A DNA stretch of 64,000 nt from Paracoccaceae bacterium (GTDB lineage: Bacteria; Pseudomonadota; Alphaproteobacteria; Rhodobacterales; Rhodobacteraceae). The stretch is taken from contig JAWPMR010000001.1 of the NCBI GenBank assembly GCA_033344815.1, positions 4,202,136 to 4,266,135 of the forward strand, written 5' to 3'. Positions 1 to 64,000 of this stretch are shown one piece after another (position 1 is the first letter of the stretch; each line of letters begins with the position of its first letter). The position numbers and the translations under genes were made by a program. Below the pieces are notes generated by a model, which ran no database searches, was not told where the DNA came from, and saw nothing but the letters and a program-made list of their open reading frames with translations.

Positions 1-22
1 CGTTGATCTTGTCACCCCGCAT

Positions 23-39
23 ATGCTGCATTGCAGCAT
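23..39. promoter_or_regulatory. CTGC-N3-GCAG palindrome (PhaR-like site?)
   Basis: A near-perfect palindrome, ATGCTGC-ATT-GCAGCAT, lies just beyond the 3' end of the MmcQ/YjbR gene. Its core CTGC-N3-GCAG is the type of site reported for the polyhydroxybutyrate regulator PhaR in Rhodobacter and Paracoccus. If that match is meaningful, it would serve a gene to the left of the window. No pha gene is visible here, so the assignment is inference only. Confidence 0.3.
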
Positions 40-392
40 TAGAGGTTAATTTCTGCGCGCTTCTTTTTGGTCAACCCGTTCAGAACCATGTCGTAGGATG
101 CCTGGATGTGATTGCGCAGTTCTTCATCAGAAAGACCGGGGTCCTCAAAGTGCTGCAGCCATTTCAATCCGCGCGATGCGAGATAGGGCGCAGGCCTGAT
201 CCCCGGCACATCCTGCAGCACTTCAAACGCCAGTTCCGAGGCTTTGAACGTGAATGCATCCACGCCCTTGTTCCAGCCGCATAAGGCAAAGACTTTGCCG
301 CCGATTTTCCAGACATCCGAGTTGCCCCATTGCACAACATGGGTCGTGGCAGGCAGGTTGGCGCAAAACGTATTGAAATCCTCGCGGGTCAT
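39..392 (-). CDS. MmcQ/YjbR family protein
   Basis: A 117-residue protein of the MmcQ/YjbR family, small single-domain proteins with a double-wing fold often labelled DNA-binding without proven function. Family features visible are the N-terminal helix with TREDFNTFC, the central strand pair around WKIGGKVFALCGW, the PGIRPAPYLA segment and the WLQHF stretch followed by a C-terminal helix ending in lysines. Length is normal for the family. It reads towards the left edge of the window and has no operon partner on its right. The role is unknown; the family call is secure, the DNA-binding label is not. Confidence 0.85.
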   Translation of the reverse strand: MTREDFNTFCANLPATTHVVQWGNSDVWKIGGKVFALCGWNKGVDAFTFKASELAFEVLQDVPGIRPAPYLASRGLKWLQHFEDPGLSDEELRNHIQASYDMVLNGLTKKKRAEINL

Positions 393-617
393 TCAGTGAT
401 GCTAAGGCGTTGTGATTGTGATGTCATCCCGAACGATTGACTGGCATCGTTACAATCCCTGCTATAAAGAAAACCAACCTGATTTGAGTTTGTCCAATGC
501 GCCACGCTGTGATGATGTAGGACGCATAGACCTGTGCACGGTGGACATTCGTAGAGCAATCAAAAGGGCGGTAAAATTCCAAAAGCCACCAAAACAACAC
601 TGCCACAGCCAAGAGAG

Positions 618-1286
618 ATGGACCTCTATCCACCAGTCAAAAAGCTGTTGGAGGGTCAGGGCTACGAGGTCAAAGCGGAGGTTGGTGCCGCGGATGTTGT
701 TGCCATCCGAGGTTCTGAAGACCCGGTTGTTATTGAGTTGAAGCTGTCCCCCTCGCTTGCAGTATTTCATCAATGTGTTGAGCGATTGGCCGTTACAGAT
801 GCTGTTTACATGGCGTTTGTTCATCAACCCGGCAAACGGGCGCAGAAATCGCGCAAGCAGGCGATTGCCATGGCGCGCAGGTTGGGGATCGGGGTCATGA
901 CCGTCCGCCTGAAGGATGGGCATGTTGAGGTGCATTGCGATCCGGGTCCTTACGCGCCGCGTAAATCGAACAGGCGCAAGGCAGCGATGATCCGCGAATT
1001 TGCACGGCGCACGGGAGATCCGAATGCCGGAGGGCAGACGCGTTTGGGTCTGGTGACCTCTTATCGGCAGGATGCGCTGAGATGCGCAGCACATCTGGCA
1101 GAACATGGTGCGAGTAAAGGAGCGACCGTCGCAAAAGCAGCGGGCGTTCCGACAGCGACGCGGCTGATGGCCGACAATCATTATGGCTGGTTCGTGCGGG
1201 CGTCCAAAGGTGTTTACACCCTGACTGATGCGGGGCGCGAGGGTCTGGTGCATTGGGCTTACAGTTGGGAAGAAGACCCCCTTTGA
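618..1286 (+). CDS. DUF2161 family, PD-(D/E)XK-like phosphodiesterase
   Basis: A 222-residue protein of the DUF2161 family, predicted to have a PD-(D/E)XK nuclease fold. The core is visible as Asp26 in AADVVAI followed by Glu40-Leu-Lys42 in VVIELK, the spacing expected for a metal-dependent phosphodiesterase. The C-terminal part from about residue 115 is basic and helical, with a winged-helix-like TLTDAGREGL near the end. The ATG at 618 follows a purine-rich AAGAGAG. It stands alone upstream of groES and ends about 50 bp before the groESL promoter. No substrate is known for the family. Confidence 0.8.
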   Translation: MDLYPPVKKLLEGQGYEVKAEVGAADVVAIRGSEDPVVIELKLSPSLAVFHQCVERLAVTDAVYMAFVHQPGKRAQKSRKQAIAMARRLGIGVMTVRLKDGHVEVHCDPGPYAPRKSNRRKAAMIREFARRTGDPNAGGQTRLGLVTSYRQDALRCAAHLAEHGASKGATVAKAAGVPTATRLMADNHYGWFVRASKGVYTLTDAGREGLVHWAYSWEEDPL

Positions 1287-1337
1287 TCGCACGGTCAGGG
1301 AGACTCAAAACTCTTGAAATTTTCGCAAATGGGGCTG

Positions 1338-1366
1338 TTGACACGGTCGCGGGTGATGCCTAATTA
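1338..1366 (+). promoter_or_regulatory. groESL sigma70-type promoter
   Basis: TTGACA (1338-1343) and TAATTA (1361-1366) are separated by exactly 17 bp, an almost ideal housekeeping promoter. It lies directly upstream of the CIRCE operator, so transcription would start at or inside the inverted repeat. That is the usual geometry for HrcA repression of groESL. Confidence 0.8.
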
Positions 1367-1373
1367 AACCTCG

Positions 1374-1400
1374 TTAGCACTCAGGTAGAGCGAGTGATAA
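1374..1400 (+). promoter_or_regulatory. CIRCE operator (HrcA binding site)
   Basis: The inverted repeat TTAGCACTC-N9-GAGTGATAA matches the CIRCE consensus (TTAGCACTC-N9-GAGTGCTAA) at 17 of 18 arm positions; the single mismatch is C to A in the right arm. It sits 7 bp downstream of the -10 box and about 70 bp upstream of groES. This predicts heat-inducible control by HrcA, which is encoded outside the window. Confidence 0.93.
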
Positions 1401-1469
1401 CGGTCCCGACGCGTAATTCTGCGTTTTGGATCAATTGGGAGAAACTTTGAGCCTTAAGGAGCTGCAAAG

Positions 1470-1757
1470 ATGGCATTGAAACCGCTTCATGACCGCGTGC
1501 TGGTACGCCGCACGGAAAGCGAAGAAAAAACAGCTGGTGGATTGATCATCCCCGATAGCGCAAAAGAGAAACCTTCCGAAGGTGAAGTTGTTTCCTGTGG
1601 CGAAGGCGCACGCAAGGACAGCGGTGAGCTGATCGAAATGGCTGTAAAAGCCGGTGACAAGATCCTGTTCGGCAAATGGTCCGGTACAGAAGTTACGCTC
1701 GATGGCGAAGAACTGCTGATGATGAAGGAAAGCGACATCATGGGGATCATCGAGTAA
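1470..1757 (+). CDS. groES: Co-chaperonin GroES
   Basis: A 95-residue GroES, the heptameric lid of the GroEL folding chamber in the cytoplasm. The N-terminal [14 protein letters not shown] is the family signature, the mobile loop is seen around residues 17-32 ([14 protein letters not shown]), and the C-terminal half contains [14 protein letters not shown]. Length is standard. The ATG at 1470 is preceded by AAGGAG (1456-1461). It is the first gene of the CIRCE-controlled groES-groEL operon, with an 89-bp spacer to groEL that can form a small hairpin (GGTGG/CCACC near 1778-1796). Confidence 0.98.
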
Positions 1758-1822
1758 GCCATCCGGCCGACTTGATGGTGGCCTGAAAGCCCACCCTACG
1801 ACATATCGCTGAACTTAACTGA

Positions 1823-3490
<1,668 letters not shown>

Positions 3491-3512
3491 ATCACCACCA
3501 TTGTTATGGATT

Positions 3513-3540
3513 GGGCTCGCCAAATGGCGGGCCCTTTTTC
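3513..3540 (+). terminator. Rho-independent terminator of groESL
   Basis: GGGCTCGCC (3513-3521) pairs with GGCGGGCCC (3527-3535) across a short AT-rich loop, with one G-T pair, followed by TTTTTC. It lies 22 bp after the groEL stop codon. Confidence 0.9.
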
Positions 3541-3693
3541 GTTAAAAGAGACGGTTTTGACAAAGCCGGGTCCCAGCGGTTTCTGAACGCCGGGGGGTGC
3601 GCCCGACTCCATCTCAGAATGCAGCGCATTAACTGTGTATTCAGTAGGCGGTGTTAGCGTGCTTTTATCGCTCATACCAAGGACTGCACGCCC

Positions 3694-4428
3694 ATGAATC
3701 GCCCTGTTTCAATGCATGAAGCCGAAACACCTTTCTCCGCCAGTGACGTTTCCGCTGAATCTAATGAAATTGAGGATTTCATCTACTTGATCAGTCATGA
3801 CGTACGAAATTCGGTGCGGGCCCTCATCGAATTGCCGCAATGGATTGCGGAAGATCTTGCTGAAGCTGGTGTGAAAGTCGAAGGCCGTGTCGCCGAAAAC
3901 ATAGCATTAATGAACAGACATACGGGGCGACTGGATCGTATGTTGGTGGATCTTCTGACCTTTTCGCGGGTCGGGCGCATGCAACCCGTCGAGCAAGTCG
4001 ACCTGAACGCGGCGTTGGACGAAGTTCTGGAGGAGATGAGAATTCCAACGGGTTTCAAGATCCAGCGCGAATTTGATTGCGATGATGTCATCATGGGCGA
4101 ACGAGATGTCCTCACTCTCTTCACAGCGTTGATTTCGAACTCGATCAAACATCATGACCGATCTGACGGTGAGATCAGTATATCCTGTAACCGCGATGGC
4201 AAATATCTCGTTGTTTCGGTGCGCGATAACGGACCGGGTATTGCTGCGGGATACCACAACCGAGTCTTCGGAGTCATGACAACGTTGAAACCTCGCGATG
4301 AAGTGGAGGGCAGCGGCATGGGCCTTGCGATCGCAAGAAAGATTGCAGAAACGTACAATGGCGACGCGAAAGTCATCGAGAATGAGGACGGTCGTGGCGT
4401 GACGCTGCAGGTGCGGTTGATCGCCTGA
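3694..4428 (+). CDS. Soluble sensor-less histidine kinase
   Basis: A 244-residue two-component histidine kinase consisting only of the transmitter. The dimerisation/phosphoacceptor region has ISHDVRNSVRAL near residue 33 (phosphoacceptor His in SHD). The ATPase domain has the N-box SNSIKHH around residue 150, the G1 box DNGPGI around residue 178 and the G2 box GSGMGLAIARKI around residue 209. There is no membrane segment and no PAS, GAF or HAMP domain. The H-box and LDRMLVDLLTFSRVGR resemble phytochrome-type kinases with their sensor removed. No response regulator is adjacent, so partner and signal are unknown. It may be activated by another protein or may act as a phosphotransfer component. 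Confidence 0.85.
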   Translation: MNRPVSMHEAETPFSASDVSAESNEIEDFIYLISHDVRNSVRALIELPQWIAEDLAEAGVKVEGRVAENIALMNRHTGRLDRMLVDLLTFSRVGRMQPVEQVDLNAALDEVLEEMRIPTGFKIQREFDCDDVIMGERDVLTLFTALISNSIKHHDRSDGEISISCNRDGKYLVVSVRDNGPGIAAGYHNRVFGVMTTLKPRDEVEGSGMGLAIARKIAETYNGDAKVIENEDGRGVTLQVRLIA

Positions 4429-4542
4429 CACGGGCGTATTTATTGGCGAGTTCTCGAACAGGTGACAAGTTAGCGCCAAAAAAGCTTTGAAAGGCTGAAA
4501 CACTGGCTTGGCGCGTGTGGAAAGAACCGTTAAGGCCACCAA

Positions 4543-5391
4543 GTGCGCCTTTTTGTCTTGATATGTTTTACGATGACCGCTTTTGCTGCGAATTCTCTGC
4601 TGACCCGTTTCGCAGTTGAAAATGAATTTATTGACCCATCCAGTTTTGCATTGATACGGGTTCTATCAGGTGCGATCGTGCTGGGCGCAATTCTGACTGT
4701 CCGCGGTGGGCAATTGAAACTGCTTGATCGCGCTCGCGTTCTGGGCGCGTCCAGTCTGACCGCCTATATGGTGGGGTTTTCGCTGGCTTATGTGACTTTA
4801 GATGCCGGGCTTGGTGCTCTGATCCTGTTTGGTGTTGTGCAAATCTCTATGTTTGCACATGGGTCTTTGACGGGCGCGCGCCCTACGCCCCGCCAACTTA
4901 TCGGCGCGACACTCGCTTTTACCGGGTTGATGTTCGCCCTTTGGCCCGGTGCTGGCGGAAGTTCTGACCCGATCGGAGCAAGCTTCATGGTCTTGGCGGG
5001 TCTTGGATGGGCGGCCTACACGATCTCCGGACGCGGGACGGGCGATCCTTTGGCGGCGACGACGGCGAACTTCATCCTGTGCATGCCGATCTTGACAGTC
5101 ATTCTGGCCGGTTTTGCAACACATGCGTCCTTCTCTGGATGGGTTCTTGCAAGTGTTTGCGGTGGCATCACATCGGGGTTGGGGTATGCGCTGTGGTATC
5201 GTGTCCTGCCGCAGTTACAGGGCAATATTGCTGCAATTGTTCAACTGTGCGTCCCCATCATCGCCTTGCTCGGTGGCGCTGTTCTGCTTGGTGAAGCGCT
5301 CTCCCGAACGATCATATTTGCGACAGTTCTGGTCATCTCTGGTATCGCGATCGCAGTTACATCACAATCGTCTCAAGCAGATCGTAAGTAA
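4543..5391 (+). CDS. EamA/DMT family membrane transporter
   Basis: A 282-residue drug/metabolite transporter superfamily protein with the usual two EamA repeats and about ten hydrophobic helices. Conserved features are the ANSLLTRFAVE start, SFALIRVLSGAIVL in the first repeat and LQGNIAAIVQLCVPIIALLGG with LGEALS in the second. The reading frame opens at a GTG (4543) preceded by TAAGG; no upstream ATG in frame is better placed. It probably exports a metabolite or amino acid; the substrate cannot be read from the sequence. Its last 35 bp overlap, tail to tail, the 3' end of the Nudix gene on the other strand. Confidence 0.85.
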   Translation: MRLFVLICFTMTAFAANSLLTRFAVENEFIDPSSFALIRVLSGAIVLGAILTVRGGQLKLLDRARVLGASSLTAYMVGFSLAYVTLDAGLGALILFGVVQISMFAHGSLTGARPTPRQLIGATLAFTGLMFALWPGAGGSSDPIGASFMVLAGLGWAAYTISGRGTGDPLAATTANFILCMPILTVILAGFATHASFSGWVLASVCGGITSGLGYALWYRVLPQLQGNIAAIVQLCVPIIALLGGAVLLGEALSRTIIFATVLVISGIAIAVTSQSSQADRK

Positions 5392-5812
5392 TCCCGCCAC
5401 TGTCTGAAAAAGCAACCTTTGCCAAACTGCTGGGTTTGAAATTCAGTTTGGCTACTTCTTCTTCACTCGCCCAGATATGGCGGTTTACGATTTGTTCGGG
5501 ATCTTGCCAATCATTTGGAATCCTGTGATCGCCAAGAATGTCACACCGAAAAAAGACCTCAACCTGATGAAACCCGGTGCGCGGATCGTGAAACTCATTT
5601 ACCAGGCATGGTTGTCGCGCCTTCACGTGCAAACCGGTTTCTTCTTTTACTTCTCGTGCGAGGTTGTCGGGAAGCGATGCTCCGGGTTCAACGCCGCCTC
5701 CCGGAGCACACAAAAGAGTGCTGCGCGCTTTTGGCCAGGCATTGACAAGAAGCAGTTTCGACTCGTGTATGATCACCGCGCGAGCGGCCAGTCGGACGGG
5801 TTTTGGGCTCAT
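5357..5812 (-). CDS. Nudix hydrolase with altered Nudix box
   Basis: A 151-residue Nudix-fold protein, expected to hydrolyse a nucleoside diphosphate-linked compound. The Nudix box starts at GGGVEPGASL and ends in AREVKEETGL. In the canonical G-x5-E-x7-REUxEExGU motif the first Glu is replaced by Ala here, whereas the catalytic REVKEETG half is intact. Activity is therefore likely but metal binding may be modified. The substrate is unknown. The gene converges on, and overlaps by 35 bp, the EamA transporter gene, and is divergent from the lipase-like gene 72 bp away. Confidence 0.85.
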   Translation of the reverse strand: MSPKPVRLAARAVIIHESKLLLVNAWPKARSTLLCAPGGGVEPGASLPDNLAREVKEETGLHVKARQPCLVNEFHDPRTGFHQVEVFFRCDILGDHRIPNDWQDPEQIVNRHIWASEEEVAKLNFKPSSLAKVAFSDSGGITYDLLETIVM

Positions 5813-5884
5813 AAAGACAGTTTCCGGTCAATGCACGTGACGTTGCACTTTCGCAATCAGTATAATGACACTATCTGATTTGGT

Positions 5885-6676
5885 ATGACCAGCACTATGA
5901 GAACCCTTTTTGCAGCTTGTGCAATCGCTTTATGTGCGGCCTCGGCCCATGCGCGGTGCGTGGTATTGTTGCACGGACTGGCCCGGACGGAGTTTTCATT
6001 TGCTTTGATGGAGACCGCTCTTATTTCTGAGGGGTATGCTGTTGTACGCCCTGGATACCCGTCAACAACCGCGCCTGTAGCTGATTTGGTTGCACGTACA
6101 CTGCCTGACGCCATGGCCAAATGCGGACCGCGCGGGCAAATCGACTTTGTGACCCATTCCATGGGAGGTATATTGTTGCGCCAATGGGTCGCAGACACAG
6201 ATCCTGACAGATTGGGGCGCGTCGTGATGCTGGCCCCTCCCAACCAAGGCAGCGAAGTCGTTGATGCTTTCTCCGACATAGACGCGTTTGACTGGATCAA
6301 TGGACCTGCTGGCGCGCAGCTGGGCACAAAACCCAGCGATCTGCCGCGCAGGTTGCCGCCAGCCACCTTTGATCTTGGTGTGATTGCTGGCGATCAGTCT
6401 CTAAATCCTTACTTTTCATCATTGCTCCCGGGGCAGGATGACGGCAAAGTTTCGGTCGCGTCGACCCGCGTTGCAGGAATGAATGACCATATAGTGCTGC
6501 CGGTCACCCATACCTTCATGATGAACAACCCGCGGGTCATTGCTCAAACCATCTCCTTCTTGAACACGGGTAAATTTGATCGGACCCTGACTTGGTTTGA
6601 CGCAGTTCTTTCGCAACTTGGTTGCTCAAACGGAAATTGCGTGCCCAGCGTTGGAGACATGATTGGCCGACCTTAA
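5885..6676 (+). CDS. Secreted alpha/beta hydrolase (lipase-like)
   Basis: A 263-residue alpha/beta hydrolase exported by a Sec signal peptide (hydrophobic stretch about residues 7-20, cut near AHA-R). The oxyanion-hole HGLA (residue 30 onward) and the nucleophile elbow THSMGG with Ser92 are typical of class 2 lipases/triacylglycerol lipases. A likely catalytic His lies in VTHTF. ATG 5885 and ATG 5897 (MRTLF) are both possible starts; the second gives a more compact signal peptide. The natural substrate is probably an ester or lipid in the periplasm or outside the cell. Its 3' end overlaps the next gene by 14 bp, suggesting translational coupling. Confidence 0.82.
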
Positions 6677-7811
6677 GCTTCAGGGCGCGTGCGTTCTCGG
6701 CCGTGATGGGCTGGAAGGTGCGGACCTGTGCATATCCGGTAGATCCATTGTCAAAGACTGCGATGCCCGGCCTACCGACCTTTCCGGATTTTGGCTGCTT
6801 CCCGGCATTGTGGACCTGCATGGCGATGGGTTTGAACGGCATCTGGCGCCCAGGCGCGGTGCGATGAAGCAGTTGGGCGAAGGTCTTGTCGCCACCGAAG
6901 CCGAGTTGGCGGCAAACGGCATAACGACGGCAGTATTGGCGCAATTTGTGAGTTGGGAAGGCGGCTTGCGCGGGCTGGAATTTGCCGATCAGGTTTTTGC
7001 TGCCATTCGGGACACGGCACCTGAATTGGTGACCGATCTGTATGCTCAACTGCGGCTTGAAATTCATCTCATGGATTTATTCGAAATCCTGCCGGATCGT
7101 ATGATTCAATGGGGCGTTGATTACGTCGTGTTCAATGATCATCTGCCCCATGAACGTCTGGCGCAGCGACGCAAGCCACCCAGAATGGTGGGACAGGCAT
7201 TGAAGGCCGGGCGAAATCCGGATGCGCATTTCGAATTGATGCTGGCATTGCAGGCTCAGGCTGGCGAAGTCCCCGCAGCGTTGGACCGGCTTTGCGCGGC
7301 TTTGCAGGAGCGCGCAATACGTATGGGGAGCCACGATGACGCATCCAAGATAGGGCGTGACATCTGGCATCAGCGCGGCGCGTGTATTGCGGAATTTCCT
7401 GAAACGCTGGAGGCCGCCGAAGCTGCGCAGGATGCGGGCGATGCCGTCATTCTGGGCGCGCCGAATGTTGTGCGCGGGGGGTCGCACAAAGGCAATGTTT
7501 CGGCCGTTGAATTGATTTCAATGGGCCTGTGTAACGCCATCGCTTCAGATTACCACTATCCCAGCCCTCGGCGCGCGGCACTGATGTTGGCCAAAAGCGG
7601 CGTTATCGATCTGGCCGCGTCGTGGCGTCTGATTTCAGAGGGCCCGGCAAAAATACTCGGTTTTGAAGACCGTGGCACGCTTGGGGCAGGCAAACGGGCT
7701 GATATCGTCATACTTGACGCTGAAACTCAACGCGTTGCTGCGACACTGGTTGCAGGGCGGTTCAGCTACATGAGTGGAGAAATCGCAGAACGGTTTTTTA
7801 ATCTACCGTAA
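6663..7811 (+). CDS. PhnM-like amidohydrolase (orphan)
   Basis: A 382-residue amidohydrolase-superfamily protein closely resembling PhnM, the alpha-D-ribose 1-methylphosphonate 5-triphosphate diphosphatase of the C-P lyase pathway. Visible features are the metal motif [10 protein letters not shown], a mid-protein [11 protein letters not shown], the GSHDDAS motif and the ASDYHYPSP segment, followed by the C-terminal beta strand of amidohydrolases. No other phn gene is nearby, so it may act on a different substrate or serve a phn operon elsewhere. The frame opens with TTG (6663) inside the lipase gene, with GGAG a few bases upstream; no in-frame ATG occurs before the conserved region. Confidence 0.78.
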
Positions 7812-7812
7812 C

Positions 7813-7833
7813 TAGAATTATTCAATAATTCTA
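7813..7833. repeat. 21-bp perfect palindrome at purK/phnM-like junction
   Basis: Two 10-bp arms, TAGAATTATT (7813-7822) and AATAATTCTA (7824-7833), flank a single C. The arms are perfectly complementary. The palindrome includes the last codons and stop of purK and begins 2 bp after the stop of the PhnM-like gene. It may form an AT-rich cruciform or act as a weak bidirectional 3'-end structure. It lacks the GC stem of a standard terminator. Confidence 0.6.
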
Positions 7834-8885
7834 TTGACATGGCCCATTTTGCGACCCGGTTTCGTATCGGATTTCCCATATAGATGCACGGCGCAATTGG
7901 CCTCTTGGACCAGCTTCGGAATCTTGTCGACGTCCTCACCAATCAGGTTTTCCATCGTGACATCGGCATATCGCGATCCGTTGCCCAACGACCATCCCGC
8001 AATAGCCCTGATGTGCTGTTCAAATTGATCCACTGCACAACCATTCTGGGTCCAGTGACCAGAGTTGTGCACGCGCGGCGCGATTTCATTCACGATCAAG
8101 CCATCGCGCGTGACAAACAATTCAACGCCAAGTACACCAACATAATCGAGCGCGTTCAATATGTTCGCGGCTATCAAAACAGCATCCGTGCGCATGGACG
8201 CATTCAGACGTGCGGGTACGGTCGTGGTGTGGAGGATGCCGTTGCGGTGAACATTTTCGCCCGGGTCATAACACGCGACATCGCCTTGCGCGCTGCGGGC
8301 TGCAATGACCGAAACCTCATGGGTGAACTCTACGAACCCTTCCAAGACCGCAGGTTGATCGGCGATGACGGCCCACGCCGAGGGTGTATCCGCTGAGGTT
8401 TTCAAGCGTGCTTGCCCTTTGCCGTCATACCCAAAGCGGCGGGTTTTCAGGATGGCAGGTGTGCCCACGATCTGAACCGCTTTTTCAAGCCCGTCGCGGT
8501 CCGTCACGTCAGCGAAGGGAGCGACTTTCAAGCCCAGATCCTGCAAGAATGTCTTTTCCGTCAAACGATCCTGACTGACCCGAAGTGCCTCTCGACCGGG
8601 GCGGATTGTGGCCGTTTTTTCTATGATATCCAATGCGGATGTAGGAATGTTCTCAAACTCATAAGTCACAAGGTCCACGTTTTGCGCGAATTCGGTAAGC
8701 GCTGCGGCGTCCTCATATGAGGCTGTTGTTGTGCGATCTGCCACCTGACCTGCAGGCGGTTCAGCCCCGGGCTCAAAAATATGTGTTTTAAAGCCAAGCC
8801 TTGACGCTGCAACTGACAACATACGCCCTAGTTGGCCGCCGCCCAGAATACCGATCGTTGCGCCGGGGAGTAGCGGTTCATTCAT
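7818..8885 (-). CDS. purK: 5-(carboxyamino)imidazole ribonucleotide synthase
   Basis: A 355-residue PurK, the ATP-grasp enzyme that carboxylates AIR to N5-CAIR with bicarbonate and ATP in purine biosynthesis. The N-terminal [20 protein letters not shown] is the family signature. The ATP-grasp core includes [30 protein letters not shown] and [15 protein letters not shown]. It is the second gene of a purE-purK operon with an 8-bp overlap (ATGAATGA), indicating coupled translation with purE, its functional partner. Confidence 0.97.
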
Positions 8886-9366
8886 CGCGTGGTGCCTCGG
8901 GAATAGAGGCGGATAAATCCGCGCGCCAGGTATCCAGGCGGATCGCCAAAGCTTTATCCTTCAAAGCCAGAATACCAGCCGCCATAAGCCCGGCATTTAC
9001 CGCCCCAGCCGCGCCAATGGCCATGGTAGCGACGGGATATCCACGCGGCATTTGCACAATGGAATAAAGCGAATCCACGCCTGAGAGTGCCTTGGTTTGC
9101 ACAGGAACGCCCACGACTGGGATCCGCGTTTTGGAAGCCATCATGCCCGGCAGATGCGCGGCCCCCCCTGCGCCTGCTATGATGACCTGTAAGCCGCGGT
9201 CGGCCGCTTTTGAGCCATAGTCCCAAAGGCGATCTGGCGTGCGATGTGCGGACACAATCCGCGTTTCGTAGGAAACTTCTAAATCATCCAGCACACCTGC
9301 GGCTTCGCGCATCGTGGGCCAATCCGACTGGCTGCCCATGATTATTCCGACAACGGGTTCGGTCAT
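8878..9366 (-). CDS. purE: N5-CAIR mutase
   Basis: Class I PurE, which converts N5-CAIR to CAIR, the step after PurK. Diagnostic motifs are [18 protein letters not shown] and [10 protein letters not shown]. The chosen start is ATG at 9366, giving 162 residues starting MTEPVVGII, preceded by AGGGGAG. A longer in-frame start at 9417 would add 17 residues absent from the family. It overlaps purK by 8 bp. The presence of purK downstream fits the bacterial two-step route. Confidence 0.96.
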
Positions 9367-9459
9367 GTCAAAGGCTCCCCTGGCCCACTTCTTCGAAGCG
9401 GCACTATAGCCAAACACGGAGCGTAGGCAATGTGCAGAAAAACACGAATGGAAAAGGGT

Positions 9460-9684
9460 TTAGGCTATGATGTCGGGTGTGAGGCGGTCTTCGATTTGGG
9501 CGATGACGTCCTTCAGGCGCAATTTGCGTTTTTTGAGGCGTTGCAAGGTCAGCTGGTCGCCCATGCCTTTTTCGCTCAAGGCTTGAATGGCTTCGTCCAG
9601 ATCGCGGTGCTCTCGTCGAAACACGGCAAGCTCAACCCGCAGGACTTCCTCCGTTTTCATTGACAGATCGGTTGGGGCGTTCAT
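9460..9684 (-). CDS. YdcH/DUF465 family small helical protein
   Basis: A DUF465 (YdcH) family protein of about 74 residues forming a helical hairpin. The conserved LKKRKLRLKDVIAQIED lies at the C-terminal side, preceded by a charged helix (REHRDLDEAIQAL). The start is uncertain: ATG 9684 gives MNAPTDLSMK and fits the family length, while ATG 9726 would add 14 residues. Neither has a strong ribosome site. The function is unknown. It is on the same strand as purEK, 94 bp upstream of purE, and divergent from the heat-shock gene. Confidence 0.75.
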   Translation of the reverse strand: MNAPTDLSMKTEEVLRVELAVFRREHRDLDEAIQALSEKGMGDQLTLQRLKKRKLRLKDVIAQIEDRLTPDIIA

Positions 9685-9747
9685 GCAAGGTGATTCCGTT
9701 TGTACGTTCAACAACATCATAGGCATTCACCATCTCTGCGCATAGCC

Positions 9748-9776
9748 CTTGCGTCTGGCCTCAATGCTACCCATAT
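9748..9776 (+). promoter_or_regulatory. Possible RpoH (sigma32) promoter for hsp20
   Basis: CTTGCG (9748-9753) and CCCATAT (9770-9776) with a 16-bp spacer resemble the alphaproteobacterial RpoH pattern (CTTGAA ... CCCCATAT). The site lies 67 bp upstream of the hsp20 start, where a heat-shock promoter would be expected. The -35 match is incomplete, so this is tentative. Confidence 0.4.
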
Positions 9777-9842
9777 TTACTTTAAGGATTGCCACAACGG
9801 GATCTGCAACTGACTGTCGCTTGACGAATAAGGACGTGTCGC

Positions 9843-10256
9843 ATGACGAAAATGACCCTCGCCTCTTATCCTCATATGCTGGGGTTTGAGCAACTTGAAC
9901 GCTTACTGGAACGTACCGCAAAATCCGGTAACGAAGGGTACCCTCCCTTCAATATCGAGCAGACATCGGATTTTTCATACCGGATTACGCTGGCTGTGGC
10001 CGGTTTCGGTGAAAATGACCTTTCGATCACTGTGGAAGACCGCCAGTTGGTGATCCGAGGGCGCCAAAACGATGATGACGAGGGGCGCGTGTATTTGCAT
10101 CGCGGTATCGCCTCACGACAGTTTCAGCGCAGTTTTGTTTTAGCGGACGGCGTCGAAGTTGGTGAAGCGATTATCGAAAATGGCCTGCTTCATGTAGACC
10201 TCAGCCGCGCGAAACCACAGACCGTTGTTAAGACCATCAACATCAAGAAAGGGTAA
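9843..10256 (+). CDS. Hsp20/IbpA family small heat-shock protein
   Basis: A 137-residue alpha-crystallin domain chaperone that binds aggregating proteins under heat stress. The domain spans roughly residues 38-125, starting YPPFNIEQTSDFSYRITLAVAGF and including the conserved VYLHRGIASRQFQRSF stretch. The NGLLHVDL segment close to the C-terminus corresponds to the family's GVL motif. The ATG follows AAGGAC. It is followed 4 bp later by a DUF1150 gene, a pairing common in Rhodobacterales. A candidate RpoH promoter lies upstream. Confidence 0.93.
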   Translation: MTKMTLASYPHMLGFEQLERLLERTAKSGNEGYPPFNIEQTSDFSYRITLAVAGFGENDLSITVEDRQLVIRGRQNDDDEGRVYLHRGIASRQFQRSFVLADGVEVGEAIIENGLLHVDLSRAKPQTVVKTINIKKG

Positions 10257-10260
10257 CAAC

Positions 10261-10485
10261 ATGCAAGAACCATATGAAACAGCGCCGACGGAAAACCGCA
10301 TCGTCTATGTCAAAGCAGTTGATGTGACCGAGTTGCCCAGCGAAGTGCGTGATCAAGCCGGCGATCTGGACCATCTCTATGCAGTGCATGACAGCGACGG
10401 ACAGCAATTGGCTCTTGTGGCAGACCGTAGCCTGGCATTTCGGTTGGCGCGGCAAAATGACTATGCGCCCGTTGCGGTGCACTAG
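10261..10485 (+). CDS. DUF1150 family protein
   Basis: A 74-residue DUF1150 protein, a family largely limited to alphaproteobacteria and usually found next to hsp20. The conserved C-terminal half contains LYAVHDSDGQQLALVADR followed by AFRLARQNDYAPVAVH. The start is the ATG at 10261, which leaves a 4-bp gap to hsp20; a GTT/CTG-type upstream extension into the hsp20 frame is unlikely. The function is unknown. Cotranscription with hsp20 suggests a heat-shock-linked role. A terminator follows 31 bp later. Confidence 0.88.
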   Translation: MQEPYETAPTENRIVYVKAVDVTELPSEVRDQAGDLDHLYAVHDSDGQQLALVADRSLAFRLARQNDYAPVAVH

Positions 10486-10516
10486 CGATCAGTTGTCCGA
10501 AGGAAAATGATGTCAA

Positions 10517-10540
10517 GGCCGCAGACCGCTGCGGCCTTTT
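10517..10540 (+). terminator. Rho-independent terminator after hsp20-DUF1150
   Basis: GGCCGCAG (10517-10524) and CTGCGGCC (10529-10536) form a perfect 8-bp stem with loop ACCG, followed by TTTT. It closes the hsp20-DUF1150 unit and separates it from the PhzF gene. Confidence 0.92.
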
Positions 10541-10558
10541 GTTGTTTAAGGAGATTTC

Positions 10559-11434
10559 ATGAAATTTGATTTCGATTGGGTTGATGCATTTTCAGACGTG
10601 CCGTTTGGCGGCAACGGATGTTCTGTCGTCCATGGCGGCGCGGTTTTGCCCGACGAAACCTGCATGGCTTACGTGAAAGAAACCTCGCTGGTGGAATGCA
10701 CATTCACGGGTCCATCCAAAGTTGCCGATGTAAGCGTGAGGTATTTTCTGGCAAGCCGGGAGATCCCTTTCGCAGGGCATCCGACTGTGGCGACGGTGAT
10801 GGCTCTGCGCGCCCGGGGCTTGGTGGGCGATGGCGTTTTAACACTTGAAACACAGGCGGGTATCATCCCGGTCGAAGTCCATGGCAATCACGTCAAGATG
10901 ACCCAGATCGCACCGGTATTTGGCACGACAGTTCCCGCCGACGTAGTGGCTGCTGTTGGTGGGTTGGAACCGGGTGATATCATCGGTGAGCCTCAAGTCG
11001 TGTCCACTGGGCTGCCGTTTTGCGTGACGGTCGTGAAAGACCGCACGGCGCTGGAGCGTCTTGTCCTGAACGTTGAAGCGTTGGCGGCTCTTGGTCGATA
11101 CCTTAAGCAACCTGAAATCGACATGATGGAGCCTTTCTGGGTGACGCTGTCAGGCGCTACTCTTCAGGGGAACACGTTTAGCCGTTTGCTTCTTGCGCCT
11201 CCGAGTCCACCAGAGGATCCGTTCACGGGATCTGCGACAGGAGCCATGGCCGCGTATCTTTGGAAAAACGATATGATCACGAAACGGGATTTTGTTGCCG
11301 AGCAGGGGCATGGCATGGGGCGACCCGGGCAAGCAAATGTCTGCGTTTTGGGGGATCGGGACGCTATTTCCGGAGTAGAGGTTGCAGGGCAGGGGACGAT
11401 TGTCATGTCAGGCACAGCTTTTTTACCGTCCTAG
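10559..11434 (+). CDS. PhzF family isomerase/epimerase
   Basis: A 291-residue PhzF-fold protein (diaminopimelate epimerase-like double domain). Visible motifs are DAFSDVPFGGNGCSVV at the N-terminus, with the conserved acidic LVECTF, REIPFAGHPTVAT in the first half and DPFTGSATGAMAAYL in the second half. AAGGAG precedes the ATG by 6 bp. Most PhzF relatives outside phenazine operons have unknown substrates and this one has no phenazine genes nearby. It appears to be a single-gene unit between two terminator-bounded or divergent units. Confidence 0.88.
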   Translation: MKFDFDWVDAFSDVPFGGNGCSVVHGGAVLPDETCMAYVKETSLVECTFTGPSKVADVSVRYFLASREIPFAGHPTVATVMALRARGLVGDGVLTLETQAGIIPVEVHGNHVKMTQIAPVFGTTVPADVVAAVGGLEPGDIIGEPQVVSTGLPFCVTVVKDRTALERLVLNVEALAALGRYLKQPEIDMMEPFWVTLSGATLQGNTFSRLLLAPPSPPEDPFTGSATGAMAAYLWKNDMITKRDFVAEQGHGMGRPGQANVCVLGDRDAISGVEVAGQGTIVMSGTAFLPS

Positions 11435-11670
11435 GAAAAACAGGAAAACCACTTATGAGATGGCTTTTGCGTGCTGTCGTTGACTAGTTGCGCGCTCCAG
11501 ATGAGGTAAGTGCGAAAATAAGACTTGCTGTTGAAGTGGCTTTGGAAAGCCGCAACCCCGCACTAGAATAGCTGTTCAAAACGAGCGAAGCGTTTTCCTG
11601 ACTTTTGACATTGCCGCACTGGTTCTCGAATATCAGGCATCGAGTGGTCTTCACGCCGCCTGCAGTGCTC

Positions 11671-12990
11671 CTACGCTCTGGTCAATATGACAGGTAGCCC
11701 GCCTTTTGGTTTCGGAATCGGCATGCGGTGCCAATCTGGAGGCGGACCCGCCAATTTGACGCGTCGTTCGCGCAAAAGTGTTCCCACAAAAAGTTTGATC
11801 TGCATGGTTGAGAAATGCATGCCAAGGCACTTGTGCGCACCGCCGCCAAACGGAGACCAGGCAAAACGGTGGCTCAGGTCCTCTGCGCGCTCTTTGGAAA
11901 ATCGCTCGGGATCAAACTGGGTAGGATTGCTAAAATATTCTGGCGACAGCATCGTCACCCCCGGATTGAGCGACACGGATGTGCCCGCAGGAATAGTGAA
12001 GCCGTTCCATTCAAAGTCTTTGATGGCCCGCCGAGGGATAAAAGGTACCGGTGGGACCAAACGCAGTGCTTCTCGAAAAACCAGATTGGTCTGTTCCATC
12101 TTGCCCAAGGCCTCTTCGTCAAGCGGGCCATCGCCAAGCTCTGAAACCTCTTGGACCAGACGATCCTGCCAGTCAGTGTGTTCACTCAAAGCGGCAATCA
12201 TAACGGACAGCGCGGTGGCTGTGGTGTCATGTGCCGCCATGATCAACAGGTTGAATTGCTCGAGGATTTGATCTTCGTTCCAACCTTGGCCGTTCTCATC
12301 CTTGGCAACACACATTTGGGAAAAGAAGTCATCACCTCCCTGCGCGCGGCGCTCCGGAATCAAGGTGCGAAACGTTTCGATCAAAAATCTGCGACCCCTG
12401 ACGCCACGCCACATCGGCGTGAATGGGATAGGGCTGCGCACAGCCGTGACAGAGGCTTTGATTTCGTCTTCAATGGCGCGGTTTACCTTTTTGGCCAAGG
12501 TGCCGTCCAGCGGCAGTCCCATGAAAACAGCGCCGCCCAACTTGAGCGTCAAGGCTTTGACAGCCTTGTAAAAACAGAACGCTTCGCCGTCAGGCCATGC
12601 ATCCAACAAAACCTTCATCGCATCTGCCATGCGCAAGCGGTAATCGCGGATCGCGGAGGCACGGAATGCGGCCTGCATGATCCTCCGATTGGCGCGGTGG
12701 TGGTCAAAATCCTGCAACAACAGACCCCCGGGATAGATGCGCTGCAGGGCGTCCCAGCCGCCTTGGGAGGAGAAATTGCGCTCCTTGTCCAAGAGCACCA
12801 TTTGCATGGCATCAGCCCCGCACAGATTTACCCGCCAGACGCCCAGCATGTTGACTTTGTAGACTGAACCGAACTTTTTGATGTACTCCTGCTGCGTCCC
12901 ATAAGCGTCGCGCACAATTTCAAGCGTGTGACCAATAAGGGGAGTTGCCGGAGGGCCGGGGATGTGCGCCAGAGCGGTTTTGGTGGGCAT
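11671..12990 (-). CDS. Cytochrome P450 (orphan)
   Basis: A 439-residue soluble P450 monooxygenase. The I-helix oxygen-activating motif is AAHDTT (252-257), the K-helix ExxR is EALR (307-310) and the haem-binding loop is FGGGAHKCLG with the cysteine ligand at 388. The N-terminal DFDHHRANRRIMQAAF resembles the CYP26/CYP120-like bacterial class rather than camphor-type P450s. There is no signal or anchor segment. No ferredoxin or ferredoxin reductase gene is adjacent, so redox partners must come from elsewhere. The substrate may be a terpenoid, carotenoid-derived or fatty molecule; this is a guess from class resemblance. Confidence 0.9.
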   Translation of the reverse strand: MPTKTALAHIPGPPATPLIGHTLEIVRDAYGTQQEYIKKFGSVYKVNMLGVWRVNLCGADAMQMVLLDKERNFSSQGGWDALQRIYPGGLLLQDFDHHRANRRIMQAAFRASAIRDYRLRMADAMKVLLDAWPDGEAFCFYKAVKALTLKLGGAVFMGLPLDGTLAKKVNRAIEDEIKASVTAVRSPIPFTPMWRGVRGRRFLIETFRTLIPERRAQGGDDFFSQMCVAKDENGQGWNEDQILEQFNLLIMAAHDTTATALSVMIAALSEHTDWQDRLVQEVSELGDGPLDEEALGKMEQTNLVFREALRLVPPVPFIPRRAIKDFEWNGFTIPAGTSVSLNPGVTMLSPEYFSNPTQFDPERFSKERAEDLSHRFAWSPFGGGAHKCLGMHFSTMQIKLFVGTLLRERRVKLAGPPPDWHRMPIPKPKGGLPVILTRA

Positions 12991-13188
12991 GAAGAGGACC
13001 TCGCCGAAAGGAGTATTCAGAACGCGCCACGGACGGCACGGTCTGGTTTATCCGATCAGGAAGTGTGAAGCGTGTTAACGGAGCGTACGCACGCAACACC
13101 GACAGCGCCCAAGATTACCAAAATCAAAAATATGGCGCGGCGTCGGACATCCTCGCAAGCGCGCGAGATTCTGATCAATCGGCAACGG

Positions 13189-14190
13189 CTATTCGGCCGC
13201 GCTTGTTGCAACTTGCACCACGGGTTCATGGGCAGACGACACCGCGCCGTCCTCGTTTTCGGCCAGAAAGCGCTCGGCTTCCAAAGCTGCCATGCATCCC
13301 ATACCGGCAGAGGTGACAGCCTGCCGGTACTTGTGGTCTGTCAGGTCACCGGCCGCGAACACGCCGGGGATAGAAGTTTCGGTGCTATCTGGTTTCGTGA
13401 CAACATAGCCGCCCATGTGGGTTTCCAGCACGTCCTTGACCAATTCATTTGAAGGGGCATGCCCGATGGCGACAAAGACCCCCTTGGCCGGGATTTCCGT
13501 GAGCGCGCCGGTTTGGGTGTGTTTGACGCGGATTGATTCGACGCCAAGGGGCGCATCCGTGCCGAGCACTTCGTCGAGTTCATGAAACCACAAGGGTTCG
13601 ATTTTTGGATTTTTCATCAAACGGTCGATGAGGATTTTCTCGGCGCGCAGTTCGTCTCTACGGTGGACCAAGGTGACTTTTGAGGCGAAATTCGTCAAGA
13701 ACAGGGCTTCTTCGACCGCAGTGTTACCACCCCCGATCACGACAATTTCCTGCCCTCTATAGAAAAATCCATCGCAGGTGGCACAGGCTGAAACTCCAAA
13801 GCCTTTGAATTTTTCCTCTGAGGGCAGGCCCAGCCATTTCGCACGGGCTCCTGTCGCCAGAATGACAGCATCCGCGATATATGTTGTGCCGCTGTCGCCT
13901 TTTGCCACAAACGGGCGCTGTTGAAGATTCAGATCGGTTATGATGTCGCCGATGATTTCAGTGCCCATGGCTTTGGCATGTTCCTGCATGCGTATCATCA
14001 GATCGGGACCCTGTACTTCGCTGTCGCCCGGCCAGTTTTCAACCTCGGTGGTGGTCGTCAACTGTCCACCTGGTTCGATCCCCTGAACGAGAATTGGGTT
14101 CAACATGGCACGGCTCGCATAGACGCCCGCCGTGTAGCCAGCCGGCCCTGATCCGATGATGAGGACGCGTGTTTGTCTAGTTTCGGCCAT
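13189..14190 (-). CDS. trxB: Thioredoxin-disulfide reductase
   Basis: A 333-residue FAD/NADPH flavoprotein that reduces thioredoxin. The FAD-binding [16 protein letters not shown] is at the N-terminus, the redox-active CATC is at residues 136-139, the NADPH site has [15 protein letters not shown], and [21 protein letters not shown] is the C-terminal FAD motif. The start is set at ATG 14190 (MAETRQ) with GGGGGTCC upstream; the longer frame adds 19 non-conserved residues. It has a somewhat long C-terminal tail (about 20 residues, acidic and low in conservation). It is divergent from an Lrp-type regulator, as in E. coli, where trxB and lrp are also neighbours. Confidence 0.95.
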
Positions 14191-14389
14191 AGGGACCCCC
14201 AATAAAATGCACCGCAGCAGCGTTTGATATATAGCGGGGATGGGCAAGCTTAAACCCCCCTAGTATCGCCGAAGAACATCGGGTCATGCCACAAAACTGA
14301 ACACTTGTGGAAAGAATCTTGCGCGAATGCGAAATATTATTGCGCGCGCTGTGGTCGCTGTTATAACAACCGAAAATCTTGGGGGCGAA

Positions 14390-14890
14390 ATGGCTGGAAC
14401 TCGACTGGACTCCATCGATCGAAAAATCCTTGCGGAACTTCAAGCCGACGGCCGCATGACCAATGTGGAATTGGCGAACCGTGTTGGCATATCTGCCCCG
14501 CCGTGTCTGCGCCGAGTGCGTTCATTGGAAGAAGCGGGATTTATCAAAGGCTACCACGCGGATGTTGATGCGCGCGAGCTTGGCTTTGAGGTGCAGGTTT
14601 TTGCGATGGTTGGTCTCGCCAGCCAGGCCGAATCGGATCTGACAGCATTTGAGGACCGGTGCAGAGCCTGGCCTTTGGTGCGCGAGTGTCACATGCTCAA
14701 CGGCGAAGTGGATTTTGTTCTGAAATGCGCCGCGCCCGATTTGTCGACGTTTCAGAGATTTCTTACAAGTGATTTGCTGACAACGCCCAATGTGGAAAGC
14801 GTTAAGACTTCCCTTGTTATTCGGGGCGCCAAGGATGAACCCGGTGTGCCTTTCGAAATACTGGAAGAGCGGCTCAAAAACTCCGCCTGA
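14390..14890 (+). CDS. Lrp/AsnC family transcriptional regulator
   Basis: A 166-residue Lrp/AsnC regulator. The N-terminal winged helix spans about residues 7-60 (LDSIDRKILAELQADGRMTNVELANRVGIS), with PPCLRRVRSLEEAGFIKGY as recognition helix and wing. The C-terminal RAM ligand-binding domain covers residues 65-150. The start chosen is ATG 14390 with GGGGGCGAA directly upstream. The gene is divergent from trxB across 199 bp. It probably responds to an amino acid and may regulate itself; an AT-rich interrupted palindrome (GCGCGAAT ... ATTGCGCGC, 14321-14348) just before the gene is a possible binding site. Confidence 0.92.
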   Translation: MAGTRLDSIDRKILAELQADGRMTNVELANRVGISAPPCLRRVRSLEEAGFIKGYHADVDARELGFEVQVFAMVGLASQAESDLTAFEDRCRAWPLVRECHMLNGEVDFVLKCAAPDLSTFQRFLTSDLLTTPNVESVKTSLVIRGAKDEPGVPFEILEERLKNSA

Positions 14891-15270
14891 AAAGGACCGA
14901 AGAACCTCATCGCACGTATTGGGAAAGATCAAGTAGCGCACAGTTGCTTTTCGAAATGACCATCCTTTGAACACGCTTCAGCGACCCGCTTTTTGAATTC
15001 CGTTCGAGATGAAAAGCGCCACTCGTTTTTTTGTTACGAGGTTCAAGGGAAAGGTGGAACCGCGAACGTCAAAGCCGCCTACAATTCCGCTTACTCTAAC
15101 CGAAGTGAGCAATACCGAACTTCATTTTCTTAGATTGGCTAGGTTTTATGTTTCTGAAAGACGGTCTCTTGCGGCCTTAAAAACACATTAATCTTAGTGC
15201 AGGACATTCTGGCAGCTAACATATGGTTGCTGCCTTGTACGGGGACCGAATTGCCGCGATGTGCGCCTCC
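14891..15270. other. Gene-poor stretch after the Lrp gene
   Basis: No convincing gene in 380 bp between the Lrp-type gene and pgeF. A 60-codon open frame at 15009-15191 on the + strand has no clear ribosome site and no recognisable family. Both flanking genes end here (convergent), so a terminator is expected, but I see no clear GC stem followed by a T run. Confidence 0.5.
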
Positions 15271-16026
15271 CTAAAGAGTGATGGCGGCAATCAACCGACC
15301 ATAATCGGCTTCTTGCTCGTGGGTTGTGCGGCGATAAGAATAAAACCGCTCCGCATCTGCATAGGTACAATGACGTGTCCATTCTGCCGACCCAATTCCT
15401 GCCTCGCGCAGGCGGTGTAACCCGAAGCCGGGGAGATCAAAATGCAGACGATCTCCTTCACCATTTGCAAAGAAACGGGCGTAACCATCGTTTTCGGCAA
15501 TAAAAATCTCAAAAAACTCAGGTCCTACTTCGTAAGCGCGTTGCGAGATGGTGGGGCCAATCACGGCCACGATCTTTTGGCGCGTCGCTCCTAAACCACA
15601 CATCGCGTCAATCGTGGCTTCGAGGATACCTTCAAGTGCGCCACGCCAACCGGCATGCGCTGCGCCGATGACTTGATTTTCAACGTCTGCAAACAAAACG
15701 GGTTGGCAATCTGCCGTCAGAACAGACAACGCGAGGCCAGGCGTATCTGTTACCATTGCATCGGCTTTAGGCTTTTTGTCTGAGGCTCCGGCCACTGTGA
15801 TCGCTTTGTTGGAGTGAACCTGATGAACACCCAGCAGCATGTGGGTCGGGACGTCCATTGCGTTGGCAACCCGCGCGCGATTGATTGCGACGATTTCGGA
15901 TTGATCCGAACTCCCGAGGCCGCAGTTCAGACCTGCAAATACACCCGAAGATGCTCCGCCGCGACGCGTGAAGAAGCCGTGTTTCAAGGGTAAAAGATCT
16001 TCAGATGTCAGTATTTCTAATGTCAT
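15271..16026 (-). CDS. pgeF: Peptidoglycan editing factor / multicopper-type laccase domain
   Basis: A 251-residue PgeF (YfiH/YlmD, formerly DUF152) protein, a zinc enzyme implicated in removing misincorporated residues from peptidoglycan precursors and having purine nucleoside activities. Zinc ligands are His71 in GVHQVHS, Cys107 in LTADCQP and His124 in AAHAGWRG. KHGFFTRRGG begins the conserved region. It is the last gene of lgt-midA-pgeF, with ATGA-type 4-bp overlaps at both junctions, an order common in Rhodobacteraceae. Confidence 0.93.
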   Translation of the reverse strand: MTLEILTSEDLLPLKHGFFTRRGGASSGVFAGLNCGLGSSDQSEIVAINRARVANAMDVPTHMLLGVHQVHSNKAITVAGASDKKPKADAMVTDTPGLALSVLTADCQPVLFADVENQVIGAAHAGWRGALEGILEATIDAMCGLGATRQKIVAVIGPTISQRAYEVGPEFFEIFIAENDGYARFFANGEGDRLHFDLPGFGLHRLREAGIGSAEWTRHCTYADAERFYSYRRTTHEQEADYGRLIAAITL

Positions 16027-17081
16027 ATTTCCAAACCCGGTGGTGGCGGACTGCCCTCGGGAAACAGACCCATCACTTTGAACAGATTTCCCATTTCATC
16101 TGGATGCGTCAAGCGTCGATGCGCTTTAATATGGCTGTCAAGCGCTGGTCCCTGCAGGTTTGCTGCCAAATTCTGTGCGCGTTGTGAAATGCCAATCCGT
16201 TCCAGAAAGACACCCTGAGGTGTCATGCGCGTGTGAGCACAGAGCGCTGCTTGTGCCAGAGCCTCGAAGTCAACGTGTGCAGTCAGATCGGCGCAGCCCG
16301 GATCGCTTAAAGGAGGCACGACTTGATGGTTTTGCACGGCTTGAAACGTATCTCCAAGGCTGCGCCAATCGCCGTAATCCAGGATTAATGCCGCGCCGCC
16401 ATGATCGGCAATCGTTTGGCCTACGGATGCCATGATTGGTGCTGCGCCTGGTGAATACTCAATCACGTGCCCGGGTTTCGTTTCTGACAGCCTATCCGCC
16501 AGCGTCGGTTGCGGGAGTTCCGGACTCAACCCGAGTGCCAAGGCGCCGTCCTGCAAACCAATCTGCGTTTCGCGCCAATGAACTGACCCACGGGTGAATT
16601 GTCGAATGGGCAGCGCGTCAAAGAACTCGTTGGCGATCAGAAACAGCGGCGCTACCGGCAAGGCGTCGACGCGGGATAGATGTGTCACGGAAAACCCTGA
16701 CAGAACATCGCGTTGCATGGCCGCTAATCTGGGTGATGCTTCGACTAAAACGATTTCGGCGGACGCGTGAAAACCGGGGATATTTCGCGTGGCACGCAGC
16801 GCATCGTTCATCAAAGTGCCGCGACCAGGACCCAGTTCCGCAAACACGAAATGTTCTGGGCGTCCTTGGTCGATCCACGTTTGAGCAAGCGTGAGGCCGA
16901 CAAGTTCACCAAACATCTGACTGATTTCCGGTGCAGTGGTAAAATCGCCTGCGGCACCGATAGGTAACCGCGTCGTGTAGTACCCAAATTCCGGGTGCAG
17001 AAGGCACTCCACCATATAGTCAGCGAGAGAGATGGGACCGTTTTGGGCAATCCTGGCGCAAATGAGATCGTGCAGTTTCAT
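16023..17081 (-). CDS. SAM-dependent methyltransferase, MidA/NDUFAF7 family
   Basis: A 352-residue class I methyltransferase of the MidA/NDUFAF7 (DUF185) family. The mitochondrial homologue methylates an arginine of complex I subunit NDUFS2, so a role in NADH dehydrogenase maturation is plausible. Visible features are [19 protein letters not shown] near the start, [17 protein letters not shown], the SAM-binding [17 protein letters not shown] and [18 protein letters not shown]. The start is set at ATG 17081, overlapping the lgt stop by 4 bp (ATGA); a longer frame would run deep into lgt. It sits between lgt and pgeF in one operon. Confidence 0.92.
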
Positions 17082-17962
17082 GGTCTTCGACGCGCGCGGG
17101 TAACGAGCCATACACCTAGCAAGATCATCGGAATGGACAGGATTTGCCCCATTGTAAGCCCCCAGCCAGCGACGTGCCATGCAAGACCCAAGGGGTTCCT
17201 GTCTGAAATGAACTGCGCGTCGGGTTGCCTGACAAATTCGACGGTGAAACGTGCCAGACCGTATCCAGCAAAAAAGACGCCAGCGACCAAACCGGGTTTC
17301 TTCAATGCGCCTGATCGCCAGACAAGCCAGATCAGGACTGCCCCTACCAGGAGGCCCTCAAGAGCGGCTTCATAGAGTTGCGAGGGATGGCGCGCGCAGA
17401 TCCCCGCAACATCGGGGCAAAACTGCGCGGCCTCTGTAGGAAACGCGACACCCCAAGGCAATGTGGTAGGCCGTCCCCAGAGTTCTGCGTTGATGAAATT
17501 CGCCAGTCGTCCGAGCAACAATCCGGGCGGCACTCCCAGCGCCATGATATCCGCCGCGCTGAGGCGGGGAATGTTATGACGCCACGTGTATATCCACCCA
17601 GCCAGAATCACGCCCAAAAGCCCTCCGTGAAAGGCCATGCCGCCTTGCCAGACGGCAAGGATTTCTCCCGGGTGGTTCAGAAAGTACTCTGGTTGATAAA
17701 AAGTGACGTAACCGATCCGCCCCCCAAGAATCACACCGATAATGACCCATGTCAGCAAATCCTCGATTTGAGGCGCACTCATCACTGGCGCATCGTTGCG
17801 CCACAGTTTTGGCGTTTTGACGGCGCGCACCACCAATTGCCAACCCAGGAGGATCCCAACGATGTAAGCCAAAGCATACCAGCGCAGCGCCAGTTCAAAA
17901 CCAAAGATGGAAATCGAAAAGATTTCCGGCGAAATTTCGGGAAAGGGCAGAGTCGCACGCAT
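17078..17962 (-). CDS. lgt: Prolipoprotein diacylglyceryl transferase
   Basis: A 294-residue polytopic inner-membrane enzyme transferring diacylglyceryl from phosphatidylglycerol to lipobox cysteines. About seven hydrophobic segments are visible. Conserved residues are LRWYALAYI near residue 26, the essential His in [11 protein letters not shown] (His112) and the signature [14 protein letters not shown] (151-164). The second glycine of the usual GR(I/L)GN signature is Ala here; the functional Arg and Asn are kept. The start is ATG 17962, not the long upstream frame, which would enter the divergent ubiK region. Predicted substrates in this window are the small lipoproteins at 57.2-57.6 kb and 23.8 kb. 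Confidence 0.96.
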
Positions 17963-18056
17963 GGCGCATCCTTTCCTTTTGTCTGGATCGCTTGTCAACC
18001 TTGCAGCGGGCGTGGTTTGGTCCCATATAACAATTGTGAACAGCCGGAGTGGATCA

Positions 18057-18299
18057 ATGCAAACGCGCAACAAAATCTTTGACGACATATCGCAGTTGAT
18101 GACCAATGCGATGGGCGTGGCCCAGGGCGCGCGCGACGAAGCAGAAACGGCCATGAAAAGCATGATGGACCGATGGCTCGCGGATCGCGACTTTGTTACG
18201 CGGGAAGAGTTCGACGCGGTACGTGCCATGGCACAAAAAGCGCGCGAAGAGAATGACGCTCTCAAAGCGCGCCTCGACGCCTTTGAAGCCAAGAGCTAA
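18057..18299 (+). CDS. ubiK: UbiK/BMFP family ubiquinone accessory factor
   Basis: An 80-residue membrane fusogenic (BMFP/YqiC) family protein; the E. coli member UbiK assists ubiquinone biosynthesis by helping assemble the Ubi complex. An N-terminal amphipathic helix ([20 protein letters not shown]) is followed by [20 protein letters not shown] and a C-terminal coiled coil ending [11 protein letters not shown], the standard family layout. The ATG at 18057 follows CCGGAGTGG. It is divergent from lgt with 94 bp between. The symbol is by family resemblance. Confidence 0.85.
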
Positions 18300-18592
18300 A
18301 CCGACTCTGGCGCTCCGCCCGAACAGGTTCTGGCGCGCGGAACGCCAACTTTGCAGTTAATAAATGGTTAAAGTGGGTCACCAATCGTTACGATTGGTTA
18401 TATTTTGCGTGTTCACGCCTTTCATCCACAACTTATTGCGGTTTCCCACAAGAATAGGGGTTGCCACAGCATCGTTCACACCGCACCATATCTTGTATAG
18501 GCATGGGGGCTCGCCCCGGTCTGTAGAGCAGGCACCTAGCATTGGGGGCCGTCACCGGCCTGTGACGCTAGCGCGAAAAAAGAGGTGGCACA

Positions 18593-19093
18593 ATGGCCCT
18601 GTCAGAGCATTATCTGGAAGATGATATTCACCCCATCGATATCGTTGAGCATCTAGCGGCGCACCACGATTGGGATTTCGACCGTATCTCGGATGAGCAG
18701 ATCGCAATGGCCGTAGAAGGCCAGTGGCGCACCTATTCCCTCACACTGGCCTGGTCGGCCTATGACGAAACGTTAAGGATGATCTGCACCTTTGATATGG
18801 AGCCACCGGACGAAAAGCGATCTGAACTTTATGAGCTACTGAACCATATCAACGATCAATGCTGGGCCGGCGCGTTCACGTATTGGGACGAGCAAAAGCT
18901 CATGGTTTATCGCTATGGTCTGGTCATGGCGGGCGGTCATGTTGCAAGCGCGGATCAGATCGACACCATGATCGGCGCTGCGGTGATGAGCGCGGAACGG
19001 TATTATCCCGCCATGCAATTGCTTGTTTGGGGCAATCAAACTCCGACGCAGGCTCTGCAGGTCGCCATTGCAGAGGCTTACGGTCGCGCGTAA
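18593..19093 (+). CDS. YbjN domain-containing protein
   Basis: A 166-residue protein of the YbjN family, a fold related to type III secretion chaperones; E. coli YbjN affects motility and stress traits by unclear means. The conserved central part includes MAVEGQWRTYSLTLAWSAYDE, the MEPPDEKRSELYELLNHIND helix and MVYRYGLVMAGG. AAGAGGTGG precedes the ATG. It stands upstream of proC with a 36-bp gap that can form a G/C hairpin. The 293 bp upstream, back to ubiK, contains an 18-nt loop inverted repeat (GGCGCTCCGC/GCGGAACGCC) without a T-run, and no gene. Confidence 0.85.
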   Translation: MALSEHYLEDDIHPIDIVEHLAAHHDWDFDRISDEQIAMAVEGQWRTYSLTLAWSAYDETLRMICTFDMEPPDEKRSELYELLNHINDQCWAGAFTYWDEQKLMVYRYGLVMAGGHVASADQIDTMIGAAVMSAERYYPAMQLLVWGNQTPTQALQVAIAEAYGRA

Positions 19094-19097
19094 CAAT

Positions 19098-19119
19098 CCC
19101 CCGACACGTTTTGCGGGGG
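19098..19119 (+). promoter_or_regulatory. Hairpin masking the proC ribosome site
   Basis: CCCCCG (19098-19103) can pair with CGGGGG (19114-19119) over a 10-nt loop. The G-run is also the only Shine-Dalgarno-like purine stretch before the proC ATG at 19130. The stem lies within the 36 bp between the YbjN stop and proC. This could limit proC translation or partly terminate transcription; no T-run follows, so termination is less likely. Confidence 0.45.
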
Positions 19120-19129
19120 GCATAAAAAC

Positions 19130-19945
19130 ATGAACGACAGTCGTATCGCGCGCCAGGGGCTCGTTCTGCTGGGATGCGGCAAGATGGGATCGGCGATGTT
19201 GGCTGGGTGGCTCGCACAGGGTTTACCATCGTCCTCTGTCTCGGTTGTTGATCCCAACCCCTCAGAGTGGCTTTTGTCTACGGGCGTATTGGTGAATGCC
19301 AGTTTGCCCGCCAAACCTGCGCTCGTGCTTGTCGCGGTAAAACCACAGATGATGGCGGAGGCTTTGCCAACGTTGCAGGCAATGGGAAATGGGGAAACCG
19401 TTTTTGTCAGCGTGGCCGCGGGCATAACAATTGCTTCCTTTGAGCACATTCTTGGCCCAGAAACGCCGATTGTACGCGCGATGCCCAATACGCCAGCGGC
19501 AATTTCGCGTGGAATTACAGCAATCATTGGCAATGCTGCCGTAGAATCTTCCGCCCTCGAAGAGGCCGAAATGCTGTTGAGCGCGGTTGGCGAAGTTGTC
19601 AGGTTGCAAAATGAGTCGCAAATTGACGCTGTGACGGGAGTGAGTGGTTCTGGCCCCGCTTATGTATTTCACATGATAGAAACCATGGCGGCGGCTGGCA
19701 TGGCCCAAGGCTTGCCTGCCGACCTTTCAATGCAATTGGCGAAGGCAACGGTTGCGGGCGCGGGTGCCTTGGCACAATCATCTGAAGAAGATCCCGCACA
19801 ACTACGGGTCAACGTCACCTCGCCGAACGGCACGACGCAGGCCGCTCTTGACGTATTGATGGATCCAGTAAAAGGATTTCCCGCGCTGTTGAACCGCGCA
19901 GTCAAGGCGGCTGCAGACAGATCTCGGGAACTTGCAAATGGATAA
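19130..19945 (+). CDS. proC: Pyrroline-5-carboxylate reductase
   Basis: A 271-residue enzyme reducing 1-pyrroline-5-carboxylate to proline with NAD(P)H. The nucleotide-binding LLGCGKMGSAMLAGWL is at the N-terminus, VRAMPNTPAAISRGITA is the family motif, and the C-terminal helical domain contains AVTGVSGSGPAYVFHMIE and VTSPNGTTQAALDVL. Its end overlaps csaA by 8 bp, indicating coupling. Confidence 0.97.
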   Translation: MNDSRIARQGLVLLGCGKMGSAMLAGWLAQGLPSSSVSVVDPNPSEWLLSTGVLVNASLPAKPALVLVAVKPQMMAEALPTLQAMGNGETVFVSVAAGITIASFEHILGPETPIVRAMPNTPAAISRGITAIIGNAAVESSALEEAEMLLSAVGEVVRLQNESQIDAVTGVSGSGPAYVFHMIETMAAAGMAQGLPADLSMQLAKATVAGAGALAQSSEEDPAQLRVNVTSPNGTTQAALDVLMDPVKGFPALLNRAVKAAADRSRELANG

Positions 19946-20276
19946 CATTAGCTTTGACGACTTTCTCAAAGTCGACGTGCGGTGCGGTGTGGTACTGCGT
20001 GCCGAAACCTTTCCAGAGGCACGCAAACCCGCGATCAAGATGTGGATTGATTTTGGGGGTGATATCGGCGAGCGGAAATCATCCGCACAAGTCACGGCCC
20101 ACTATGATCCTGAAACGCTGATTGGCAAACAAGTTTTGGCTGTGGTGAATTTTCCACCACGCCAGATCGGGCCGTTTTTATCTGAGGTGCTGGTGCTGGG
20201 CTTGCCGGATGAAACGGGTGAAATCGTACTGATCACACCCGACGCCAAAGTGCCCAACGGAGGACGATTGCATTGA
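19938..20276 (+). CDS. csaA: tRNA-binding CsaA-like protein
   Basis: A 112-residue single tRNA-binding OB-fold domain, the CsaA/Trbp111 type. Visible features are FLKVDVRCGVVLRAETFPEARKPA, the acidic turn WIDFGG with the SSAQVTAHY segment, VLAVVNFPPRQIGPFLSEVLVLG and the C-terminal NGGRLH. In Bacillus CsaA has chaperone activity; in alphaproteobacteria the role is unclear. The start is ATG 19938 within proC (8-bp overlap). It overlaps the next gene by 4 bp (TTGA), so proC-csaA-hydroxyacid dehydrogenase form one translationally linked run. Confidence 0.93.
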   Translation: MDNISFDDFLKVDVRCGVVLRAETFPEARKPAIKMWIDFGGDIGERKSSAQVTAHYDPETLIGKQVLAVVNFPPRQIGPFLSEVLVLGLPDETGEIVLITPDAKVPNGGRLH

Positions 20277-21226
20277 CCAAAGTTTTTATGACCCGGCCGT
20301 TGCCACAAACGGTGCAAGACGCAGCCGCGCAGCTCTTTGACCTGACGGTACGCGCGATGACCTCCCCCCTCAGCGTTGAGGAAATGCGCAGTGCGCTCAG
20401 CGACTATGACGGCGTAGTACCAACATTGGGCGATATGTTCTCGGCGGAAATTTTTGCCGCGCAACCATCCTGGCGTTGCAGGATTTTGGCGAACTTTGGT
20501 GTTGGGTATAACCACATCGACGTGGATGCAGCTGTTGCCTCGGGCATAACAGTCAGCAACACGCCGGGGGCAGTGACGGATGCAACGGCAGACACCGCGA
20601 TGACCCTGATGCTGATGAGTGCGCGCCGTGCTGGCGAGGGCGAACGATTGCTACGCGCGGGGCAGTGGGACGGCTGGCATCCAACGCAACTTCTGGGTAT
20701 GCACCTGGGCGGAAAAACGGTCGGTATCGTCGGCATGGGACGGATTGGGCAGGCGATTGCGCGACGCTGTCATTTTGGGTTTGGCATGAACGTTGCCTAT
20801 CATAGTCGCTCCGCCAAGACGCTTGATTTCCCGGCAGAGCGCAGAGAGAGCCTGCTGGATTTGGCTACAGCAGTTGATGTCCTTGTGATTGCGGTGCCTG
20901 GAGGGGATTCGACGCACCATCTGATAAATGCCGAGGTGCTGAGGGCAATGAAAAGTCACGCGCATCTGATCAACATCGCGCGCGGTAACGTGGTGGAGGA
21001 AGCGGCGCTGATTGATGCGCTTTTGCAAGGTCAGATTGGTGGCGCAGGCTTGGATGTCTATGAGTTTGAACCCGCCGTGCCGCAGGCGTTGAAGGCTATG
21101 GAAAACGTAGTTTTGCTGCCCCATATCGGGACGGCTGCCTTGGAAGTGCGCGAAGACATGGGCATGATGACTGTTACTAACCTTGAGGCATTCTTTGCCG
21201 GTCAAACGCCGCCAAACAAGGTTTAA
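20273..21226 (+). CDS. D-2-hydroxyacid dehydrogenase (glyoxylate/hydroxypyruvate reductase type)
   Basis: A 317-residue NAD(P)-dependent D-2-hydroxyacid dehydrogenase resembling GyaR/hydroxypyruvate reductases. Visible features are NFGVGYNHIDVDAA, the Rossmann motif GIVGMGRIGQAIARR, the catalytic Arg in INIARGN, a Glu in LDVYEFEP and the catalytic His in LLPHIGTAA. The chosen start is TTG 20273, with GGAGGA at 20259-20264 at ideal distance; the next in-frame ATG is 15 bp further in and lacks a ribosome site. It probably reduces glyoxylate or hydroxypyruvate. It ends only 4 bp from the convergent tdk gene. Confidence 0.9.
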   Translation: MTKVFMTRPLPQTVQDAAAQLFDLTVRAMTSPLSVEEMRSALSDYDGVVPTLGDMFSAEIFAAQPSWRCRILANFGVGYNHIDVDAAVASGITVSNTPGAVTDATADTAMTLMLMSARRAGEGERLLRAGQWDGWHPTQLLGMHLGGKTVGIVGMGRIGQAIARRCHFGFGMNVAYHSRSAKTLDFPAERRESLLDLATAVDVLVIAVPGGDSTHHLINAEVLRAMKSHAHLINIARGNVVEEAALIDALLQGQIGGAGLDVYEFEPAVPQALKAMENVVLLPHIGTAALEVREDMGMMTVTNLEAFFAGQTPPNKV

Positions 21227-21230
21227 GGTT

Positions 21231-21812
21231 TCAGGTGTCGCCGACCGCGGCGCGCCAATGGCGACGGCACAGCGAGACGTAGGTTTCATTGCCTCCAATC
21301 TGTACCTGCGCGCCGTCGCGCATCGCGTTCCCATCCGCATCCATCCTGATCACCATTGTCGCCTTCTTCCCGCAATGGCAAATGGTGCGGATTTCGCGCA
21401 ATTCATCCGCCAGAGCCAAGAGCGTTGCAGATCCAGGGAACAATTGACCACGGAAATCAACGCGCAATCCGAAGCACATGACGGGGACAGCCAGATCATC
21501 GACAGCGCGCGCCAGTTGCCAGACCTGTTGTTCTGTCAGGAATTGGGCTTCATCAATGAAAACACATGCAATCGGCTGCTTTTTCTGATGGTTGGCAATA
21601 CGCTCAAACAGATCATCAGTTGGACAAAAGGTGTCCGCTTGCTCGCCGATCCCGATGCGTGAGGCAATCCGTCCGTCACCTGCGCGGTTGTCAAATTGAG
21701 CGGTCAGAAGATAAGGGGTCATCCCACGTTCACGATAGTTGTGCGCAGCTTGCAAAAGCACGGTTGATTTGCCCGCGTTCATCGTCGAATAATGGAAATA
21801 GAGCTTGGCCAT
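21231..21812 (-). CDS. tdk: Thymidine kinase
   Basis: A 193-residue type II thymidine kinase of the salvage pathway, phosphorylating thymidine with ATP. The P-loop is in HYSTMNAGKSTVLLQAA, the Walker B/catalytic region is VFIDEAQFL, and the lasso/zinc region includes ICHCGKKATM and SLCRRHW. The start is ATG 21812 (MAKLYFHY), matching the family; a longer upstream frame adds 13 unrelated residues. It is convergent with the hydroxyacid dehydrogenase gene. Confidence 0.95.
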   Translation of the reverse strand: MAKLYFHYSTMNAGKSTVLLQAAHNYRERGMTPYLLTAQFDNRAGDGRIASRIGIGEQADTFCPTDDLFERIANHQKKQPIACVFIDEAQFLTEQQVWQLARAVDDLAVPVMCFGLRVDFRGQLFPGSATLLALADELREIRTICHCGKKATMVIRMDADGNAMRDGAQVQIGGNETYVSLCRRHWRAAVGDT

Positions 21813-22099
21813 ACATGCTTGATAAGATGCGCTCAATGGTGCTGCAAGCATCCAAAGCCACTAAACAAGAGCTAGTGCGCGGCTGTCGGCAATTTTGCCA
21901 ACCCACCGTTCCCAAGTCGGCAGAGCGCAACATAGCTCAAACCCGAATACCGGTGCAGGGAACACCAGCTACTTATTAAATCCCGAACATTGGGAGCACT
22001 TTTATAAATGACATTTCCCTGACATCCGATTAATGGAAAAGTCTCAACGGTTTTCCCCCTTGTGAAGAATGGTTAAAATTTGAGTTGGATGAGGACGAT

Positions 22100-22564
22100 A
22101 TGACAGCGATTGGCAGATATCTGAAAAAACATACTGAGTCGCTGGTAAAGGATGTCGGCATAGAACAGGCCTGTGAAATCACAGGAAAATCCAAGGCTAC
22201 TTTGGGCCGATACTACTCTGATCATGATGAGCATTCTGATCGCTATATGCCGATCGAAACGGTTGCTCTGCTCGAGCAGGCTGCAAAATACCCGCATGTC
22301 ACCGGTGCACTGGCCGAACTTTCCGGGTCTTCGTTGCAATATGATGAGCGGCGGCCCAATGATGAACGTCCTGGCGGAGTGAACGCGGATGTCATTGCCC
22401 TCAGCCAGCGTTTCGCAATGCTCATGGGAGAGTATCAGCAATCAATGGAGGACGGCAAAATCACCGTCAATGAAGCCAAGCGCTTGCTGCGCGAAACCGG
22501 GCTTTTGCAACAGGTTCTGATAGATATGAAGCTTCACCTGGAAAACGACCACGGCAAGGCTTGA
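22100..22564 (+). CDS. Hypothetical protein with HTH-like N-terminus
   Basis: A 154-residue protein I do not recognise. The N-terminal 45 residues contain IEQACEITGKSKATLGRYYSD, which has the look of a helix-turn-helix similar to phage regulatory CII-type proteins; the C-terminal part is helical and ends with MKLHLENDHGK. ATG 22100 is chosen because GAGGA lies 4 bp upstream; a TTG at 22085 is less likely. It converges with the KAS III-like gene, 21 bp apart. It could be a small DNA-binding regulator; no phage genes surround it. Confidence 0.65.
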   Translation: MTAIGRYLKKHTESLVKDVGIEQACEITGKSKATLGRYYSDHDEHSDRYMPIETVALLEQAAKYPHVTGALAELSGSSLQYDERRPNDERPGGVNADVIALSQRFAMLMGEYQQSMEDGKITVNEAKRLLRETGLLQQVLIDMKLHLENDHGKA

Positions 22565-22585
22565 AGCGGTTTACTTGCGCCTGCT

Positions 22586-23710
22586 TTACGCGTGCCACTC
22601 AACCAGAACAGACCCCACAGAGTAACCCGCGCCAAAAGAGCAGATCAGCCCTTTGTCCTTATTTGCGAGGCCACCGGAGTGTTTGGCAAATGCGATGATG
22701 GACCCTGCCGATGATGTATTGGCATAATCCTGTAAGATATTTGGCTGCTCGTCTGGCGTAGGTGTGCGCCCCAATACCTTGCGCCCGATGAAGTCATTCA
22801 TGGTCTTGTTTGCCTGATGCAACCAAAGACGTTTTAGGTCGTCGGCATTCAGGCCCGCATCCTTCATGTGTGAGGCAATGTGTTCAGAAACCATTGGCAA
22901 CACTTCTTTGAAAACCTTGCGCCCGTTTTGCATAAACTGCATGTCGCGCCTGTCTGCCATCCCGGCGGGGCGGGAGCGGCGCAAGTATCCGTTATTGTTG
23001 CGTATATTGTTGGAAAACTGGGTCGCACATCGGGTAGACTTGATCTCAAAATAAGCGTTTTCAGCGTCTTCGCTGCGTTCGATCAGGGTTGCAGTTGCCA
23101 CATCGCCAAAAATAAAGTGGCAATCCCTGTCGCGCCATTCCAGATGAGCAGAGCAGATTTCCGGGTTGATCACCAGAGCGTTTTTGACGCTGCCTGATCG
23201 CACCATATCTGCCGCGGCCTGAATGCCGAACGTCGCAGACGAGCAGGCGACATTCATGTCGAATGCAAATCCTCCGGCCCCGAGCAATTGTTGAATTTCT
23301 ATGGCGACCGCCGGATAGGCGCGTTCCATATTGGAGGCTGCACAGATGACCAGCCCGACGTCCTGCGCGGACGTGCCCGCCATATCGAGTGCTTTTTGGG
23401 CTGCATCCAATCCCATCTCCGCCATGAGGGATGGCTCGTCATCGCGGCGTTGCCGCAAAAGAGGGTGCATAACGGTCGGATCCAGAATGCCGGATTTATC
23501 CATGACGTATCGCTGGTTGATGCCAGAAGCTTTAAAGATGAAATCCTCGGAAGAATACTCCTTGGCCGTCACCGCACCCGTTGTGATTTCATCCGCGTTT
23601 TGTGCGTTGAATAAGTCGACATACGCATTGAAAGCCATCACAAGCTCAGCGTTACTGATTACATTTTGCGGTGTGAAAACCCCGGTTCCGGTTATGGCGG
23701 GTGTATACAT
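22586..23710 (-). CDS. Beta-ketoacyl-ACP synthase III-like enzyme
   Basis: A 374-residue thiolase-superfamily condensing enzyme resembling FabH but about 50 residues longer. The catalytic triad is visible: Cys156 in NVACSSATFG, His298 in WLHQANKTM and Asn331 in YANTSSAGS. The insertions lie mainly at residues 30-60 and 225-265. FabH starts fatty acid synthesis from acetyl-CoA; this longer form may use another starter acyl group. It is a single gene with a divergent-free promoter region. No acyl carrier protein or other fab gene is nearby. Confidence 0.88.
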   Translation of the reverse strand: MYTPAITGTGVFTPQNVISNAELVMAFNAYVDLFNAQNADEITTGAVTAKEYSSEDFIFKASGINQRYVMDKSGILDPTVMHPLLRQRRDDEPSLMAEMGLDAAQKALDMAGTSAQDVGLVICAASNMERAYPAVAIEIQQLLGAGGFAFDMNVACSSATFGIQAAADMVRSGSVKNALVINPEICSAHLEWRDRDCHFIFGDVATATLIERSEDAENAYFEIKSTRCATQFSNNIRNNNGYLRRSRPAGMADRRDMQFMQNGRKVFKEVLPMVSEHIASHMKDAGLNADDLKRLWLHQANKTMNDFIGRKVLGRTPTPDEQPNILQDYANTSSAGSIIAFAKHSGGLANKDKGLICSFGAGYSVGSVLVEWHA

Positions 23711-23832
23711 CTGGAAGCCTCCCTGAGAGGGGACAGTTTTGGACGCAAAGTGACCATGCGGTCAAGCCGGACCGAATGGTGTAACGCATGGCCGGGACGG
23801 TTTTCACCAAAGGAGCGTTGATGCGCCGACCC

Positions 23833-24117
23833 TTAACGCCTCGGTACGGAGAACAGAATGTAGCCTTCGCGGCGCGCAAGCTCGGTCGCATTGGCATCCT
23901 TTGCAAAAATGTCTGTGCTTTCGGTGCCGCCGGGGCAGGCGACCAGATCGGACGCGTCATCAAGGAATTGATTGGTATAGGCGTCCTCGCCCAACCGTCG
24001 GCAGACATCGCCATCAAAACGGTAACCGGTGCCGAAAAACGGGAGCGTAGTTTCTGTGCTTTCTGGCATTGGCGCGCAGGCGATCAAGAACGCGCATATC
24101 GGCAGTGACATGAACAT
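23833..24117 (-). CDS. Small putative lipoprotein
   Basis: A 94-residue protein with a short hydrophobic N-terminus and a lipobox (FLIAC, cysteine near residue 13), indicating an Lgt/LspA-processed lipoprotein. The mature part has GTGYRFDGDVCRRLGEDAYTN and DLVACPGG, with two further cysteines that could form a disulfide in the periplasm. Starts at ATG 24117 (MFMSLPIC) or ATG 24111 (MSLPIC) are both plausible; ribosome sites are weak, and the frame also extends upstream to 24180. The family is not recognised; function unknown. Confidence 0.6.
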   Translation of the reverse strand: MFMSLPICAFLIACAPMPESTETTLPFFGTGYRFDGDVCRRLGEDAYTNQFLDDASDLVACPGGTESTDIFAKDANATELARREGYILFSVPRR

Positions 24118-24183
24118 AGGGTTGTATGACTTTGGGGTCTTGAACAGATTACCCGATTTCGTCGTATTTGTGGCATCCATTGT

Positions 24184-24432
24184 TCAATGCAATCGGGCGC
24201 GTACAAGATAGGCCATGACTTCTGTCTCACCCAGGGCGCGGAGCGCTTCAAACCGGTGTAAACCTTCGACAAGTATGAACCCTTTGCCATCTGTTCGCAC
24301 CTGAATTGGCGTGGTTTGTCCGTTCTCGATGATGTCTTCGGCAAGGGTTTGTACCTTGGCAGGATCCAAGGTGCGCGCCCGTTTGGCGGGAACCCTGATA
24401 TCGCATATTAAAACGGATTGTTTGTCCAGCAT
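24184..24432 (-). CDS. Small stand-alone ParB N-terminal-like domain protein
   Basis: An 82-residue protein made of just a ParB/Srx-like nuclease-fold domain. It begins SVLICDIRVPAKRARTLDPAKV, followed by LAEDIIENGQTTPIQVR and the diagnostic VEGLHRFEALRALGE (the GxHR-xEAL box that binds CTP or DNA in this superfamily). It lacks the helix-turn-helix and dimerisation domains of true ParB, so it is not a chromosome partition protein. Start ATG 24432 (MLDKQS) is chosen; the frame is open up to 24522 but the added residues are not conserved-looking. Function unknown. Confidence 0.7.
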   Translation of the reverse strand: MLDKQSVLICDIRVPAKRARTLDPAKVQTLAEDIIENGQTTPIQVRTDGKGFILVEGLHRFEALRALGETEVMAYLVRARLH

Positions 24433-25375
24433 CCCGGGACTGTGCAGGGTTTGCAGAAGTATGGCTAGAGAAAATTTGCAACCACCGATCCCGATTTTGC
24501 AATTGAAAACCTGTTTTGTCATTTTTGATCGTTACTGGTGCTTTGCTTTGACAAATTCCCACCGTGACACGCTTTGCTGAATGCTCCGGCTTGAAAGCTC
24601 CAGTTCAAAAATGATGACAGAGCTTATTCGGCTTATTTTCAGAACATCGTGCCCGTCTTTTGCATGCCCGACGAACCATACATTTGTTCGGATGCGGCGG
24701 TGTATGTCCGCTATTCTAACAATAGAAACAGCACAGATGATCCCGAAAATACAATCAGATGTGGCGCAGAAGGTATCGACCAGCAGGCCAGTGATACGGT
24801 TACCGCACCAGTCTGAACGCAGTTCCATTTTTGCGCCTGCTGGCTTTCGAGGTGCATAAGCGACCAACAGCAGCGGAGTACTTTGCTGCAAGAATACCCT
24901 CGCGTAATGCGAGACCCATCGCTGGCTAATCCAGCAGCTGCCTCCCGTAGATTTCTTTACTCGGCTTGAAATTTCTAAAACTGATATTGGGGACGCGTTT
25001 GAAGAAAATCACAATAGGAATCACATCGCGGATCTGGTTGAAAAACCTCCTGAGTACTTTCTGCTCATGCAGGGTACCAGCAACCCGCTCTGATCGATGT
25101 ATTTAAATGATCCGGGTGTTTTGGTTGTGCAGGATTTGATATGCGAAAAGCGTTGATTTGCCAAAAAGAATGAAGCCGCCGTCATGGAAAGCCCATCACA
25201 GTTCTTCGAAATTACCAAGATTTCCAAGAACACTTATTAAGATTGACGCAATCCACAAGATTTCCTCATCAGTGACACCCGGCTCTAAAGATCCGTTTCC
25301 AAGTCGGTGACGCTGCGAACATTCAGCATTGGACAACTTGTTTCTTCAAGTCTTTGGCGAAACCGACAGGATGCC
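24433..25375. other. Gene-poor stretch between ParB-like gene and carB
   Basis: About 940 bp without a supported gene. Short open frames exist on the minus strand (24532-24891, 119 codons; 25021-25233, 70 codons), but neither has a clear ribosome site, family motif or the codon pattern of neighbouring genes. The 3' end of carB lies at 25376, reading into this region, and no clear terminator stem with a T-run is visible. It may hold decayed genes. Confidence 0.5.
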
Positions 25376-28300
25376 TTACCCCTGCAAGGCCTTCACACCA
25401 ACATCCCCATCCGCTTGCGCCCGGATCGCAAGAGCAGCCGCATAACTACCAGCGGCAGTCGTGAAGTAGGGTATTTTGTCATATAGTGCGATAGAGCGGA
25501 TGGACTTGCTGTCCTCAACCGCCTGTGCGCCTTCAGTGGTGTTCATGACCAGATGAACCGCTTCGTCCTTCATCATGTCGGTCACGTCGGGTCGCCCTTC
25601 ATAGACCTTGTTGACCACACCGCAGTCAAGACCATGCTGGACAAGCCAGGACGCCGTGCCGCGGGTCGCTACCAGCGTGAAACCCTGATCCAGCAATATC
25701 CGCGCGGCCGACAATAGGTCGTCGGTTTTATCGGCATCCTTGATCGACAAGAACGCGCAGCCCTCGGAGGGAAGTATCGTCCCAGCGCCCATTTGCGCCT
25801 TCAGAAAGGCGCGTGGGAAGTCGCGATCCCATCCCATTACCTCTCCCGTGGAGCGCATTTCAGGCCCCAGAAGTGTGTCCACACCGGGGAACCGCGCAAA
25901 GGGCAGCACCGCCTCTTTGACAGAGAACCATGGCATGTTGGGGTCGGCAAGCGTCATTGGGTCGCCTAAAGGCAGGACATCTGCATAGGCCGCATTGGAA
26001 TCGTAGGGCGCACGTTTCGGGAAGTTGCTGAGAGGTTCGCCCGCCATGATCCGGGCCGCAATAGATGCAATGGCTGAATCCGTGGCCTTGGCCACAAAGG
26101 GAACGGTGCGCGAGGCGCGCGGATTGACCTCGATAAGATAGATATCGCCATCCTTGATCGCGAACTGGATGTTCATCAAACCGACCACATTCAGGGCCAG
26201 AGCCAAGGCGCGCGTTTGTGTCTCAACCGCATCGATAATGTCACGGGTCAGCGAGTAGGGGGGCAGGGAACAAGCGCTGTCGCCAGAATGCACACCAGCC
26301 TCTTCAATGTGCTGCATGATGCCTGCAACATGCACATCCTTGCCGTCGCACAATGCATCCACATCCAGTTCCACAGCCCCGGAAAGGTAGCTGTCCAGCA
26401 ATACCGGGCTGTCTCCTGAAACCACAACGGCGGTGGTGATGTAGCGCTCCAATGAGGCTTGATCGCGTACGATCTCCATCGCGCGCCCGCCCAGAACATA
26501 TGAGGGGCGAATGACCAGTGGAAATCCGATGTCTTTCGCAATTTCAAGGGCTTCGACGTCGGAATGGGCAATGCCGTTGTGCGGTTGTTTCAGGCCAAGG
26601 GATTGCACCAGTTGCTGAAACCGTTCGCGATCTTCGGCAAGGTCAATTGCGTCGGGGGTGGTGCCCAGGATCGGCACACCTTCCGCGTGCAGGGCGGCGG
26701 CGATTTTGAGCGGGGTCTGACCCCCGAACTGAACAATCACGCCATGCAACGTGCCATTTTCCTGCTCGATACGCAGGATTTCCATCACGTGTTCGAAGGT
26801 CAGCGGTTCGAAGTACAAGCGGTCCGAGGTGTCGTAATCTGTCGACACGGTTTCCGGATTGCAATTGACCATGATGGTTTCATAGCCCGCGTCCGTCAGC
26901 GCATAGCAGGCGTGACAGCAGCAATAATCGAATTCGATCCCTTGCCCAATTCTGTTTGGTCCCCCGCCCAGAATGACGACTTTTTTGCGATCAGAAGGAC
27001 GCGCTTCACATTCCACTTCGCCAAAAACCGGGGTTTCATAGGTGGAATACATATAAGGTGTTTGTGCTTCGAATTCGGCGGCACAGGTATCGATGCGTTT
27101 GAAAACGGCGGTGACGCCAAGGTTTCGGCGTGCTTTACGCACATCATTCTCATCCCGTCCTGTCAAAACGCCCAAACGGGCGTCGGTAAAGCCCATCATT
27201 TTGAGATGGCGGATCGCCTGTTCCGTTTCTGGCAAACCCTCGGACCGCAACGCGCGTTCCGCTTCAATGATTTCGCGGATGCGGGCAAGGAACCATGGAT
27301 CAAACAGCGTAACGCCGTGGATTTCGTCATCGCTCATCCCGTGGCGCATCGCCTGAGCAATGGTGCGCATGCGGTCAGGCGTTTGCTGGCTGATCGCTTT
27401 GATGATGGCGGCGCGGTCTGCGCCTTCTGTTCCCCAGTGGGGCACGCCAACGCCGGGGATGTCGAGCTCATCAAATCCGGTCAGGCCGGATTCCATGGAG
27501 GCCAAAGCTTTTTGGAGGCTTTCATGGATGGTACGCCCGATGGCCATCGCTTCGCCCACCGACTTCATTGCCGTCGTCAGGTTTGGTTCAGAACCCGGGA
27601 ATTTTTCAAATGCGAATTTGGGGATTTTCGTGACCACATAATCAATTGTCGGCTCGAAAGATGCGGGCGTCACCTTCGTGATGTCATTGTCCAACTCATC
27701 CAATGTAAAGCCGACGGCCAATTTGGCGGCAATCTTTGCGATCGGGAAACCTGTCGCCTTGGAGGCCAATGCAGAGGAACGGGATACCCGCGGGTTCATC
27801 TCAATCACGACCATGCGACCATCAATCGGGTTGATCGCCCATTGTACGTTTGACCCGCCCGTTTCCACACCAATTTCGCGCAGTACGGCGATGGAATGGT
27901 TGCGCATGATCTGATATTCTTTGTCGGTCAGCGTCAGGGCAGGGGCCACTGTGATTGAATCCCCGGTATGCACGCCCATCGGATCCACATTCTCAATGGA
28001 ACAGACGATAATGGCGTTGTCGGCGGTATCGCGCACGACCTCCATTTCGAACTCTTTCCACCCCAGCAGGCTTTCATCCACCAGGATTTGCCCGACCGGC
28101 GACGCATCCATGCCCGACCGGCAGATTGCCTCATAATCATCACGGTTGTAAGCGACGCCGCCACCCGTGCCACCCATGGTAAAAGCGGGACGGATGATTG
28201 CCGGCAGGCCAACCTCCTCAAGTGCTTCCAGAGCGATGGCGACCCCGGCAGCGAGGTCTTTCTTACCGTTCACTCTTGGCGCTGTAACAATCGTTGCTTT

Positions 28301-28732
28301 GGGATTTTCAATTCCCAAGCGATCCATCGCTTCGCGGAAAAGTTTACGATCTTCGGCCATTTCAATGGCCTCACGTTTTGCACCGATCATTTCGACGTTG
28401 AATTTGTCGAGAACGCCCATCTCTTCGAGGGCCAGCGACGTGTTCAGCCCGGTTTGACCACCCATAGTGGGCAACAACGCATCCGGACGTTCTTTTTCGA
28501 TGATCTTGGCGACCATGTCTGGCGTGATGGGTTCGATGTAAGTTGCATCGGCGAGCCCGGGATCCGTCATGATCGTGGCTGGGTTGGAGTTTACCAGAAT
28601 GACCCGGTACCCTTCTTCCTTGAGGGCTTTGCAGGCCTGTGCGCCGGAATAGTCAAATTCGCAGGCTTGGCCGATGACAATAGGACCCGCACCAATGATC
28701 ATAATCGATTTGATATCGGTTCTTTTTGGCAT
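25376..28732 (-). CDS. carB: Carbamoyl-phosphate synthase large subunit
   Basis: A 1118-residue CarB, which makes carbamoyl phosphate from bicarbonate, ATP and ammonia supplied by CarA, for arginine and pyrimidine synthesis. The first ATP-grasp half starts [20 protein letters not shown] and includes EVNPR-type [18 protein letters not shown]. The second half starts [21 protein letters not shown] and includes [20 protein letters not shown]-terminal MGS-like allosteric domain spans about residues 970-1110. Its length is slightly above the 1073 of E. coli because of an insertion near residues 185-200 and longer loops. carA is not in the window. Confidence 0.98.
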
Positions 28733-28861
28733 GGTCCGGCCCCTTGTTTTCCAGACACCCTCGTGTGTCCAAATTGTCCTGCGTTATAGGCAAGCGCGGG
28801 CCGCGTGCAAGGGGCGATTGGTTGTTGCGCGATGATATCCGTCGAGAAGGCTCGCGCGCGT

Positions 28862-28886
28862 GAAAAGGTGGCCCGTCAAAGCCACC
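28862..28886 (-). terminator. Rho-independent terminator of the VPLPA-CTERM gene
   Basis: Read on the minus strand, GGTGGC (28886-28881) and GCCACC (28872-28867) form a 6-bp stem with an 8-nt loop, followed by TTTTCA. It lies 29 bp after the stop of the minus-strand gene at 28915. Confidence 0.75.
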
Positions 28887-28914
28887 GGCTACAAGGGCAT
28901 ACGATCATCGATTT

Positions 28915-29574
28915 CTAGTGCTTTCTGCGGCGATGTATGACGCCGAAGCCAGCAAGGGCGGTGCCGAACAAGAGCAACGACGTGGGAACCGGAACTGCGG
29001 CAACGCCAATAGTTCCCAAACCGGGCGACGCATCCGGACTGCCAGCCTGATTTCCATCATCCGCGAAAAATATACTTTGCAGCGGTGCGGCTTCGCGCAT
29101 GCCTGTCTGACCACTTCCCGAACCACCCGAACCATTAGACGGTGTTGAGGACACGAGCCTTAATGGGCCCGGCGCAGTCGGATCATTTACGTTTGACTGC
29201 AAAAACGTGGTCGCACCGTAAAAGTTGAACACATCCCGCAGTATGTCCTCACCTTTGGGTGTGTTGATCAATGCCAGACCTTCGTCAATCAATTCATCTT
29301 GGCTCGGTGCTGCGGGGGGCATATCTGGTATGCTTTCCAGCATATCTGCTATGGCCGGAGGCTCCGCCGGATCCGAGTTTGGTGCAATCTCTGGAGCCGC
29401 GTCAAAAGAAGACGCCTCAAGCGAGACTTCTGGTGCATCAATCTGAACGTCAATTCTGCCCGCATTTGCCATGCGATCCGAGACAGTGATGTCGCTGAAT
29501 CCAAGCGATGACGCTGCCACCGCAACGGTCAGACCCAAAGCAGTAGATAGCACCCAAATGAACAATGCACGCAT
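28915..29574 (-). CDS. VPLPA/PEP-CTERM-like sorted protein
   Basis: A 219-residue secreted protein with an N-terminal signal peptide (MRALFIWVLSTALGLTVAVAA) and a C-terminal sorting tail: VPVPTS, then a hydrophobic helix LLLFGTALAGFGVI, then HRRRKH. This matches the VPLPA/PEP-CTERM architecture cut and anchored by an exosortase. The middle part is acidic and Pro/Ala-rich (residues 35-105) with a Gly/Ser stretch near 160, likely disordered. The start is ATG 29574; the open frame extends to 29658 without support. No known domain is recognised in the body. A terminator follows. Confidence 0.8.
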   Translation of the reverse strand: MRALFIWVLSTALGLTVAVAASSLGFSDITVSDRMANAGRIDVQIDAPEVSLEASSFDAAPEIAPNSDPAEPPAIADMLESIPDMPPAAPSQDELIDEGLALINTPKGEDILRDVFNFYGATTFLQSNVNDPTAPGPLRLVSSTPSNGSGGSGSGQTGMREAAPLQSIFFADDGNQAGSPDASPGLGTIGVAAVPVPTSLLLFGTALAGFGVIHRRRKH

Positions 29575-29756
29575 AACAAACACCACTCTCTTTGATTGGG
29601 AAACTCGTAACTCACACCGTACACATCGGGATAATGCGCTGAAAAAGCAAGAAATCACACAAGTCTTGGTAAATTCTACCGGCTGGTGTCGGCTTGAAGA
29701 AACAAAGCCCTACAACTCCGGTATCTGTAACGATTTTGGAAACAATGGGGCAAGTG

Positions 29757-30515
29757 TTATGCCAGTTTCAAATAGGTTCTCACTGCAGCTTCGAATTCCC
29801 TTGGCTTTTCAGCATGCAGCCAATGCCCCGCATTTGGCAGCTTTGCAAAATGCGCTTGCGGAAACAGCGATTTGATCACCGGTCGATGATCTGAAGTGAC
29901 ATAGTCGGAGTTGGCACCCGACAGGAACAGGGCCGGTCTGTCAAAGGTGCCCGACAGTTTGGGGAACGACAGAATGCTCTCCATCTCAGAGGCAAGGACA
30001 TCCAGATTAAGGCGCCAACGTTTACCGGGCACATCCAGGGATTGCGTGAAAAAGCTCTGCAACGCAGGCTCGACACCCATTTCGCCAAGCTGTGCCTCGG
30101 CCTCCGACCTGCGTGACAGCTTTGTCAAATCCACGGCGCGCATGGCGGAGATAAATTGCATCTGGCTATGGGTATAAGCCACGGGCGCAATGTCGCCCAC
30201 AACGAGGCGCTGCACCAAATCGGGGTTCTGCACTGCCAAAACCATAGCGGCCTTGCCCCCCATCGAGTGGCCCACCACATGGGCCGGGCCGCCCAGATGT
30301 GAGATCAACTGCGCGAGATCTTCTGCCATGTCCGCGTAGGTATGGGTCTTCGTCCACGCGCTTTGACCATGGTTGCGTTGATCTACGGTAATCACCCGCG
30401 CTCTATCAGAGAGCCGTTTTGCAATCACACCCCAATTGCGTCCGGAACCAAAGAGGCCGTGCACGATCAGGACGAGGGGCGCATCGGGCGCGCCGAATTC
30501 GGAATAACTGAGCAT
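29757..30515 (-). CDS. Alpha/beta fold esterase, YbfF-like
   Basis: A 252-residue cytoplasmic alpha/beta hydrolase similar to E. coli YbfF, an acyl-CoA/short-chain esterase. The oxyanion VHGLFGSGRNWG is near residue 20, the nucleophile elbow is VVGHSMGGKAAM, the acid is likely in LFLSGANSDYV and the His in NAGHWLHAEKP near the C-terminus. No signal peptide is seen. It is divergent from the small membrane-protein gene at 30593, with 77 bp between. Confidence 0.88.
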   Translation of the reverse strand: MLSYSEFGAPDAPLVLIVHGLFGSGRNWGVIAKRLSDRARVITVDQRNHGQSAWTKTHTYADMAEDLAQLISHLGGPAHVVGHSMGGKAAMVLAVQNPDLVQRLVVGDIAPVAYTHSQMQFISAMRAVDLTKLSRRSEAEAQLGEMGVEPALQSFFTQSLDVPGKRWRLNLDVLASEMESILSFPKLSGTFDRPALFLSGANSDYVTSDHRPVIKSLFPQAHFAKLPNAGHWLHAEKPREFEAAVRTYLKLA

Positions 30516-30592
30516 GGGCAGGAGCTAGCGGATTTGTATGATCCGCACCAGCGCTATTGCATGTGATGCGCATGGATGATTAGGATTTTGCG

Positions 30593-30967
30593 ATGCAGGA
30601 CCCGCTTGATATCGAAACCAAGGCACTCAGCCTCCAGTCCGCTTTGGAAAAACACCTTGGGGTGAAAGGACGTACGTTGCAGCAAAGTCTGCGTCGTGCA
30701 GGGCGTCGTTTGCCCAAGCGGTTACGTGGCCAAGCGGCCTTGGTTGCGCAGGCGCAGGATTTGCAGGGCAACATTAAGCTCACTCGGCAATTTGATGTAT
30801 CGGCAATCGAACATGCGTATACCGAAGTGTCAGAATATCTGGCAAAAATAGATCGCTCCGATGCGAGACGGGCGCGAGTGATCTCGGTTCTGGCCGTGCT
30901 GGCGTTTAATTTTATACTGATGTTTGCCGCAATCGTGATATATCTGCGCATGCGCGGTACGATCTGA
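30593..30967 (+). CDS. Conserved hypothetical single-pass membrane protein
   Basis: A 124-residue protein with a basic, helical N-terminal two thirds (RTLQQSLRRAGRRLPKRLRG) and one C-terminal transmembrane helix (VISVLAVLAFNFILMFAAIVIYL), ending RMRGTI. This tail-anchored layout resembles conserved hypotheticals I associate with Rhodobacteraceae. The ATG follows a weak purine stretch. The acidic/basic helix at residues 20-80 may interact with nucleic acid or another protein. The function is unknown. Confidence 0.7.
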   Translation: MQDPLDIETKALSLQSALEKHLGVKGRTLQQSLRRAGRRLPKRLRGQAALVAQAQDLQGNIKLTRQFDVSAIEHAYTEVSEYLAKIDRSDARRARVISVLAVLAFNFILMFAAIVIYLRMRGTI

Positions 30968-31750
30968 ATCTGCTTGTTGACGGACTGACCCGCGCACTAT
31001 TGCCCGGCGCTTCCGGATAAAGTGACGGACCCGCAGCAATGCCATACCAGTTTTGCTTACGCCTTCTTGGTCTTGTTCTCGGTGTCAGACCTTTTCGACG
31101 CGGCGCAATTTTTTGAATGGCGTGCGTCATCCCTACTTTTCTTAGTTCGTAACCGTAGTGTCCTCAATGAATAAGCTATTGCGGTCTTTTGGCTGTATCT
31201 GCAGTTAAGGCACTTGGATCCTTGGCGCGATTTGACCGAGGGGCGTTTTGTCGTGAATGATCTTCACTTGCCCCTGTTAACAGCGGGCGTTTGACGACCA
31301 TTTTGCACCAACACACCTCATGCGCCTGCCAAAACCGGCAACTTCGATTTATCGAGTGCGGCAAAGTGAATGCGTGGAGGTTGCCCAAAGCAGATGCACG
31401 CGGAGTCTTTGGGCCATGATGCTAACGTTGCGCTATGCTCGATCCTTTTTGTGCCGAAGCGAATGATACGCCAGATCGTGGTCCAGCTAGCCCGAAATCA
31501 AGCAGCAGAGTGGATACTGGGACGCTGGCAGGCCCGATCATCGCGAAGGCTTTATCTGCCCAGAGGCCAGATTGTCGCGCGCGCACAACTGAATAGTTAA
31601 ACGACACACTTTCGTTAAGTCCCAAGATGGCTCTTCTTGCATGGAAACTATTCGACCTATGACAAATCATCGGGGAAATAGGCGTCATCGTCGGAATCCC
31701 CAGCGGCGAAGATCTCCAAACACTGATGATAAATTGCGAGATTTCAAAGG
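30968..31750. other. Gene-poor stretch upstream of the ABC/ring-hydrolase cluster
   Basis: About 780 bp without a supported gene. Open frames on both strands (for example 31370-31600 plus, 31422-31766 minus) show no ribosome site, family motif or consistent coding character. The base composition is a little lower in GC than flanking genes. The region separates the housekeeping block from the accessory catabolic cluster and may be an insertion scar. Confidence 0.5.
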
Positions 31751-32509
31751 CTAAGTGGCTTCCCAATGTACAATGCGTTTGCTCGCAAAGACAAAAAATG
31801 CATCAAGTGCGGCGCCTAAAAGGCCAAGTTGGATCAACCCTACAAACATGCGATCCACTTGAAAATACTGGCGTGCCTCTTCCAAACGATAACCGATCCC
31901 AGCGGATGAACCGGTAAGTTCAGCCGCGACCAAACTTAGAAACGCCAGCGCTGCCCCGAAACGAAGACCCGCGAAAATATGCGGCGCCGCCGCCGGTACG
32001 ACGACCTCAAAAAACTCACGCCACCAAGGGGCGCCCAGTGATCGAGAGGCGCGAATGTAGGTCTCGGGCACGTGTTCCATCCCATGATGGGTGGCCAGCC
32101 AGACCGCAAGAAACACCGTGTAGGCAATCACGAAATACTTGGATTCCTCACCAATGCCGAACCAAACAATCGCGATTGGTACCAACGCGATGGCCGGAAT
32201 AGGTCGCAAAATGTTGAAAAAAGGATAAACCGCCAAGCGCACGGGAGTAACACGGGCCGTGAGAATACCAGCCAATATACCCAAAGACGCGCCCATTGAA
32301 AATCCGACGGCCGCGCGCGAAACGGAAGTTTTCAGGTCCTTGATCATCACGCCGTCGTTAAACAGTTTGACGGCCGCTTTTGCGACGTCCCAAGGTCCGG
32401 GAAACAGGTTGCGATTGGTGAAGCCGAGGCTATGCGCAAGTTGCCAAACCATGATCACAAAAAGAATCGACAGCAGCGGTTTGAAATAATCGAGTATTTT
32501 TTCCGGCAT
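31751..32509 (-). CDS. ABC transporter permease, SsuC/TauC/NrtB type
   Basis: A 252-residue inner-membrane permease of the nitrate/sulfonate/taurine importer class. About six hydrophobic segments are seen. The cytoplasmic EAA-type coupling loop is in RASRSLGAPWWREFFEVVVPAAAPHIFAGLR around residues 155-180. The gene is on the minus strand, divergent from the ATPase and binding-protein genes of the same importer 278 bp away, which is unusual since the three are normally in one operon. The importer probably serves a small anionic or heterocyclic substrate, inferred from the neighbouring hydrolases. Confidence 0.88.
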   Translation of the reverse strand: MPEKILDYFKPLLSILFVIMVWQLAHSLGFTNRNLFPGPWDVAKAAVKLFNDGVMIKDLKTSVSRAAVGFSMGASLGILAGILTARVTPVRLAVYPFFNILRPIPAIALVPIAIVWFGIGEESKYFVIAYTVFLAVWLATHHGMEHVPETYIRASRSLGAPWWREFFEVVVPAAAPHIFAGLRFGAALAFLSLVAAELTGSSAGIGYRLEEARQYFQVDRMFVGLIQLGLLGAALDAFFVFASKRIVHWEAT

Positions 32510-32562
32510 TTTTGGCTCCTATGTCTAATTGTTTAGCGTAACCAAATTTGAGTCGAGATATT

Positions 32563-32580
32563 CTTTGTCTGTCAACAAAG
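32563..32580. promoter_or_regulatory. Operator-like palindrome between divergent ABC genes
   Basis: CTTTGT (32563-32568) and ACAAAG (32575-32580) are perfect inverted 6-bp arms separated by 6 bp, inside the 278-bp gap between the divergent permease and ATPase genes. It sits 54 bp upstream of the permease start. It could bind a regulator that couples both sides. No regulator gene lies in this cluster, so the protein is unknown. Confidence 0.45.
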
Positions 32581-32787
32581 CGCCGTTTGTCGAAAAATAG
32601 TGTGTTTCTGCCTCATTATTATGCGTTCTACCCTCTCAAGATACGGCCTTTGAGTGCAGGCTTTGCAATGCCGGGCGCAGATTTTTTCCGATGCATTTTT
32701 TGCAGCGATCCGCATCAAAAATAGCATGCAGGTGCATAGCATGTGTCGGTCTAGGCTCAGTGCGGACCGGCGAAAGTAAGTTGCCCC

Positions 32788-33600
32788 ATGGCATCTATTG
32801 TACCAAAAAAAGACCACGACAACCTTCCCACAGATGTGGGCGCAAAAGGTGTCGTCAGAATAGCCGGACTTTCAGTAATCTTTGGCCAAGGGGCATCGAT
32901 AACCACCGCCCTGTCGCCGACGGATCTGGATCTCGAAGCTGGAACATTCACCGCTTTGATCGGGCCGTCGGGCTGTGGGAAATCGACGCTGTTGAATGTG
33001 GTGGCGGGATTCATCAACCCCACCGAAGGTGCTGTACATGTAGATGGGCGGCGTGTCTTGGGACCGCATCCCAGTGTTGGCGTCATTTTTCAGAACTTCG
33101 CGCTTTTTCCCTGGTTCTCGGCGCTTGGGAATGTCGAATTTGCATTGAAACGTTTTGATCTCACAAAGGCTGATCGCAAAGATCGTGCGCTGGCCGCGCT
33201 GAGCGAAGTTGGCCTGTCCGAACACGCTGCCAAATTCCCCGGACAGCTATCAGGGGGCATGAAGCAACGGGTTGCTATTGCGCGCACGCTGGCGGCAGAC
33301 CCTGATGTCTTGCTGATGGATGAACCTTTTGGCGCACTTGATGCCCAGACCAGGCTGCGTATGCACGAACTGCTCACGGGAATTTGGATGCGCCGCCGCA
33401 AGACCGTGTTGTTCGTCACGCATGACGTTGATGAAGCGTTGCGTTTGGCGGATGTCATCCAGGTCATGGCAAACGACCCAGGTCGGATAATCAAAACAGT
33501 CCCTGTTGCTCTTGAGCGTCCACGTCCAGTTGATCGCATGAGCGAGGGGTTCTTGAAACAGCGTAGCGAACTTTTGGGTTTGTTACGCCACGAAGATTAA
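32788..33600 (+). CDS. ABC transporter ATP-binding protein, SsuB/TauB/NrtD type
   Basis: A 270-residue ATPase of the sulfonate/taurine/nitrate importer family. Walker A is GPSGCGKST, the Q-loop is FQNFALFPW, the signature is [13 protein letters not shown], Walker B is [12 protein letters not shown] and the switch His is [10 protein letters not shown]. The N-terminal 30 residues are an unconserved polar extension. It is followed after 19 bp by its binding-protein gene. Energy for import is supplied on the cytoplasmic side. Confidence 0.94.
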
Positions 33601-33619
33601 ACCAAACAGGAGAGAAAAC

Positions 33620-34579
33620 ATGTTCATCAAGACCATCTTTGGCGCGGCTTCGGCATTTCTCGCGGTAGCGAGCACAAGCTTTGCTGGTGACATCACCATC
33701 GGCACAGCGCCCAATTTGCAGACCCTGCCTATCGTCGTTGCACAGTCCGAGGGGTATTTCACAGAGGAAGGTATCAACCTTGAGACGGTCAAATTCACCT
33801 CTGGTCGCAGGGCTTTGGAAGCCCTGATTGGTGGGCAACTGGATGTGGCCTTTATGGCGGAATATCCGGTCTCCATTGCCGCCTTGCGTGACCAGCCCTT
33901 TGGCACGTTCACGACGCTGTCGCGGTATACGGCGAACCGTATGATTTCGAAAGGATCCATCGGGTTCGAAGATCCCTCCAGCCTCATGGGCAAAAAGATC
34001 GGAACAACCAAAGGATCCAACACCGAGTTCTTCACCGAGGCGTTGCTGGAGAAGTTCGGCGTGGACGCTGAAGTGATTAACGTCTCGCCCCCCGATATTG
34101 TCCCGGCTTTGGCCCGCGGTGACATCGATGCAGGCATCATGTTTCCGGATTTCTATCCAGCTGCAGAAAAGGCCCTGGGTGATGATTACCGAGAATTCCG
34201 GAGTGACGCCTATGTCGCCTGGTTCGTATTATCTGCCACGCCGGAAATGTTGAACGACCGTCCTGAGGAGCTGGCCGGTTTTGTGCGCGCATTGATCAAG
34301 GCGGAAGACTTCATCAAGGCAAACCCGGACGGGGCCATGGCAGCGCTTGAGACGGCCTCGGAAGGGTTGCTGTCGATGGGGACGATCAAAACAAAATTCG
34401 CGGAAGCCGAATATGAGATTGGTTTGGCCAATGGCCTTTTGGATATTCTTGAGGTGCAGGCCAACTGGGTGGTCGAAAAAGGTATGGTTGAAGCCGAACC
34501 GACCAGAGAGTCGATCAAGGAATATCTTGCCACAGGTCCGCTTGAGATGGTCGACGCTTCGCGAATTTCGCTGGATTAA
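33620..34579 (+). CDS. ABC substrate-binding protein, NMT1/SsuA type
   Basis: A 319-residue periplasmic binding protein. A signal peptide (MFIKTIFGAASAFLAVASTSFAG) is followed by the NMT1/SsuA fold, seen in ITIGTAPNLQTLPIVVAQSEGYFTEEGINLE, LIGGQLDVAFMAEYP, GKKIGTTKGSNTEFF and LARGDIDAGIMF. This class binds sulfonates, nitrate, riboflavin or pyrimidine precursors; here context suggests a nitrogen heterocycle or ureide. AGGAGAG precedes the ATG. It is cotranscribed between the ATPase and the amidohydrolase. Confidence 0.92.
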   Translation: MFIKTIFGAASAFLAVASTSFAGDITIGTAPNLQTLPIVVAQSEGYFTEEGINLETVKFTSGRRALEALIGGQLDVAFMAEYPVSIAALRDQPFGTFTTLSRYTANRMISKGSIGFEDPSSLMGKKIGTTKGSNTEFFTEALLEKFGVDAEVINVSPPDIVPALARGDIDAGIMFPDFYPAAEKALGDDYREFRSDAYVAWFVLSATPEMLNDRPEELAGFVRALIKAEDFIKANPDGAMAALETASEGLLSMGTIKTKFAEAEYEIGLANGLLDILEVQANWVVEKGMVEAEPTRESIKEYLATGPLEMVDASRISLD

Positions 34580-34605
34580 CGATAGGAGGCGGGCGGCTTA
34601 ATTCA

Positions 34606-36000
34606 GTGCCGCCCGACGTCGATATGGAATTTGAAAAACTGCTTGCCAATAAGGCGACTTTTGCCCCGGAAGTGTTGCTGACGCCGGGAGGCGTCAGGCA
34701 TGACTGGGCGATCAGATTTGAAGGTGGTCGGATTACGGGCGTGGGTCCGGCATCTGATTTTCAAGATGCAGTGGCACTTCCGGGTCGCGCCATCATTCCA
34801 GGCATGGTTGATGCGCATACCCATGTGGGTCAGATATTCGGCAAAGCCTTAATCGGAGGAGAACCTGCACAAATCTGGCGGCGAATCTGGCACCCGATGG
34901 AACGCGACATGGACGAAGAGCAGTCTTATCTTTCTGCCAAATGGGCGTTTTGGGAAGCGATGCGGGGCGGATTCACCAAGGTTGTGAACTATGGTCTAAA
35001 TGGGTTGGACAAGAACGCCGGCGTCCACCGCGCTGCGCAGGAAACAGGCGTTCGACTGGTGTCGGCCTGCGGGCTTGACGAGTTTTCAGGAGACATTGGT
35101 ACAGGTCACGGCAACAACAGTTGGGCCGAAATTGAAGATGTCATTCTCTCCCATATCGAGGACTGCGCCCGTTTTGCGATGATTGAACCTTCTGTGTGTT
35201 GCAGCTCGTTCATGGGTAATACGCCTGAGACACTGACACAGCTATCAGAGCTATGCGCGTCACAGGGCATACTATTGCAGATCCATTCCAATGAACATTT
35301 TCCTGAAGTGCATGAATGCATCTTGCGCCACAAGCAGCGCCCCACTGAACTATTGCACAAGCATCAGGTCCTGGGGCCGCATGTGATTTTGCATCATACG
35401 ACCTTGGTTTCGGAACCGGAAATCGAACTGATTGTCGAAACTGACACTGCGACTAGCTACAACCCGCTTGCCAGCGTTTGGAAGGGCAACGCCGTCGCAC
35501 CCGCCTTGCGGTTTGCCCAAAGAGGCATCCGGTTCGGCATCGGCTCGGATACGACCTCCGCGGATGGGTTCAAGAACCTGATGGCCGCCGAGGCTTGTCA
35601 GCGAATTGCTACTGGGCTGCCTGTGGCCGACTTTTCTTGTGGCGCCGCGTGGACGTGGGTCGATGCGGCAACAACTCAAGGAGCGCGCGCGACAGGAGGC
35701 ACGGGCGACCACGGGCCGCTGGCGGAGGGTATGGCCGCTGATTTTCTTGTTCTCGACATGATGCATCCTGAATGCTTGCCCAGCCACGACTTCGAGTGGG
35801 AACTCGTACGCTATTACAATCGCGATCAGGTTGATGCTGTTGTGGTGGGCGGACGACTCTGCATGGCCCATGGGAAACCTGTAGGCTGGGATGTCGAAGA
35901 GCTGCGCCAAGCTGGTCTTGCCGCAGCTCAAACAATCACCTCGGTGCCCGATATCCAAAGGTGCCACGGCCCCTCGACCCTTTACAGACCAAAGGACTGA
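34606..36000 (+). CDS. Metal-dependent amidohydrolase (TrzN/AtzA-like deaminase superfamily)
   Basis: A 464-residue amidohydrolase-superfamily member of the chlorohydrolase/deaminase branch. Metal ligands are His71 and His73 in VDAHTHVG, His227 in QIHSNEHF (with acidic Glu230), His263/His264 in LHHTTL and Asp315 in GIGSDTTSADG. Relatives deaminate or dechlorinate s-triazines, pterins, guanine or adenosine derivatives. The frame opens with GTG 34606, 16 bp after AGGAGG; ATG 34624 (MEFEK) is an alternative. Position between the importer and the ring-opening hydrolase (gap 3 bp) suggests it makes the hydroxylated ring that the next enzyme opens. The exact substrate cannot be told. Confidence 0.85.
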   Translation: MPPDVDMEFEKLLANKATFAPEVLLTPGGVRHDWAIRFEGGRITGVGPASDFQDAVALPGRAIIPGMVDAHTHVGQIFGKALIGGEPAQIWRRIWHPMERDMDEEQSYLSAKWAFWEAMRGGFTKVVNYGLNGLDKNAGVHRAAQETGVRLVSACGLDEFSGDIGTGHGNNSWAEIEDVILSHIEDCARFAMIEPSVCCSSFMGNTPETLTQLSELCASQGILLQIHSNEHFPEVHECILRHKQRPTELLHKHQVLGPHVILHHTTLVSEPEIELIVETDTATSYNPLASVWKGNAVAPALRFAQRGIRFGIGSDTTSADGFKNLMAAEACQRIATGLPVADFSCGAAWTWVDAATTQGARATGGTGDHGPLAEGMAADFLVLDMMHPECLPSHDFEWELVRYYNRDQVDAVVVGGRLCMAHGKPVGWDVEELRQAGLAAAQTITSVPDIQRCHGPSTLYRPKD

Positions 36001-36003
36001 CCC

Positions 36004-37044
36004 ATGCCACGCGCGCGCATCCACGTCATACCAACCAGAGGACCGGACGATGTGTCCGGTCTTCAGGCTCTTATCGCTGACGGGGAGTTACAACCCGACA
36101 AACTGATTGCGATCCTCGGCAAGACCGAAGGCAATGGTTGCGTCAACGACTTCACCCGTGCCTTTGCGGTTTCGGCTTTCAAGCGTACACTTGGGGAGGC
36201 GGCAGAAGGTGTGAGCATGGTGATGTCGGGTGGCACCGAAGGCGCATTGTCGCCCCATATCGTCACGTTTGAAGTATTGGAAGTGACAACGACAGATCAC
36301 GCAATGGCCATCGGAGCGAAGATATCGCCAGATATCGCACCACATCAGATTGGGACGTTTGCGCAAATTGAATGCGTGGCGGCCGCCGTCAGGGAGGCGA
36401 TCGAGGCGGCCGATATCAGCACGCCTGAGGATGTGCATTTTGTCCAGGTCAAATGTCCCCTTTTGACGGCTGATCGTGTCGCAAGATCCGCTGAGCCGGT
36501 GGTCACTGCTGATACATTGAAATCGATGGGTCAGTCGCGCGGGGCCTCGGCGCTTGGAGTGGCTCTTGCTTTGGGTGAGATCGACGAGAAGACCGCACAA
36601 ACAACACGGATCGGCCACGATACGACGGTCTGGTCCGGACGCGCCAGCACCTCTGCTGGTGTGGAATTAATGGGGCATGAAATCCTGGTTCTCGGTATGA
36701 GCAATAAGTGGTCTGGCCCGCTTGTTGTAGATCATGCGATCATGAACGACGCGATTGACAGCCTGTCGGTCTCAGAGGCGCTGGCGCGACTTGGTGTTGG
36801 CGTGGATGCGAGGCTTCGGGCAGTGTTTGCCAAAGCTGAAGCCTCCACATCAGGGCGCGTGCGCGGTCACCGCCACACCATGTTGGATGACAGTGACATC
36901 TCCTCCACGCGTCACGCGCGTGCTTTTGTAGGCGGCGTTTTGGCCGGGTTGACGGGGCGCACCGACCTGTTCATTTCGGGCGGAGCTGAACACCAGGGAC
37001 CGGATGGGGGTGGCCCAGTCGCGGTGATTGCGGAGCGATTTTAG
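36004..37044 (+). CDS. Ring-opening amidohydrolase (cyanuric acid hydrolase/barbiturase family)
   Basis: A 346-residue member of the AtzD/TrzD/barbiturase family, which opens cyanuric acid or barbiturate rings by hydrolysis. The threefold pseudo-repeat with three Lys-Ser pairs is visible: Lys40 (ILGKTEGNG) and Ser75 (VMSGGTEG), Lys150 (VQVKCPLL) and Ser215/217 (GRASTSAG), Lys277 (FAKAEAS) and Ser325 (ISGGAEHQGPDGGGP). The C-terminal GAEHQGP metal motif is present. Length is slightly shorter than AtzD (about 363). Biuret or ureidomalonate-processing genes are not nearby, so the route is incomplete here. Whether the natural substrate is cyanuric acid, barbiturate or another ring cannot be decided from motifs alone. 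Confidence 0.92.
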   Translation: MPRARIHVIPTRGPDDVSGLQALIADGELQPDKLIAILGKTEGNGCVNDFTRAFAVSAFKRTLGEAAEGVSMVMSGGTEGALSPHIVTFEVLEVTTTDHAMAIGAKISPDIAPHQIGTFAQIECVAAAVREAIEAADISTPEDVHFVQVKCPLLTADRVARSAEPVVTADTLKSMGQSRGASALGVALALGEIDEKTAQTTRIGHDTTVWSGRASTSAGVELMGHEILVLGMSNKWSGPLVVDHAIMNDAIDSLSVSEALARLGVGVDARLRAVFAKAEASTSGRVRGHRHTMLDDSDISSTRHARAFVGGVLAGLTGRTDLFISGGAEHQGPDGGGPVAVIAERF

Positions 37045-37927
37045 CTGCACACCCAAAGCAACCAAGGAGCCAAAAAAATGCAGTTATGTATTGAACTAGT
37101 TTGTTGCACCTTGCGCGAATGTCACTTTTCTCATCCACATGAGGTATCTGCTGTCCCGGGTTGATCAACAGGTTCAATTCGTTGATTTTCATTTGATCCG
37201 TGACTTAGGGCGATGGTCAGCATGACATGGAAATGCGCGCCCGGATATCGTTTACGCAAGGGGGTTCGACAAGAAGTTGGAGGATACTGTTCTTTAAAGA
37301 GATGCCTGTCATCATCAGACCACCTCTGGTGGTGCATACAACGTGTTGCTGGGCAGGATGAAAGCGAGAGCCGCGCCATTACCTCCAACAGATTTAATGA
37401 CAGGGTTTTAGTCTTGTTTTTGATCTGAAGATACGTCTGAGGGTGCCATCGCATTACTCGCCTGCAACGACTTCATGATACTCTTCCCAAAGAGACGGAA
37501 AGCTGACGCCTTCCTTTCAAGGTCTTTCGCAGAGGCAACCGGGCGCGTCGCTGTCCGAACCTTGCATCATGCCGCTCTGATGCCAGATCGCATGATGCGC
37601 AATAGCCTGTGGCACATGTGCTGACACAGATAAAGACGCAAACGGTCCAGGTTGGAGTATGCCCAATAGTAGTGACATCCCCGCCAGCATGGTGTCCCAA
37701 GGCGACGCGAATTTTTGGATAGGAGTTAGATAGAAGGCCTGTGCCGTCAAATCAGATCGGGTTGGCTCGAGGGTGTCCGGTCTGTTCACACGGCAGCAAA
37801 CAACCGCGGTTTTCGACACTGGGCTAAAGCCATTGCCCGCTGCATACTGTTTTTTGCAATCCCACACGGGCGGCAGACAAACGCGAGACTTTCCCTTAAG
37901 ACGCGTCGCTCGGCGGCAGACCTGACC
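37045..37927. other. Gene-poor stretch with a possible gene remnant
   Basis: About 880 bp with no supported gene. Just after the ring-opening hydrolase there is a good ribosome site (CCAAGGAG at 37062-37069) and an ATG at 37078, but the frame ends after 28 codons at 37164. This looks like the start of a former downstream gene. Further on, minus-strand frames (37131-37454, 37473-37700, 37517-37867) are unrecognised and overlap each other in different frames. This is compatible with decayed sequence. Confidence 0.45.
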
Positions 37928-38944
37928 TCAACCACATGCCAGACCATCTGTATCAAATGCGTGCAGGTGATCTTTTGCAAATGACAGGCTTACAGCATCG
38001 CCGGGTTTGTGGGAGGTCGATCCGTTGACGCGCACTGTGACTTGTCCGGCCGCGCCACAGGACACAATAACAAATGTGTCTGCGCCCAAGTATTCCAGCA
38101 CGTCCACAACCCCGTCAATCTGGCCCGTTGAAAGCGCACCAAGAGTGATGTGTTCGGGGCGAATGCCAAGCGAGACGGCCCCGCGCGGTACCTCGATGTC
38201 CTTGACCGCATCTGCAGAAAACACGTTCATCCGCGGAGAACCGATAAACTGTGCGACAAACAGGTTCGCCGGGTTTTCGTACAACTCGCGCGGGGTGCCA
38301 ACCTGTGCAATCTTGCCAAACTCCAGCACGACGATGCGGTCGGCCAAAGTCATCGCTTCGACCTGATCATGGGTGACATAGATCATCGTCGCCTGCAGCG
38401 TTTGGTGCAGTTTCGCGATTTCATAACGCATCTCGACGCGCAGGGCCGCATCTAGATTTGAAAGAGGCTCGTCAAAGAGAAACGCCGTCGGATCACGCAC
38501 AATCGACCGACCGATGGCGACGCGTTGGCGCTGGCCACCTGAAAGATCCTTGGGCCGGCGATCCATGTAATCTTCCAGTTTGAGAGCTTTCGCCGCTTCG
38601 TTTACCTTTGTGTCGATTTTCGATTTGGGCAGGCCCGCAGATTTCAGCGGAAAGCCCACATTGTCGCGCACCGACATATGTGGATAAAGCGCGTAGGATT
38701 GAAAGACCATCGCCAGTCCGCGCTTGCTGGGAGGCTCCGCTGTGGCATCCCGTTCACCAATTATAATTTGCCCGCGTGACGTTTCTTCAAGGCCTGCAAT
38801 CATGCGTAACAAAGTGGATTTACCACATCCTGAGGGACCCACGAAAATCACGAATTCGCCCTCACTTATGTCGAGGTCCACGCCCTTGATAACTTGGATG
38901 TCGCCGAACCACTTTTCGACAGCTTTCAGAGAAATTGATGACAT
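37928..38944 (-). CDS. Sugar ABC transporter ATP-binding protein (UgpC/MsmK/MalK type)
   Basis: A 338-residue MalK-family ATPase. Walker A is [17 protein letters not shown]-loop [12 protein letters not shown], signature [14 protein letters not shown], Walker [15 protein letters not shown] and the switch [12 protein letters not shown]-terminal TOBE-like regulatory domain starts around residue 235 ([12 protein letters not shown]). The start is ATG 38944, overlapping the preceding stop by one base (TGATG); the longer frame into the neighbour is not credible. It is the last gene of a LacI-controlled six-gene sugar operon. Confidence 0.95.
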
Positions 38945-40200
38945 CAGGCAGCCCCTCGAACTTGTTCCGCATCGCGCCCGGCCCAGGTCAGCCAGATAGC
39001 AGCAGTCCAGGTGAAATCGGCGCCCCCGCAAGCCGTCGCATCATGCGGGTCAAAGTATTCTGCAAACCCGTTTTTCGCGATGGCATCGGCGGTTTCCCGT
39101 CGCAGTCTTTCATCAAGGTCTGGACGACCCATTTCACGAAACCCGATTGCAATTAACGCATTCAGGAACGGCCATGATGGCCCGCGCCAGTAGCGCCGTG
39201 CGTCAAAAGCGGGGTTGTGGGGATCGGCGGAAGGGATGCCATAAGTCACGGCGTCCCACACCCGCATCAACTGCGTATCCAATGTGGGGTTGCCCGCGCC
39301 TGCAACATAGGCCAGCAATGCCCCTGACCCCAAGATCCCTGCAAACTGCTGAGTGCGCAGGTTCTTTGCGTCATACGCGCCAAGGTCGGGGTTCCAGATT
39401 TGGGGCAGGGCAGCGCGCAGGCTGTCGGCCCATCGCGAGATCTCTTGCGTGTCTTCTCCCAAGATCTCACCTAGTGCAATCAGATCTTCATGCGCGCGCA
39501 TCAGGATAAAGGTGATTCCAGGGTCCGCCATGAGAAACGGGCCTTCTGCGACGATCTTTTCTTGATCCCAACGAACGCTGCCACCGAACTGTACCATCGC
39601 GATATATCGGTCGTATTGTTCTTTTTGCGGTCTCATCGAGGGGTCTACATGCCCAGTGTCTCGCCGTGTGTAAGATCCCACATTCGACCCGTCGACACCT
39701 GCCATGCCAATGTCCCAGTCCGGGCAGTTGTCGCGCCCGCTTTCCCACGGATGGATGATCGCGGCAGGGCCATGAACGCAGCGCACTTCGTGCCACCAAC
39801 GATGCCACGCAACCAGTTTTGGATAAATTGCTGCCAGCCTTTCAAGGCCAGCCTTTTTGTCCATTTCCAGGACGAGCCTTACCATTGTCGCGGCAACAGG
39901 CGGTTGCGAGATACCTGAAGTTGCAGGGCTTTGCCCGGTGCACCAGACGTCGGGGCCAGGGAAATAACTGGGGTCGGGTTCATGAAAAATGATGTGTGGA
40001 ACCATTCCGCATGCCCATTGGCTTGCAAACAACGTATCAAATTCATCCCACGCGCGCGGGACGTCAAAGGTCGCAAATCCCCAGGCCGCAAAGGCGCTGT
40101 CCCAATTCCATTGATAGGGATAGAGACCGTGAGTTGGCAGCGTATAACCGCCCTTGTCGTTCTGGCGCAAAATCTGGCGCGCCTTTTCATCGAGATCCAT
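38944..40200 (-). CDS. GH63-like alpha-glycosidase (glucosyl/mannosylglycerate hydrolase type)
   Basis: A 418-residue (alpha/alpha)6-barrel glycosidase resembling GH63 mannosylglycerate/glucosylglycerate hydrolases and related trehalase-like enzymes. Visible motifs are [15 protein letters not shown] near residue 27, [16 protein letters not shown] near 147 with an acidic catalytic candidate, [14 protein letters not shown] near 344 and a C-terminal [11 protein letters not shown]. There is no signal peptide, so it would act in the cytoplasm on the imported substrate. It is encoded between the permease and ATPase genes of a sugar importer. The compatible solutes glucosylglycerate or mannosylglycerate are candidate substrates. 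Confidence 0.78.
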
Positions 40201-40202
40201 GA

Positions 40203-41411
40203 TTATCCTTTTACTGACCCGGCGGTCAGGCCTTTTGTCATGAAACGTTCCAATCCCAAGAAAAGCGCCATGATTGGAACGGTCGCAATGACGGAGCCCG
40301 CCATCAGGTGTTGTCGTGGAATTTCCGAAGAATTGAGAGATGCGATGCCGCGGGTCAGCGTGAATTTCGCGGGGTCGTCAAGGAGCATGAAAGCAAGGAG
40401 GAACTCATTCCAGGCGATCATGAAGACGTAGAGCGAGACTGAGGCCAAAGCAGGCAGAGAGAGGGGCAGAGTGATTTTCCAGATGACCGCCAGCCGTGAC
40501 AACCCGTCCATCAAACCTGCTTCTTCAACTTCAGCGGGCAAGCCGCGAAAATATCCTTGCAGCATGTAGAGCGCCACAGGGATCGTCGTGACAGGATAGA
40601 TCATCACTATGCCCCAGAACGAATTGCGCAAACCTGTCATTGAAAATGCAATATAGATCGGCAGTGCGAGCACAATCATAGGCACCATATATATCAGCAG
40701 AATTGAGCGTGAGAATGCAGCACGTCCCTGGAACCGCAGCCGTGCCACGGCATAGGCGCCGGGTATCGCAAAGGCCAGCGTGATGAAAACCGTCAGCACT
40801 GAGATGAAGAATGAATTGAAAAGATAGGTGCCGAAATTGAACTGGGTAAACAGTTCATTATAAGATCGGAACAGCTCAGTTCCCTTTTCCAGATCAATCG
40901 AGAAATCGAGCGGATTCTGCATGAGCTCCGATTGATTTTTGAAGCTCGTCATGACCATTACATAGAAGGGAATCAGAACAATCGCGGAAAAGAAGATGTA
41001 GCCAAACCCCGTCAGAAAACGGATCACGGCGCCCTCGAATTCATGTCGTGTCAGAGCGCCCGGAACCACTTCGTCCAAAATGGGAGCTAACGAAAGCGCA
41101 AAAGCGAGGCCAAGCGTTGCCGCGCCAAGAACACGCGAGACAAGACTCGCGTCGCTTCCGGTGAGCATCGGCCCGACGCCGGCAAGAACCAGGACGCCGA
41201 CGGCTGTTGCAACAGCAAGCTGAAGGCTGCGAATTTTTCCGGCGAAAACAAATACAACACCCGCTACAGCCCCCCAGAGCATAGACAATAACAGGTTCGG
41301 GCGAAAAGGGTCACCGGTCGCAAAGGACATGCCAACTGCAACTGTCACGGAGAGGACAACCATCCACAAGGCACCCAGAACAGGTCCGGTTATATACCCC
41401 TGTCGGATCAC
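40203..41411 (-). CDS. Sugar ABC permease, MalG type, with extended N-terminus
   Basis: A 402-residue carbohydrate permease subunit. The C-terminal 275 residues are a standard MalG-type permease with the EAA coupling loop in VEEAGLMDGLSRLAVIWKITLPLSLPAL. The first about 125 residues are extra and contain roughly four additional hydrophobic segments (for example LGALWMVVLSVTVAVGMSF and LQLAVATAVGVLVLAGVGPML). MalG proteins usually have about 280-300 residues. The start is GTG 41411, preceded by AGGAGGAAGGG and overlapping the upstream stop by 4 bp (GTGA). The longer frame to 41468 runs into malF. Confidence 0.88.
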   Translation of the reverse strand: MIRQGYITGPVLGALWMVVLSVTVAVGMSFATGDPFRPNLLLSMLWGAVAGVVFVFAGKIRSLQLAVATAVGVLVLAGVGPMLTGSDASLVSRVLGAATLGLAFALSLAPILDEVVPGALTRHEFEGAVIRFLTGFGYIFFSAIVLIPFYVMVMTSFKNQSELMQNPLDFSIDLEKGTELFRSYNELFTQFNFGTYLFNSFFISVLTVFITLAFAIPGAYAVARLRFQGRAAFSRSILLIYMVPMIVLALPIYIAFSMTGLRNSFWGIVMIYPVTTIPVALYMLQGYFRGLPAEVEEAGLMDGLSRLAVIWKITLPLSLPALASVSLYVFMIAWNEFLLAFMLLDDPAKFTLTRGIASLNSSEIPRQHLMAGSVIATVPIMALFLGLERFMTKGLTAGSVKG

Positions 41412-42652
41412 AGCCCTTCCTCCTGACTGATGTACTTCAGAAAGAAGATGGAAAAGGTCAGCAGACACCCGAAAATGACAACTGCCACCGCGGCCCCCGC
41501 ACCGATATTGGAAATTGCAAACGCCTGCTCATAGACATTCACGGTCAATGTGCGCGTGCCTGCATTCCCGCCGGTGAGCAGGAAGATGTCGTCGAATTTA
41601 TTGAATGTCCAAATAAAACGGAGCAAAAACAAGACGCTGAGGATGCCGAGCAATTGGGGTACGCTGAGGTACCAGAATTGCTGAAAAGGCGACGCGCCAT
41701 CCATGTCCGCTGCTTCATACATGTCCGTGTCGATGCTCTGCATGCGCGCGAGGATAAAGAGGAAGGATAGGGGGAAATAGCGCCAGATCTCGAAGATCGT
41801 GACCATGATCAGAGCCAGCGGCCGTTCCCCAAAAAAGTTGATGGCTTGAGACGTCACCCCCATTTGCAACAAAAGAGCATTGGCAGACCCCGAAAACGGG
41901 TCGAACAGAATAAGCCATGCAAAGGCGACCGCGATCACCGGTGCGACATATGGGAACAGATAGAGCCCTCGCAGAACGCCCTGTCCCTTGAAAGATTTGT
42001 TGAGCAGAAGGGCCGCAAAAAGCCCCACGAGCAAGGCACCGATTGTGCCAAAAACCGTATAGAACAGTGTGACCCAGAGAACTTCGAAAAACTCGTCGCC
42101 ATTGAAAATTCTTGAGAAGTTTTCCAGCGTGAACGTGTTGTTTGTCAGCACACTGGAAGATACGCCGGTTGTTATGGCCGCGCTGTCTTGAGGGCGCAAT
42201 GCGTTATCAAGATAGGTTTGTTCGACCTTGACCGGAATGGTCAATGTGTCTCTGGTGCCGGGGTCCCAGTCGCCAAGATCACAGGCCAACGCCCGGCCCG
42301 ACAGGTCGCAGCGCGCATCGAGGTCCTGAACAATCAGGCCGTCGGGGATGATGTCAGAGAACGTAACGCCAGTGATCGGTTGCTCTTGCGAAGAATTGCG
42401 CAAACGGTAACGGATCGTCGGCATGTCTCCCACGGCATCGGCGTCCCCGCGTATGTCCTCGCGCAAAACGACTTCTGGCGCGCGCAGGTCGCCAAGCTCC
42501 ACCGGCTTGAACGAGATCCAGAAGATTGCAAGCAATGGCAGGATAACGACCAATGCAACGGCGGCGATGGTTGGAAACAGGAGCCCCCACGCCAGGCGCG
42601 CTTCGCGTTTGGCTAAAGGTCCGGTTCCGACGGGGGGTCGTAGCTCTGCCAT
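41408..42652 (-). CDS. Sugar ABC permease, MalF type, with DUF11-like periplasmic insert
   Basis: A 414-residue permease partner of the MalG-type subunit. The first membrane helix is at residues 20-46. A large periplasmic loop (about 48-188) follows, and then the usual permease core with EAA loop YEAADMDGASPFQQFWYLSVPQL. Inside the loop, residues 78-145 look like a DUF11/immunoglobulin-like beta domain: TIRYRLRNSS, ITGVTFSDIIPDGL, then a cysteine pair (Cys115, Cys124) and WDPGTRDTLTIPVKVE. E. coli MalF also has an enlarged loop, of different sequence. The start is ATG 42652 with AGGAG upstream. It is separated from the binding-protein gene by a hairpin. Confidence 0.88.
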   Translation of the reverse strand: MAELRPPVGTGPLAKREARLAWGLLFPTIAAVALVVILPLLAIFWISFKPVELGDLRAPEVVLREDIRGDADAVGDMPTIRYRLRNSSQEQPITGVTFSDIIPDGLIVQDLDARCDLSGRALACDLGDWDPGTRDTLTIPVKVEQTYLDNALRPQDSAAITTGVSSSVLTNNTFTLENFSRIFNGDEFFEVLWVTLFYTVFGTIGALLVGLFAALLLNKSFKGQGVLRGLYLFPYVAPVIAVAFAWLILFDPFSGSANALLLQMGVTSQAINFFGERPLALIMVTIFEIWRYFPLSFLFILARMQSIDTDMYEAADMDGASPFQQFWYLSVPQLLGILSVLFLLRFIWTFNKFDDIFLLTGGNAGTRTLTVNVYEQAFAISNIGAGAAVAVVIFGCLLTFSIFFLKYISQEEGL

Positions 42653-42693
42653 CTGAGCTTCTCCTGTAGTGCCGATGGTTTTTAGACCTGTTG

Positions 42694-42721
42694 AAAAAGG
42701 GGCGCCACCGGCTGGCACCCC
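42694..42721 (-). terminator. Intra-operon terminator-like hairpin after the binding-protein gene
   Basis: On the minus strand, GGGGTGCCA and TGGCGCCCC (42721-42713 and 42707-42699) form a 9-bp stem with one G-U pair and a 5-nt loop, followed by TTTTTC. It lies between the sugar-binding-protein gene and malF. Such hairpins usually lower permease expression relative to the binding protein. Confidence 0.8.
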
Positions 42722-42734
42722 TGAGTTTTCTGGT

Positions 42735-44087
42735 TCACTGCACCGCCGCGATTGCGCTGTTCAATTCGGCAACTGTTGCCGCCGCATCGCGCTCACCGTC
42801 AATGAATTCCCTTACCAGACGGTTGATCACCTGACTGTTGATGATTGCGGAGGCCTCGGCCAATTTGCCGTCAGCAACGCCCCAGCGCTGTGCCACGTCC
42901 AATCCGCCAACGATCTCCTCGATCATCGCGGCTTCATAAAGATCCCCCAGCGGAGCTTTGCGATCAACACCAACATCAAGCGTCGCCCATAGATCCGCAA
43001 ATTCAGTGGGGCTATCAGCCGTGCCGCGCCGGACCGGGAATTTGCCTTCCGGTGCGATGGCCAACGTTGACCCGTAGCCTTCGTTCATCGAGTACTGGAC
43101 GAATTCCATCGCAGCATCCGTGGACGCGTCAGAGGTGATGCCGAAGTAACGCACGTCACCCCATGCCGCACCGTCCGGATTTGAGGGGCCGGCGAAGTTC
43201 GTCACGATACCGGTGGCTGCCGCCAGATCGCCTGAGGTCGGATCATCGTTGATTGTGGGCGGCGCGCTGTCCCGCAGACCAGCCAACTCGTCGAGGATAA
43301 AAGGCGACCAGATGATCATCGCGGCATTGCCGCTGAAATAGAGCGTGCGTGACTGATCCCAATAGAGGTCGCCTGGGGGGGAGGCTTCGGCGATGGCCTT
43401 GTAAAACTCCAGCACTTCGATCGTGGCAGCTTCGTCAAGTGACTGAACGCCATCGGGTCCGACCGGTGACACGCCATTTGCGAGGAAAACATGTTCCAGA
43501 ACCTGGCTCATGAAGTTCTCATCGATCTTGGTGGCGGCGACAAAACCATACATTTCCGGCGGGTTGTGTAGCGCCTCAACAGCGGCCAGAACGTTGGCAT
43601 AGGAATTGGGCGGCTCAAGGCCTTTCTCTGAAAAGAGATCCGCGCGATAGACCAGCATCTGCGTCCACCCGTCTACGGGTACCGAAGCGTATCCATCCGG
43701 CGTAGCAGCCATTTTTAGTGCACCAGGGGCAAAGGTATCAGCCCCAAGTGCCTCGATCACATCCGTTGCCGCGTCGATATCCAGAATTCCCGCGTCGGCC
43801 CAAGGCGCTGCATACTGCAACGTATGATAGATGACATCAGGCAAGTCGCCTGCCGCAAACGCCGCAGTTGCGCGCGTTCCGAGGTCGTTTTCGGACACCG
43901 GGATGACATCTACTGTATGGCCGGACGCGGCCGCGAATTCAGCCGCCATCGCTTCCTGGCGCGCAAGGCGCTCAGGCTGCTCTTCCGTCGTCCAAAACCG
44001 TAATTCTTCTGCGGACAAAGCTGAAGCGGATACCGCCAGTGCCACCAGAGCACTTGTCTGCATCGCTGCTTTTAGGTTTAGTTTCAT
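42735..44087 (-). CDS. Sugar ABC substrate-binding protein
   Basis: A 450-residue periplasmic binding protein of the extracellular solute-binding family 1. The signal peptide is MKLNLKAAMQTSALVALAVSASALSA. The mature part begins EELRFWTTEEQPERLARQEAMAAEFAA, with VDVIPVSENDLGTRATAAFAAGDLPDVIY typical of sugar-binding proteins. Its gene starts within the LacI stop (4-bp ATGA overlap). With MalF/MalG-type permeases, ATPase and a GH63-like hydrolase it forms a glycoside importer; the ligand is probably a glycosyl-glycerate or oligosaccharide, by inference. Confidence 0.92.
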   Translation of the reverse strand: MKLNLKAAMQTSALVALAVSASALSAEELRFWTTEEQPERLARQEAMAAEFAAASGHTVDVIPVSENDLGTRATAAFAAGDLPDVIYHTLQYAAPWADAGILDIDAATDVIEALGADTFAPGALKMAATPDGYASVPVDGWTQMLVYRADLFSEKGLEPPNSYANVLAAVEALHNPPEMYGFVAATKIDENFMSQVLEHVFLANGVSPVGPDGVQSLDEAATIEVLEFYKAIAEASPPGDLYWDQSRTLYFSGNAAMIIWSPFILDELAGLRDSAPPTINDDPTSGDLAAATGIVTNFAGPSNPDGAAWGDVRYFGITSDASTDAAMEFVQYSMNEGYGSTLAIAPEGKFPVRRGTADSPTEFADLWATLDVGVDRKAPLGDLYEAAMIEEIVGGLDVAQRWGVADGKLAEASAIINSQVINRLVREFIDGERDAAATVAELNSAIAAVQ

Positions 44088-45187
44088 CGTCTTTCTCCCA
44101 TTTTGACTTCAATCGAATTCTGAACCTTGGTGTTGATACGGCCGGTAGAGCCACGCTGCAAAAAAGTCGCTGCAACAGTTTCCCGCAGCGCTTCTGGCGG
44201 CTCTCCTCCTATGCGTCGGATTAAAAGGCCCGCGAGCCTGGCACCTGCATCGCGACTGCTGACAGAAAAGGTTGTCAGCGGTGGCCGCGCATGTGCGCCC
44301 TCCTGGATACCATCATAAGCGATGACCGAAATATCCGTGCCGATCCGCAAATGACGGGCGGATGCGGCACTGTAAACGCCCAAGGCGACGCGGTCCACGG
44401 CGCAGACAATAGCGGTCGGTGGATTAGCAAGATCCAACAGCTTGGCGCCGGCGCGGGTACCCTCCTCAAGCGTGACAGCGTTCTCCAGGAGCAATGCCGG
44501 ATCAATCTCAAGCTTTGCGGCAGCCATCCCGGTTACAAAACCTGCCCGGCGCAGTTTCGCGTAATTATAGATCGCGCCACCATTGATAAAGCCGATCCGG
44601 CGATGCCCGAGCTCAGCCAAATGCAGAACTGCGTCATGCATGGCATCCTCACCTCGTACGTCAAACCACGCGCATCCGGTTGCGTCATCTTGGCGTCCAT
44701 AAAGCACAAAAGGAACATCCGCTTTGCGAAACATCTCTACGCGCGCGTCGCACACCCTCGCTCTGGGAAGGATAAAGCCATCTGCTTTTCTGTCACGCAG
44801 CAAATTGCGAAAGGTTTCAATCAAGTGCGAGTCGTTATCTGCAGATGCAACAGTCAAGGTGTAACCCTCGACACTCGCCCCCGCAGAGACACCGGCAAGA
44901 AATTCGGCCAGAAAAGGTCTTTGTGCGTCGTGATCAGATAATTGCAACACAAGCCCGAGTGATCGTGTTCGGCCGGTTTTGATCGCCTGCGCGTGACTGA
45001 GGGGCTGGTAGCCTAGTTTTTCGGCCATTCGCTCGACGCGCAATCGGGTTGCTTCAGAGATATCGGGATAGGCGTTCATTGCTCGCGACACCGTAGACTT
45101 TGTCAAGCCGAGCGCTTCAGCCATGTCACTGATGGTGACTCGCATGGCCGCGCGATCACTCGAAATAGATGCGGTGTTTGCAGCCAA
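44084..45187 (-). CDS. LacI family transcriptional repressor
   Basis: A LacI/GalR regulator of about 367 residues. The DNA-binding helix-turn-helix VTISDMAEALGLTKSTVSRAMNAYPDISEATR is near the N-terminus and the periplasmic-binding-like effector domain follows, from RTRSLGLVLQLSDHDAQRPF. Three starts are possible: GTG 45208, TTG 45187 and ATG 45145. TTG 45187 is preferred because GGGAGAAG lies 5 bp upstream. ATG 45145 lacks a ribosome site but gives the shortest pre-HTH leader. It is the first gene of the sugar operon and probably controls itself and the operon. Confidence 0.9.
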   Translation of the reverse strand: MAANTASISSDRAAMRVTISDMAEALGLTKSTVSRAMNAYPDISEATRLRVERMAEKLGYQPLSHAQAIKTGRTRSLGLVLQLSDHDAQRPFLAEFLAGVSAGASVEGYTLTVASADNDSHLIETFRNLLRDRKADGFILPRARVCDARVEMFRKADVPFVLYGRQDDATGCAWFDVRGEDAMHDAVLHLAELGHRRIGFINGGAIYNYAKLRRAGFVTGMAAAKLEIDPALLLENAVTLEEGTRAGAKLLDLANPPTAIVCAVDRVALGVYSAASARHLRIGTDISVIAYDGIQEGAHARPPLTTFSVSSRDAGARLAGLLIRRIGGEPPEALRETVAATFLQRGSTGRINTKVQNSIEVKMGERR

Positions 45188-45217
45188 ATTTCTTCTCCCG
45201 TGCTTCACGTTGATCTA

Positions 45218-45231
45218 CGAAACCGGTTTCG
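45218..45231. promoter_or_regulatory. LacI-type operator palindrome
   Basis: CGAAACCGGTTTCG is a perfect 14-bp palindrome with the central CG and GAAAC/GTTTC arms typical of LacI/GalR operators. It is 30 bp upstream of the preferred LacI start. This predicts negative autoregulation of the whole LacI-to-ATPase operon, relieved by the transported sugar or a product of the GH63-like enzyme. Confidence 0.8.
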
Positions 45232-46405
45232 GCAAGGGCTTATTTCCGTCAAAGCGAAAGGGGTTCTGGTCAAATTTGTGAGAAAGGCGCTGATTTCTTT
45301 CTTTCAAACGGGGCAGGCTTGATTTGGGGCGGCGACATCCAATTTGGGCGCTTTGAACTCAATCATTCATGACTATGGGACCAAGACAAAGCGCATTAGA
45401 CGGACGCGGTCGCGAAAGCCGCTTTCAAAAGACCAGTTTTCCGCGCGCCGCTAGGACATCTGTCGCCTCGACCGGATTGTTGCAGAGACTGAACAAATCT
45501 TGAACTAATCGCTGTCACGACCATCGCGCGAAGTACTGCATGAGGCGCCAGTGCAGTTTTTTGTCGCCTAGCATTTTTTGCCGCGGCCAGCGGACATAGG
45601 CGAAGGATATTGCAAGTGTTTGCTGCCGTTTTAATGGAAAGAGATGCGCTTGAATGATCAACACGCGCAATATCGAAGGCGGCCGCTTTGTCGGTACGGA
45701 TCACTCATGTCTTATTCGAGGAAAGAAGACGCAGCATCCGCCCTGCCTTGTGACCAGATTTAAAATCTGAAACCTTAATTTACTTCCGTCGCAAAACGAC
45801 AGAATTTCTCAACATCCGGCGTCGCAAGAATGTGGTCTGGTTGTATGCAGCAAAGGCATCGCTTGTTTTTTTGAGAACGCCGAGAGCAGAGGTCCATACT
45901 GCAAAACGCCATATCGATTAAAGCGCGGTAACTATCGTGACCATGCTCCCACTCTGGGCGAAACGCTGGTGTCCATAGGAGTCAACGCGGGGTTCAATTT
46001 GAGACAATTTTTTTGGCGTCTGGCAAAGATGACGACATTGCGCCCTCGGCAACTGATGGTATTGCGGTCAGCTCTATGTGAGACCTGATCAGATCCAGAT
46101 TGGCGGCGCAGATCTACTGTTTCTATCGTATTGCGGGCCATTGCGAACACAAGAAAACGAGCAACACTTTGAATGATCTTTTGAAGCATCTGGTCATCTG
46201 ATGCACATGTGGTGATCGATGACGCCCTTCATCTAAGAAAGCCCATTCATTGTGGCAACTGGGTGACGCCTATCAACTAACCGAATTACCCATACTTAGA
46301 TGTACGCTTTAGGCTTTGAGCCTTTCAGAAAGGAAGAGGTTTCAGCGCAAGTGCTGTGAAGAAAATGTGCCAAATGCTGTATTCGGTCACTGGCGATTCA
46401 ATCCA
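45232..46405. other. Gene-poor stretch upstream of the sugar operon
   Basis: About 1.17 kb with no supported gene. Minus-strand frames at 45396-45704 (102 codons) and 45932-46189 (85 codons) are unrecognised, and their amino acid composition is rich in Arg, Ser and Cys, as seen in non-coding translations. The promoter of the sugar operon should lie near its left end. Nothing else is identifiable. Confidence 0.5.
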
Positions 46406-46437
46406 AAGAAAAAGGTCCCGACCTTCAGGCCGGGACC
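46406..46437 (-). terminator. Rho-independent terminator of the VPLPA-CTERM gene at 46452
   Basis: Read on the minus strand, GGTCCCG and CGGGACC (46437-46431 and 46420-46414) form a 7-bp outer stem. The inner part CC/GG can pair further after an internal mismatch. A TTTTTCTTT tract follows. It begins 14 bp after the stop codon of the minus-strand gene. Confidence 0.9.
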
Positions 46438-46451
46438 TTTATAATATGACT

Positions 46452-47174
46452 TTATGCGGAACGGCGGCCATACCGTTTCATGCCGAACAGGCCACCAAGA
46501 CCGGCCAGCAACATCCACGCCGCTGCAGGCAATGGTACAGGGCTCGTGTTGTTTGTGCCTGTGCTCGAAGTCATCAGGAAATCATTCGTGCCGCTGGTTG
46601 AGCCATCGGACAAGCAGGTCGTGGAAGCGCCGGCCGAAGCGGAAAGGAATGGTCCACACGCCCCCGCGTCCATGATCCAATTGCGGAAAACAGGACTGGA
46701 GTTGTCACCTGACAGGCGATGCCCATCGAATTTGAAAAGTGCAGCATAGCCGCTGTTGTTTTGCTTCCCGGAAAAATCGTATTGGAACGTACCTGCGGTA
46801 TCCCACAAGGCGCCCGTGCCGCCTGTTGCGGTAAAGCCGCCATCGCTGTCAAACACAATACCCGTCATCGTGTATACCACGTTGACAAGGCTGCCCAGCA
46901 AGTTCAGGCCGCCACCAGTTGCAGAGCCGTTGATGTTGAGAGCCATCGTACCTGACAAGGAGGCTGTGTTTGCAACGTCGTCAGTGGTCAGTGTCAGCGC
47001 ACCACCGGTTGCGGAGTAGTGCTGGTTGAGATCATCAACCCGCAGACCGTACTGTTGGGGCGGTGTATTTGCCCCGTCTGCATGATCAAACATGTCGTAG
47101 TCCAAAACTGCAGCATGTGCGCCTCCAGTGGCGGTCATCATGGTAACAGCGGCCATGGCTAAAAAGCGTTTCAT
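46452..47174 (-). CDS. VPLPA-CTERM sorting domain protein
   Basis: A 240-residue exported protein with signal peptide MKRFLAMAAVTMMTATGGAHAA and a textbook C-terminal tail: SPVPLPAA, a hydrophobic helix AWMLLAGLGGLFGM, then KRYGRRSA. This is the VPLPA-CTERM signal recognised by the XrtD-type exosortase, which would cleave and anchor the protein at the surface. The body (residues 23-205) is rich in Gly, Thr and Ser with predicted beta strands (GGALTLTTDD, SLSGTMALNINGSATGG) and one Cys pair (ACGPFLSASAGASTTC). The start ATG 47174 has AAAAGGAC upstream. The function is unknown; it may belong to matrix or surface structure. Confidence 0.88.
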   Translation of the reverse strand: MKRFLAMAAVTMMTATGGAHAAVLDYDMFDHADGANTPPQQYGLRVDDLNQHYSATGGALTLTTDDVANTASLSGTMALNINGSATGGGLNLLGSLVNVVYTMTGIVFDSDGGFTATGGTGALWDTAGTFQYDFSGKQNNSGYAALFKFDGHRLSGDNSSPVFRNWIMDAGACGPFLSASAGASTTCLSDGSTSGTNDFLMTSSTGTNNTSPVPLPAAAWMLLAGLGGLFGMKRYGRRSA

Positions 47175-48774
47175 TTTATCTTGTCCTTTTAATAGAAGTT
47201 GTCCGTGTTCAAACGGATCGGCGTTGACGCGTAAAACTGCGCGAAAGTTTGGAATGGCACCCGTCCAACGACACCTCTTTGCCTGCAAAGCTTTTCATGC
47301 GCCTCTGAGAATGTCAGGGGTCACTAGCCAAGCGGCTATCGGATTGAAAGGCACAAGTGTCGCCGAATTTATTTGCGGCATCTTTGTCGTGACATTCATT
47401 TCCGGTAATGAGGCTAAAGTAATGACGTTTTCGGTTTTCATAGATGTTTAACAAATTGTTGACGTGGGCTCAGAAAACCCCAAGCGGACAGGCTTGGTCA
47501 ACTTTAACGTCGAAAATTAGCCGCAAGTTAGGATACTTTCAACTTCGGGTTTTAGTTGTTCAACTCCAGATTAAAAAACGTGTCTATCACTCAACCCAAA
47601 AATCACCTGGTAAACACGCTTATGGCATCACTGAATATCGTTGAAATGCTGATTCGATGACCTGAGTTGCAATTCTCGTGATTCGACGCAGACTTCTATA
47701 CGCGAAGCCGATCCAAATAATCGTCACGACGCCCCATTCACTTCGAGTACGCGCACGCCACAAATTAACAATTATGTGCTAGGCGTATGCTGGTTGGAAT
47801 TTGTCTGAGCTTGGGCGCTATCGCCTATTCACACAGCCGCAAAAATCATGTTGTAGAGACCAACGGCACCGCAGTTTGGAGGCGCAAGAAGAGCTTCGTC
47901 ACAATTTCTTTTAATACGCTTAAGCGTCATAACATTTGCCAAAATGGCCGGCAAAAAAAAGCAGATTTACGTGGGATATTAATAGTAATCCGTAGTTCGC
48001 AATCATGACTTTTTGCCCCAGCAGCGAACAGAAGGATGAGTTGTTTCACAACGGGCAATTGATGAATTTTGGCAATTTCACAGAAGGTGTGCAGTTTGTT
48101 CCAAACCGGCGACGTTAACGTCGAACTCAAGAGGTAGCAGGTCAACTGATGTTACGAATGTATCTGGACTGGCTTTATTCTTTCCTGAAGTTTGTCTGTG
48201 CAACGCGTTTCCAGTTTGCTGCGACAGCTTTCAGAAAAAAATTATGTCAAGAGTTTGATCATCGTCATGGAATTACCGGTGGATTTTTCAATTCCTTCAC
48301 CACCCTTTTAAAGTGTGCATAAAACGAGGGGCATCTATCAGCCTGCCCCGCAAAAAAGGGGCGCATTCTACCTATTACAGAAAATGACCTAATAGCGATC
48401 AACGTGATGGGTGCGATCCCCGTTAAGCCTGTTGAAATGGGCGCATTCGATTGCTGCTTGGTTGATGTATGCGAAACGCGATGTGCGGTCTGTCCGGGCG
48501 AACTTCCATCAAAAACGTGCCAAACGCGCCGCGGAAAACCTGTTGATCCGTAGACGCGCATTTTAGACTGCGGTTTGGCGTCCATCACGCCATTGCTCTA
48601 GCCAAGCCTGAGGATACTAAACGGTTATCGCTTGCTGAAACGGTCGGGCAGTATCATCGCCTTCGGCACGGTTTTTCAAGCTACGCAGTGCCCAACGTTG
48701 ATTTGCGTTACTCCAAGCTTTTCAGGAATGGAGCTTCGTCAGACCTGTCCGACGTTGATTCCATTTTCGAAAAC
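47175..48774. other. AT-rich gene-poor stretch
   Basis: About 1.6 kb with no supported gene, visibly richer in A and T between about 47440 and 48270 than the surrounding genes. The promoter of the VPLPA-CTERM gene should lie at the left end. Open frames of 60-107 codons (for example 48265-48588 minus and 47444-47644 plus) have no recognisable motifs. A pair of competing hairpins at 48328-48362 is described separately. The region could be decayed foreign DNA. Confidence 0.5.
48328..48362. other. Two mutually exclusive hairpins
   Basis: GGGGCA (48328-48333) can pair with TGCCCC (48344-48349), or the same TGCCCC-containing strand can pair with GGGGC (48358-48362) over GCAAAAAA. The shared arm means only one can form at a time, as in attenuators. 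No gene is seen immediately downstream on either strand that would be controlled, so the meaning is unknown. Confidence 0.3.
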
Positions 48775-49080
48775 TTATGCGGCCGCCATCGGGGGGAGGC
48801 CGTCAACGATTACGATCTGTGCGGTGCATGCGCCTGATCTGTGTTTGCGCGCAGCCTGATACTCCGGTGAATTGTAGCAGGCCAGCGCCTGAGCCTTGCT
48901 TTCAAACGAGATGATCACATGACGTTGCCAGGGATCGCCTTCCAGCGTATCTGCAGTCCCGCCCCGAACCAGAAACTCTGCGCCGAACTTTGAGAAGGCG
49001 GCGGGTGCGTGCTGTTGATATCCGGCGTAGGCTATGGGATCCGTCACCGTAACGAAAGCAATCCAATAGGCTTTAGACAT
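48775..49080 (-). CDS. DUF1330 family protein
   Basis: A 101-residue DUF1330 protein, a dimeric ferredoxin-like (ABM-type) fold. The start SKAYWIAFVTVTDPIAYAGY and the ISFESKAQALACYNSPEYQAAR helix are diagnostic. Members often sit in catabolic operons, and function is mostly unknown. The gene starts within the preceding GntR gene (8-bp overlap), so it is translated together with the regulator and faces away from the catabolic genes. Confidence 0.9.
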   Translation of the reverse strand: MSKAYWIAFVTVTDPIAYAGYQQHAPAAFSKFGAEFLVRGGTADTLEGDPWQRHVIISFESKAQALACYNSPEYQAARKHRSGACTAQIVIVDGLPPMAAA

Positions 49081-49777
49081 CTAAATCCTGTCCTTTAGTT
49101 ACGGCGTTCAGGAACCTCTGCGCCGTGGCGGACGCGTCATCAATATGTGCGTCAACCGCGCGGCGAGCGGCTTTCGGGCCCTGATTGAGTGTGGCATCAT
49201 GGATCGCCGTCATATGGGCGAAACCAGGGCGTTGGCGTTCTTTGGCCGCGAGCGTGAGGGCACGAAGCCTGCTGATGCGCCCGTTCAGTCGTTGCACGAT
49301 TTCCCAAGCAACATCATGCCCCGCCTGATCGAATATCACCTCATAGAAATGCGTTGTCGCTTGCAGCAAATCGCGCCACGTTACGTCATCCAATGTAGTT
49401 TCGATGCCGTGAAGAGCCGACGTAAGTCGGTCTGCAAAAACCTCGTCATGGTTTTGTGCGCATGCCGCGACTGCGGAGCCCTCCAGTTGACGCCGTATGT
49501 CATAGATTTGTCTGGCCTGTTGCCAATCCAGCTTTGCGACGATCGGTCCGCGATTGGGGATGATCTCGACAAGACCTTCAGCTTCCAGAAACCGTATTGT
49601 CTCACGGATCACGGTACGGCTGACGCCAAGCTGTTCACACAAGGGCCGTTCTACAAGCCTTTCGCCAGGTGCAAAGTGACCCTCAATGATCGCAGTCCTC
49701 ATGCGGTCTTGGACGATATCTCGCAAAGTCTGCGGAGCAGTGTCGATTTTGAGCAAGGTATTTTTCTCAGGAGTCAT
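49073..49777 (-). CDS. GntR family regulator, FCD/FadR subfamily
   Basis: A 234-residue GntR regulator. The N-terminal winged helix includes VQDRMRTAIIEGHFAPGERLVERPLCEQLGVSRTVIRETIRFLEAEGLVEI, and a helical FCD ligand domain occupies about residues 90-220 with His-containing motifs (HFYEVIFDQAGH, FAHMTAIHDA) that can bind a metal and carboxylate ligand. It is divergent from the DUF1185-to-ALDH operon across 100 bp containing an operator palindrome. It likely represses that operon and responds to a pathway acid. Confidence 0.93.
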   Translation of the reverse strand: MTPEKNTLLKIDTAPQTLRDIVQDRMRTAIIEGHFAPGERLVERPLCEQLGVSRTVIRETIRFLEAEGLVEIIPNRGPIVAKLDWQQARQIYDIRRQLEGSAVAACAQNHDEVFADRLTSALHGIETTLDDVTWRDLLQATTHFYEVIFDQAGHDVAWEIVQRLNGRISRLRALTLAAKERQRPGFAHMTAIHDATLNQGPKAARRAVDAHIDDASATAQRFLNAVTKGQDLDV

Positions 49778-49817
49778 GCGGCGTCCCTAACATCCGGAAG
49801 GCTGGGCAACAAGAATG

Positions 49818-49847
49818 TTGACATATCGTATGATGGTATACCATAAT
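49818..49847 (+). promoter_or_regulatory. Promoter with embedded GntR-type operator
   Basis: TTGACA (49818-49823) and CATAAT (49842-49847) with an 18-bp spacer form a promoter for the catabolic operon. The perfect palindrome ATGGTATACCAT (49833-49844) sits in the spacer and overlaps the -10 box. This resembles the TGGTATACCA-type operators of FCD-GntR regulators. The divergent GntR gene starts 41 bp from the -35 box, so one bound dimer could block both directions. Confidence 0.75.
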
Positions 49848-49877
49848 ATCATCTAAAAGACCATCAAAGGATTTCCC

Positions 49878-50480
49878 ATGCCAGCCATGATCAGAAAAAA
49901 GCTTTTGCACGTTGAGACCACGCTTATTGAAGGTGGCAAGCCCGCGCAGATTCCCTTGACGCTGATCGCTGCGATTGCGGTGATCCGGAACCCTTGGGCC
50001 GGTCTGGGTTTTGTCGATGATCTGGCTCCTGCGATCCGGGATTGTGCACCGGGGCTTGGTGAATTGCTCACTGGGATGGTTCTGGACGCCTCCGGGGGAG
50101 GTGACAAAGTCGAGGGGTATGGCAAATCCGCGATTGTGGGATTGAACGGCGAAGTCGAGCACGCATCGGCGTTGATCCACACGCTGCATTTTGGCAACCA
50201 CTATCGAAACGCGGTCGGTGCAAAATCCTATCTTTCATTCTGCAATACACGCGGGCCGGCCAACGCACCGCTGATGATCCCCCTGATGGATAAACACGAT
50301 GGTGGCAAGCGGTCCCATTACCTGACGATCCAGACATCCGTTGGGGACGCGCCGGCAGCAGATGAAATCCTGATAGCACTGGGCGCGTCCATCGGGGGTC
50401 GTCCGCACCATCGTATTGGAGATCGCTATCAAGACCTCAGGGAGTTGGGCCATGACGCTGACAACCCTGCTGCTGTCTGA
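49878..50480 (+). CDS. DUF1185 family protein (amino acid synthesis family)
   Basis: A 200-residue DUF1185 protein, annotated in databases as amino acid synthesis family without proven reaction. Visible features are KLLHVETTLIEGGKPAQIPL, AIAVIRNPWAGLGFVDDLAP, the VEGYGKSAIVGLNGEVEHASALIHTLHFGNHYR core, with His residues that could be catalytic or metal-binding, and a C-terminal DRYQDLREL. It is first in the operon, 100 bp from the divergent GntR gene, and its end overlaps the hydrolase gene by 29 bp. Its presence in degradative operons suggests a catabolic enzyme. Confidence 0.88.
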   Translation: MPAMIRKKLLHVETTLIEGGKPAQIPLTLIAAIAVIRNPWAGLGFVDDLAPAIRDCAPGLGELLTGMVLDASGGGDKVEGYGKSAIVGLNGEVEHASALIHTLHFGNHYRNAVGAKSYLSFCNTRGPANAPLMIPLMDKHDGGKRSHYLTIQTSVGDAPAADEILIALGASIGGRPHHRIGDRYQDLRELGHDADNPAAV

Positions 50481-51258
50481 AACCAATCGAAAAGTGACCT
50501 TCCGCAGGCGCGGGAAAGGTGAACCCTTGGTGCTTATTCACGGGGTAGGAATGCAATCTGCCGCTTGGGCGCCCCAAATTGCCGAATTTGCGAAACACTA
50601 CTGTGTCATCGCGCTGGACATGCCCGGCCATGGGGGAAGCGACCCGTTGCCGACAGAAAGCCAACTGACGGATTACGTGGCATGGTGCCGTGCTACCCTT
50701 GAAGACTTGAACATCGCTCCCGTCAACTTGGTGGGGCATTCGATGGGCGCTTTGATCGCTGGGGGCGTTGCGGTGTCTTATCCGCATCTTGTCCGACGTA
50801 TCGCCCTGTTGAACGCGGTGTTCCGGCGCGATGAAGCGGCCAAAGCGGCCGTTAAAGCGCGGGCGGCTGAGATCAGGAACGGCAAAGTCGATCTTGAAAC
50901 GCCGTTGGCGCGCTGGTTCGGGGATGAGGACGCAAAGGCGCGCGCGCAGGTGGCCATGTGGCTGAGCGCAATAGATGTTGACGGTTATGCGACAGCCTAC
51001 GGTGCTTTCGCGCAGGGTGATGCAATCTATGCACGGCGGTTTGCGGAAATCGCATGCCCGTGTTTGGCCCTGACCGGGGAGGGTGACCCAAATTCCACAC
51101 CTGCGATGGCCCAAGCTATGGCGGACACTGTGCAAGACGGGGTTGCAATCACACTCCCGGGTCATCGGCACATGGTGAACTTGACGGCTGTTGCGGACGT
51201 GAATGCCCAGCTTCGGACATGGTTGAAACGCCCGATTCACCAAAAGGAAATGCAATGA
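50452..51258 (+). CDS. Alpha/beta fold hydrolase
   Basis: A 268-residue hydrolase. The oxyanion motif LIHGVGMQSAAWAPQI is near residue 29, nucleophile Ser97 is in VGHSMGALIAGG, the acid is probably the Asp in LTGEGDPNSTP, and the His is in GHRHMVNL. It has the length of carbon-carbon or enol-lactone/amide hydrolases. The start is ATG 50452, preceded by AGGGAG, within the DUF1185 gene. The stop overlaps the flavin reductase start by 4 bp (ATGA). In this operon it probably hydrolyses a lactone, ester or amide made by the monooxygenase. Confidence 0.88.
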   Translation: MTLTTLLLSETNRKVTFRRRGKGEPLVLIHGVGMQSAAWAPQIAEFAKHYCVIALDMPGHGGSDPLPTESQLTDYVAWCRATLEDLNIAPVNLVGHSMGALIAGGVAVSYPHLVRRIALLNAVFRRDEAAKAAVKARAAEIRNGKVDLETPLARWFGDEDAKARAQVAMWLSAIDVDGYATAYGAFAQGDAIYARRFAEIACPCLALTGEGDPNSTPAMAQAMADTVQDGVAITLPGHRHMVNLTAVADVNAQLRTWLKRPIHQKEMQ

Positions 51259-52172
51259 AGCCGCTTGATCGACGGACCCTGCGCAATGCGTTTGGGACAT
51301 TCATGACCGGTGTGACAGTCGTGACGACCTGCGATCATCAGGGCAATCCACTGGGATTTACGGCCAATTCGTTCACATCCGTTTCTTTGGACCCGCCGTT
51401 GGTCCTGGTTTGCCTTGCGAACTCATCGCAGAACTACGAGGCAATTAGGAGTACGAAAGGTTTTGCGGTGAATGTCCTTTCCGAACTGCAGATTGAGGTT
51501 TCCAATACCTTTGCGCGTCCGGTTGAAAATCGCTTTGCTAGTGTAGGCTGGCGCATGGGCCCCAAAGGATCACCGATTTTGGAGGGCGTTTCAGCATGGT
51601 TTGATTGCAGCATGCACAAAATTGTCGAAGCGGGCGATCACGTCATTCTGATGGGTGAGGTAGAAGGTTTTGAGTATACGTCGACGCCCGGCCTTGGGTA
51701 TGTGCGCGGGGCCTATGTCACGCCGACCGCAACGGCCAATGCGCTTGGCGCATCAACCCGTTTGGTCATATCAACCCTGATCGAGCGGGATGGTGAAATT
51801 CTTTTGGTTGATGACGGACATGGCGGTCTGGCGCTCCCTGAAATGCTGGTCGATGGTGAGGGCGCTTCGGCGGCTGCCTGTAAACTCATTGCTGCTACCG
51901 GTCTGCAGGCCGCGCCGGGGTTTGTCTACTCGGTCTTTGAGGATGTGCGCTATAAGCGTCAGCATATCTCGTTCCTGTGTCAATCGGTCCAAGGGACGCC
52001 GCAGAGGGGTGCGTTCGTGCCGCTGTCAACTGCGGCGCTGGATGATGTTTCCAATCCTGCAACGCTTACAATGCTGGAGCGGTTCGCCGAAGAAACGAAA
52101 CTGGGAAATTATGGCATTTATTATGGCGACCACGCCGCGGGTGAAGTCCGCCCAATAGTGCAGGGGAGGTAA
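51255..52172 (+). CDS. Flavin reductase fused to a degenerate Nudix-like domain
   Basis: A 305-residue two-domain protein. Residues 1-155 are a flavin reductase (HpaC/FMN-red type: FGTFMTGVTVVTT, GFTANSFTSVSLDPPLVLVCLA, ARPVENRFA, GDHVILMGEV) supplying reduced flavin to a monooxygenase. Residues 168-285 look like a Nudix fold: STLIERDGEILLVDDGHGGLALPEMLVDGEGASAAACKLIAATGLQ occupies the Nudix-box position, but the catalytic RE..EE residues are absent (CKLIAATG). The tail domain may sense or bind nucleotide. The start ATG 51255 overlaps the hydrolase stop. The LLM monooxygenase gene follows after 3 bp. Confidence 0.85.
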   Translation: MKPLDRRTLRNAFGTFMTGVTVVTTCDHQGNPLGFTANSFTSVSLDPPLVLVCLANSSQNYEAIRSTKGFAVNVLSELQIEVSNTFARPVENRFASVGWRMGPKGSPILEGVSAWFDCSMHKIVEAGDHVILMGEVEGFEYTSTPGLGYVRGAYVTPTATANALGASTRLVISTLIERDGEILLVDDGHGGLALPEMLVDGEGASAAACKLIAATGLQAAPGFVYSVFEDVRYKRQHISFLCQSVQGTPQRGAFVPLSTAALDDVSNPATLTMLERFAEETKLGNYGIYYGDHAAGEVRPIVQGR

Positions 52173-52175
52173 CAC

Positions 52176-53213
52176 ATGCGTTTTTCGCTTTTCGTTCATA
52201 TGGAGCGCATTTCACCCGATCAGGATCAAAAACAGTTATATGACGATTTCATTGCCCTGTCGAAAATAGCCGATGAAGGTGGCATGCATGCGGTCTGGAC
52301 AGGCGAGCATCACGGAATGGACTTTACCATCGCGCCAAATCCGTTTTTGAACCTGATCGATCTGGCGCGTCAAACCAAGAAGGTGCGTCTGGGAACCGGT
52401 ACGATCATTGCCCCTTTCTGGCACCCAATCCGTTTGGCTGGTGAGGCGGCGATGACGGATATGATCGTTGAGGGCCGGCTCGAATTGGGCGTCGCGCGCG
52501 GGGCGTATAATTTCGAATACGAGCGTATGGTACCGGGGATGGACGCCTGGGATGCAGGCCAACGCATGCGCGAATTGATCCCTGCCGTTCAGGGGTTGTG
52601 GAAGGGCGATTATGCCCAAGAAGGCACCTATCATTCCTTTCCAAAATCATCGTCATCCCCGAAGCCGGTGCAGCAAGGCGGCCCTCCCATCTGGGTTGCG
52701 GCTCGCGATCCGAACAGCCATGAATTTGCCATTGCCAACTGCTGCCACGTTCAGGTTACCCCGCTTTGGCAGGGGGACGACGAGATCACCAAGTTGATGG
52801 ACACATTCAAGGCCGCTTGCGCCAAGCTTTCCGATGTACCTCGACCTGAAATAATGCTGTTGAACCACACCTATATCGCCTCGGACGCCGATGATGCGCG
52901 ACAGGCAGCCGAAGAGATCAATCGTTTTTATTGCTATTTCGGCGCATGGTTCAAGAACGAGCGTCCTGTATCACAAGGGCTGATCGACCCTCTGACCGAA
53001 GAAGAAATTGCCAATCACCCGTTCTATTCCGCGGAGGCGATGTTGCGTGACAACGTCATTGCGACGGCGCAGGATGCGGTTGCTCGGATCAAGGGCTACG
53101 AAACCCTCGGATATGATGAATACGCGTTTTGGATCGATAGTGGTATGAGTTTCGAGCGCAAGAAAGCGTCGCTGGAGCGGTTCATCAAGGACGTCATGCC
53201 CGCTTTTGATTAG
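52176..53213 (+). CDS. Luciferase-like (LLM) flavin-dependent monooxygenase
   Basis: A 345-residue TIM-barrel monooxygenase of the bacterial luciferase family, using reduced flavin from the adjacent reductase. The barrel features ADEGGMHAVWTGEHHGMDFTIAPNPF, VRLGTGTIIAPFWHPIRLAGEAAMTDMIVEGRLELGVARGAYNFEYER and a C-terminal helix region are typical. AGGGGAGG precedes the ATG. With the reductase it forms a two-component oxygenase that probably inserts oxygen or cleaves a C-C or C-N bond in the pathway substrate. Confidence 0.93.
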   Translation: MRFSLFVHMERISPDQDQKQLYDDFIALSKIADEGGMHAVWTGEHHGMDFTIAPNPFLNLIDLARQTKKVRLGTGTIIAPFWHPIRLAGEAAMTDMIVEGRLELGVARGAYNFEYERMVPGMDAWDAGQRMRELIPAVQGLWKGDYAQEGTYHSFPKSSSSPKPVQQGGPPIWVAARDPNSHEFAIANCCHVQVTPLWQGDDEITKLMDTFKAACAKLSDVPRPEIMLLNHTYIASDADDARQAAEEINRFYCYFGAWFKNERPVSQGLIDPLTEEEIANHPFYSAEAMLRDNVIATAQDAVARIKGYETLGYDEYAFWIDSGMSFERKKASLERFIKDVMPAFD

Positions 53214-53223
53214 GGGATAGCTT

Positions 53224-54690
53224 ATGCAGCATTTTCAGCACTACATCGACGGCGCATTTCTGAATGGTTCGGCTCAATTTGAAAGCCGGGATCCTGCAAC
53301 GGGTCAGGTTTGGGCGATGATGCCAGAAGCCCGGGCTGAAGATGTGAATGCGGCCGTGGACGCCGCTGCTGCAGCATTTATCTCTCCCGAATGGGCCGGA
53401 ACAACCGCTTCGACCCGCGGGAAACTATTGCTGCGTTTGGCGGATCTTATTGCTGAGAACGCGCAGGTTTTGGCAACATTGGAAACCCGCGATACTGGCA
53501 AGATCATTCGCGAAACATCCGCCCAGATTGCCTATGTTGCGGAGTATTACCGCTACTACGCGGGCCTCGCAGACAAGATCGAAGGGGCGCATCTGCCCAT
53601 CGACAAACCCGACATGGAAGTATGGCTGCGCCGCGAACCGATTGGTGTCGTTGCGGCGATCGTGCCATGGAATTCGCAGTTGTTTTTATCGGCCGTGAAA
53701 ATCGGTCCCGCGCTGGCCGCAGGGTGTACCGTCGTCCTTAAGGCCTCGGAGGAGGGACCGGCGCCGATGCTGGAGTTCGCGCGGATCTTTGATCAGGCAG
53801 GCTTTCCAAAGGGCGTCTTGAACGTGATCACCGGATTTGGGGCCGAATGTGGGGCGGTTTTGACCCGCCACCCAAAAGTCGATCACATTGCGTTCACGGG
53901 TGGACCGGAAACCGCGCGCCACATCGTAAAGAACTCAGCGGCAAACCTTGCCTCGACATCGCTGGAACTGGGCGGCAAATCGCCGTTTATCGTGTTTGAA
54001 GATGCTGATATCGAAAGCGCGGTGAATGCTCAGGTTTCGGGTATTTTTGCCGCTACCGGGCAAAGCTGTGTGGCGGGATCCCGGTTGATTGTCTCCAACA
54101 AGATCAAAGATGTTTTCCTTGCCCGCCTCAAAGAAAAGGCAGAAGCCGTTGTCATTGGCCCCCCCGATGACATGGCCACTGAAATCGGACCGCTATGCAC
54201 CAAGGGCCAGTTGCAAAGAGCCATTGATTTGATTGCGGTATCTGAAAAAGTGGGGGCGCGGATTATTACCGGTGGCAAGGCGCTGGACCGCGCAGGACTC
54301 TATTTCGAACCGACAATCGTCGATTGCTCTGACGCGCCCGATGCTGCCTGCCTGACAAACGAGTTCTTTGGCCCTGTCCTTTGCGTTCAGAGCTTTGACA
54401 CAGAGGGGCAGGCGCTGGAGATCGCAAATGACACGGCATTCGGACTTGCGTCTGGCGTTTTCACAAAGGATCTGACCCGCGCCCATCGTATGATCCGTGG
54501 CATCCGGGCAGGCATCGTGTGGGTAAACACCTACCGCGCAGTGAGCCCTATCGTGCCCTTTGGAGGTTCCGGTCTCAGCGGTCATGGCCGTGAGGGAGGC
54601 CTGCAAGCGGCTCTCGACTACACCACCACGAAAGCCGTTTGGTTGCGCACCAGCGACGATCCGATCCCTGACCCCTTTGTAATGCGTTGA
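53224..54690 (+). CDS. Aldehyde dehydrogenase
   Basis: A 488-residue NAD(P)-dependent aldehyde dehydrogenase. Asn150 (VPWNSQ), Glu248 (LELGGK) and the catalytic Cys282 (GQSCVAGSR) are present. VFFGPV-type NEFFGPVLCVQ and PFGGSGLSGHGREGG near the C-terminus complete the fold. Similarity to betaine/gamma-aminobutyraldehyde-type enzymes is suggested by the N-terminal arrangement. It is last in the operon, 10 bp after the monooxygenase, and probably oxidises the aldehyde released by it to an acid. Confidence 0.94.
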   Translation: MQHFQHYIDGAFLNGSAQFESRDPATGQVWAMMPEARAEDVNAAVDAAAAAFISPEWAGTTASTRGKLLLRLADLIAENAQVLATLETRDTGKIIRETSAQIAYVAEYYRYYAGLADKIEGAHLPIDKPDMEVWLRREPIGVVAAIVPWNSQLFLSAVKIGPALAAGCTVVLKASEEGPAPMLEFARIFDQAGFPKGVLNVITGFGAECGAVLTRHPKVDHIAFTGGPETARHIVKNSAANLASTSLELGGKSPFIVFEDADIESAVNAQVSGIFAATGQSCVAGSRLIVSNKIKDVFLARLKEKAEAVVIGPPDDMATEIGPLCTKGQLQRAIDLIAVSEKVGARIITGGKALDRAGLYFEPTIVDCSDAPDAACLTNEFFGPVLCVQSFDTEGQALEIANDTAFGLASGVFTKDLTRAHRMIRGIRAGIVWVNTYRAVSPIVPFGGSGLSGHGREGGLQAALDYTTTKAVWLRTSDDPIPDPFVMR

Positions 54691-55224
54691 TCTCGTGACG
54701 CCTCAGAAATCATTTCCCGTTGAGACCGCATATCGCCGGGCGCAAAAGACCATCATCAGATCTTGCACGAATGCATTTGCGAATACTGGTCTGTGGGCGA
54801 TGTGTTTTTTGAGCAAAAGTAGGGCCATTACGAAAGCGCGCACTTCGCGCGCTGGCAAACAACACGGTTGATCGTGCGAGGATCACCCGGTAGCGGCTGT
54901 GCCACCAGAGTGTGCTTGCTGCGCGTCGTTCTTGCTGCAATCGGGATACGCATGCATGTCAGATCTTTCCTCAGAAAGCTGGTCTGGGTCAAAGGCCTCG
55001 AAATTTCAGTTCCGAGGTTACTTTGGGGCAGCGCATTTACGCCTCGCGGGCATCCCCGGAACTGAATTCGGTATGTTTGAACTCCGCTTTCGGCGCTTCC
55101 GGTACATGCGCGTCAGCCATAAGAATTATGGCGTGCCGGGTCCTGCGCGCCGCGCCCATGGCGATTTTCTCAGCAACCGGGACGCATAAGCCAATGCCGT
55201 TCCTTATACTTTCTCGGCAGGTCG
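54691..55224. other. Gene-poor stretch after the catabolic operon
   Basis: About 530 bp between the convergent ALDH and tlpA-like genes. Frames at 54710-54940 and 54899-55189 are unrecognised. A 10-bp inverted repeat, TTCAGTTCCG (55005-55014) and CGGAACTGAA (55057-55066), with a 42-bp spacer, is the only structure I can see; it is not followed by a T-run. Confidence 0.45.
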
Positions 55225-55794
55225 CTATTCAGTGATAGCAGCCTTTATGATAGCCTTGGCGCTGTCACTTGCCCAATCCGCATCTCCGCGTAATCTTGCC
55301 ACTTCGCGCCCCTGGGGATCGATCAGGACTGTAATTGGCAAGCCGAAGATCCCCATCTGACTTGCGAGGGCCTGTTTTGGATCCTGATGGCGCGGCAGAT
55401 TGTCAACGCCGATTTCGGTAAAGAATTTTTGGATGCCGGCAGGCGAATTCCGTCCGGTCGCAATCGTAACCACCTCAAAATTGTCGCCGCCAAATTCAGC
55501 CTGCAATTCGGAGAGTTGAGGCATTTCTTTGCGGCAGGGCGCGCACCATGTGGCCCAGAAATTCAAGAGGATGTATTTTCCTTCATAAGCCTTGAGAGAT
55601 TGCTTGCCGGCACCATCCGCCAGGTCAAAATTTGCTGCTGAAACCGCTTCAGGGACGTCGTGAAAAACCAGTTTTTTCATATCGCCTTCGCGCAACAAGG
55701 CCGCTTGGGTCAAATCGGCTTCAGCCCCCGTCGGAGCCAAGATTGCGCCCGCGCCAAGGGCCGTATAAACGAGCGCTGCAAGTATTCTTTTCAT
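55225..55794 (-). CDS. TlpA-type thiol-disulfide oxidoreductase
   Basis: A 189-residue periplasmic thioredoxin-like protein. A signal peptide/anchor ([21 protein letters not shown]) precedes a TlpA/ResA-type domain with the redox centre WATWCAPC (Cys84, Cys87), the [13 protein letters not shown] insert typical of the family, and the cis-Pro loop [13 protein letters not shown]. It may keep apocytochrome c cysteines reduced or act on other periplasmic disulfides. The start is ATG 55794 with GGAGGGG upstream. It is divergent from argH with only 24 bp between, so promoters overlap coding sequence. Confidence 0.9.
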
Positions 55795-55818
55795 TTCCCC
55801 TCCGAAGGGTTCAAGACC

Positions 55819-57231
55819 ATGACCGACACGCCCGACCCCAAATCCAACAATGCCTCCAACCAGATGTGGGGCGGCCGCTTTGCTGCCGGTCCTGATGCGA
55901 TCATGGAGGCGATCAACGCCTCCATCGGCTTCGACAAAAGGATGGCAGCGCAGGATATTGCAGGGTCGCGCGCGCACGCCGCGATGCTGAGAGCAACCGG
56001 CATTTTGGAAGCTAGCGATGTTGATGCCATTCGGGAAGGCCTCCTCACAGTCTTGTCAGAAATAGAGGACGGCACATTCGTATTCTCCGCAGCGCTCGAA
56101 GACATCCACATGAACGTCGAAGCGCGCCTGAAAGAAATCATCGGGGAACCGGCAGGGCGTTTGCATACTGGGCGCAGTCGAAACGATCAGGTCGCGACGG
56201 ATTTCAAACTTTGGGTGCGTGATCAACTGGATGCCGCTGAGAGCGGCTTGCTGGCTTTGATCCGGGCGCTGCTGGCGCAGGCTGAGGCCGGGTCGGATTG
56301 GGTGATGCCGGGCTTTACCCATCTGCAAACGGCTCAGCCGGTGACATGGGGCCACCACATGATGGCCTATGTGGAGATGTTTGGCCGTGATCTGAGCCGC
56401 GTGCGCGATGCCCGCGCGCGTATGAATACCTCACCATTGGGGGCTGCGGCACTGGCGGGCACGTCCTTTCCAATTGACCGGGATATGACAGCACAGGAGC
56501 TGGGTTTTGATGGCCCGGCCGCGAATTCCTTGGATGCGGTAAGTGACAGGGATTTCGCGTTGGAATTTCTGGGTGCGGCCAGCATTTGTGCGATGCATCT
56601 GAGCCGTTTCGCCGAGGAATTGGTGATCTGGTCCTCCGCGCAATTCCGCTTTGTAAGCTTGAGTGACCGGTTTTCGACCGGGTCGTCCATTATGCCGCAG
56701 AAGAAAAACCCGGACGCTGCGGAATTGATCCGCGCGAAGGTGGGTCGGATTTTCGGAGCCAATACGGCCCTGATGATGGTGATGAAAGGATTGCCGCTGA
56801 CCTATTCCAAAGACATGCAGGAGGACAAGGAACAAGTCTTTGATGCGGCCGATAACCTGATGCTGGCCTTGGCGGCGATGTCAGGCATGGTCGCGGATAT
56901 GACTGCAAATCGCGACAGTCTTGCAGCGGCCGCCGGTTCCGGGTTTTCCACAGCCACGGATTTGGCGGATTGGCTGGTGCGCAAGTTGAACCTGCCGTTT
57001 CGCGATGCTCATCACATCACCGGCAGTCTAGTCGCGCTCGCCGAAAGCCGTGGTTGTGATCTGCCGGATCTGACACTGGAAGATATGAAATCAGCACATC
57101 AAGACATCACGTCCGACGTATTTCATGTGCTTGGGGTGGAAAATTCGGTAAACAGTCGTACGTCTTATGGTGGAACTGCACCGGCTCAAGTCCGGATCCA
57201 GATTGCGCGATGGAAGGAGACTGTTGGATGA
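55819..57231 (+). CDS. argH: Argininosuccinate lyase
   Basis: A 470-residue fumarase/aspartase superfamily enzyme releasing fumarate to give arginine, the last step of arginine synthesis. The signature [20 protein letters not shown] is visible, with [13 protein letters not shown] and [16 protein letters not shown] as further conserved active-site segments. The start is ATG 55819 (MTDTPDPK), preceded by GAAGG; a longer open frame goes back to 55660 across the tlpA-like start. Its stop overlaps the first small lipoprotein gene by 4 bp (ATGA). Confidence 0.96.
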
Positions 57232-57401
57232 AACGGCTCATGGCTCTGGCATTATGTACTGGTCTTGGCGCTTGTGGCGCGGACGGCGAACCTGTCACAC
57301 CCAGCATAAACGGCGGCGTGACGATCAATAAGAACGGCATATACCCAAGCGCCTCTGTGGGGGTTGGTCGCGGGCCGTTGTCCGTTTGGTTAGGACTTTG
57401 A
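57228..57401 (+). CDS. Mini lipoprotein 1
   Basis: A 57-residue predicted lipoprotein: [13 protein letters not shown] then lipobox LGAC, cysteine about residue 16. The mature part is Gly/Pro-rich ([21 protein letters not shown] ... [14 protein letters not shown]). It overlaps argH by 4 bp and the next lipoprotein gene by one base (TGATG), so argH and both lipoproteins are translationally linked. This arrangement is frequent in Rhodobacteraceae; the function is unknown. Confidence 0.75.
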
Positions 57402-57562
57402 TGCGTTTAGCGCTTTTTGGCATATTCGTTGTGATGCTGGCCAACTGCACGGGCCCATCACCGCAAAGGTCTGAAAACCCGCCGGCATCTGAGCGTGCGA
57501 GTGAGGCTGGCGGCGTGAGTGTTTCAGGATATGCAACCGTCGGTTACCAAAAGGGCACTTAA
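57401..57562 (+). CDS. Mini lipoprotein 2
   Basis: A 53-residue open frame from ATG 57401 to stop TAA 57562. The N-terminus [16 protein letters not shown] is a signal sequence with lipobox LANC (cysteine at residue 16). The mature part is Ser/Pro/Gly-rich and ends GYATVGYQKGT. It begins in the stop codon of mini lipoprotein 1 and is followed by the DUF2834 gene after 1 bp. No homologous domain is recognised. Confidence 0.7.
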   Translation: MRLALFGIFVVMLANCTGPSPQRSENPPASERASEAGGVSVSGYATVGYQKGT

Positions 57563-57563
57563 G

Positions 57564-57878
57564 ATGAAACATCTGCGCTTTTTATGGCTGGGGCTTGCGA
57601 TTTGGGGCGCGATCCATCCGATGAGCTATTTCCTTCAGTGGTTTAATGAAAACGGCTACGATTTGATGGCCATGGTGGATGCGTGGCATGTAAACGCAGC
57701 AACCAGCGGTCTGGTCTGGGACCTTACGATTGCAGCGGTAACACTGACGCTTTGGGTGATTTACGACGCGTATACGCAGCGAAAGTGGCACTACCTGATC
57801 GTGATTCCCGCAACTTTCATGATTGGTGTCAGCTGTGGGTTACCCCTCTTTGTCTACTTGAGATGGAAACATTCGTAA
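57564..57878 (+). CDS. DUF2834 family membrane protein
   Basis: A 104-residue membrane protein of the DUF2834 family with three hydrophobic helices. Visible are FLWLGLAIWGAIHPMSYFLQWF, the LVWDLTIAAVTLTLWVIYDAY helix with the conserved WDL segment, and IPATFMIGVSCGLPLFVYL. ATG 57564 begins one base after the previous stop. It is the last gene of argH-lipoprotein-lipoprotein-DUF2834. The function is unknown. Confidence 0.82.
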   Translation: MKHLRFLWLGLAIWGAIHPMSYFLQWFNENGYDLMAMVDAWHVNAATSGLVWDLTIAAVTLTLWVIYDAYTQRKWHYLIVIPATFMIGVSCGLPLFVYLRWKHS

Positions 57879-58044
57879 CAAGTCGGGCAATCACCCGCTG
57901 ATGCGATAACGCGTGATCAAAACAGCGTTATTTTTGGAGCGTCTGTTAAGCTTTAACTGTTTTTTCTATGTCTCGCCCATCGCGTGGATGGTATCAGATC
58001 GCCCGTACTTGCCGGCATTCCGGCACAGCTGATGGGAAATTGTA

Positions 58045-58737
58045 ATGAATAGACTTGTTAAACTGGTAGGCACGGTGCTTGCTCTGGCTACGGCCCCGTT
58101 GGGGGCATCGGCATTGACGATTGATTTCGATGCGCTGCAGTCTGGCAGCCTTCAACCCGTGCCCCTGACCACATTTACCGAAGATGGCTATGAGTTTCTG
58201 GTGAGTTTTTCACGTACGTCCGGCAGGCGCATCGCCGGGGCTGCGATTTTTGACTCAGCAAACCCGGTAAATGGTGACACCGACCTGTCGCCAGTTGCGC
58301 AGGGAGACAATGGCGTTTTTGGAAACATCCTGATTTTGCAGGAATTCGGCTCAGCCGTCCCCGATGACGCGGCGGCAGCGGGCACAATCACTTTGACGCT
58401 GCTGAGCGGCCCTGCATTTCGCTTCCTTGGAGCTTCGGCAATTGATGATACCGACTTCAAGTTTTCCTCGATCATTGACGGGACGACGCAAGCCCTTGGA
58501 ACCATTGATATTGGTGACGTCGAAGGCAACCTGCCCGGTGGTACACGGATGCTCACTTTCGGCACACCTTCGCAACGTATTGGTGTAAACGATTCCATCT
58601 TCATTGAAATCGGGGGCTCTGGTGGCGTGGACTCCTTGCAAATCGCTCCGGTTCCAGTGCCTGCTGCTTTGCCAATGCTGGTGGCGGGTCTGGGTGCCCT
58701 CACCCTGGTCGCGCGGCGCCGCAAACAACACGTCTGA
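58045..58737 (+). CDS. VPLPA-CTERM-type sorted protein
   Basis: A 230-residue exported protein: signal peptide MNRLVKLVGTVLALATAPLGASA, a beta-rich body starting LTIDFDALQSGSLQPVPLTTF, and a C-terminal tail with VPVPAALPMLVAGLGALTLVARRRKQHV (residues about 203-230). This is a third VPLPA/PEP-CTERM-like anchor in the window. The body contains many Gly, Asp and Thr residues and resembles other exosortase substrates with a fibrous or jelly-roll-like fold. It is followed by a terminator and stands alone between the argH group and lysA. Confidence 0.85.
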   Translation: MNRLVKLVGTVLALATAPLGASALTIDFDALQSGSLQPVPLTTFTEDGYEFLVSFSRTSGRRIAGAAIFDSANPVNGDTDLSPVAQGDNGVFGNILILQEFGSAVPDDAAAAGTITLTLLSGPAFRFLGASAIDDTDFKFSSIIDGTTQALGTIDIGDVEGNLPGGTRMLTFGTPSQRIGVNDSIFIEIGGSGGVDSLQIAPVPVPAALPMLVAGLGALTLVARRRKQHV

Positions 58738-58762
58738 TCAAAACCTGCATGTCGTTTTGGAA

Positions 58763-58790
58763 GGGCGGCTCAGGCCGCCCATTCTTTTTT
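58763..58790 (+). terminator. Rho-independent terminator of the VPLPA-CTERM gene at 58045
   Basis: GGGCGGC (58763-58769) and GCCGCCC (58774-58780) form a perfect 7-bp stem with loop TCAG, followed by ATTCTTTTTT. It starts 25 bp after the stop codon. Confidence 0.93.
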
Positions 58791-58822
58791 CGAAGCGTCA
58801 CTATAGCAGCTAAATCCAAATT

Positions 58823-58839
58823 GAACCTGCTGCAGGTTC
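58823..58839. promoter_or_regulatory. Palindrome upstream of lysA
   Basis: GAACCTGC (58823-58830) and GCAGGTTC (58832-58839) are perfectly complementary 8-bp arms with one central T, 42 bp upstream of the lysA ATG. It could be an operator (for example of a LysR-type or other regulator) in the lysA leader. There is no T-run, so it is not a terminator. Confidence 0.4.
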
Positions 58840-58881
58840 CCGGTACACACGCCAGGAGCAGACAGACAGGCAAGAGTTCTC

Positions 58882-60147
58882 ATGGATCATTTTCTATATC
58901 GCGATGGCGAACTCTTTGCTGAGGACGTTTCCGTTTCCGCGATCGCACAGGCTGTCGGTACTCCCTGTTACATCTATTCGACGGCGACGCTTTTGCGGCA
59001 TTTTCGTCTTTTTGACGAAGCGCTCGAGGGGCTGGATCACCTCGTGTGTTACGCGATGAAAGCGGCCAGCAATCAAGCGATCCTAAAGACGTTGGCGCAG
59101 GCCGGGGCGGGCATGGATGTGGTCTCGGGAGGCGAATACATGCGCGCCAAAGCCGCTGGTGTTCCGGGCGAGCGCATTGTTTTTTCCGGTGTCGGTAAAA
59201 CAGCCGCGGAAATTCGTTTGGCGCTGGAGGGCGGCATCCGCCAGTTCAACGTCGAATCTGAACCCGAGATGGAAGTTCTGAACGCCACAGCGCGTGCCAT
59301 GGGGGAAACGGCACCTATCACCATCCGCGTGAACCCGGATGTGGATGCAAAGACCCATGCCAAAATTGCCACCGGCAAGTCGGAAAATAAGTTTGGCATT
59401 CCCATTTCGCGGGCCCGCGACGTTTATGCGTTGGCCGCGACGATGGAAGGTTTGGATGTGATTGGAATTGACGTCCACATCGGCAGCCAGCTGACCGAAC
59501 TTGCGCCTTATGAACTGGCCTATCAGAAAGTTGCCGAGCTGACCGAACAACTGCGCGCGGATGGGCATGTAATTCGGCGGCTGGATCTGGGTGGCGGTTT
59601 GGGCATTCCTTATGCGCGCGACAATCAAGCCCCGCCGTTGCCGTCCGACTATGGCGCCTTGATCAAACGTACGTTGGGGCATCTTGGTTGCGAAATCGAG
59701 ATTGAGCCGGGGCGCTTGATCGCCGGTAATGCGGGCATCATGGTCAGCGAAGTTATTTATGTGAAATCCGGTGAAGACCGCGATTTTCTGATCATTGACG
59801 GCGCAATGAACGATCTGATCCGTCCTGCGATGTATGATGCCTATCATGACATCATCCCCGTGCAGGAACCTGAACCGGGGATTGAGCAGGCCAAATTTGA
59901 TATTGTGGGGCCAGTTTGCGAATCTGGTGACACATTCGCAAAACAGCGCGTGATGCCTCCAGTGGCCGCCGGGGCGTTGGTCGCCTTCCGCTCAGCGGGC
60001 GCATATGGCGCGGTAATGAGCAGCGAATACAACTCGCGTCCGCTTATTCCCGAGGTTTTGGTGCATAAAGATCAATTTGCGGTTATTCGCCGACGTCCGA
60101 CCTTTGACGAAATGATAAATCGCGATACCATACCGGAATGGCTTTGA
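58882..60147 (+). CDS. lysA: Diaminopimelate decarboxylase
   Basis: A 421-residue PLP-dependent enzyme converting meso-diaminopimelate to lysine, the last step of lysine biosynthesis. The PLP lysine is Lys60 in YAMKAASN. Further conserved parts are the HIGSQ motif after GIDVHIGSQLTEL, the LGGGLGIPY loop and the EPGRLIAGNAG and PVCESGDTFAK segments, with the catalytic Cys in the last. It follows the argH group at distance and precedes TIGR02302, an order typical of Rhodobacterales. Confidence 0.97.
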   Translation: MDHFLYRDGELFAEDVSVSAIAQAVGTPCYIYSTATLLRHFRLFDEALEGLDHLVCYAMKAASNQAILKTLAQAGAGMDVVSGGEYMRAKAAGVPGERIVFSGVGKTAAEIRLALEGGIRQFNVESEPEMEVLNATARAMGETAPITIRVNPDVDAKTHAKIATGKSENKFGIPISRARDVYALAATMEGLDVIGIDVHIGSQLTELAPYELAYQKVAELTEQLRADGHVIRRLDLGGGLGIPYARDNQAPPLPSDYGALIKRTLGHLGCEIEIEPGRLIAGNAGIMVSEVIYVKSGEDRDFLIIDGAMNDLIRPAMYDAYHDIIPVQEPEPGIEQAKFDIVGPVCESGDTFAKQRVMPPVAAGALVAFRSAGAYGAVMSSEYNSRPLIPEVLVHKDQFAVIRRRPTFDEMINRDTIPEWL

Positions 60148-60186
60148 ACGCGTATTCCCGCACCTCAAAGCGAGCGGAGAAAAACG

Positions 60187-62793
60187 ATGGCGTCATTTTC
60201 CGAGGCTGATGTGAAACGGACACTGCACGATGTGCGCTGGCCGTTGCGACTGACATACATTGGTATGACCGCAGAAGCGTTTGTGCAAAGCCTCTGGCCC
60301 CTTCTGAGCGTCTGCCTGTTTGTGCTCGCGGCGCTGATGTTGGGCGTTCAGGACATGGTCGCCGTTGAGGCGGTGTGGGCCATCGCCGTCGTTGCAGCGT
60401 TGGGCGGGATAGCGACGCTGGGATATGCATTCCTGAAATTCAGATTACCCACATGGTCACAGGCGATTGCGCGGCTGGATGCAAGCTTGCCGGGCAGACC
60501 GCTGCAGGCGATGACGGATACGCAAACCATTGGTGCGACCGATGACGCATCTTCGGCGGTTTGGCGCGCGCATCAGGCACGTATGGCGGAGCGCGCCGCC
60601 ACAGCCCAGCCGGTCCCGGCAGATTTGCGCGTTTCAAAGCGTGATCCTTATGCTTTGCGGTATCTCGCCGTACTGGTGTTCGGGATTGCTCTGCTTTTCG
60701 GGTCCATTTGGCGCGTGGGGTCAGTTTCCGATATGACCCCCGGTGCTGGTGGGCTGGCCTCTGGACCTGTATGGGAAGGTTGGGCGGAAAGCCCGCGGTA
60801 TACCGGCAGGCCGACGATTTATCTCAACGATATCCCCGAAGGCGTGCTCAAAGTGCCAGTGGGCAGCCTGATCACCTTACGTCTTTACGGCGAAGTGGGT
60901 GCGTTGACCCTGTCGGAAACGGTTTCCGGCCGCACTGAGGTGCCGCCCGCCTCTGATCCAGCGCAGGATTTCACAGTTGTGCAAAATGGCACGGTCGAAA
61001 TCAGCGGGCCGGGTGGGCGCGTCTGGCAGATCGAAATCATTCCGGATGCCCCGCCGCAAATTGCCGTATTGGATGACCCATCTGCCTCGGCAATGGGGGA
61101 GATGACCCTGCCGTTTGAAGCCAGCGATGATTACGGTGTTGAAGCGGGCGAGGCACGTTTCACACTTGACCTTGCTTCTGTCGAGCGGCGCCATGGTTTG
61201 AGTATTGATCCCGAAAATCGGCCCGATCTGATTGTGCCACTGCCGACGCCGATTGCGGGCGACCGACATGCGTTTGAGGAAAATCTGATTGAGGATTTCT
61301 CTGAACACCCCTGGGCAAACCTGCCGGTGATGGTGCGCCTCTCTGCGCTCGATGGGGCGGAACAGGAGTTTGAGACCGAACCGCGCGAGATGGTTTTGCC
61401 GGGACGGCGGTTCTTTGATCCGGTGGCTGCCGCGGTGATCGAACAGCGCCGCGATCTGCTCTGGTCACGTGAAAACAACGGCCGGATCAGCCAGATTTTG
61501 CGCGCAACATCTTACATTCCGGAAGATTTGTTCCGCAAGCAGGTGGATGCGTTGCGCCTGCGCAAAGTGATCCGACAGTTGGAAACATTTGCCAAATATG
61601 GCTTGAGCGATCAGATGCAAGAAGATCTGAGCGCAGAGATGTGGGACCTCGCGATTATCCTCGAAGAGGGTGATCTGGCGGATGCCGCCGAACGGATGCG
61701 CCGCGCGCAGGAACGTTTGAACGAAGCGATCAAGAACGGTGCATCAGACGAAGAAATTGCTGAACTAATGCAGGAACTGCGCCGCGCAACGGAAGATTAT
61801 TTGCAACAATTGTCCCGTCAAGCGCAGCGTCAGCAGCAAGAGAACGATGAAAACCAGTCCGGCGGCAATGAAAACGGAATGCAGATGACGCAGGACGATC
61901 TGCAACGCATGATGGACCGCATTCAGGAGTTGATGGAGCAAGGGCGCATGGCCGAAGCGCAGCAAGCGCTTCAAGAACTTCAGGAAATGATGGAGAATAT
62001 GCGCGTCACCCAAGGCCAGCAGGGTCAGGGCGGGCAGAGCCCGGGCGAGCAGGCCATGGAAGGGCTTTCCGAGACCTTGCGCGAACAGCAGGGTCTTTCG
62101 GATCAAGCCTTTCGGGACCTGCAGGAGCAGTTCAATCCCAACGCACAAGCCGGCGAAAACGAAGGGAATGAAGGTCGCAACGGCGGACAGGGCCGCGGAC
62201 AGAGCCACGAGGGCCAACAGGGTCAAGGCCAGGGCGGCGGTGAACAACAAGGCGCACAGTCAGGTGATCCATCACAAGGTGAGCAGGGCGGTGATACGCA
62301 GGGCTCCATCGCGGATCGTCAACAAGCATTGCGGGATGAATTGCAACGCCAACAAGGCAATTTACCCGGAGCAGGAACGCCTGAAGGTGATGCCGCGCGC
62401 GACGCGCTGGACCGGGCAGGACGGGCGATGGATGGCGCCGAGGACGCGCTGCGGGAAAATGATCTGGCCGAAGCCATCGACAATCAGGGGCAAGCCATGG
62501 AGGCGCTGCGCGAGGGCATGCGGGCTCTGGGCGAGATGATGGCGGAACAGCAACGCAACCAGCAACCCGGGCAGGGCACGCAACCCTCTGACCAACGTGC
62601 GGAGAACCGCGACCCACTGGGGCGCGAGTCGGGTAACTCCGGTGTGGACGGGGATAACAGCCCGCTGGCCCTGAACGATGACGCCTATGGACGCGCGCGC
62701 GAACTGCTTGATGAAATCCGTCGCCGTTCGGGTGAAGTCGCGCGCCCCGAGGTGGAACGCGACTACCTGAAACGCCTGCTAGATCGCTTTTAA
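60187..62793 (+). CDS. TIGR02302 family large membrane protein
   Basis: An 868-residue member of the TIGR02302/DUF4175 family of alphaproteobacterial membrane proteins. Hydrophobic segments occur near residues 38-55, 62-80 and 152-172. A periplasmic beta-rich middle follows, and a long C-terminal part (from about residue 500) consists of charged helices and low-complexity Gln/Gly/Asn stretches (QQQENDENQSGGNENGMQ, GNEGRNGGQGRGQSHEGQQ). The C-terminal ARELLDEIRRRSGEVARPEVERDYLKRLLDRF is the conserved end. The function is unknown; the family has been linked to envelope processes by context. RBS GCGGAG lies before the ATG. The stop abuts the convergent zinc-ribbon gene with no gap. Confidence 0.9.
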   Translation: MASFSEADVKRTLHDVRWPLRLTYIGMTAEAFVQSLWPLLSVCLFVLAALMLGVQDMVAVEAVWAIAVVAALGGIATLGYAFLKFRLPTWSQAIARLDASLPGRPLQAMTDTQTIGATDDASSAVWRAHQARMAERAATAQPVPADLRVSKRDPYALRYLAVLVFGIALLFGSIWRVGSVSDMTPGAGGLASGPVWEGWAESPRYTGRPTIYLNDIPEGVLKVPVGSLITLRLYGEVGALTLSETVSGRTEVPPASDPAQDFTVVQNGTVEISGPGGRVWQIEIIPDAPPQIAVLDDPSASAMGEMTLPFEASDDYGVEAGEARFTLDLASVERRHGLSIDPENRPDLIVPLPTPIAGDRHAFEENLIEDFSEHPWANLPVMVRLSALDGAEQEFETEPREMVLPGRRFFDPVAAAVIEQRRDLLWSRENNGRISQILRATSYIPEDLFRKQVDALRLRKVIRQLETFAKYGLSDQMQEDLSAEMWDLAIILEEGDLADAAERMRRAQERLNEAIKNGASDEEIAELMQELRRATEDYLQQLSRQAQRQQQENDENQSGGNENGMQMTQDDLQRMMDRIQELMEQGRMAEAQQALQELQEMMENMRVTQGQQGQGGQSPGEQAMEGLSETLREQQGLSDQAFRDLQEQFNPNAQAGENEGNEGRNGGQGRGQSHEGQQGQGQGGGEQQGAQSGDPSQGEQGGDTQGSIADRQQALRDELQRQQGNLPGAGTPEGDAARDALDRAGRAMDGAEDALRENDLAEAIDNQGQAMEALREGMRALGEMMAEQQRNQQPGQGTQPSDQRAENRDPLGRESGNSGVDGDNSPLALNDDAYGRARELLDEIRRRSGEVARPEVERDYLKRLLDRF

Positions 62794-63663
62794 TCAAGAA
62801 CCACTTGGTGCGATGACCGTGTCAAGCCAGGTGAGGATCGCTTCGATCTGACCGTTGAGCCATGCACGCCCCTGATCGACTGTTGCAACATAAGCGTTGA
62901 TCCCTGCTTCCGCTTGCGGCAGGGCTTTCGCCACTTGTGGCGACATCACATAGAGCAGTGTCAACACAGCCGCCAGAACGACCATCAGTGTAAAACCGCG
63001 GGCAAAACCACGTCGTTCGCGCGCTTCTATTTGTGCAGTTTGTCCCGGATCCTCGTTTGGTGAACGGTCGTTGTTGGACCGCATGGTCGAGTTGATCTCC
63101 TGAATATCAGGCAAAAGTGCGCGGCGCGTGCTTGCTACGGCGACGGCCGTTTCATCTGCCGAAGCCCCGGTATTTTCCGGAGCCGGACGGATCATTCTTG
63201 CCCGGGCTTTGTCTGCGCGCTTTTTTGTCTCGTCGTCTCTGCTTGTCTCATTCAAGCCAAGGTCAGGTTGCGTCTCCACCGGGCCGGCATTTTCGCTCCT
63301 GCGTGCCCGTGCTTCAAGCTGAGCCTCCTCCTGCAAAACACTGGCCACACTGGGATCAAGTGGTTTCCGGCTGGGTATTGGCGGCGTCAAAGCGCTCTCA
63401 GAAGTTTGTGAGACTGTCTGTGTCGTCCCTTCAGATGGGTCGACCTTGATGCGACTTGCGTCAGATTCCGACGGTTGCGGGATTTTATCCTGACGTGGCA
63501 CGGCCAATTCAGGCGGCGATCCCTCACTATCCGCATTGTCTTCCGGAAAGTCCTGATACCAGGTGTGTTCGCAATTCGAACACTGGACGTCCCGTCCGCC
63601 CGGCAACATGGCATTGTCAGGTACATCGTATTGCGCATTACAGTTGGGACAAATCAAACGCAT
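62794..63663 (-). CDS. MJ0042-type zinc-ribbon membrane protein
   Basis: A 289-residue protein with an N-terminal zinc ribbon (MRLICPNCNAQYDVP and VQCSNCEHTW, CxxC pairs) of the MJ0042 family. A long charged, probably disordered linker occupies residues 45-205. One membrane helix is near residue 222-241 (GFTLMVVLAAVLTLLYVM). A periplasmic C-terminal tail follows. Such proteins neighbour ftsE/ftsX in Rhodobacterales and could regulate envelope or division functions; no activity is known. Its end abuts the TIGR02302 gene. Confidence 0.88.
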   Translation of the reverse strand: MRLICPNCNAQYDVPDNAMLPGGRDVQCSNCEHTWYQDFPEDNADSEGSPPELAVPRQDKIPQPSESDASRIKVDPSEGTTQTVSQTSESALTPPIPSRKPLDPSVASVLQEEAQLEARARRSENAGPVETQPDLGLNETSRDDETKKRADKARARMIRPAPENTGASADETAVAVASTRRALLPDIQEINSTMRSNNDRSPNEDPGQTAQIEARERRGFARGFTLMVVLAAVLTLLYVMSPQVAKALPQAEAGINAYVATVDQGRAWLNGQIEAILTWLDTVIAPSGS

Positions 63664-63831
63664 ATTACGTGGTGCTCCATCGCCAAATCCTCATCCATGG
63701 CCCGCTTTGTGGACCATATTGGCACGAAGGTCCTGCGAAAAGCGTTAACTGCGCACAAAGCTGCTAAGTGATGCATTGAAACCAGACGGGCACTCAGGCA
63801 CAACTGCGCGACGATCAAATCGGGGGCTTTT

Positions 63832-64000
63832 GTGATTGAGCTGGAAAATGTCGCTTACAGCTATGGCGGCGGCGCGCTTCTGTCTGAAATTTCTTTAAAA
63901 CTGGCTCCCGGTTCGTTCCATTTTTTGACCGGGCCGTCCGGTGCAGGCAAGACGACCCTGCTCAAGCTGTGTTACGGCGCGCTCTTGCCAACATCGGGTG
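63832..64000 (+). CDS. ftsE: Cell division ATP-binding protein FtsE (truncated by window end)
   Basis: The first 56 codons of FtsE, the ATPase of the FtsEX complex that activates septal peptidoglycan hydrolases. The frame opens with GTG 63832 after CGGGGGC and reads IELENVAYSYGGGALLSEIS, then Walker A GPSGAGKTTLLKLCYGALLP. It is divergent from the zinc-ribbon gene, with 168 bp between. The rest of ftsE, and probably ftsX, lie beyond the window. Confidence 0.9.
   Translation, partial: MIELENVAYSYGGGALLSEISLKLAPGSFHFLTGPSGAGKTTLLKLCYGALLPTSG

Follow-up and report, generated by a model that had tools for sequence, protein, structure and literature searches.

A DUF11 domain at the P2 position of a MalF-type permease in a putative importer of glucosylglycerate or mannosylglycerate

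Among domains located in permease loops, the periplasmic P2 domain of Escherichia coli MalF is the known example of one that communicates with a binding protein. P2 is itself Ig-like, and E. coli MalF also has two extra N-terminal helices. We describe here a permease, from a marine bacterium, that carries a DUF11 domain in the place of P2. With an unrelated domain at this place and a sister system from which it is absent, nature offers an independent experiment on which features of such a domain matter. It also gives DUF11, a family still called unknown, a possible role inside transport. According to PMC3150292, a segment of P2 directly contacts MalE in the MalFGK2E complex, and reference titles in that paper describe an interaction of MalE with P2 throughout the catalytic cycle. 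Among the titles listed in our literature searches, none dealt with ABC permeases that contain DUF11 or Ig-like domains.

The permease is encoded on the minus strand of the window, the 64,000-nucleotide stretch of DNA that we analyzed (positions 41411 to 42652 of the window; 414 aa, with M1 at 42652). It matches the Pfam family PF00528 (BPD_transp_1) with 56.8 bits (cut-off, 26.4) and reaches 79.5 bits with the maltose permease MalF equivalog model NF008232, short of the cut-off of 392. A sequence-only reading of this DNA had placed a DUF11-like segment at 42070 to 42440, in the large periplasmic loop that follows the first transmembrane helix. We confirmed the location. In an alignment of 60 orthologues, from which the genome's own two further copies of the record (L001 and L003) were left out, and by loop comparison, the insert comprises residues 51 to 174 (124 residues; 42131 to 42502, minus strand). 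It lies within the first periplasmic loop, between the first transmembrane helix and the core NF motif. The DUF11 (PF01345) match, found with Pfam, in a genome search and by profile-profile comparison, spans residues 73 to 173 (42134 to 42436, minus strand). The interval first proposed covers this match and runs slightly into the core that follows.

We found that the loop alone matches DUF11 with 26.7 bits, above the gathering cut-off of 24.6, whereas the whole permease scores 23.8 bits, slightly under it. In a six-frame search with DUF11, the permease (26.6 bits) was the sole match above the cut-off in the genome. When 49 inserts were scanned singly, 39 matched DUF11 at an E value of ≤0.01 and the other 10 did not; thus, the DUF11 match of the insert is not due to chance. 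The DUF7933 family was matched by 15 of the same 49. Of the 60 orthologues, 49 are included in alignments A1 and A2; alignment A3 holds 100 sequences. A profile of 100 inserts aligned with DUF11 domains from other proteins with an hhalign probability of 96.9% (E value, 1.4e-10). This independent DUF11 set was drawn by PF01345 and has 19 rows; 7 of 26 were left out because they were empty, contained a stop or had ≤75 residues. A second DUF11 set gave 97.6%, but its rows are not independent because they were found with the insert profile. The TIGR01451 (B_ant_repeat) scores were 15.8 bits for the loop and 14.5 bits for the whole permease, below the cut-off of 24, and the insert profile matched no solved chain by sequence. 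A viral library gave one match at an E value of ≤0.001, an uncharacterized Tupanvirus protein, and a Tupanvirus DUF11 protein ranked fifth. A defence family library gave no hits to the permease.

We compared the loop lengths of MalF-type permeases. From the first core helix to the NF motif, the loop has 127 residues here versus 11 to 20 in 16 short-loop permeases (the value of 11, from L072, comes from a frame without the first helix). In P2-bearing MalFs, the same loop has 169 residues in E. coli and 162 and 157 in two Rhodobacterales. The insert therefore occupies the place of P2. The sequence-only reading had also suggested that the insert replaces an unrelated P2 loop, and this held. The insert and P2 profiles aligned with an hhalign probability of 0.9% (the P2 alignment holds 23 of 31 P2 loci), and P2 versus DUF11 gave 0.3%; together these values reject homology of the insert with P2 at the sequence level. 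MalF_P2 (PF14785) was not matched in the permease loop among Pfam hits at an E value of ≤10, nor anywhere in the same genome. Since the insert and P2 have no detectable sequence relationship, function cannot be transferred between them by homology. All of these data taken together leave very little doubt that the P2 position is occupied here by a true DUF11 domain. In the phylum sample, 31 of 398 genomes have MalF_P2 itself, and four of the 31 belong to the family of our genome. In two genomes (G025 and G026), a P2-type MalF and a DUF11-type permease coexist as separate genes.

The proposal of a beta-sandwich was borne out by AlphaFold2, which predicted one in the whole permease with block-mean pLDDT values of 86 to 91 across residues 61 to 150. 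The predicted sandwich has eight strands, two of which are only 3 to 4 residues long. The membrane part of the whole-permease model was poor (mean pLDDT, 60.4), and we therefore used the insert alone for fold comparison (mean pLDDT, 79.5). With Foldseek and VIA-align, the insert matched Ig-like and related sandwiches, including cellulose-binding modules, a CLIPPER adhesin domain, TRAP subunits, integrins and mu-adaptins (VIA Z scores of up to 10.1). The models thus predict that the DUF11 domain is Ig-like. Because this sandwich fold is common, the fold matches are uninformative on function.

The Cys pair noticed in the first reading proved to be highly conserved. Cys115 (42308 to 42310, minus strand) and Cys124 (42281 to 42283, minus strand) are kept in all 60 aligned orthologues, our own sequence included, and each of 128 distinct inserts has exactly two Cys residues. 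Judged by this conservation, the pair is probably disulfide bonded. Across the 128 inserts, Arg57 is invariant. The motif RYRLRNSS (residues 81 to 88; 42389 to 42412, minus strand) is also strongly conserved: Asn86 is found in 128/128 inserts, Arg83 in 127 (with one Lys), Ser88 in 127 and Arg85 in 119. We infer that RYRLRNSS is a candidate working face of the insert.

We then surveyed permeases with the same insert. Of 292 genomes belonging to the order, 76 have a full-length or near-full-length orthologue, and the other 216 gave no match. These matches are free of stops, which rules out an artefact of one genome or a frameshift. The distribution is patchy, with 5 of 9 genomes of the same genus lacking the cassette permease. 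In the phylum sample, the DUF11 permease was found in 16 of 398 genomes: 12 of the same family (our own genome included) and 4 more of the same class. Four further genomes of this sample matched through ordinary DUF11 proteins only. In the class sample, 8 of 289 genomes matched at an E value of ≤1e-80, and DUF11 itself was found at ≤1e-4 in 17 of 289. We tested 29 loci of this DUF11 search with a permease-core profile and found that, besides our own, the loci in G525 and G758 lie in permeases, which belong to the same DUF11-permease family. Carriers known by name include Enterovibrio calviensis, a Thiotrichales metagenome-assembled genome (MAG) and a Rhodospirillales MAG, although mislabelling or mis-binning is possible for these. 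E. calviensis DSM 14347, gammaproteobacterial by name, has the whole cassette, which reflects either horizontal transfer or a mislabelled record. The named loci are the best 80 of 507 confirmed relatives. With our own locus and 30 from other genomes, they make up the 111 loci used below, in which some species occur twice.

The first reading had left it open whether the domain docks the binding protein or a surface partner. The other DUF11 matches lie mostly in large open frames, several of them with repeated domains, and adhesin DUF11 domains might bind surface or envelope partners; the insert could do the same. However, the insert is a single domain of a permease whose gene, in 110 of the 111 loci, lies between those of the binding protein and MalG. 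Given that this permease resides in the cytoplasmic membrane, has only one such domain and is encoded in a solute-uptake operon, we regard a surface partner as very improbable.

To place these permeases, we built a core tree of 81 rows from which the insert columns had been removed. Its 52 DUF11 permeases fell on one side of a branch with SH-aLRT support of 100. The 12 P2 permeases also formed one group (100), and the short-loop permeases fell outside both; branch order among the short-loop rows is unsure because the branches there are long. The DUF11 permeases form one clade, which is mostly alphaproteobacterial, and among the permeases sampled the DUF11 insert was gained once.

The permease belongs to a cassette encoded on the minus strand. 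Upstream lie the solute-binding protein (42735 to 44087; PF01547, 69.1 bits), whose N terminus has no lipobox, and a LacI-family regulator (44084 to 45208; PF13377 and PF00356). Downstream lie a MalG-type permease (40203 to 41468; PF00528, 73.8 bits), whose open reading frame runs from a GTG and whose true start is probably further in, an MGH1-like glycoside hydrolase of the mannosyl-/glucosylglycerate type (38944 to 40200; PF22422, 394.3 bits) and a UgpC/MalK-type ATPase of uncertain start (37928 to 39031; NF008653, 452.8 bits against a cut-off of 432). The order binding protein, MalF and MalG is kept in 110 of 111 loci; the exception ends shortly after MalF, without MalG. Across the 111 loci, we matched the hydrolase in 102, the ATPase in 107 and LacI in 86. 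The 9 cassettes in which no hydrolase was matched include some on cut contigs. In the distant loci L252 to L259, similar neighbours were matched, except that no hydrolase was matched in L253 and L258 and no LacI in L254, and that L252 and L256 are short contigs with some genes missing. A lipobox-like string occurs in only 1 of the 111 binding proteins, which are therefore probably soluble. Beyond the cassette, a protein encoded at 46452 to 47288 (minus strand) ends in VPLPAAAWML followed by an R-rich tail, which resembles a VPLPA-type C-terminal sorting signal. On the other side, amidohydrolase-like and ring-opening amidohydrolase-like genes, as judged by eye, adjoin at 34606 to 37044 (plus strand).

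Which solute the cassette imports is suggested by its hydrolase. In the PDB, the nearest chain was that of Thermus entries 2z07 and 4wva to 4wvc (334 bits), followed by a mycobacterial enzyme (205 bits). We take 2z07/4wva to be Thermus mannosylglycerate hydrolase; the matched record is labelled only uncharacterized TTHA0978. With the glucosylglycerate hydrolase equivalog NF047898, the operon's hydrolase scored 325.5 bits, below the cut-off of 550, so its specificity may differ from that of glucosylglycerate hydrolase. In PMC6608630, Asp182 and Glu419 are given as catalytic and eleven further residues as substrate residues, conserved in characterised mannosylglycerate hydrolases. All 13 of these residues are present in the operon's hydrolase; twelve of them are invariant in 102 orthologous hydrolases, and the remaining one, a Trp, is kept in 101 of the 102. 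A glycerate kinase was found within 2 of 121 loci: in Maritalea, the cassette is followed by a gene with a glycerate kinase annotation (L261, 10764 to 12011), and in L123 the match lies inside a long frame (663 to 4193). Though rare, a glycerate kinase fits a sugar-glycerate substrate. Judging from these sequences, we consider it likely that the imported solute is glucosylglycerate or mannosylglycerate. The rarity of glycerate kinase, the hydrolase score below the equivalog cut-off and the 9 cassettes with no matched hydrolase weigh against this reading. The importer would bring in one or both of these compounds, and the operon's hydrolase would then split them into sugar and glycerate. This points to glucosylglycerate or mannosylglycerate uptake in many Rhodobacterales.

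Alternatively, the insert might itself bind the solute, or another carbohydrate, and hand it on at the transporter mouth, acting as a substrate relay. The Foldseek matches include cellulose- and chitin-binding modules (3ndy, with an E value of 1.6e-4 and a TM score of 0.56; 6qfs; and 2cwr), and the conserved Arg stripe could suit an anionic solute. However, many unrelated proteins match this sandwich. Moreover, the only aromatic residues at positions conserved in at least 70% of the 128 inserts are Tyr82 and Phe174, with no Trp, and a Tyr at the place of Tyr82 is also common in DUF11 rows. We therefore think that a relay role is improbable.

We found that the MalG-type permease has an addition of its own, an N-terminal extension with about four extra hydrophobic segments (41046 to 41399, minus strand), identified by profile search and from its sequence. 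Extensions of 113 to 129 residues are present in 108 of 110 loci. An alignment (A6) holds 36 of these 108 extensions. A profile of the extension matched 45 of 149 genomes of the order, once in each. Compared by eye, these 45 are the genomes of the 149 that have the DUF11 permease, and the positions that we compared adjoin it.

A protein search of plasmid records returned six records, the weakest of which was a permease of Nonomuraea gerenzanensis (46.4% identity over 49% of the query). Its locus encodes a binding protein (258.7 bits), a short-loop MalF of 323 aa and a MalG of 283 aa without the extension. A hydrolase lies a few kilobases off on the other strand and scores 295.3 bits with the glucosylglycerate hydrolase model (cut-off, 550). 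Isomerase/epimerase-like and dehydrogenase-like frames, as judged by eye, lie between the transporter and the hydrolase. In a second core tree, the Nonomuraea MalF was the sister of the DUF11 clade (100/98) and outside it (99/84), although the bootstrap is not fully settled and the placement is that of a single sequence on a long branch. This tree omits 11 rows that the first tree contained (those on long branches, a short row and our own duplicate) and 10 near-copies of DUF11 rows. Since the sister system has the same type of hydrolase but neither the insert nor the MalG extension, both additions look like later gains. If the sister placement is right, the pairing of transporter and hydrolase is older than both.

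We next compared how fast the parts of the cassette diverge. In 95 genomes, the mean identities were 0.84 for the permease core, 0.76 for the binding protein and 0.49 for the insert. In 30 maltose systems, they were 0.73 for the core, 0.60 for MalE and 0.41 for P2. The fast evolution of the insert relative to the core would suit a neutral passenger or spacer that is kept because it is harmless. In contrast to what a passenger would predict, the insert is retained in every one of the 60 orthologues, the Cys pair, Asn86 and Arg57 are found in 128/128 inserts, and the insert is kept even in a 1.0-Mb genome (G799; 79% complete). P2 also evolves at a similar relative rate. We conclude that a passenger is hardly credible.

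With the core held constant, the partial correlation between the insert and the binding protein was 0.30 (104 loci, from 111), and that between P2 and MalE was 0.39 (subsample range, 0.01 to 0.62; 30 of 31 maltose loci, L201 having no MalE match). In a test of seven modules (101 genomes with all modules, reduced to 95 by a 90% identity filter), the partial correlation of the insert with the ATPase was 0.38 and exceeded that with the binding protein (0.17; subsample range, 0.02 to 0.29). Thus, the co-divergence of the insert and binding protein is not specific. The value of 0.30 is close to that of the P2 control, but as a test of docking this comparison is weak and does not amount to proof.

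A different role would have the insert and the four-helix MalG extension act together as a structural or gating accessory that braces MalF against MalG, with no docking site involved. The co-occurrence of the insert and the extension in 45 of 149 genomes, matched by eye, speaks for such an accessory, as does the lack of both in the Nonomuraea sister system. However, insert and extension distances showed no partial correlation (-0.05). Furthermore, the hydrophobic extension is probably in the membrane and the insert in the periplasm, so direct contact between them would be limited. We consider this accessory role unlikely, though not negligibly so.

On balance, our analysis leans toward the insert being a P2-like docking module for the binding protein. 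The DUF11 domain would project from the permease into the periplasm and, as P2 does, would help to capture the soluble binding protein and bring it into the right orientation in the course of the transport cycle. The position of the insert, its P2-like rates, the binding proteins without a lipobox and the modest, unspecific co-divergence make docking plausible. Counting against it, the insert correlates better with the ATPase in the seven-module test, its conservation is far lower than that of the binding protein, and the 16 short-loop importers manage without such a domain.

More tentatively, there may have been two linked gains in the alphaproteobacterial line, one placing a surface-type DUF11 domain in the MalF loop that corresponds to P2, the other adding four membrane helices to MalG. 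Jointly, these could take the part that P2 and the extra MalF helices play in the maltose system, in which case a convergent docking apparatus would have arisen from unrelated parts; we hold this to be possible, with the balance somewhat against it. If it is true, the actinobacterial sister without the additions is a natural control.

Of the known systems, E. coli MalF shares with this permease a large periplasmic domain at the equivalent place, and P2 shows the same order of rates relative to the core and the binding protein. In contrast, P2 is longer than the insert and unrelated to it by sequence, and the two types of permease form separate clades in the core trees. The additional helices also differ in place, with about four on MalG here and those of the maltose system on MalF. 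The DUF11/TIGR01451 repeats of large surface proteins resemble the insert in that their Cys pair aligns with its own, they match the same Pfam family and they are predicted to be Ig-like. Unlike these repeats, the insert is a single copy inside a permease, and it reads RYRLRNSS where DUF11 rows read approximately YTLTVxNTG. The Thermus mannosylglycerate and mycobacterial glucosylglycerate hydrolases (GH63) are the nearest solved relatives of the operon's hydrolase, which has all 13 residues given in PMC6608630. In N. gerenzanensis, too, the genes for a binding protein, MalF and MalG are grouped, and one for a glucosylglycerate-hydrolase-like protein is close by. This system differs in that its MalF loop is short and has no DUF11 domain, its MalG is unextended and its binding protein has a lipobox-like start, as judged by eye.
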